Positions 1 through 29,895 of a stretch of 29,895 nt of DNA are shown here, piece by piece; the first letter of the stretch is position 1; each line of letters starts with the position of its first letter. The notes below the pieces were generated by a model. It did not search any database. It saw only the letters and a program-made list of their open reading frames with translations, and had not been told where the DNA came from. The stretch lies in the IMG/VR virus record IMGVR_UViG_3300025641_000026, positions 1 through 29,895 of that record. One strand, 5' to 3'. This DNA comes from a virus. Position numbers and translations under genes: made by a program.

Positions 1-1
1 T

Positions 2-1489
2 AAGTTTGGGGCCACCCAAGAGGCGGAAGAAGAGTTTGAGAGCATCTCTGATACTCTGGACTTCGGTGTTATCACGCAGGAACAACAACAGCGTGAGGTT
101 GTATTCCAGCCTAACCCCGGCCCACAGACGGACTTCCTAGCGGCCTCTGAGCGTGAGGTACTATATGGTGGCGCAGCCGGTGGAGGAAAAAGTTATGGAC
201 TGCTTGCAGACCCTATGCGGTACTTCCACAACAAGAACTTCAACGGGATCATCCTGCGCCGTACTAACGATGAATTGCGGGAATTGATCTGGAAGTCACA
301 AGAGATGTACCCGAAGATCTATCCGGGTGCTAAGTGGCAGGAGAAGAAGTCTCAGTGGGTGTTCCCTAGCGGTGCTAAACTGTGGATGACCTACCTAGAG
401 CGTGATGAAGATGTTCTGCGGTATCAGGGTCTAGCATTTAGCTACATAGCCTTTGACGAGCTTACACAGTACGCCACACCGTTTGCGTGGAACTACATGC
501 GCTCACGGCTTCGTACTACGGACCCAGAGCTACCTCTGTTCCAAAGAGCCACAACCAACCCCGGTGGTAGAGGGCATGGCTGGGTTAAGCAGATGTTCGT
601 AGACCCTGCGCCAGCAAACAAACGCTTTGTTGCAACGGATCTAGAGACCGGGGAGCCGATGGTATTCCCTAAAGGACATGACAAAGAGGGTGAGCCTCTT
701 TTCTACCGCAAGTTTATCCCTGCATCATTGAGAGACAATCCGTATCTTATGCAGGATGGGCAGTACGAGGCTAACCTTTTAGCTCTGCCTGAGATGCAGC
801 GGCGGCAGTTGCTAGAGGGTGATTGGGCAGTAGCAGATGGTGCAGCCTTCCCTGAGTTCAAACAGTCCAAGCATGTATGCGAACCCTTCGACATACCGGA
901 TGATTGGCGCAGGTTTAGGTCATGTGACTACGGTTATAGTTCTTATTCTGCGGTACACTGGTTTGCCATCGATCCTAGCTACGAGACTTTGTACGTTTAC
1001 CGGGAATTGTATGTGTCTAAGCATACCGGCAAAGACCTTGGCCGTGCGGTTATGGAAGCAGAGCGTGGTGAGAGCATACACTACGGTGTTCTTGATAGCT
1101 CTTGCTGGCACAACCGGGGTCAAATCGGCCCTAGCATAGCCGAAGAGATGGTCTCAATGGGTTGCCGCTGGCGTCCGAGTGATCGTTCTGCAGGCGCAAG
1201 GGTCTCCGGTAAGAACAGGTTCCACGAAGTTCTCAAGATTAACGAGGAAACGGATACCCCCGGCATCGTTTTCTTCAACACCTGCCGCCAGATTATAGCG
1301 GATCTCCCTGTAATACCTTCTGACCCCAAAGGTTCCGATGACATCGACCCCAGATATGCAACAGACCATGCATACGACAGCGTCCGGTACGGCATTATGA
1401 GTAGGCCCAGAGCCTTTTCACCCTTTGATATGGGACGGGGCGTCCCAATACAGCGGTACACACCCTCAGATTCAAGATTTGGATACTAA
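2..1489 (+). CDS. terL: Terminase large subunit (5' end cut by window)
   Basis: ATP-driven DNA-packaging motor and headful/terminal nuclease that docks on the portal. The frame is open from base 2, so the true start lies upstream; 495 codons are visible. The Walker A loop GGAAGGGKSYG is encoded at 167-199. A Walker B segment, YIAFDE, runs from 443 with Asp at 455 and Glu at 458. The C-terminal RNase H-like nuclease domain is recognisable from acidic residues in RSCDYGY (Asp at 926), VLDSS (Asp at 1094) and DHAYDS (Asp at 1364 and 1376). The first in-frame ATG inside the window (215) lies after the Walker A motif, so it cannot be the start. The portal gene follows after three bases. ATPase plus nuclease motifs in this order make the assignment firm; the packaging type (headful or cohesive) cannot be told from this piece. 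Confidence 0.96.
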   Translation, partial: KFGATQEAEEEFESISDTLDFGVITQEQQQREVVFQPNPGPQTDFLAASEREVLYGGAAGGGKSYGLLADPMRYFHNKNFNGIILRRTNDELRELIWKSQEMYPKIYPGAKWQEKKSQWVFPSGAKLWMTYLERDEDVLRYQGLAFSYIAFDELTQYATPFAWNYMRSRLRTTDPELPLFQRATTNPGGRGHGWVKQMFVDPAPANKRFVATDLETGEPMVFPKGHDKEGEPLFYRKFIPASLRDNPYLMQDGQYEANLLALPEMQRRQLLEGDWAVADGAAFPEFKQSKHVCEPFDIPDDWRRFRSCDYGYSSYSAVHWFAIDPSYETLYVYRELYVSKHTGKDLGRAVMEAERGESIHYGVLDSSCWHNRGQIGPSIAEEMVSMGCRWRPSDRSAGARVSGKNRFHEVLKINEETDTPGIVFFNTCRQIIADLPVIPSDPKGSDDIDPRYATDHAYDSVRYGIMSRPRAFSPFDMGRGVPIQRYTPSDSRFGY

Positions 1490-1492
1490 AAT

Positions 1493-3649
1493 ATGGCTTT
1501 AATGGATAAACCGACCGGATCTCTGACAGAAGATCAAACAGAAGCGGAGCAAGTTGTAGCTCTTGTAGAGGATGGTGACGTAGCACAAGAGAATTTAGAC
1601 TTCTCCGGGGCCGCATCCTTTATACAAGGGCAGTTTCGCAAGTCAAAAGACCACCGTTTGTCCGATGAAGAGCGTTGGTTAATGGCATATCGCAATTATC
1701 GGGGTATTTACGGCCCAGATGTGCAGTTTACTGACACAGAAAAGTCCCAAGCCTTTGTTAAGATCACTAAAACCAAGGTTTTGGCAGCATATGCGCAGAT
1801 TGTAGACGTATTATTCGCCGGTTCTAAGTTCCCGGTGGGTATTGAAAGCCGCAAGTACCCTAATAATGTTGCTGGTGAGGTAAATTACGACCCAAATGCC
1901 ATTACTTCTAAAAAAGTAGAGGAAATGGCCGGGGTACAGTACACTCCGAAGCGTCCTATTGCCCGTCCTGACATTGAGAAGGATTTGGGGCCATATAAGG
2001 ACAAATTAGAGCCTATTGCGGATGAATTGGAGATGGGTTCCGGGGATTCCCCTTCTGCTGTCTACTTTGAGCCTGCAAAAATGGCTGCACAGACCATGGA
2101 ACGCAAGATGCATGACCAGTTGGATGAAACCAGCGCCTCTAAGCACCTTCGTTCTGTAGCATTTGAAACATGCCTGTTCGGCACCGGTATTCTCAAGGGT
2201 CCATTTGCCTTCGACAAGGAATACCCACGTTGGGATGAAGAGGGTAATTATGATCCTTTGTATGAAACTATCCCCAAAGTGGAGTATGTGTCTATCTGGG
2301 ATCTATACCCCGACCCAGACGCCCGAAACATGGCTGAAGCTGAGTATACTATACAACGGCATCGTCTGAACCGTACCCAGCTTCGTGCGCTTAAACGCCG
2401 CCCACACTTCCGTACAGAGAGTATCGAACTCGCTATTGAGCAAGGCCCACAGTACCAGCGTGAGTATTGGGAAGATGCATTAGACGAAAGCAATAACTCT
2501 GAAAGCCCAGACCGCTTCGAGGTTCTTGAGTATTGGGGTGTGCTTGATGCAGAGCTTGCAGAACAGGCTGACATCGATCTGCCCGAAGAAATGGAAGATC
2601 GTGACGAAGTTCAGGTAAATGTTTGGGTCTGTAACGGCCAAATCCTTCGCCTAGTGATCAACCCGTTTACACCTACTCGCATCCCATACTCTGCAGTGCC
2701 TTATGAGCTTAACCCATACGGCTTCTTCGGTATCGGCGTTGCTGAGAATATGGAAGACACGCAGCTTCTGATGAATGGCTTCATGCGGATGGCTGTAGAT
2801 AACGGTGCGCTGTCCGGTAACCTCTTGATTGAGATTGATGAGACTAACCTCGTACCGGGGCAGGATCTTTCTGTGTACCCCGGCAAAGTGTTTCGGAGAC
2901 AGGGAGGCCAAGTTGGTGCTGCCATACACGGAACCAAGTTCCCTAACGTGTCTAACGAGCTTCTAATGATGTTCGATAAGGCCCGTCAGTTGTCTGACGA
3001 AGCTACAGGTATCCCTTCCTACAGCCACGGCGTAGGCGGGGTGATGGGTGTAGGCCGTACAGCCTCTGGTATGTCCATGCTTATGGGTGCAGCCGCACAG
3101 AACATCAAAGCGGTGGTACGCAACCTAGATGATTATCTGTTGGCTCCTCTGGGCAAAGCACTCTTCGCTTTCAACATGCAGTTTAACTTCGATCAGATGT
3201 ACACCAAAGGTGATCTTTCGGTTACAGCCCGTGGCACCGAGAGCTTGATGCGTAACGAGATCCGCAGCCAGCGTCTGCTACAGTTTATGCAGATGACCGC
3301 TAACCAACAGATGGCACCATTTGTTAAGTACGACTTCATCCTGCGTGAACTCGCAGCGTCCATGGACCTAGATGAAGACAAGATTATGAACGATCCACGG
3401 GAAGCGATGATCCAAGCCAAGATGATGGCTGAGATCCAAGCTATGATGCCCCAGCCTGATCCAGCCCAGCAGGCAGCGGCTGCAGCACAGGCAGGGGGCG
3501 CTCCTAGCCCTTCTGACCCCACAGGCAACGGCAATGGTAACATTGCACCGGGTAGCGCACCTGAACCGGGCGCTCCCGGCTTCACAGGCGCAGGTGGTGG
3601 AGACAACGGCGGGAACGTACCGCAGCCACCACAGGGGCAGCCTCAGTAA
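1493..3649 (+). CDS. Portal protein
   Basis: A 718-aa protein directly downstream of the terminase, in the position and size range of podovirus portals (head-tail connectors). It would form the ring at the unique capsid vertex through which DNA is packaged and ejected. The body is mixed alpha/beta with conserved-looking stretches such as YWGVLDAEL, NPFTPTRIPYSAVPYE and a glycine-rich segment GVGGVMGVGRTASGMSML, all familiar from phage portals. The last ~70 residues are low complexity, rich in Ala, Gln, Pro, Gly and Asn, and probably disordered. The start at 1493 is four bases after the terminase stop; a second ATG at 1502 is possible, and neither has a strong Shine-Dalgarno. The stop overlaps the next start as TAATG, suggesting translational coupling. 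The call rests on position, size and residue pattern rather than a diagnostic motif. Confidence 0.9.
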   Translation: MALMDKPTGSLTEDQTEAEQVVALVEDGDVAQENLDFSGAASFIQGQFRKSKDHRLSDEERWLMAYRNYRGIYGPDVQFTDTEKSQAFVKITKTKVLAAYAQIVDVLFAGSKFPVGIESRKYPNNVAGEVNYDPNAITSKKVEEMAGVQYTPKRPIARPDIEKDLGPYKDKLEPIADELEMGSGDSPSAVYFEPAKMAAQTMERKMHDQLDETSASKHLRSVAFETCLFGTGILKGPFAFDKEYPRWDEEGNYDPLYETIPKVEYVSIWDLYPDPDARNMAEAEYTIQRHRLNRTQLRALKRRPHFRTESIELAIEQGPQYQREYWEDALDESNNSESPDRFEVLEYWGVLDAELAEQADIDLPEEMEDRDEVQVNVWVCNGQILRLVINPFTPTRIPYSAVPYELNPYGFFGIGVAENMEDTQLLMNGFMRMAVDNGALSGNLLIEIDETNLVPGQDLSVYPGKVFRRQGGQVGAAIHGTKFPNVSNELLMMFDKARQLSDEATGIPSYSHGVGGVMGVGRTASGMSMLMGAAAQNIKAVVRNLDDYLLAPLGKALFAFNMQFNFDQMYTKGDLSVTARGTESLMRNEIRSQRLLQFMQMTANQQMAPFVKYDFILRELAASMDLDEDKIMNDPREAMIQAKMMAEIQAMMPQPDPAQQAAAAAQAGGAPSPSDPTGNGNGNIAPGSAPEPGAPGFTGAGGGDNGGNVPQPPQGQPQ

Positions 3650-3864
3650 TGGATAAGGCACAGTACCGCACATTCCTGCCCTTGGTGAACAACCGGGAAC
3701 TGATGAACCTTCTGCAAGAGTATGCTGCCGCCCGAATTGAAGGGTGCCGTGACCTCTTAGAGAAACAAAAAGATCCCCAGCGTATTTTAGAAGTCCAAGG
3801 AGCCATCACAGAGCTTCGTAGATTTAAAACGCTTCGTGATGAAGTGATTAAGGGTGCAGAATAA
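3649..3864 (+). CDS. Small helical protein, unknown function
   Basis: A 71-aa, mostly alpha-helical, charged protein between portal and the 905-aa virion protein. Both its start and its stop overlap neighbours as TAATG, so it is almost certainly translated as part of the head operon. It has no signal peptide, membrane segment or recognisable motif. One Cys is present in RIEGCRDLLEKQ. Sequence such as LQEYAAARIEGCRDLL and AITELRRFKTLRDEV suggests two helices that could form a coiled coil. Small proteins in this slot are common in podoviruses, and I know of no agreed function. A portal-associated or assembly role would be a guess from position. Confidence 0.8.
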   Translation: MDKAQYRTFLPLVNNRELMNLLQEYAAARIEGCRDLLEKQKDPQRILEVQGAITELRRFKTLRDEVIKGAE

Positions 3865-6581
3865 TGGACGCTATTACTGAGCATCACTATCTAAACATTG
3901 CTAGGGGTAAGGCTAAAACTCTTGAGGATGGTAACTTAGCGACTGTGAATACCATCATCGTAAACATCGATGGGGTCGAAACTCTGATACCCACCGTATG
4001 GGATGGTGAAATAGTCTCTGATGAACAAGCTATTCGTTTTGCAATCGATAGCGGCGTAGATTGGCCCACCCGTACAGGTGAAAATGCGGTTCAAGAATTA
4101 GAAGAGTTTGACGCAGAAATTCATAAATCTATGACCGACATGACAAGTCCTGAAGAGGCTTCTGAGATATTACAGAATAATAAAAAGGGTTTTGATGCTG
4201 GCGGTCTTATGGCCGAAAACACCCAAACGGAAGAAGCATTAGGTTGGGCTGCAGAGGGCAAGAAACTTGCTGTGAAGCCTTCGGATATTTCTCTTAAAGA
4301 TGCTGCCACCTTTGTAGCTAGTATGACACCTATTATTGGTGATGCTATGGCAGCCAAAGAGGTCTACGATGAGCTACAAAAAGACGAACCTAATTACTAT
4401 CTAGCGGGTGCGCTGGGCGGTGCTGCCTTAGTAGGACTTGTGCCGGGTGTAGGAGATGCTGCCGCTAAAGCTATTAAGAAGGGTGCTAAAGAAGTATTTG
4501 ACGTAGCAAAGCGTGTAGAGGTTGACCCTAATGCCATGGGGTCTGGTCTTGGTAATGTAAGGCTTAAACCTAAATCAGATGATATTCTTGCTGACGCACC
4601 ATCAGATGCTGTTGATGACTTAGGATTTACTCCTGATACATTAGCTTCTTGGAAAAATGAAAACTACGCAAAAGATAAGTTCCGTGTACCTCCTGATGAT
4701 GAAATGGCTGCAGCGGCAACTAACTTGCGAGAAGGCAAAATTACTTCTGAACAATTTAGATCTTTGTCTTCAGAACGTCAGCCTATTAAACCCATCACTG
4801 AAATGCCAAAATTTCCCACCAAGGAAGAGGTAGTTCAAGCCCTCCACGCTACAGATTCCCGTAAGACAAAAAAGGGTGTTATTGGTATTAATAAAACCAT
4901 TGAAGATGGTACACCCATTTCTGCTAGATTAGATATTCCCGCTTACAATAATACAGATACATGGGTTGTTTCTCTGCATGATGGATCTACAGCCCAAGGT
5001 AAAAGCGTAGGGTACGGTCAGACTGCCGTTCTTAACGATGTTAATTTTACAAGTAATTCTCTTGCGGCATCAAACATTGCAACGGGCAGCCCCAAAGCAA
5101 CAATTGCTCGTATGCAAGGCTCATGGCAAAATATGGAGCCAGAAGAAGTATACAAGAAAGTTCAGGGATTATTCGATGACTCTGAATGGTCACAGGTAGG
5201 TATGAACCCTTATCGGGCCTCCTATTTTTATGATAAAGCAGATGGTATGCCTGTGGTATCCGCTGATCAGGTAATGCAGGTAGGCCCGTTAGTATTTGCT
5301 AAGAAGGCCGTTAAAACAACTCCAGATGATCCCCGCTTTGAATTTGAAATAAAACGCACGGGTGTAAAAGCCAATTTTGATGAGGGTGGTCTTATGGTCG
5401 AAACAAGCCCTCGCCCTAAGTCTCGCCCAAAGACAGTATTACCCTACGAGGATGCAGATAAGATTGAGCGTCTGGTATGGGCAGAAGCCCGTGGGGAGGG
5501 CGTAGAAGGCCGAAACGCTGTCCGTGGGGTGATCTTCAACCGATTAGCCTCTTCACGCTTCCCAGACACCGTAGATGAGCTTCTGACCGCAGATGAGTTT
5601 GAACCCATCCGTAAGTATGGTGACGTTTATAGCATCCCCGTACCAGAAGAGGATTTGCAACAGGGTCACGCTGAGTTCGCTGATTACTATCAGATGGGTG
5701 AGGACGCTGTAGACGGGCGTACATTCTTCCAGAACACTAAGACTACTAAGGCCCGTGGTACAAACTTTTCTGGCCCAGATCCAATAACCATCGGGAAGCA
5801 CACTTTTACCCGTGGCTATGAAGGCCAAGAGCCGGTGTACGACACAGATTTCTCACACAATATTACGATTACTTATCCAGAGTACGCAGAGGCCGAAGGC
5901 ATGGCCCTTGGTGGTTTAGCGGTAGCTCGTAAAGGCATTATGACCCCGGAAGGCGAAGACATGGCAAACAATAAATTTCAGTTAGACGAAAACAAAGCAG
6001 ATACTAACAATGACGGGTCTCTGTCTGCATACGAGAAGACCCGTGCAGAGGCAGTACAGAAGGCCACCTCTGAAGAGGAAGAGCTTGATATGTACCACGG
6101 CGGCATGATGGGTCCAGTAGATCCCGTGTCCGGTAATCCAATCCCCGTGGGTTCCTCTGCCGAAGAGGTACGGGACGATATTGATATTAACATATCCCAA
6201 GGCGAATACGTTCTGCCTGCAGATGTAGTCAAATGGCATGGCCTGAAACACATCATGGATCTGCAAGAAGAGGCAAAGATGGGTCTTATGGCAATGGATG
6301 CCATGGGGCTTATCAAAGAGGCTGACGAAGAAGCAGCCGAAGAAGAGGGCGAAGTCTGTCCGAAGTGTGATGGTGCTGGGTGTGATCACTGTGATGGCAC
6401 AGGGTATCATTACGAGGAAGAGGCAACCCCAGAGGGTGAAGTTGTAGAAGAAGCAGTTGTGGAGGTTTCCGAAGAGGAACCGGAAGTCAACGAAACAGAT
6501 GATTACAAAGACAGTGATTATTCCAAAAAGACTTCCATGTACGGCATGGTGAAGAAACCCAAGGTTACCTTCATCGTGTGA
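3864..6581 (+). CDS. Large mosaic virion protein with SleB-type hydrolase domain
   Basis: A 905-aa multidomain protein. Residues 1-95 resemble a domain seen at the N-terminus of phage virion proteins (GNLATVNT, then LIPTVWDGEIVSDEQAI). Residues ~135-215 include a hydrophobic Gly/Ala segment (TPIIGDAMAAKEVYDEL, then LAGALGGAALVGLVPGVGDAA). Residues ~270-500 resemble a region I associate with large phage polyvalent proteins (GKSVGYGQTAVLNDV; QVGMNPYRASYFYDKADG); its function is unknown to me. Residues 533-655 look like a SleB/Hydrolase_2 cell-wall hydrolase, with likely catalytic Glu541 in VWAEARGEG and downstream NRLAS. Residues 713-724 form an EF-hand-like loop, and 832-848 contain a Cys4 DnaJ-like knuckle. 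GGL motifs lie between the regions (110, 505, 683). Its place between portal and scaffold suggests a packaged virion protein that cuts peptidoglycan during entry (inference). Confidence 0.85.
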   Translation: MDAITEHHYLNIARGKAKTLEDGNLATVNTIIVNIDGVETLIPTVWDGEIVSDEQAIRFAIDSGVDWPTRTGENAVQELEEFDAEIHKSMTDMTSPEEASEILQNNKKGFDAGGLMAENTQTEEALGWAAEGKKLAVKPSDISLKDAATFVASMTPIIGDAMAAKEVYDELQKDEPNYYLAGALGGAALVGLVPGVGDAAAKAIKKGAKEVFDVAKRVEVDPNAMGSGLGNVRLKPKSDDILADAPSDAVDDLGFTPDTLASWKNENYAKDKFRVPPDDEMAAAATNLREGKITSEQFRSLSSERQPIKPITEMPKFPTKEEVVQALHATDSRKTKKGVIGINKTIEDGTPISARLDIPAYNNTDTWVVSLHDGSTAQGKSVGYGQTAVLNDVNFTSNSLAASNIATGSPKATIARMQGSWQNMEPEEVYKKVQGLFDDSEWSQVGMNPYRASYFYDKADGMPVVSADQVMQVGPLVFAKKAVKTTPDDPRFEFEIKRTGVKANFDEGGLMVETSPRPKSRPKTVLPYEDADKIERLVWAEARGEGVEGRNAVRGVIFNRLASSRFPDTVDELLTADEFEPIRKYGDVYSIPVPEEDLQQGHAEFADYYQMGEDAVDGRTFFQNTKTTKARGTNFSGPDPITIGKHTFTRGYEGQEPVYDTDFSHNITITYPEYAEAEGMALGGLAVARKGIMTPEGEDMANNKFQLDENKADTNNDGSLSAYEKTRAEAVQKATSEEEELDMYHGGMMGPVDPVSGNPIPVGSSAEEVRDDIDINISQGEYVLPADVVKWHGLKHIMDLQEEAKMGLMAMDAMGLIKEADEEAAEEEGEVCPKCDGAGCDHCDGTGYHYEEEATPEGEVVEEAVVEVSEEEPEVNETDDYKDSDYSKKTSMYGMVKKPKVTFIV

Positions 6582-6587
6582 TTTAGA

Positions 6588-6615
6588 GGGCCACCTTCAC
6601 CGAAGAGTGAAGCCC
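6588..6615 (+). other. Intergenic stem-loop before scaffold gene
   Basis: In the 47-base gap before the scaffold gene, GGGC (6588-6591) can pair with GCCC (6612-6615), and TTCAC (6596-6600) with GTGAA (6607-6611). This gives a bulged hairpin with a six-base loop. There is no U tract, so it is not a classic terminator. It sits just before the AGAGGA ribosome binding site (6617-6622) and might act as an mRNA processing or stability element. Structure seen, role inferred. Confidence 0.35.
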
Positions 6616-6628
6616 CCAGAGGAAAACC

Positions 6629-7402
6629 ATGAGCAAATATAGACGTAAAGAAGAGCTAGAGGCTGATACCTCTTACTCTGAAGAATTGGAAGCACAGGTA
6701 GCTGTAGATTCTGAACCCAAAGAGCCTGAAGAGGCTTCCTTTAAAAAACGGTATGGAGACCTTCGGCGTCACACCCAACAGTTGATGTCCCAGAAGGATC
6801 AAGAGCTAGAGAAGCTGAAGTCACAGCTTGATAGCGCCGCAAAGGGCCAGATCAAATTTCCCAAGACTGATGAGGAAATTGAGCAATGGACGAACAAGTA
6901 TCCTGATGTTGCGAAGATCGTAGACACTATTGCACGGAAACGTGCCAATGAAGCTCTTGAAGAAGGCGAGAAGCGTTTAGGTCATCTGAAGGATTTGGAG
7001 ACTAAACTCACTAAAAAAGAAGCAGAGCAACAGCTAATGAAGCTGCATCCTGACTTCAACGAGATCCGGCAAGACCCAGCCTTCCACGAATGGGTAGCCA
7101 TGCAGCCACTGTACATCAATGATGCTCTGTATAAGAACAACACAGATGCCATGGCCGCAGCCCGTGCAATCGACTTGTACAAGGCAGACACCGGTAAGCG
7201 TAAGACTTCCTCAAAGAAGTCGGCAGCACAGGCAGTAGGTCGATCAACCTCTGCAACACCGGCGGCTACGGGAAAAGCTAAGTTTAGCGAAAGCCAAGTA
7301 GCTCGTATGTCTGATCGTGAGTACGATGTTAATGAGGAAGCAATCCTTGAAGCCATGAAGGCAGGTGCATTTACCTACGACATGACCGGCGGCGCACGTT
7401 AA
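6629..7402 (+). CDS. Capsid scaffolding protein (probable)
   Basis: A 257-aa, highly charged, mostly helical protein immediately before the major capsid gene, the standard slot for phage scaffolds. The N-terminal third is acidic (EELEADTSYSEELEAQ). It is followed by coiled-coil-like heptads (LMSQKDQELEKLKSQLDSA; HLKDLETKLTKKEAEQQL). A lysine/serine/alanine-rich linker (GKRKTSSKKSAAQAVGRS) precedes a C-terminal helix with basic and acidic residues (AKFSESQVARMSDREYDVNEEA), which could be the coat-binding end. There is no signal peptide or membrane segment. The start at 6629 is supported by AGAGGA about seven bases upstream. A scaffold assembles the procapsid and leaves before DNA packaging. 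The call comes from context and composition; scaffolds are poorly conserved in sequence. Confidence 0.78.
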   Translation: MSKYRRKEELEADTSYSEELEAQVAVDSEPKEPEEASFKKRYGDLRRHTQQLMSQKDQELEKLKSQLDSAAKGQIKFPKTDEEIEQWTNKYPDVAKIVDTIARKRANEALEEGEKRLGHLKDLETKLTKKEAEQQLMKLHPDFNEIRQDPAFHEWVAMQPLYINDALYKNNTDAMAAARAIDLYKADTGKRKTSSKKSAAQAVGRSTSATPAATGKAKFSESQVARMSDREYDVNEEAILEAMKAGAFTYDMTGGAR

Positions 7403-7430
7403 CTAAATGGCAGTCCTAGCAAATTAACTA

Positions 7431-7458
7431 TTGACAAAATGAGCAATACTTATATGCT
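7431..7458 (+). promoter_or_regulatory. Candidate sigma70 promoter P1 for capsid gene
   Basis: A perfect -35 TTGACA (7431-7436) is followed after 16 bases by TATGCT (7453-7458), which matches the TATAAT consensus at four of six positions. It lies in the AT-rich non-coding gap after the scaffold gene and points to the capsid gene. It would give the capsid transcription independent of the upstream head genes. Pattern seen; activity inferred. Confidence 0.55.
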
Positions 7459-7481
7459 AGGGCTGTCCCTACTAGGGGCAG

Positions 7482-7512
7482 GTTATAGTAATAGCTATTT
7501 ACTAACTATAAC
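7482..7512. promoter_or_regulatory. Palindromic operator-like element
   Basis: GTTATAGT (7482-7489) and its exact inverse complement ACTATAAC (7505-7512) flank a perfect ten-base palindrome AATAGCTATT (7490-7499). The element lies between the two candidate capsid promoters and overlaps the -35 of the second. Nested dyads in a promoter are typical of repressor or activator sites. The AT-rich make-up raises the chance of coincidence, and no regulator gene is visible in the window. Confidence 0.4.
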
Positions 7513-7526
7513 AAACGTGCTATACT
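7498..7526 (+). promoter_or_regulatory. Candidate sigma70 promoter P2 for capsid gene
   Basis: A -35 of TTTACT (7498-7503), a 17-base spacer and a -10 of TATACT (7521-7526) that matches TATAAT in five of six positions. TGC directly before the -10 gives an extended -10. The expected start point, near 7533, would leave a leader of about 280 bases before the capsid ATG. The -10 context GTGCTATACT is almost repeated at the promoter near 20266. Confidence 0.6.
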
Positions 7527-7532
7527 TATTAT

Positions 7533-7812
7533 ATCAAGCAAACTTCTACCTGTCTTATTACATAAGATAGCTACGAGATTGTTTAGATGATCTCTCACAA
7601 ACCAGAGCCTCTTTTAAAGACTACCTCTTAGTTTGTTACTACCTTCAGAAGAATTAAGAATTTTAGTCTACCAGTGTGGTATGGCCCGTAGTTTTGTATC
7701 ATGGCCTGATACATCTTGTACGCACCCATAACATAAACACTGCCACTTAATAATTCCCTTCTGTCTTGTCTGTCGGCTAGTCCGACCTGCCATTTCACAA
7801 GGAGATATTACA
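7533..7812 (+). other. Long capsid mRNA leader with hairpins
   Basis: About 280 bases between the inferred P2 start and the capsid ATG hold no convincing gene or tRNA. Several short inverted repeats are visible: GAGAT/ATCTC (7575-7594), AGACTA/TAGTCT (7618-7669), a perfect seven-base stem TGTATCA/TGATACA with a five-base loop (7695-7713), and GTCGG/CCGAC in the last 45 bases. A strong ribosome binding site AAGGAG (7799-7804) ends eight bases before the ATG. The leader may stabilise the capsid mRNA; that function is inferred. Confidence 0.5.
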
Positions 7813-9108
7813 ATGGCTTTTCCATCAGCGGGTGGGTACACAAACCTCCCAAACGGTAACTTTTCACCAGTTATCTATTCTAAGAAAGTCCAAAAGGCTT
7901 TCCGTAACTCTTCAGTAGTAGAAGATATTACTAACACTGACTATGCTGGCGAAATCGCCAACATGGGAGATTCCGTTTAAATTCAATACTTTGGCGGCTT
8001 TCAGGAGTGATCCTGATCGAAGAACTCTGTGAATTGCTGGGACATCTCTATGAGACAATCAGCAGCCAAGCCCTTAAACGGGAAGGTTCAACGACTATCC
8101 AGAAATGGAGTAGAGCCAAGCGGCTCGAAGCGCAGAGCATCCCTAGCGGATGGTGATATAGTCTGATCTGCATGGCGACATGTAGCGGCTCGAAAGAGCG
8201 GGGCAAAAACTAGCGACTTTGCCTGAACATAATGCAAAATTATCAAAGAACCCGAAATCTCAATCAACTCTTATTCCCGTGGCGTTACGCTTGCGACACA
8301 AGACTTGCAAGATGCTGATTTTACTATGGTTGTTGACCAAGCAAACTACTTCCAGTTTGCATTGGATGACATCGAAGAAGCGCATTCCCATGTTTCGTTC
8401 ATGGACCTCGCAACAGACCGTGCTGGTTTCAAACTACGTGACGCATTTGACCAAGACGTTCTGGGCTACATGTCCGGTTACACATGGAACGGTTCTGCAT
8501 GGGTTGCTCGTACAGCCGCTGCAGGTACTAAATCAAATGCAGCAGCAGGCGCAGACGAATTGCTGGCAGCTAACAAGCTGACACAGGGCGTCTTCGGTGG
8601 TGCCACCGCAGCTAACTCCATTCCTGTAACTGCAGGTGGCGGTACTGGTGCTTTGACTTCGCCTTTGGCTGTTCTGAACCGCATGGCTCGTCTTATGGAC
8701 GCAGCTAACGTGGACACAGATGGTCGCTGGATCGTTGTAGACCCTGTCTTCAAAGAGATCCTGATGGACGAAGATGCGAAGCTGATTAACGCTGACTTCG
8801 GTGGTGATTCAGAAGTACGCAATGGTCGCCTTCCCGGCACCATCCGTGGCTTCCGTGTATATCAGTCCAACAACCTTCCTTACAAAGGTACAGGCGCTGG
8901 TACATCTGCCGCTGCAGGTTCTGCAACTAACTTTGGTGTTCTGGTCGCAGGCCATGACTCCGCAGCCGCAGTAGCTGACCAGATTGCGAAAACTGAGAGC
9001 TTCCGCTCACCAGACACATTCGCAGACATCGTTCGGGGCATGCAGCTCTATGGGAGAAAAATCCTTCGCCCAGAAGGACTTATCACTGCAAACTACAACT
9101 TAGCCTAA
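7813..9108 (+). CDS. Major capsid protein, split by a group I intron: join 7813-7976, 8235-9108
   Basis: Builds the icosahedral shell. Exon 1 encodes 54 codons plus two bases and ends in GDSV. Exon 2 supplies the third base of the Val codon and continues with KIIKEPEISI. Joined, they give one 345-aa protein of normal capsid length. The text across the join (GDSV-KIIKEPEISINSY) reads like the start of an E-loop in HK97-fold coat proteins, and exon 2 continues with LATQDLQDADFTMVVDQANY and a C-terminal region ending LYGRKILRPEGLITANY. The gene follows the scaffold, has its own promoters, a strong AAGGAG site and a trailing hairpin, all fitting a very highly expressed protein. Reading on without splicing meets TAA at 7978-7980. 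An accidental frameshift is ruled out by the full intron structure between the halves. The fold assignment is by pattern recognition. Confidence 0.93.
7977..8234 (+). ncRNA. Group I self-splicing intron in the capsid gene (IA-like, no homing endonuclease)
   Basis: A 258-base intron. P1: exon CCGT (7973-7976) pairs with GCGG (7994-7997), with the required U-G pair at the splice site. P10: exon 2 CAAA (8235-8238) pairs with TTTG (7990-7993). P2: TCAGGA/TCCTGA with a GTGA loop (8001-8016). P3: CTCTGTG (8025-8031) with CGCAGAG (8131-8137). P4: in the P element AATTGCTGGGA (8032-8042) and Q element AATCAGCAGCC (8057-8067). P7: GACTAT (8093-8098) with ATAGTC (8158-8163), the guanosine-binding helix. 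P8: CATCC/GGATG (8138-8152). Two extra hairpins between P7 and P3 (CCA-GAAA-TGG; GAGCC/GGCTC) suggest subgroup IA. P9-region hairpins have GCGA and GAAA loops. The intron ends in G8234. It has no room for an endonuclease gene. Confidence 0.95.
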
Positions 9109-9117
9109 TGGTTAAGC

Positions 9118-9139
9118 GGGGGCAGGGAAACTTGCCCCC
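9118..9139 (+). terminator. Strong hairpin after capsid gene, partial terminator
   Basis: GGGGGCA (9118-9124) pairs perfectly with TGCCCCC (9133-9139) around an eight-base loop, ten bases after the capsid stop. The downstream sequence AACACCCTTCTTT has only a weak T run. It probably terminates part of the transcripts, or protects the 3' end of the capsid mRNA, while allowing read-through to the tail genes. Confidence 0.6.
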
Positions 9140-9163
9140 AACACCCTTCTTTAAGGATCATCC

Positions 9164-9853
9164 ATGCCTAGTACTTACCTAGATTTATGTAACATGGTGC
9201 TTCGCCGCATCAATGAGGTAGAGATCGCCGCCGATGATTTTTCATCGGTTCGTGGCGTTCAGGCTTTGGTTAAAGATGCGGTCAAGGCCGCTATTGCCAA
9301 AATCAATCAGGCTGAGTTTGAATGGCCCTTTAATGCTTCTGAGCATACACAGGTTTTAACACCCGGTCGTACAGAATACGATTGGCCTGATTATTTTAAG
9401 ATTGCCGACTTTAATACTTTTCAGATCCAGAAGGACAGTTCTTTAGGCACAAGCTTTAAAACCTTAAAAGCTATTGAGCGTGATGAATGGTATTCTCAAC
9501 ACCGGGACAGTGACTACGAGGCAGGTGCCACAGGTCGGTCCCTTCCTGATTATGTATTCCCATCACACGGCACAGGCTTTGGTGTATCACCATCACCGGA
9601 CAAGGCGTACAGTGTGCGCTTTCGGTATTATCTGAACTACGCCGACCTTACAGCTTACAGCGATGTATCCCGCATCCCAGCCAGTTTCGATACCGTTATT
9701 GTGGATGGTGCTTTGTACCACCTGTACATGTTTAAGGATAACCTAGAGGCCGCTAATGCAGCCTACAGTGCTTTCCAAGCAGGTCTTAAAGATCTGCAGA
9801 CCCTATTCATCAACAGCTACGAATACATCCGTGATACAAGGATCAATTTCTAA
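9164..9853 (+). CDS. Head-tail adaptor / tail tubular protein A-like
   Basis: A 229-aa protein that resembles podovirus adaptors (T7 gp11 / P22 gp4 functional class). Adaptors add to the portal after packaging and carry the tail nozzle. Visible features are an N-terminal helical part (LCNMVLRRINEVEI; VKDAVKAAIAKINQAEFEWPFN), a central beta-rich part (VLTPGRTEYDWPDYF; VRFRYYLNYADL) and a C-terminal helix pair (VIVDGALYHLYMFKDNLEAANAAYSAFQAGLKDL, split by a short turn). The start has AAGGA nearby and follows the post-capsid hairpin. The stop overlaps the next gene as TAATG. The family call is from overall pattern and position between capsid and nozzle; no catalytic motif is expected. Confidence 0.8.
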   Translation: MPSTYLDLCNMVLRRINEVEIAADDFSSVRGVQALVKDAVKAAIAKINQAEFEWPFNASEHTQVLTPGRTEYDWPDYFKIADFNTFQIQKDSSLGTSFKTLKAIERDEWYSQHRDSDYEAGATGRSLPDYVFPSHGTGFGVSPSPDKAYSVRFRYYLNYADLTAYSDVSRIPASFDTVIVDGALYHLYMFKDNLEAANAAYSAFQAGLKDLQTLFINSYEYIRDTRINF

Positions 9854-11490
9854 TGGCTGACGAAATCCAGAGTTTCAAAGTTGTATGTTCTGGTGGTCTA
9901 AACAGCAACGAAAACCATTTGTTTCTGTCTGAGGCAGCATCCGGTGCAGCCACACGCTTAGTTAACTACGAGCCTAGCCTTTATGGCGGGTATCGCCGCA
10001 TTGAAGGTTATACGCTCTTAGGTGGTCTCAATGTAGAGGTAGGCGCTGGCGTAGCCGAAGGTCCGGTTCTTTGTGTAGCGATTTACAAGAATGAACACAT
10101 CGGTAACCCGTATATCATTGCCGCCCGTAAAGATGTAGGTGCTAACACCTATAAGTTTTACAAGTTCATCGACTTTGTTGGCTGGCAGGCAATGACTAAC
10201 AGCCTCACGCTCAACACCACAGACGGTGTGCGTACAGTTAAGAAGCTTCGGCATACTCAGTTTGACTTTGGCGCTGGCTCCAACATCATCTTCGTAGACG
10301 GTGTTAACAACGCAATACTCTTTGACGGTCAAAACTGGAAACAGCTTAACAGCACCAATACTGGCACTTCGTCTAGCCCCGGTGGCGACCAGATCCTTAA
10401 CGCCCCAGCAATTGTAGAAGTCTTTGAGAACCACATTTTCTTAGGCGGGGACTTAACCTCCCGTGCTGTTATTTGTCACTCAGCACCTGCAGATCCATAT
10501 GACTTCACTGCAGCATCCGGTGGTGGTCAGATCACTCCGGGCTTTAACGTAGTTCAGTTCAAACCTTTCCGTGACGATCTATTTGTATTCGGTATTAACG
10601 GCATCAAGAAAGTAAGTCCTGACGTAACCGCAGGCTTCGTGCTTGATCAGGTTACATCCAATGTGGGTTGTGTTGCACGGGACAGCGTACTGGAAATTGG
10701 CGGAGATTTAATATTCTTGTCTCCTGAAGGTTTCCGTCCTGTTGCAGGTACAAGCCGCATCGGTGATGTTGAAATCCAGACGCTATCAAAGCCTATTCAG
10801 GTAACCTTGGTAGATATGATCAAAAATTATGACATGGATAACCTAACAGGTGTCGTAGTTCGTGGTAAGTCTCAGGTTCGCTTTTTTGTAGATGATGACA
10901 GTACTCCAGTTATAAATAGCTACGGCATCATTGGGGGTCTCGCAGATAAACAAGGTTCCATCGGTTGGGAATTTGGTGAGCTTACAGGCATCCGGGCATC
11001 ATGCTGCACATCTGATTACATCGGTCGTACAGAGTATATTCTGCATGGAGATTATGACGGCAAAGTGTATCGCCAAGAGCAAGGCACCAGTTTTAATGGT
11101 TCGGATATCCTTGCAGTATACGCCACGCCATACTTGGACTTTGGCGACACAGAAACTCGTAAGACAATGCGTAAGGTCAACACCTTTATTCGTGCAGAAG
11201 GTCCAGTCGAGATTTTTCTAGCTATGAACTACGACTGGGGTGATTACACCACGGCACGGCCTTCTTCTTACTCACAAAGTAGCTCTGGCGCACCTGTGAG
11301 GTATCGGGAAGAAGATATTAATTATGGGGCTGCTAATGTTCTTTACGGCGGCAACTCTAAACCAATTATGACTTCAGACATTCAAGGTTCTGGCTTCTCC
11401 TCACGGGCTACTTTCGTGACGGTTGGGCAATCAGAACCTTATTCGATCCAAGGTCTAGTATTTGAATTTTCGATTTCAGGAAGGCGATAA
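9853..11490 (+). CDS. Tail nozzle / stabilisation protein
   Basis: A 545-aa, beta-rich protein translated from a TAATG overlap with the adaptor gene. The N-terminus (FKVVCSGGLNSNENHLFLS, then GAATRLVNYEPSLYGGYRRIEGY) is a pattern I recognise from the large tail nozzle-type proteins of short-tailed phages. It also has repeated blade-like stretches (GSNIIFVDGVNNAILFDG; LFVFGINGIKKVSPD; LIFLSPEGFRPVAGT), consistent with a propeller-like body. It probably forms the distal tail tube below the adaptor and contributes fiber attachment sites. There are no membrane or signal sequences. The role in the tail follows from order (adaptor, this gene, fiber); the detailed fold is inferred. Confidence 0.75.
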   Translation: MADEIQSFKVVCSGGLNSNENHLFLSEAASGAATRLVNYEPSLYGGYRRIEGYTLLGGLNVEVGAGVAEGPVLCVAIYKNEHIGNPYIIAARKDVGANTYKFYKFIDFVGWQAMTNSLTLNTTDGVRTVKKLRHTQFDFGAGSNIIFVDGVNNAILFDGQNWKQLNSTNTGTSSSPGGDQILNAPAIVEVFENHIFLGGDLTSRAVICHSAPADPYDFTAASGGGQITPGFNVVQFKPFRDDLFVFGINGIKKVSPDVTAGFVLDQVTSNVGCVARDSVLEIGGDLIFLSPEGFRPVAGTSRIGDVEIQTLSKPIQVTLVDMIKNYDMDNLTGVVVRGKSQVRFFVDDDSTPVINSYGIIGGLADKQGSIGWEFGELTGIRASCCTSDYIGRTEYILHGDYDGKVYRQEQGTSFNGSDILAVYATPYLDFGDTETRKTMRKVNTFIRAEGPVEIFLAMNYDWGDYTTARPSSYSQSSSGAPVRYREEDINYGAANVLYGGNSKPIMTSDIQGSGFSSRATFVTVGQSEPYSIQGLVFEFSISGRR

Positions 11491-11493
11491 AGT

Positions 11494-14400
11494 ATGGCCG
11501 GTTACACACGCCAATCAGTAGCAGATATTGTTAACGGTGCAGATATTACTGCACCACCGCTCAATGCTGAATTTAACCAACTACGAAACGCCTTTGATGC
11601 TACTGGCGGTCACTCACACGATGGCAGTGCAGGTAATGCCCCTGCAATCAATCTACAGACCTCTGTTGGTGGCTATTTATTACCTATAAATGGTGGTGTC
11701 GGCGGTAAGAATAACGTCACGGCAACTTCAGACCCTACACTAACCGATGACGTAGCTGATGGTTATGCACCGGGATCACTTTGGTTAAACAACAATACCA
11801 ATCGTGCTTTTGTCTGCATAAATAATATAAGCTCCAGTGCAATTTGGCATGAAGTTGTTTTGCAATCCGCTACTTCAATAACTCCGGTAACTACAAATAC
11901 GGTAGACGTTGGCACTACGGTATCTAGATACAAAAACGTGTTTCTTACGGGTGGGGTAGATTCTACAGGTACTTCTACCTTCGCTACTGTAGATATTAAT
12001 GGCGGTAACATTGACGGTACTGTTATTGGTTCTGCTACCCCTGCCGCTGCTGACTTCACTACAATGGACACTACAGGTAACGCATCTGTAGGCGGTACGT
12101 TTAATGTAACAGGTACGTCTACCTTCACAGGTGCTATGTCTGCAGGTAGCCTTACCACTACAGGAAACTCTACCCACGCTACAGTAGACATTAACGGCGG
12201 TGCTATTGATGGCACTACTATTGGTGCTTCCTCTGCAGCCGCAGGTACATTCACTACAGTAACGACTACAGGTCAGGCTACTCTGGCAACTGCTGACATT
12301 AACGGTGGTACTATTGATGGTTCAGTTATTGGTGGTGCAACTCCACAAGCTGTAACAGGTACAACGATCACAGCTAACACAGGCTTTACTGGTGCGCTTA
12401 CAGGCAATGTCACAGGTAACGTAACAGGTAATCTTACAGGTGATGTAACTGGAGATGTAACAGGTGATCTGACTGGGAATGTTACAGCTTCTACAGGTAC
12501 AACAACTCTGAATGACCTTGTAGTTAATGGTACTGTAGACTTCACAAGTACAGCCCTGCTTAACGTAAGTGATCCTACTGCTCCACAACACGCTGCTACG
12601 AAGAGCTATGTAGACACTGCAGATGCACTCAAGCTGGACAAAGCTGGCGGTACGATGTCTGGTGACATCACTATGGGTGGTAATACAGTTACTGGTCTCG
12701 GTACGCCCAGCGCCACATCTGATGCTGCAACTAAGGGTTATGTAGATACAGAAGTAGCTGCACTTGTTGACGCTGCACCCGGTACACTAGACACACTAAA
12801 TGAATTAGCTGCAGCTTTGGGTGATGACCCAGACTTTGCTACAACGATTACAGATAGTATTGCGACTAAGCTGCCCCTTGCTGGTGGCACAATGACTGGC
12901 GACATTACTATGGGCGCTAATGCAGTTACATCGACTGCAGCACCTACTACAGATGATGAACTTACTCGTAAGGGTTATGTAGATACACAAGATGCACTGA
13001 AGCTAAACCTGTCTGGTGGAACCATGTCGGGTGCTATTGCTATGGGTACATCTAAGGTTACTGGCTTGGGTGATCCAACAGCTAACCAAGATGCAGCTAC
13101 TAAATTGTACACTGACACACAGGATGCTACTAAGCTGAACCTGTCTGGTGGTACTATGACTGGTGACATTGTACTAGGTTCTAACAAGGCTACCTCTACA
13201 GCTACACCTACAGCTAACGATGACCTGACACGCAAGGGTTACGTTGATGGTATTCTTGGTTCAGCTACTGCTGCCTCTGCTAGTGCCGCTGCTGCCGCTA
13301 CTTCAGCTAGTAATGCTGCAACAAGCGAGACTAACGCAGGTAACTCTGCCGCTGCAGCTGCTGCATCTTATGATGACTTCGATGATCGTTACCTTGGTGC
13401 TAAGTCTTCTGCTCCTACCACAGACAACGATGGTGATGCACTTGTAACTGGTGCTTTGTATTGGAACACTACAAGTGATGAACTGTACGTCTGGGATGGT
13501 AGCAACTGGCAACAGGGTAGCTTCACTGCAGGGTCTTTGCTTGCTAACGTCATTGAGGATACTACACCACAGCTAGGCGGTGACCTAGACCTTAACGGTT
13601 CTGACATTACAGGTACTGGTGCTATTGATATTACTGGTACTGTGTCTGCTGGTGCAGTTACTTACACAGCTACAGATGGTACAACAGGGCAGTTCCTGCA
13701 GACAGATGGTGCAGGTAACACTATCTTTGCATCTGTAGCATCCCCTAGCATTAATAACCTAAGCGATGGTTACTATGTAAGTGACTCCCTTGGTCTCGGT
13801 ACTGATGCTTTAGCTAATGACGATGGCTCAAATAACGAGAATACGGCTGTTGGTTTTCAAGCAGGTAAGTTCACTACTTCGGGCTCTGGGAACTCCTTCT
13901 ATGGTGTTAACGCAGGTTTAGGTAACACTACTGCCAGCTACAATGTAGCTGTCGGAAAAAATACCTCTTATCGTAACCAAACAGGGCAACATAACGTAGC
14001 AATTGGTTTTTCTACACTATTAGGTACATCGGGACAATCCCACAGTTTTAACACTGCCATCGGAGCTTACTCGGGTCATGACACTACTACTGGTAGTAGG
14101 AATAGTACTCTAGGCTATGAAACATTATTTTATAACCAAACAGGTGCAGAAAACGTAGCAGTAGGCCATAAAGCACTTAGGGGTGCATCAGGACAATCCC
14201 ACAGTAACAACACCGCTATTGGTTATCAAGCTGGTTACCTTACTACTACTGGCTCTGGAAACTTTTTTGGTGGTTGGAACTCAGGTTTCAGCAATACTAC
14301 AGGTAGCGAGAATACTTTTTTAGGTAGACAATCTGGTGGCAGCAATACTACAGGTTCCAGTAACTCCTTCATCGGCTATCAAGCTGGTTACGCCAGCAGT

Positions 14401-17400
14401 TCAGGCAACTACAATGTTGCTCTTGGCTACACTGCGCTAGCGAGTAACACCACAGGTAACTCCAATGTTGCTACGGGTCGTGAGGCTCTTCGGTATAACA
14501 CTTACGGGCAGCAGAATAGTGCGTTTGGTGACCAATCATTGCTCTCCAATACTACGGGTGATTACAACGTAGCCGTTGGTACGCAGTCCCTTCGGTATAA
14601 CACTACGGCTGATAACAACGTAGCCGTTGGTCATGCCGCTCTCCGTTTCACCACTACAGGCAATAGCAACGTAGCCGTTGGTACTTCCGCACTATATGGC
14701 GCTGTTGGTAACTCCCACAGCAGCAACACTGCTATTGGTTATGAAGCTGGTTATGGTATCACCACAGGCAGCAACAACTTCTTCGGAGGCTATCAAGCTG
14801 GTCGGGGTAACACTACAGGCATAGACAACACCACCGTAGGCTATAGGGCTGGATACACTAACACCACTGGTGAGCGCAATACAGCTGTGGGTAGCGGCGC
14901 TCTTTATCTTAACACCACAGGGTCGTACAACACCGCTTTTGGTCGTGATGCTTTATTGTTAAACACAACAGGTATCAACAATACAGCTATAGGCTACCAA
15001 GCTGGTAATGATGTCACCACAGGTAGCAACAACTTATTTGCGGGTTACAAAGCAGGTGAAAGCGTTACGACAGGGAATACGAATGTTGCACTAGGCCAGC
15101 AAGCCTTGCGTAACAACCAAACAGGCATCGCTAACATTTCCATAGGCCAAGACTCTTTGTCTAACGCAAGTAACACGGCTGCTTCTTTCAACGTAGCTAT
15201 TGGTCAAGCTGCTGGTGACGCACTAACTACTGGTAGTGAGAATATCATTATTGGCTTTGGGGCTGACGCATCCTCCGCCACAGTATCCAACGAAATCACC
15301 CTCGGCAACAGTAGCATCACACGCTTTCGCATACCGGGTATTGGCTTGGATTGGACTTCTGTTCCAGCCGCTGGTGCTACCGATATAGACGGACTTACTG
15401 ATGGTTATGCTGCAGGTAACTCTGTTGGTCTTGGTTCAGGTGCATTAGGTAACGATGACGGTTCTGCTAACAACAACACCGCTGTTGGAACTACTGCTTT
15501 AAATCAAGTAGTTACGTCCACAAACAACACGGCCATTGGGTTTGACGCTGGACGCCAAGTCACAACAGGTTCCCAAAACCTTTTTGCCGGGGCTGCGGCT
15601 GGAAGGGGACACACTACTGGTATTAACACCACAATGGTTGGGCCTTACGCAGGGTACTTTAATAACGGTTCATATAACGTGGGCTTGGGTCACTCCGCAT
15701 TGTTTAATGCTACCGGGGCAAACAACGTTGGCCTTGGTTATCAAGCTGGATACGCTATTACTAGCGGTAATAATTTAACAGCCCTTGGACACAGTGCTTT
15801 AAAAAGTGCAACAACTATAACAACTGGCGTGGCTATTGGACAAGGTGCAGGTCAAAATACCACTACGGGTGGTGAAAACGTATTTGTGGGCAACCAACCC
15901 GGCTACAATAATACAACCGGAAGTAGTAATACTTCCATCGGCTACATCGCCATGTACAACAACCAGACAGGTGGAAGTAACGTAGCTGTAGGCTCATACG
16001 CCTTACAGGGTGCATCAGGTCAATCCAACTGGCGCAACACTGCCATTGGCTATGAAGCTGGTAAGGCTATTACTACAGGAAACAGAAACTTCTTTGGGGG
16101 CTGGCAGTCAGGGATAGCCAACACTACTGGCGCCTACAATGTTGCCGTGGGTGAGAGAGCTATGAGTGGTAACACCACTGGGACTAGCAATATAGTCCTA
16201 GGCTCTCAGGCTATGGCAAATAATAGTACAGGTAGCTACAACATAGCTATTGGTGAGGGTTCTTTATGGGGTGCATCAGGGCAATCCCACAATAACAACA
16301 CTGCTATTGGGTATCGATCTGGTTATAGTGTTACTACAGGAGGCCAAAACTTTTTCGGTGGTGCTAATGCTGGTTATAATACTACTACAGGTGGCACTAA
16401 CGTCTTACTGGGAGCTTATGCTGGTTACAACAACACTACAGGCGGTAGCAATACTTTTTTGGGTTACCAAGCAGGTAATAGCAACACCACGGCCCAAAAT
16501 AACTTCTTTGGTGGTATGCAGTCTGGCTTTAGTAACACAACAGGTACCTCCAATGTTTCAATAGGTTTAACGTCTTCATACTACAACCAAACAGGCCTAG
16601 GTAATACAGCAGTAGGTTATGAGTCGCTAAAAGGTGCCTCTGGTAACTCCCACAGCAACAACACTGCCATTGGCTCTCAAGCTGGTAAGGGCATTACCAC
16701 AGGTGTCTCTAACTTCTTTGGTGGTAGTTCTGCTGGTTTTGCTAATACTACTGGCGAGTATAATGTAGCTGTTGGTACTTATTCTCTTAATACAAACACA
16801 ACAGGTTCTAGGAACCATGCACTAGGTGGTCGTGCTTTATATCTAAACACTACAGGTACGGACAACATAGCTGTTGGTTATAACTCACTAGAGGAAAACA
16901 CTACAGGTCGTTACAACGTAGCTTCAGGTGGTTCTGCCCTTAGGAATAACACTACAGCTTGGTACAACACGGCTATTGGGTATCAGTCTGGCACTAGTAA
17001 CACCACAGGCCAAAGACATACTTATTTAGGTTATCAAGCGGGTTACAGTTCTACAACGGGCACTGACAACACTTTTCTGGGCTATTACGCTGGCCGTAGT
17101 ACCACTACAGGTTTTGACAACGTTTTTATCGGCGCTGAAGCGGGGGATAGTACCACTACTCTTTCTCAGTCTGTTGCAGTAGGCGCACAAGCTGGGCGGA
17201 ATTACACAGGAGCAAACGGTTATGTTGCTGTAGGTTATAACGCCTTTGGCGGCACAGGTGGTATGGTTGAAAGCGTAGGGGTCGGTTCTAATGCTGGTGG
17301 TCTTATGACTAGTGGACAATGGAACGTCTTCCTAGGCCACAATGTGGCGAGCAACCGTGCTGGTGGGGGTAGCAATATTGCTATAGGATACTTAGCAGGG

Positions 17401-17901
17401 GCAACAAGCGGTGCGACAGGTTCGAACAACGTCTTTATCGGTGACCGTGCGGGGTATAATAGCAATACAGGCTCCAACAACATTCTTATAGGAAATGAGC
17501 CTTCAAGTTCATCCAATTCAGTCTCCAACGAAATTACCCTCGGTAACAACACCATCACACGCTTCCGTATCCCCGGTGCAGGTATTGACAACACAAGTGC
17601 TGCACTCTCAGGTACTACGCCAAGTGTAGACACAGGTGATCGTGACACATACACGCTGACTACAAGTGGTAACACTACGTTCACCTTCACAGGCGCACCT
17701 TCGTCAGGTCAAGTAGGTACGTTCAGTCTTATCATTACGGCTGGTGGTACGCACACACTCACATGGCCTGCATCTGTTAAGTGGGCTGGTGGTACTGCAC
17801 CTGATGCACCTGCTAGTGGCGAGATTGACATCTATACGTTCACTTCCATCAACGGTGGTACTACTTGGTATGGCTTCCTAGCTGGGGATGCAATGGCATG
17901 A
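11494..17901 (+). CDS. Giant repeat-built tail fiber, YadA-head-like
   Basis: A 2135-aa receptor-binding fiber, started after AGGAAGG. In order: an N-terminal virion-attachment region with GGHSHDG; DINGG-x-IDG repeats (about residues 165-290); seven GN/D-V/L-T repeats (304-331); about four GTM-x-GDI...TKGYVD repeats (to ~585); an Ala/Ser-rich coiled part; and a DDFDDRYLGAKSSAPTTDNDG domain familiar from podovirus fibers. Two large beta-roll modules follow (756-1282 and 1301-2028), made of NTTGxxNxAxGxxA units like the heads of YadA-type trimeric adhesins, each ending in SNEITLGN..ITRFRIPG. A short beta-rich tip (TLTTSGNTTFTFTG to the end) is probably the receptor-contacting domain. Unlike many such fibers it has no C-terminal S74 chaperone. 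It probably forms a trimer (inference from the repeat type). Confidence 0.9.
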   Translation: MAGYTRQSVADIVNGADITAPPLNAEFNQLRNAFDATGGHSHDGSAGNAPAINLQTSVGGYLLPINGGVGGKNNVTATSDPTLTDDVADGYAPGSLWLNNNTNRAFVCINNISSSAIWHEVVLQSATSITPVTTNTVDVGTTVSRYKNVFLTGGVDSTGTSTFATVDINGGNIDGTVIGSATPAAADFTTMDTTGNASVGGTFNVTGTSTFTGAMSAGSLTTTGNSTHATVDINGGAIDGTTIGASSAAAGTFTTVTTTGQATLATADINGGTIDGSVIGGATPQAVTGTTITANTGFTGALTGNVTGNVTGNLTGDVTGDVTGDLTGNVTASTGTTTLNDLVVNGTVDFTSTALLNVSDPTAPQHAATKSYVDTADALKLDKAGGTMSGDITMGGNTVTGLGTPSATSDAATKGYVDTEVAALVDAAPGTLDTLNELAAALGDDPDFATTITDSIATKLPLAGGTMTGDITMGANAVTSTAAPTTDDELTRKGYVDTQDALKLNLSGGTMSGAIAMGTSKVTGLGDPTANQDAATKLYTDTQDATKLNLSGGTMTGDIVLGSNKATSTATPTANDDLTRKGYVDGILGSATAASASAAAAATSASNAATSETNAGNSAAAAAASYDDFDDRYLGAKSSAPTTDNDGDALVTGALYWNTTSDELYVWDGSNWQQGSFTAGSLLANVIEDTTPQLGGDLDLNGSDITGTGAIDITGTVSAGAVTYTATDGTTGQFLQTDGAGNTIFASVASPSINNLSDGYYVSDSLGLGTDALANDDGSNNENTAVGFQAGKFTTSGSGNSFYGVNAGLGNTTASYNVAVGKNTSYRNQTGQHNVAIGFSTLLGTSGQSHSFNTAIGAYSGHDTTTGSRNSTLGYETLFYNQTGAENVAVGHKALRGASGQSHSNNTAIGYQAGYLTTTGSGNFFGGWNSGFSNTTGSENTFLGRQSGGSNTTGSSNSFIGYQAGYASSSGNYNVALGYTALASNTTGNSNVATGREALRYNTYGQQNSAFGDQSLLSNTTGDYNVAVGTQSLRYNTTADNNVAVGHAALRFTTTGNSNVAVGTSALYGAVGNSHSSNTAIGYEAGYGITTGSNNFFGGYQAGRGNTTGIDNTTVGYRAGYTNTTGERNTAVGSGALYLNTTGSYNTAFGRDALLLNTTGINNTAIGYQAGNDVTTGSNNLFAGYKAGESVTTGNTNVALGQQALRNNQTGIANISIGQDSLSNASNTAASFNVAIGQAAGDALTTGSENIIIGFGADASSATVSNEITLGNSSITRFRIPGIGLDWTSVPAAGATDIDGLTDGYAAGNSVGLGSGALGNDDGSANNNTAVGTTALNQVVTSTNNTAIGFDAGRQVTTGSQNLFAGAAAGRGHTTGINTTMVGPYAGYFNNGSYNVGLGHSALFNATGANNVGLGYQAGYAITSGNNLTALGHSALKSATTITTGVAIGQGAGQNTTTGGENVFVGNQPGYNNTTGSSNTSIGYIAMYNNQTGGSNVAVGSYALQGASGQSNWRNTAIGYEAGKAITTGNRNFFGGWQSGIANTTGAYNVAVGERAMSGNTTGTSNIVLGSQAMANNSTGSYNIAIGEGSLWGASGQSHNNNTAIGYRSGYSVTTGGQNFFGGANAGYNTTTGGTNVLLGAYAGYNNTTGGSNTFLGYQAGNSNTTAQNNFFGGMQSGFSNTTGTSNVSIGLTSSYYNQTGLGNTAVGYESLKGASGNSHSNNTAIGSQAGKGITTGVSNFFGGSSAGFANTTGEYNVAVGTYSLNTNTTGSRNHALGGRALYLNTTGTDNIAVGYNSLEENTTGRYNVASGGSALRNNTTAWYNTAIGYQSGTSNTTGQRHTYLGYQAGYSSTTGTDNTFLGYYAGRSTTTGFDNVFIGAEAGDSTTTLSQSVAVGAQAGRNYTGANGYVAVGYNAFGGTGGMVESVGVGSNAGGLMTSGQWNVFLGHNVASNRAGGGSNIAIGYLAGATSGATGSNNVFIGDRAGYNSNTGSNNILIGNEPSSSSNSVSNEITLGNNTITRFRIPGAGIDNTSAALSGTTPSVDTGDRDTYTLTTSGNTTFTFTGAPSSGQVGTFSLIITAGGTHTLTWPASVKWAGGTAPDAPASGEIDIYTFTSINGGTTWYGFLAGDAMA
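11986..12360 (+). repeat. DINGG fiber repeats (about three copies)
   Basis: Imperfect repeats of the pattern TVDINGGxIDGxxIG followed by an FTTxxTTG segment, near residues 165-290 of the fiber. Each begins with a DINGG turn. They probably form shaft beta-structure. The third copy is diverged and runs into the GNVT repeats. Confidence 0.7.
12403..12486 (+). repeat. 12-base coding minisatellite, seven units
   Basis: Seven contiguous 12-base units encode G(N/D)(V/L)T: three GN units, three GD units and a final GN unit. The units vary mainly at third codon positions and at the Asn/Asp and Val/Leu residues. Short tandem tetrapeptides of this kind form thin shaft segments in phage fibers. Copy number could change by slippage or recombination. 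Confidence 0.85.
12637..13250 (+). repeat. GTM/TKGYVD tail-fiber shaft repeats
   Basis: About four imperfect copies of the pattern GGTM(S/T)GxIxMGxxxVT followed by (D/E)x(A/T)(T/R)K(G/L)Y(V/T)D. The copies alternate between GLGxPxxxxDAATK and TSTAxPTxDDxLTRK variants, so they look like two interleaved subtypes. Repeats of this type are common in tail fiber shafts. Confidence 0.8.
13759..15339 (+). repeat. Fiber beta-roll module A
   Basis: Encodes fiber residues 756-1282. It opens with LSDGYYVSDSLGLGTDALANDDGS and closes with SNEITLGNSSITRFRIPG. In between are many 14-16-residue NTTGxxNxAVGxxAL units typical of left-handed beta-roll adhesin heads. The opening and closing motifs are repeated in module B. 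Confidence 0.85.
15394..17577 (+). repeat. Fiber beta-roll module B (diverged copy of A)
   Basis: Encodes fiber residues 1301-2028. It opens with LTDGYAAGNSVGLGSGALGNDDGS and closes with SNEITLGNNTITRFRIPG, paralleling module A but about 200 residues longer. The same unit repeats fill it, with several long GASGQSH-type insertions. Confidence 0.85.
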
Positions 17902-18995
17902 GTATGATTGGCTCTAATGATAAACTAAAACAAGCTGCGGCTGGAGCGGGTGGGGTAGTTAGAGAACAGGCTATTGCTTTTGCAGGTGGCGCTTCGTTTA
18001 AGATGTATGAATGGGTTCCCGGCACTGGATTTGGGTACGAGTATCCTACAACTAACCTTGGCTCTGCAACGACATACCGTAACGGTATAAAGTTTTCTAA
18101 TAATAAAGACGTTATGTTTAGAGCAAGTGCGGGTTCACCTTTTGCTCTTGCAAATGAGTTTAATATTAACACAGGCATAGGCTCGGCTTATTCTAACCCT
18201 TCTTCCATCATAACTGTATATGCCTATGGCGGTATCAGCGTAAATTCAAATGACACCGCTGTTATAGTCGGAGGTCAGATGAGTGGCGATGGACAGCCTA
18301 TCACGCAAGCGTGGGCGTGGAACACCTCTTCTGGTTTTGGGACTCGTTACTCTAATCCTGGTAGTCCTGCGCCAGATAACATGAATCCTAATATTTGTCA
18401 GCTTGACCCATATGACGCAAATGTACTTTTTGGAGTACGAAATAACGTTTCTGGTCATCCGTATTCTATTTTTAAATACACATGGTCTAACTCTTCTGGC
18501 TTTGGTTCAAAAACAACCTACACATCAATTAACATTGGAAGATGTTATGCTATAGAGTTTCACCCTAGCAAAAATTACGTTGTATTGGGAACAGGTAGTT
18601 CTGCAACTGCTAAATCTTATAGTTACAGTAGTTCTGGAATAGGGTCTCTTCAATCTACAGCCTCTGGAACTTTATCTGAAATAAACGATATTGCTTTTAA
18701 CTCTACTGGTTCAGTAGTAGCTGTTCCCGGCTATTCTAGCCCCTTTATTCATGTTTATAGTTACAGCAACGGGTCATTCGGTACAAAGTTTTCTAATCCG
18801 TCTAGTCTACCCGGTAATTACAGACAATCCGTAGAGTTTACTCCTGATGACGATGCTATTATTTGTGGAGGGGGTGGAGGCATAGATACCTATAATTGGT
18901 CTAACTCCTCTGGATTTGGCTCTAAAATAAGCAGTCCTTCAAATATTAACTTCCAAGTACAGTCCATGAAAGCAGTTAAGGTAGTAGCGCCATGA
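17898..18995 (+). CDS. Seven-repeat beta-propeller protein
   Basis: A 365-aa protein. The start at 17898 overlaps the fiber stop as ATGA; the longer reading from 17865 would lie inside the fiber and is less likely. Seven repeats share a closing signature of an aromatic strand followed by (S/T)G(F/I)G or SFG: PGTGFGYEYP, NTGIGSAYSNP, TSSGFGTRYSNP, SNSSGFGSKTTY, SSSGIGSLQST, SNGSFGTKFSNP and SNSSGFGSKISSP. Between them run WD40-like strand patterns such as AIEFHPSKNYVVLGTG and SVEFTPDDDAIICGGG. This predicts a seven-bladed propeller. Coupling to the fiber gene suggests a second receptor-binding or fiber-cap protein. No catalytic motif is visible, and host-surface binding is inference. Confidence 0.8.
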   Translation: MSMIGSNDKLKQAAAGAGGVVREQAIAFAGGASFKMYEWVPGTGFGYEYPTTNLGSATTYRNGIKFSNNKDVMFRASAGSPFALANEFNINTGIGSAYSNPSSIITVYAYGGISVNSNDTAVIVGGQMSGDGQPITQAWAWNTSSGFGTRYSNPGSPAPDNMNPNICQLDPYDANVLFGVRNNVSGHPYSIFKYTWSNSSGFGSKTTYTSINIGRCYAIEFHPSKNYVVLGTGSSATAKSYSYSSSGIGSLQSTASGTLSEINDIAFNSTGSVVAVPGYSSPFIHVYSYSNGSFGTKFSNPSSLPGNYRQSVEFTPDDDAIICGGGGGIDTYNWSNSSGFGSKISSPSNINFQVQSMKAVKVVAP

Positions 18996-19285
18996 TAAAC
19001 GTAAAAGAAAAACTCTTAGAAAACCTGCTGCATAGACAGAACGAAGTTCAGGAGTATCAGTTAGATATTGATAACTATGAAATTGCTATAGAAAGGATAC
19101 CTAAAGATTTTCCAAAGGGTCACATTCTTCACAGCAAGATGCAGGATTTTAAAAAATCCTTAGAGGATCTCTTATTTTCCTCGAAAGTAGAACAAGCTAA
19201 AGCAATTACAATGTTAAAAGTAATAGAGCAACGGCTTGAAAAAGAGTTTTTAATAGTCAAGGAGACTTACAAAGATGTATGTTAA
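18992..19285 (+). CDS. Small coiled-coil protein
   Basis: A 97-aa, very charged helical protein whose start overlaps the propeller stop by four bases and whose end overlaps the next gene by 11 bases. Stretches such as ENLLHRQNEVQEYQLDID and SKVEQAKAITMLKVIEQRLEKE predict long coiled-coil helices. A central PKDFPKGH turn separates the two halves, suggesting a helical hairpin. There is no signal peptide. I do not recognise a family. Position between propeller and tail assembly chaperone suggests a fiber assembly or attachment factor, by context only. Confidence 0.8.
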   Translation: MINVKEKLLENLLHRQNEVQEYQLDIDNYEIAIERIPKDFPKGHILHSKMQDFKKSLEDLLFSSKVEQAKAITMLKVIEQRLEKEFLIVKETYKDVC

Positions 19286-19733
19286 AATCACAAACGGTAA
19301 TGTAGATACATACCCCTACAACGTAGGGCAACTACGCCGTGACAATCCTAATACCTCCTTTCCTAGACAAATACCTGATGAGATGCTTGAGAGCTATGGG
19401 GTATTTCCAGTGACCTTTGCAGACGAGCCTACGATTGACCGTAGAACTCAAAAAGCAGGGCAAGCAAGTTCACCCTCTTTGGTTGACGGTGCGTGGACTG
19501 TTGGCTGGGTTACGTCTAGTAAAACTACTGAAGAGATCGCAAAGCATGATGCTGATGTAATCTCTGTTATTCGTGAAAATCGTGATGGCTTGCTGGCTGA
19601 TACAGACTGGATGGCACTCTCAGATGTAACAATGTCTGCTGAAATGACTACATACCGTCAGGCTCTACGTGATATTACAGATCACTCTAATTGGCCTAAC
19701 CTGCAAGAAGCAGACTGGCCTGTTAAACCGTAA
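19275..19733 (+). CDS. Tail fiber assembly chaperone-like protein (Phage_tail_APC type)
   Basis: A 152-aa protein. The C-terminal ~50 residues fit the pattern of phage tail assembly chaperones: RENRDGLLADTDWMALSD, then TTYRQALRDITDHSNWPNL and a terminal DWPVKP. The N-terminal part (MYVKITNGNVDTYPYNVGQL...FPRQIPDEMLESYGVFPV) matches the usual small beta domain of these proteins. They are nearly always encoded just downstream of fiber genes, as here. A strong AAGGAGA site supports the start. It is expected to help fold or attach fibers, probably without being a major part of the virion. Confidence 0.85.
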   Translation: MYVKITNGNVDTYPYNVGQLRRDNPNTSFPRQIPDEMLESYGVFPVTFADEPTIDRRTQKAGQASSPSLVDGAWTVGWVTSSKTTEEIAKHDADVISVIRENRDGLLADTDWMALSDVTMSAEMTTYRQALRDITDHSNWPNLQEADWPVKP

Positions 19734-19755
19734 CCAGTCAAAAAGGAGAAAAGAA

Positions 19756-19977
19756 ATGACTGATACACCAACTGCTGAAGAAATTGCACAGCACTACACC
19801 GCAATGGGACACTCTGTTGACTTGCTTAACGCAGGACAGCCCGAGGATATGTCTGACGATGATTGGGCTGGAACTGTTCAGCGCAACGTAGACCACCTCA
19901 AAGTAATGGTAGAGAAAGACTTCTGGACCACAGAAGACATGACTGCCACCAACGCTGCTATTGCAGCAAACTCTTAA
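19756..19977 (+). CDS. Small acidic protein, unknown
   Basis: A 73-aa protein with a clear AAGGAG site before the ATG at 19756; an upstream in-frame ATG at 19669 lies inside the preceding gene and has no such site. The sequence is acidic and helical (TAEEIAQHYTAMGHSVDLL; MSDDDWAGTVQRNVDHLKVMV). It has no membrane segment, cysteine or known motif. Part of the small-gene cluster after the fiber; function unknown. Confidence 0.82.
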   Translation: MTDTPTAEEIAQHYTAMGHSVDLLNAGQPEDMSDDDWAGTVQRNVDHLKVMVEKDFWTTEDMTATNAAIAANS

Positions 19978-20000
19978 CTTAACCTTAAAGGAGACTTGTA

Positions 20001-20225
20001 ATGGGAAAAGATAAAAAGACCCCGATTACCGTCAACGACATCGAATACTTTGTAGAAGACATGACAGATAAGCAGAGAGCCTGTCTTAACCATGTTAATG
20101 ATCTAAGCCGTAAGATGGACAACGCTCAGTTCAATTTAGATCAGCTTGCTGTTGGGCGTGAGAGGTTTGTTGAACTACTGGCTGATGCTCTGGAGAACCC
20201 AGAAGAAGTAGAAGAAGAAGCTTAA
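20001..20225 (+). CDS. Small conserved-looking helical protein
   Basis: A 74-aa protein with AAGGAG before the start. It begins MGKDKKTPITVNDIEYFVEDMTDKQ, then a helical stretch with HVNDLSRKMDNAQFNLDQL, and ends in an acidic EEVEEEA tail. I recall similar short proteins in other marine phages near fiber genes, but no function is known to me. It is the last gene before the promoter at 20243 and so probably ends the tail-fiber transcription unit. Confidence 0.82.
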   Translation: MGKDKKTPITVNDIEYFVEDMTDKQRACLNHVNDLSRKMDNAQFNLDQLAVGRERFVELLADALENPEEVEEEA

Positions 20226-20242
20226 AGGTTTTATTATTACAC

Positions 20243-20271
20243 TTGTTAATGTATCAGTTAAGTGCTATAGT
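20243..20271 (+). promoter_or_regulatory. Candidate sigma70 promoter for internal virion genes
   Basis: TTGTTA (20243-20248), a 17-base spacer and TATAGT (20266-20271), with TGC directly before the -10 (extended -10). It lies in a 74-base AT-rich gap ahead of the GNAT-like gene. The -10 context GTGCTATAGT closely matches GTGCTATACT of the capsid promoter P2, suggesting the same control. Confidence 0.6.
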
Positions 20272-20299
20272 TTATATTAGTTAAACCAAGAAGGCACTT

Positions 20300-20755
20300 A
20301 TGACAGATGAAACCCCCGAGTTTCGGACTGTCCTTCTAACACCCCCAGAAGTTCTACATGTATGGCCCTCAATAGAGGCGGGAATAGCCAATGCGCTTTC
20401 CCACGGTGTCGGGGAGATGTCAGCATTTGACCTCTTCAAGGCAGCTATAAACGGCACAGTATTTATCTGGGTCGCTTTGGACCGGGATAGCAGGATAGTC
20501 CACACAGCTACATTAAGATTTTTGGTTCAGGGTTCTATTAAGACCTGCCAGATTATCACACTGCACGAAGATGGTGCTTCACTCAAGCAGGTCGAAATAG
20601 ATCATAAATTGTTTGAGGACTTTGCCAAAAAGAACGGCTGTTCGCATCTTCAAGTATGGGGGCGCAAGGGCTGGCTCAGACGCCTACAGACGCTCAGTTC
20701 TAGGCAAGGCAACAAATACAAAACTCAATATTATGTTTTCGACATGGAGATCTAG
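20300..20755 (+). CDS. GNAT-like protein, T7 gp13-type internal virion/assembly protein
   Basis: A 151-aa protein with an AAGAAGG site. The layout (VLHVWPSIEAGIANAL, then SAFDLFKAAINGTVFIWVAL, then KKNGCSHLQVWGRKGWLRRL) follows the acetyltransferase-like small proteins found at the gp13 position of T7-type phages. There the GC..v..wGR.GW segment is the most constant part. In T7, gp13 is needed for correct assembly of the internal core. A clear acetyl-CoA-binding R/QxxGxG/A loop is not visible, so enzyme activity is doubtful. It starts the internal virion gene block and is followed without a gap by the next gene. Confidence 0.72.
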   Translation: MTDETPEFRTVLLTPPEVLHVWPSIEAGIANALSHGVGEMSAFDLFKAAINGTVFIWVALDRDSRIVHTATLRFLVQGSIKTCQIITLHEDGASLKQVEIDHKLFEDFAKKNGCSHLQVWGRKGWLRRLQTLSSRQGNKYKTQYYVFDMEI

Positions 20756-22237
20756 ATGACACTCTTTAACCCTTTTATGCCTTACAAGCATTTACACCCA
20801 CGGGCGTCTGGCCTGATTGCCTATAAGGGCGGCGGCGGCGGCGGTGCTTCTGTGGCAGAAGTAGACGAATCCGTTGCGGGTGGTGTGACCGCTGTTAACG
20901 AGAACACTAATAAAGGCTTTACCGAGGCTGCGGTTGTAGGTGAAACACTCACCAATAACCAAAACACGATGATGGATAATCAGGATAATCTGGCTACGGG
21001 TCAAAGTAACATTAGTAGCCAGATCGCCGCCATCCCACAGACTTCTGTTACCACACAGGTGGTAGATACATCTGGTATTGAGAACCGCATTGGTAGTCTT
21101 GAAGGTACAACCAACACAGGCTTTGCTGACGTAGGTGGTCGCCTTGATACTGTGAACAGCACGTTAGGCGATGTACAGGGTTCCGTTGATACGGGGTTTG
21201 CTGATGTTGGTCAAAAATTTACTGATCTTGGCGAAGGCCAGACAGGTATACAAAACACCATTTCTGATTTGGGTGGTGCAGTAAATGAACGTATAAATAC
21301 GGTGGACAGCACTCTCGATACAGGATTTGCTGGCGTCAACGAGAACGTAAACACGCAGTTCAACGCACAGAACCAGAACCTAACGGATCTTTCTGCTAAT
21401 GTTCTTGGTGGTCAGACTAACCTGCAATCGTACCTTGAGGGCATGTCAGATCGTTCTGATACATACTACGGCGGTCTTGCTGAAGGCCAAGCCGGTATCA
21501 TGGGCGGCATCGGCGGTATGCAGACAGGTCTTAATGATTTTCGTGCGAACTACGATGCAAACACAACATTGGCTAATCAGACCCGTGCCGAGCTTCTGGA
21601 TACCGTTACGGGTGGATTTACTCAAACGGGAGACACCATCCGCCAAGGTTTCAACGACACCAGCCGTAATATGGACACGATTTCTTCACAGGTCGATGCA
21701 CAGTCTCAGCAGGCGGATAGTTTGGCCCGGCAGTCGCAGGCTAGTGCGCAAGAATCTTCTAGAGATTTTACTAGCAGCATACGGGAATTATCTCTTGGAA
21801 TACAGGCGGATAGCCGTGAAAAAGCTATCGCACAGAATGACGTAGTTCAGCGACTAAACACTGTTAAGCAAGTTTTAGCTACGCAAGGTGAAAATCTGCC
21901 ACAACAGCTTCGTCAGCAATATACAATGCTTTCACAATCTTTTGATCAAAATGGCGCACTTATTAGTGAGAGCCTTGATGAGCAGGGCAATGTAACTCGC
22001 AGAGCTATGGATGATCAAAGCAATGTTATTGCGTCCCAGTTTGATCAGCAGGGCGATATGCTAGGTCGTACTTCGTTCAACGTAAATACATTACTCAAGC
22101 AAATGGATCAGCTTGGGTACACAGGCCGTGGTCTGCAGCCGGGTACACTGGCACCGCAGCAATTGGTCAGCCGTAGGGCTGCAATCAATAGCGGCCTGAT
22201 GGAAAGACAAGATCCATATTTTAACACATTCGGGTAA
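20756..22237 (+). CDS. Coiled-coil internal virion protein
   Basis: A 493-aa protein starting directly after the previous stop. After a short hydrophobic N-terminus it has a six-glycine run, then a long Gln/Asn/Asp/Thr-rich helical region with recurring NTGFADVG-type segments (TNTGFADVGGRLDTV, DTGFADVGQKF, DTGFAGVNENVN). The C-terminal half has Gln-rich heptads (QVDAQSQQADSLARQSQAS). This is the look of phage proteins that form extended coiled coils. Its place after the gp13-like gene and before lysozyme suggests an internal core or ejection protein comparable to T7 gp14. There is no membrane helix or signal peptide. The role is inferred from context. Confidence 0.72.
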   Translation: MTLFNPFMPYKHLHPRASGLIAYKGGGGGGASVAEVDESVAGGVTAVNENTNKGFTEAAVVGETLTNNQNTMMDNQDNLATGQSNISSQIAAIPQTSVTTQVVDTSGIENRIGSLEGTTNTGFADVGGRLDTVNSTLGDVQGSVDTGFADVGQKFTDLGEGQTGIQNTISDLGGAVNERINTVDSTLDTGFAGVNENVNTQFNAQNQNLTDLSANVLGGQTNLQSYLEGMSDRSDTYYGGLAEGQAGIMGGIGGMQTGLNDFRANYDANTTLANQTRAELLDTVTGGFTQTGDTIRQGFNDTSRNMDTISSQVDAQSQQADSLARQSQASAQESSRDFTSSIRELSLGIQADSREKAIAQNDVVQRLNTVKQVLATQGENLPQQLRQQYTMLSQSFDQNGALISESLDEQGNVTRRAMDDQSNVIASQFDQQGDMLGRTSFNVNTLLKQMDQLGYTGRGLQPGTLAPQQLVSRRAAINSGLMERQDPYFNTFG

Positions 22238-22239
22238 TC

Positions 22240-22974
22240 ATGCATCCAAAATCAATCTCTGACCAAGGCCTTAACTTAATCAAAAAGTTTGAGGGTCTGC
22301 ACAAAGTAGGGCCAGACGGTATGGTAGTTCCATATCGTTGCCCAGCTAATATTCTCACCATCGGCTACGGCCATACTAAGGGTGTGAAGAAGAATATGCG
22401 TCTTACAAAGCAAGAGGCAGAAGATCTTTTGCGGCAAGACATGAAGATCTACGAGGCCGATGTTAAACGTCTGGTCGATGTACCTCTTACACAATACCAG
22501 TTCGACGCCCTAGTGTCGTTTGTATTCAATCTTGGTAGCGGTGCCTTTGGCGGCTCTACACTTCTAAAGAAGCTTAATGCAGGTGATTACTCTGCAGTAC
22601 CGGCACAATTGATGCGATGGAACAAAGCACGGGTTGGTGGCAAACTTCAGCCCCTTACCGGTCTCACACGCCGCCGTTCTGCAGAGGCAGCTTTGTTCAC
22701 ATTGGACGCACAGCTACCTAGCGATGACGTTGACGTACCAATGGCACAGAAGCCTGCAGCACAAGACAAGAAACCTCTGGCTAAATCTAAGACGATGGCA
22801 GGTGTAGGTATCGCTGGTGCAGCCACTGGCCTGAACGAAATGGCCGGACAGCTACAGGGACTTGTAGCCTATGCTGACAGCCTAAAGACTATTTTTCTAC
22901 TCTGTGCAGTCGCCGGTATAGCACTGGCAGCATATGCCCGGTGGAAGGACCAAAAGGACGGGGTTGATGTTTAG
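22240..22974 (+). CDS. GH24 lysozyme with C-terminal membrane segment
   Basis: A 244-aa endolysin. The muramidase domain covers about residues 1-160: KKFEG with catalytic Glu18, then Cys34 and Thr40 in YRCPANILTIGYGHT. The Cys takes the place of the Asp in T4 lysozyme, as in P1 Lyz-type enzymes, and the Glu-Cys spacing is lengthened by about seven residues. NLGSGAF and GLTRRRSAEAALF are standard family motifs. The C-terminal part adds a Gly/Ala-rich hydrophobic stretch (~187-214) and a clear transmembrane helix (217-233, IFLLCAVAGIALAAYARW) with a charged end. No separate holin is recognised nearby, so the tail may serve as a holin or membrane anchor. It overlaps the i-spanin start by eight bases. 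Confidence 0.93.
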   Translation: MHPKSISDQGLNLIKKFEGLHKVGPDGMVVPYRCPANILTIGYGHTKGVKKNMRLTKQEAEDLLRQDMKIYEADVKRLVDVPLTQYQFDALVSFVFNLGSGAFGGSTLLKKLNAGDYSAVPAQLMRWNKARVGGKLQPLTGLTRRRSAEAALFTLDAQLPSDDVDVPMAQKPAAQDKKPLAKSKTMAGVGIAGAATGLNEMAGQLQGLVAYADSLKTIFLLCAVAGIALAAYARWKDQKDGVDV

Positions 22975-23209
22975 CATCTTTGGCAAAGTAAAGACTTACA
23001 TCATTGCCACCTTAGCCCTCGCTCTGCCCATTATTTATGTCTTTGGGCAGATTAAAGGACGGGCGAAAGAGAAGAACAAAGTCCTTACCGATGAACTACA
23101 GGCGCAACAAAAGGCGGCTGATTTTTATAAGGCGATGTCTGAAAATGAAAGCGACAATCTTACTGATCGCAAGTCTATCACTGACCGGCTGCGCTCAAAC
23201 GGTCTATAG
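22967..23209 (+). CDS. i-spanin (Rz-like inner-membrane subunit)
   Basis: An 80-aa protein starting at the ATG at 22967, preceded by AAGGACG. A short cytoplasmic N-terminus is followed by one transmembrane helix (YIIATLALALPIIYVFG, about residues 11-27). A charged periplasmic coiled coil follows (KEKNKVLTDELQAQQKAADFYKAM). This is the standard i-spanin plan. Together with the o-spanin nested downstream in another frame it should bridge the envelope and fuse the two membranes in the last step of lysis. An earlier in-frame ATG at 22934 lies inside the lysozyme gene and would put charged residues before the helix, so it is disfavoured. Confidence 0.88.
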   Translation: MFSIFGKVKTYIIATLALALPIIYVFGQIKGRAKEKNKVLTDELQAQQKAADFYKAMSENESDNLTDRKSITDRLRSNGL

Positions 23210-23390
23210 AACCCAACTCGAAATCTATTGCCCTCAAATCAAGCAATATGATGACCGGTTCAATGCCCAATTAGCCAATGAATTAGAGAGCCTTCCTGCC
23301 GATGCTACGGCAATCGATGAGGCTGTAAAAAATTACATCTACTTGCGAGATCGTATCCGCAGATGTGAAGAAGAAAAGGATAAGATCTGA
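23145..23390 (+). CDS. o-spanin (Rz1-like outer-membrane lipoprotein)
   Basis: An 81-aa lipoprotein. The start at 23145 gives a proper signal, MKATILLIASLSLTGC, with lipobox LTGC and lipidated Cys16; the longer frame from 23037 would bury it. The first 65 bases lie inside the i-spanin gene in the +1 frame, and the rest extends beyond it. The mature part has helical, charged sequence (DDRFNAQLANELESL; AVKNYIYLRDRIRRCEEEKDKI) and two further cysteines (in EIYCPQ and RRCEE) that could form disulfide-linked dimers. A lipobox nested in an Rz-like gene is strong evidence. It implies a Gram-negative host. Confidence 0.9.
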   Translation: MKATILLIASLSLTGCAQTVYRTQLEIYCPQIKQYDDRFNAQLANELESLPADATAIDEAVKNYIYLRDRIRRCEEEKDKI

Positions 23391-25507
23391 TGGGTTTATG
23401 GGCAGATTACTTCGGAGGTGGCAACAGCTTCACTGAAAGCGTAGCAAATACTTTTACTCCTAATGATGGCAAAGAATATCAAGGCGGTAGTTTGGTCGAT
23501 ACCAATACCAATAAGGTTATTTCTGGCGGGGCAATGAACTCTACTGACACCAATCAGAAAAATAAATCTGTTGGTGATAAGTCTGCAGGACACGGAGAAG
23601 ACTATAAGTTCTCTGATGCTGTTGGTGACATTAAAGACATCTTTGGTAGTGGCACAGCAATAATTGACCCTAACCCTACCGCTAATGATGATGACAACAA
23701 TACAGGAGGTTCTTCTGGGCAGACTGCGGGTGATAATGATCAGGCTGCGGAAGATGCGGAACCCGGTGCTTTGTCCTCTGAGGGTATAGCTAAAATGCTT
23801 ATTGATTCTGGTGTGGTTACGTCCAACGAAGAAATCAAAGCAATGCTTGCAGACCCTAAAGCATTTCTAGATGCAAAGGGTATCAACCTTTTTGACATTA
23901 TCCCAAACCTAGATCCTGCTACTGCAGGAACACTACTAGATCCTTCCAATCCTAATTATGCCCTCAAGGGGCTAGAGAAGTATCTACCTCAGACAGTTAC
24001 AGGCGTTGCACCGGTTAGCAATCCTACTGCAGTGAACCCCTCTACATTTACCACAGCGACTGCATCTGATCGCATGGACAACCCACAGTTTATTATGGAC
24101 GCTGCTACAGGCGAGGTCCGTGACGCTAACCTAGTGAATGCAGAAGGCTACACGCTGGACATGAAGGGTTCTGCCACAGGCATTAACGCCGATGGTACAG
24201 TGAACCAAACTGGTGAAGCTCTTAATGATTACGCCACACAAAAGTTCAGTTCGATAATCGATACACGAACCGTTGCCGGTAAGCTTATGGCCCAAAACCT
24301 TGGCGAAGGTAACTATGTAGATATGAAGTCTACCGTAACCGGACAGCTTGAGATGCTGGCCGATTCTTTTGTTGGCTCAGACGGTGAACCTAAGATCCCT
24401 GCCTTTGCACAAGCACAGGCCCGTGCAGTAGGACGTACAATCACATTCAGCGGCATGACCGGTACTGCAGCCACAGCGGCTATGGCTACCGCTCTGATGG
24501 AAGCCAGCCTTCCAATTGCGCAGCAAGAGGCGCAGTTCTTTCAAACCCTGACTGTTAAGAACCTAGATAACAAGCAACAGGCTATCATTAACAAAGCTAC
24601 GGTTCTGTCTAACTTCGATTTGGCTAACCTAGATGCCCGTGAGACTGCAGCGGTACAGAACGCTCAAGCATTCCTTGAAATGGATCTGAGCAACCTGACC
24701 AACGAACAACAGGCCTTTATGATTAACACTCAGGCCCGTGTTCAGGTTCTGCTTGAAGACACACAGCAAGAGAATGCCACCCGCCGGTTTTCTGCGGAAA
24801 GTAAGAATGACTTCACTAAGTTCTACGCAGAGCTTGGTACACAGGTGGAACAGTTTAACGCTAACCTTTTGTCTGAGCTAAAGCGGTTCAATGCTGGCGA
24901 GATTAATGACGCCACAGAGTTCCGCATGGCTTTGGAAAATGAACGCCAACAGTTCTACTCCAAGATGCAATATGCTGTGGATGAATCTAACGCCCGGTGG
25001 CGGCAGACCGTTGCAACCGCCAACACGCAGATGGCTTATGATGCCGCCGCCATTGATACAAAGAACATTCTGGATCTGTCGCAAGAGGGTCTTAACCGCA
25101 TCTGGGATCGCACGGACAGTGAATTGGATTACAGGTTTAAAGGTGCGGTTAGCGAGGAAGAGTTTGAGTTGCGTCTTCTCTTAGGTGAGATGCAAGCTGC
25201 CGCAGCTACACCACAGAAAGCCAGTCTTTTTGACACGCTTCTGGGCGGCGGTATTCAAATTGCTGCAGCGGCTGCAGGTGCCTCTGATGTACGACTTAAA
25301 GAAAACATTCAGCCCTACGACACACTCAACGGCGTCCAGTTCTACACATGGGATTGGAACGATACGGCCAAGGAAATTGGCTACGACAAGTATCCAACCA
25401 TGGGTGTTATCGCACAGGAAGTTCAGAAGACACATCCTGACACGGTGATTGAGGGGCCAGAGGGTTACCTAATGGTTAATTACGGGAAGCTTAAAGATGA
25501 AATTTGA
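23390..25507 (+). CDS. Virion protein with short C-terminal S74 chaperone domain
   Basis: A 705-aa protein coupled to the o-spanin by TGATG. Residues 1-125 are Gly/Asn/Asp-rich and probably disordered. Residues ~125-230 contain IAKMLIDSGVVTSNEEI-type helices. Residues ~350-600 are long Gln/Asn/Ala-rich coiled coil (QAFLEMDLSNLTNEQQAF), a pattern I know from marine podovirus internal virion proteins. Residues 632-705 are an S74 endosialidase-type intramolecular chaperone: SDVRLKENIQPYDTL...TWDWND...MGVIAQEVQ. Known members cut themselves just before this Ser. Here the domain is only 74 residues, without the long helical end, and sits on a core-like protein rather than the fiber. Structural role likely; self-cleavage uncertain. 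Confidence 0.82.
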   Translation: MGLWADYFGGGNSFTESVANTFTPNDGKEYQGGSLVDTNTNKVISGGAMNSTDTNQKNKSVGDKSAGHGEDYKFSDAVGDIKDIFGSGTAIIDPNPTANDDDNNTGGSSGQTAGDNDQAAEDAEPGALSSEGIAKMLIDSGVVTSNEEIKAMLADPKAFLDAKGINLFDIIPNLDPATAGTLLDPSNPNYALKGLEKYLPQTVTGVAPVSNPTAVNPSTFTTATASDRMDNPQFIMDAATGEVRDANLVNAEGYTLDMKGSATGINADGTVNQTGEALNDYATQKFSSIIDTRTVAGKLMAQNLGEGNYVDMKSTVTGQLEMLADSFVGSDGEPKIPAFAQAQARAVGRTITFSGMTGTAATAAMATALMEASLPIAQQEAQFFQTLTVKNLDNKQQAIINKATVLSNFDLANLDARETAAVQNAQAFLEMDLSNLTNEQQAFMINTQARVQVLLEDTQQENATRRFSAESKNDFTKFYAELGTQVEQFNANLLSELKRFNAGEINDATEFRMALENERQQFYSKMQYAVDESNARWRQTVATANTQMAYDAAAIDTKNILDLSQEGLNRIWDRTDSELDYRFKGAVSEEEFELRLLLGEMQAAAATPQKASLFDTLLGGGIQIAAAAAGASDVRLKENIQPYDTLNGVQFYTWDWNDTAKEIGYDKYPTMGVIAQEVQKTHPDTVIEGPEGYLMVNYGKLKDEI

Positions 25508-25676
25508 AGACGCAATTGAGAAGTCCATTAAGAGCTTTCTGAAAGGTAGTATGCCCGAAGAGCTTATGAAGGTTCAGGGCAACCCTGTGATTTACACACC
25601 TGATTACATGGATGAGCTAGAGACCGATCTAGCAGACATGGAACCCGAAGCCGAAGATGAGGTGGAAGATGTTTGA
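25497..25676 (+). CDS. Small acidic protein in a coupling gap
   Basis: A 59-aa reading frame from an ATG at 25497 that overlaps the previous gene by 11 bases and the next by eight. It fills exactly the gap between them. The N-terminal half is a basic amphipathic helix (KFEDAIEKSIKSFLKGSM). The C-terminal half is strongly acidic (DELETDLADMEPEAEDEVEDV). Overlap on both sides and codon use like its neighbours argue that it is real. I recognise no family. It may be a small assembly factor for the internal virion proteins. Confidence 0.75.
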   Translation: MKFEDAIEKSIKSFLKGSMPEELMKVQGNPVIYTPDYMDELETDLADMEPEAEDEVEDV

Positions 25677-26226
25677 TCCCAGAACAATAGGCCCGATACC
25701 GGGTGAGAACTACACCGCTGATACTCGTAACTATCCATGGCATCGGCCACCAGAGATTGAGACCTATGACGGTACAGTAGAGTACGTCATGAAGCGGATG
25801 AACGATGAAACCACCGCAGAGATTGTCTACAGCCTTATGGAGCTTGGACGCCCTCTGACTAACATCGTTGCAGGTCTAATGATGCAGGGCATTGGCCGTG
25901 GTAAATTCCAGATCGACATGGCTATCTTAGCGGCTGGCCCGGTCTACCGATACCTGCAGATCTTAGCCGACAGCGAGAACATTAAATACGAAGATGGTCT
26001 AAATGCTAAACGCACACCGATCACCTCCACCACGCTTAAAATGATGATGGGTGTTGTGGACGATGTAGATCCCGAAGAGACAGACCCTGAGAGCGCCGTA
26101 GAGGCCGTCTCAGAGGGCGAAGGCGGTCTTATGGCACCGGCACAGCCTACAGAAGAAATGACCGCCACAGCGGAAGAACAGGCGCTCATGTTGGGCGGAT
26201 CTGATACTGAAGAAGAGGTGGTGTAA
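25669..26226 (+). CDS. Virion-associated protein, unknown, with GGLM motif
   Basis: A 185-aa protein. The start at 25669 (MFDPRTIGPIPGENY) is chosen over 25657 because GAGGTGG lies just upstream at the right distance. The N-terminal segment, PIPGENYTADTRNYPWHRPP, has the look of a conserved extended peptide. A helical centre follows (VEYVMKRMNDETTAEIVYSL; LTNIVAGLMMQGIGRGKF). The C-terminus is acidic and disordered-looking, with EGGLMAP at 26119-26139, the same motif as in the 905-aa virion protein. I recall similar proteins in marine phages but no established function. It ends in a TAATG overlap with the next gene. Confidence 0.8.
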   Translation: MFDPRTIGPIPGENYTADTRNYPWHRPPEIETYDGTVEYVMKRMNDETTAEIVYSLMELGRPLTNIVAGLMMQGIGRGKFQIDMAILAAGPVYRYLQILADSENIKYEDGLNAKRTPITSTTLKMMMGVVDDVDPEETDPESAVEAVSEGEGGLMAPAQPTEEMTATAEEQALMLGGSDTEEEVV

Positions 26227-28454
26227 TGGCCTACAGTGCAACGAAAGCCCGAATTGCAGGTAAGATTGCTTCTGGCGGTTTTAATCAGCCTGATAATACA
26301 CTGGCAAAAGCAATTGATGCCGGTGCAGGCATCATGGCTCAAGGTATTATGAAGCGTGGTGAAGAAGAGCGTGAAGAGAAGCGTATAGCCAAAAGAGAAG
26401 CCGCTGCAGAAGCTAAACGCCTTGCCGCAGCACAACGTGCAAAAGAGGCAGAGGCGAAGAAGATAGCTAAAAATGCTAAAGTACTTGCCCTCGACTTCAC
26501 AGGTACTGCAGATAATGTTGCAGCCGTTACCTACTTCCAAAACCAACTAGAACTTATGGATGGTGATGTAGGTGCTGTCGTAACCTCTACTGAAAACCGT
26601 GTTAAAAGTGGGCAGCTTGAATTTACTGCCCCAAGTACATCAACTGTTGACATGCCATTCCAAGGGCCAAACGTCCCCGCTAATGCGAAATTAAAAGACT
26701 TTGGAGGTAAAGTAGGTAGCAACACTACTAAAGATGGTAGAGATGTAACACTGGGGGATCTTCCTAATATAATCATTAACGACAAGAATAGCCCCTCGCT
26801 CAGGTCACAAGCGTCTGAGATGAATGATATGTTTGGCCCCTTAGCAGAAGGTACAACGCTTCCTGAAGATGGCTCTGTCGAGGTGAACACGCCCGGTGGT
26901 GTTAAAATTAAGCCCTTTGTTAAGCAGAGTGACATTGATTGGATGTCTGTGTCTCAAACGGACGTTGAGAACTTACGCCGGTTGCATGACTCAGGTCAAC
27001 AGGTTTTGGATGAACAAGATCTTAAAGTACTTGCACTTTATGAGAGTGATTTTGCTGCGGCAGAGGCTGCTAACGTAACTGCAAAAAATGTAGAGACCTC
27101 CAGAGAAATTCTTCTTATGGACGTAGACGCCCTTCAAGGAGTTCTGGAAGCAACAGACGATGTATATGATCCAAATATGAAGTCTCTGGCACAAAATCTA
27201 CTAAATAAAAAACAGGGCGTTATACAAGAAACGGAAGACGCAGATGCGGCTGCAAAAGCTCTTGATTTCCGTAGAAGCCTTGCGACTATAAATGCAGATG
27301 ATCTAAGAGGAATCCTAGCGTCAGGTAGCCATACTCCAGAAGAAAAGGCAGAGGCTACGGCACAGCTAGCTGCCCGTCCGGGTGAGCCGTTTAATATTAG
27401 AGATTATGATGACATTAAGGATGCCACATTAAAGACCATTATTGATGACCCATCCACTGACCCTAAAAAGGTTACTGCCCTGCAGGCTTTGCTGAGTAAC
27501 CGAAATAACACCGCACCGAAGGTGGATACAAAGAGCCAAGATTATCTCATTACATACTTAGATGAATCAGGCCAGAAACAATCTACTGTAGCTAAGATGG
27601 CTGCGGATGGCAGTGGTTTTGTGGATCTAACCTCCCTGAAGCCTGTTGTTCCCGCCGAAGGTACACAGCCACTAAACATGGAGCTACAGAGTGATCTGTA
27701 CGACAACATTGTTAAGATCAATACTTCCCTTATTAAACCACTTAAAGAGCAACGTGTTGCTATGGTTACTACACTAGCATCAGCTAAGAAGCTTGATGAC
27801 ATAGCCAAACGCAGCCCTGAAATTCTTACCGTTGTAGGCGGTAAAGTACCTGCGGTTCTAAAACGTGTAGGTCTTGAAACAAAGGCTTTGGTGGATTTGT
27901 TTAACAGCAACGGGTCTATTGAGGGTACGCTGTCCACACTTGATCAGCGTTTTAATCAATATATTAACGATAGCTCATTGTCGGGTACAGCTAGGGATGC
28001 AGCCTTATTCCAAGCAGAAAAAATCAAGATGGCCTTTATGTTTGCGGCTTCGGCCCTTGGGCAGTCAGGTAGGGGTCTATCAAATGAAGATTTCCAAAGA
28101 GCCTTGGATATTCTCGACCAAGGTAGTGATTACAAAACCTTTAGTATGAATATGCGGTCACAAATGCAGTCTGTTATCCTAATGACGGAAACACAAATTA
28201 CAGACTTTAATGAGGATGGTTCAGCCATTGCCCTTAATCGTCTAGACACTTCGGGTGAGCTTTTGGCCGGTTACCAGCAGAATGCGGAGACATACGCCAC
28301 TAATCGTGGACTAGGTGATGCATTTGCATGGGCTAAATCAGAGGTATCTGAAACCAACACCCTTCCAGTTATCAATTCAAAAGAAGAGCGTGATGCATTG
28401 CCATCCGGCACTAAATACGTTGGCCCAGACGGCAATGTACGCACAAAAAAATAA
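26226..28454 (+). CDS. Large helical internal virion / ejection protein
   Basis: A 742-aa protein translated from a TAATG overlap. Residues ~40-90 are a strongly charged Lys/Glu/Ala coiled coil (RGEEEREEKRIAKREAAAEAK). The middle is mixed, with many Asp/Ala-rich helices (DVDALQGVLEATDDVYDPN). The C-terminal ~250 residues are helical (IKPLKEQRVAMVTTLASAK; AEKIKMAFMFAASALGQSG; LSNEDFQRALDILDQGS). There is no signal peptide or enzymatic motif. Size, helical content and place between other core proteins fit a component of the internal core that is ejected with the DNA, comparable to T7 gp15 by position only. Start and length are secure; function is inferred. Confidence 0.78.
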   Translation: MAYSATKARIAGKIASGGFNQPDNTLAKAIDAGAGIMAQGIMKRGEEEREEKRIAKREAAAEAKRLAAAQRAKEAEAKKIAKNAKVLALDFTGTADNVAAVTYFQNQLELMDGDVGAVVTSTENRVKSGQLEFTAPSTSTVDMPFQGPNVPANAKLKDFGGKVGSNTTKDGRDVTLGDLPNIIINDKNSPSLRSQASEMNDMFGPLAEGTTLPEDGSVEVNTPGGVKIKPFVKQSDIDWMSVSQTDVENLRRLHDSGQQVLDEQDLKVLALYESDFAAAEAANVTAKNVETSREILLMDVDALQGVLEATDDVYDPNMKSLAQNLLNKKQGVIQETEDADAAAKALDFRRSLATINADDLRGILASGSHTPEEKAEATAQLAARPGEPFNIRDYDDIKDATLKTIIDDPSTDPKKVTALQALLSNRNNTAPKVDTKSQDYLITYLDESGQKQSTVAKMAADGSGFVDLTSLKPVVPAEGTQPLNMELQSDLYDNIVKINTSLIKPLKEQRVAMVTTLASAKKLDDIAKRSPEILTVVGGKVPAVLKRVGLETKALVDLFNSNGSIEGTLSTLDQRFNQYINDSSLSGTARDAALFQAEKIKMAFMFAASALGQSGRGLSNEDFQRALDILDQGSDYKTFSMNMRSQMQSVILMTETQITDFNEDGSAIALNRLDTSGELLAGYQQNAETYATNRGLGDAFAWAKSEVSETNTLPVINSKEERDALPSGTKYVGPDGNVRTKK

Positions 28455-28463
28455 GAGGTTATA

Positions 28464-29895
28464 ATGGCAGAAAATTGGTGGGAAGAGGATGAAATAGACC
28501 CTTCCGAAACAGGTGGTACACCTTCAGCTACCTCTTGGTATAGTGAAGATGAAGTTGAGGACCAAGACGGTTCAACAACGGAACCTCCACAAGAACAGCT
28601 AGATGCTATCAGCACTCAGATGTACGAGGGCATGTCTTATCGTGATGCTGCAGACTATTACGACAAGCTTCTGCAGAACCCTAATGTAACTCCACCACCC
28701 TCTGTGTTTGGTATGCCTGTACCCGGATATGCGGTATACAAAGACCCTAACACAGGGAAGCGTGAGTACATACCGGCACCCAATCCTAATGTGAATAAGG
28801 CTGCAGGCGATGCCATCATACAGGCGGTACAAGCTCCGTTTTCTGATGAAGTATCTTTGTCCGATGCATACGATACTTTTACTAATCCAGAAGCCCGTGT
28901 GTCTTTAACTGACAAGGTTTTGATGGGTGCAGGTGAGAGTGTTGGTGCGCTAGTAGAGACCGGTGCAGCGGCTGCAGAAAAAGCAGGCTTTGAAGGCGCT
29001 ATGGAAGCTGTATCACCCCTTATCGCAGAGATTGATACGGGAGATAGCATTACGGATGCTTTGATTACTGACGGCGTACCTGCTATGGTAATGGCCTTTA
29101 CTGGTGGTGCTGCAGCCCAGCAACTGGTTAAGAACGCCCCTAAATTGATTAAAGGCGCTGCTGTTCTATTGGGCGCAGAGACTGCCGCTTCGGCTGGTGT
29201 AAGTACCAGTGAAGGTAATCTTTTATTGGGCGATGAGGGTTCTACCTTATTCCCTATACGCAAGGGTCTAGATTTAGGTTCCTCAGAAGCGGATGCCGTT
29301 CTTGAGCAACGCTTTAACACGCTTGTTGAGGGCATGTTCCTAAACTCTGCACTTGCGGGTGTAGTGGGTACAGTCATCGGCACTGCACAGCTTGCATCCC
29401 GGTACACACTATTGCCGCTTCTGTCTCAAGGAAGTCAGTCTGCTATTGAGCGCCGTGTGTATGAAGAAATTACGGAGAAGCTAGGTGGCATAGATCCAAA
29501 CTCCACACCAGAGCAAAGAGCCTTAATTCGTGATGAAATTGCTGAGATAGTTAATCGCAATAAGGATATTCTAGTACCTACTCTGACAGACCTTGAGACA
29601 GATAAGGCTGTACGTCTGGATACTATATCTGCGCTTTTGCGTGGGGTTACTGATCCAGTAGATAAGGCCCGTATTGGTGGCGAGCTTTCCGGTCAAATCC
29701 AGCGAGGCGGTCAAGGCGCTCCCAGAACTATTGCAGCCTCTGAGTCATCCTCTAGAGAACTACAGGGCCAGATTGAAGATTACCTTTCTGATATTGCCGG
29801 TGAGACTGCGCAAGATCGTACAGGAACGATTGCAAAAGCGGCTGATGAGCTTACAGAGACAGGCCGTGATCGTGTGGCAGATGTTGATGCTGGTG
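28464..29895 (+). CDS. Large internal virion protein, N-terminal part (cut by window end)
   Basis: The frame from the ATG at 28464, with AGAGG upstream, stays open to the last base: at least 477 codons. It is acidic at the start (MAENWWEEDEIDPSE), then has Pro-rich PPPSVFGMPVPGY. Several hydrophobic Gly/Ala segments follow (VPAMVMAFTGGAAAQQLV; LIKGAAVLLGAETAASAGVS; MFLNSALAGVVGTVIGTAQLAS). These could insert in or cross a membrane. The visible end becomes helical and polar. It resembles the first part of the very large podovirus ejection proteins (T7 gp16 class by position), which help make a channel for DNA through the envelope. No enzyme domain is visible in the part present. Confidence 0.8.
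   Translation, partial: MAENWWEEDEIDPSETGGTPSATSWYSEDEVEDQDGSTTEPPQEQLDAISTQMYEGMSYRDAADYYDKLLQNPNVTPPPSVFGMPVPGYAVYKDPNTGKREYIPAPNPNVNKAAGDAIIQAVQAPFSDEVSLSDAYDTFTNPEARVSLTDKVLMGAGESVGALVETGAAAAEKAGFEGAMEAVSPLIAEIDTGDSITDALITDGVPAMVMAFTGGAAAQQLVKNAPKLIKGAAVLLGAETAASAGVSTSEGNLLLGDEGSTLFPIRKGLDLGSSEADAVLEQRFNTLVEGMFLNSALAGVVGTVIGTAQLASRYTLLPLLSQGSQSAIERRVYEEITEKLGGIDPNSTPEQRALIRDEIAEIVNRNKDILVPTLTDLETDKAVRLDTISALLRGVTDPVDKARIGGELSGQIQRGGQGAPRTIAASESSSRELQGQIEDYLSDIAGETAQDRTGTIAKAADELTETGRDRVADVDAG

Follow-up and report, generated by a model that had tools for sequence, protein, structure and literature searches.

A 258-nt segment at positions 7977–8234 (plus strand) of the major capsid protein (MCP) gene analyzed here is, on present sequence evidence, almost certainly a group I intron that splices the capsid mRNA. 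Capsid-gene introns and multi-intron phage genes are already known; the repeated invasion of one capsid gene described below is the more interesting part. The confidence expressed here covers a splicing intron and not its route of movement. The window, i.e., the whole stretch of DNA that was analyzed, is an entire viral record from IMG/VR (29,895 bases) and is probably a fragment of the genome of an HMO-2011-type marine phage, whose relatives measure 53–55 kb.

The Rfam group I model RF00028 matches positions 7967–8185 of the plus strand over its full length (model positions 1–253; 80.2 bits, where 50 is the gathering score; E 4.2e-19), and this is the sole Rfam match across the window. A sequence-only reading had proposed the group I intron and had looked to this model for confirmation; the high-scoring, full-model match over the proposed span provides it. 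Splice sites were sought by taking every combination of a U-ending 5′ site and a G-ending 3′ site near the intron and scoring the rebuilt MCP. Cuts at 7976/7977 and 8234/8235 were selected without a near-tie, so that a U closes exon 1 and a G closes the intron, and these are the same sites that had been proposed earlier. Two helices uphold the choice: P1 (7973–7997, plus strand), in which CCGU (7973–7976) pairs with GCGG (7994–7997) and places a U-G pair at the 5′ splice site, and the 4-bp P10 (7990–8238, plus strand), in which UUUG (7990–7993) pairs with CAAA of exon 2 (8235–8238). The ORF check also revealed an in-frame TAA just within the intron (7978–7980, plus strand), ending at intron base 4. 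An early in-frame stop of this kind, 3–16 nt past the 5′ site, was present in all 47 MCP introns examined and is a described feature of group I introns (PMC3073962).

Exon 1 (7813–7976, plus strand) comprises codons 1–54 and two bases of codon 55, as established by translation and by tblastn to HMO-2011-type coat proteins. Exon 2 (8235–9108, plus strand, stop codon included) matches PHROG 267, major head protein (E 1.7e-44), and was likewise confirmed by translation. Joining 7976 to 8235 yields the anticipated 345-aa MCP with zero internal stops, its junction-spanning sequence being ...ANMGDSVKIIKEPE... Searched against the phage collection, the spliced protein scored best with the Roseobacter phage CRP-235 coat protein, to which it aligned without interruption across 345 residues at 87.4% identity, and other HMO-2011-type coat proteins rank next, again as one-piece matches. 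The coat proteins of CRP-235 and HMO-2011 are the same capsid protein as that of the window (87% and 55% identity, respectively), but their genes lack the intron. Since the longest listed ORF of the interrupted MCP gene covers only 267 of the 345 aa, gene callers will truncate intron-split capsid genes in viral metagenomes. Ahead of the MCP gene lie 410 bases without an assigned gene (7403–7812), with promoter-like matches at 7431–7458 and 7498–7526; five such matches were observed in 7380–9180, where 2.3 are expected by chance.

Secondary structure was assessed in an alignment of 29 distinct related introns from five MCP sites, with 71 drawn pairs and 1,988 cells. Standard pairs fill 95.0% of the cells, a percentage favored by drawing the structure on the window sequence and by the relatedness of the aligned introns. 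Both-sided changes occur in 40 of the 71 pairs, and the covariation score is 0.466 versus 0.056–0.123 for controls with slid partners. The double changes in P2, P3, P7.1, P7.2, P9, P9.1, and P9.2 far exceed both controls. All helices named in the sequence-only reading (P1–P4, P7, P8, the P9 region, and P10) are present.

All of the remaining helices are on the plus strand. P2 (CAGGA/UCCUG with a GUGA loop; 8002–8015) is 100% paired with double changes in four of five pairs. P3 (8025–8031 with 8131–8137) is likewise 100% paired and has four double-change pairs. P4 (8035–8040/8059–8064) and P5 (8045–8048/8052–8055) together occupy 8035–8064, where the alignment register differs in introns from other sites. 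P6 (8066–8067/8085–8086) and P6a (8071–8073/8080–8082) follow at 8066–8086, and in P6 a C-G pair is replaced by G-C, a double change, in 13 of 29 introns. P7 (8093–8098 with 8158–8163) is paired in 174 of 174 cells, with two double-change pairs. Between P7 and P3 are the hairpins P7.1 (8099–8101/8106–8108) and P7.2 (8113–8117/8122–8126), both 100% paired with double changes (8099–8126). P8 (8138–8152) is 87.6% paired, while P9, P9.1, and P9.2 (8168–8223) are 99–100% paired with 14 double-change pairs. A P3–P7 pseudoknotted core with P4–P6 and P8 is thus present, P4 and P8 being partly out of register at other sites. P1 is matched to its site, with a U-G pair, at each of the five insertion sites, and P10 is paired in 86% of cells with all sites pooled. 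By thermodynamic folding alone, the minimum-energy fold is barely better than that of shuffled sequences (z −1.32), which is unsurprising because the program cannot fully represent a pseudoknotted ribozyme.

The P7.1/P7.2 architecture, on which the assignment is made, points to subgroup IA (IA2-like). The td, nrdB, and sunY introns of phage T4 belong to subgroup IA2 and have the same P7.1/P7.2 architecture and an early in-frame stop. They interrupt nucleotide-metabolism genes, and some contain endonuclease ORFs.

The best reading of these features, and one that we hold with very high confidence from sequence, is standard two-step group I splicing, which would proceed in the cell as follows. 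Once the capsid operon is transcribed, a ribosome would translate exon 1 and halt at the TAA just within the intron. The RNA would fold P3–P9, with U7976 fixed as the 5′ site by the P1 guide helix. This site would then presumably be attacked by an exogenous guanosine held in P7, after which P10 would bring exon 2 into position for the step that follows at G8234, yielding an intact MCP mRNA. When a structural gene with high expression is interrupted by a self-splicing RNA, phage assembly requires that splicing be efficient.

The same intron was present at the same codon in three of 80 similar capsid loci. A pattern derived from its core retrieved 26 contigs, all with an MCP intron at codon 55, that of L093 being a chimera that begins at this codon. 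Besides the window, 25 contigs carry it at the same codon with exact boundaries and under different IMG/VR sample numbers; the intron in L097 and L102 is identical to that of the window, and near-identical copies occur in other contigs. The codon-55 intron is borne by two MCP lineages, ~53–56% and 92–100% identical to the exon 2 protein of the window. Between these lineages, DNA identity is 81–89% for introns versus 57–71% for exons (the exon 1 figure for L104 being confounded by a second intron), which suggests horizontal movement. Structural constraint instead of transfer could partly explain the higher intron identity.

Presence of the intron varies among close relatives, and those without it (81–92% DNA identity) read straight across the insertion site. 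A pattern-based sample of 80 IIKEPEI loci contained no introns at all; their frequency is low, and most related MCP loci lack the intron. In all intron-bearing alleles of site 55, exon 1 ends in CCGT (junction CCGT^C), and the exon thereby fits the guide sequence. Most close intronless relatives have AGTGT^T or AGCGT^T, and CCGT is found in 52 of 288 uninterrupted loci, a count in which some contigs figure twice and kinship is ignored. Either selection or co-conversion would have brought about the fit of exon to guide.

A second DNA pattern and Rfam were used to look for introns at further sites. A clade-B MCP protein query had retained only uninterrupted genes, as its ranking favors contiguous matches, and the DNA pattern was used for this reason. 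Related ORF-less introns were located at MCP codons 20, 51, 96, and 107, i.e., at least four sites besides 55. Site 96 was placed by hand from the reading frame in L216 and L218, and the cut at site 20 has a one-base ambiguity, with the U-G rule pointing to the later position. One capsid gene (L216:3848–4923) contains three group I introns, at codons 20, 96, and 107, and seven contigs (L104, L215, L218, L219, L221, L222, and L224) have two MCP introns each. In L093 (4829–5554), the 5′ half of a site-55 intron is fused to the 3′ half of an apparent site-96 intron and the intervening exon is absent, the product of either recombination between introns or misassembly. A distant MCP (28–31% identity) in L128, L117, and L133 is split after NTD, at about codon 44, by an insert that contains a LAGLIDADG_2 gene; the inserts of L128 and L117 match RF00028 at 31 and 36 bits, below the gathering score. 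For example, L128:4156–4975 is a distant capsid gene whose insert combines a weak group I match with a LAGLIDADG_2 endonuclease gene.

These distributions bear on other ways of reading the insertion. Persistence in an essential structural gene and recurrence at several sites would suit a splicing intron that is retained because it regulates late capsid expression as a switch, as opposed to a merely tolerated parasite; against this, presence varies among close relatives and most lack the intron, so a neutral or selfish element fits better and the switch is improbable. It is very improbable that the insertion is degenerate and non-splicing, the capsid gene broken, and the phage defective: this could draw on the intronless state of most related loci (none of 80 in the pattern-based sample with an intron), but both exons are open and in frame, compensatory change preserves the helices across 29 sequences, and identical or near-identical introns recur in other contigs. 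An assembly artefact fusing the capsid gene with a foreign intron is scarcely credible, for although L093, resembling a two-intron chimera that lacks an exon, indicates that such errors or recombination happen, the site and exact boundaries are repeated in 25 other contigs and P1 and P10 are site-specific.

How the splicing intron reached its sites is a separate matter. The window intron has no ATG ORF longer than 41 aa, and the ORF check found within it no homing endonuclease, as an autonomous homing intron would encode. No HNH or LAGLIDADG_2 homing endonuclease was found in the window, and no HNH_3, GIY-YIG, or LAGLIDADG_2 endonuclease in 19 intron-bearing records, all of them fragments. In other phages, related introns give two-piece matches with inserts, one of which is annotated as an HNH homing endonuclease; this insert and the LAGLIDADG gene of the distant MCP introns make endonuclease loss or action in trans plausible. 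As the intron lacks an endonuclease of its own, the most likely route of spread, held with about even confidence, would be recombination between co-infecting phages, aided by an endonuclease that either acts in trans or has been lost. More tentatively, and at a level of belief well short of even, HMO-2011-type marine phages may have, in the initial third of their MCP gene, a hotspot for the repeated establishment of endonuclease-less group I introns (five sites or more, with as many as three introns in one gene, and a sixth, LAGLIDADG site in distant MCPs), possibly via site-to-site transposition within the gene.

The intron had also been described as unusual, and the capsid gene location stands; the rest of that description gives way to precedents and to an intron that is not isolated. 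In mycobacteriophage LittleE (cluster J), a capsid intron was proven by RT-PCR and N-terminal sequencing, and the same paper cites lactococcal Tuc2009 as a further capsid-gene precedent (PMC3706429). Both LittleE and the window have a probable group I intron in the major capsid gene, with U at the exon end and G at the intron end. The LittleE intron is ~820 bp, contains a reverse-strand endonuclease ORF, and is spliced in infected cells, whereas that of the window is 258 nt and ORF-less, resides in an HMO-2011-type phage, and is predicted to splice. Several group I introns in a single phage gene are likewise known, from phage Twort, one gene of which has three (Landthaler and Shub 1999, as cited in PMC11878797), and from Bastillevirinae, whose DNA polymerase and terminase genes are multi-intron (PMC11878797). 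Those are other phages and other genes; here the MCP gene is repeatedly invaded, three times in L216, by ORF-less introns. No report of introns in HMO-2011-type capsid genes was found in the literature searched, whose coverage leaves out most subscription journals. The multi-site family offers a natural test of how small, endonuclease-less introns spread and of a possible attraction of such introns to capsid genes.

Two or three close-set group I introns were also seen in each of six contigs without this MCP (L129:880–1549, L132:1984–4120, L120:3353–4543, L124:8480–9686, L130:3772–4985, and L125:3283–4885). Elsewhere in the window, a 2135-aa ORF (11494–17901), upstream of the ORF at 17865–18995, has many degenerate TTG-S-N-type repeats, and its product looks like a tail-fibre-type protein.
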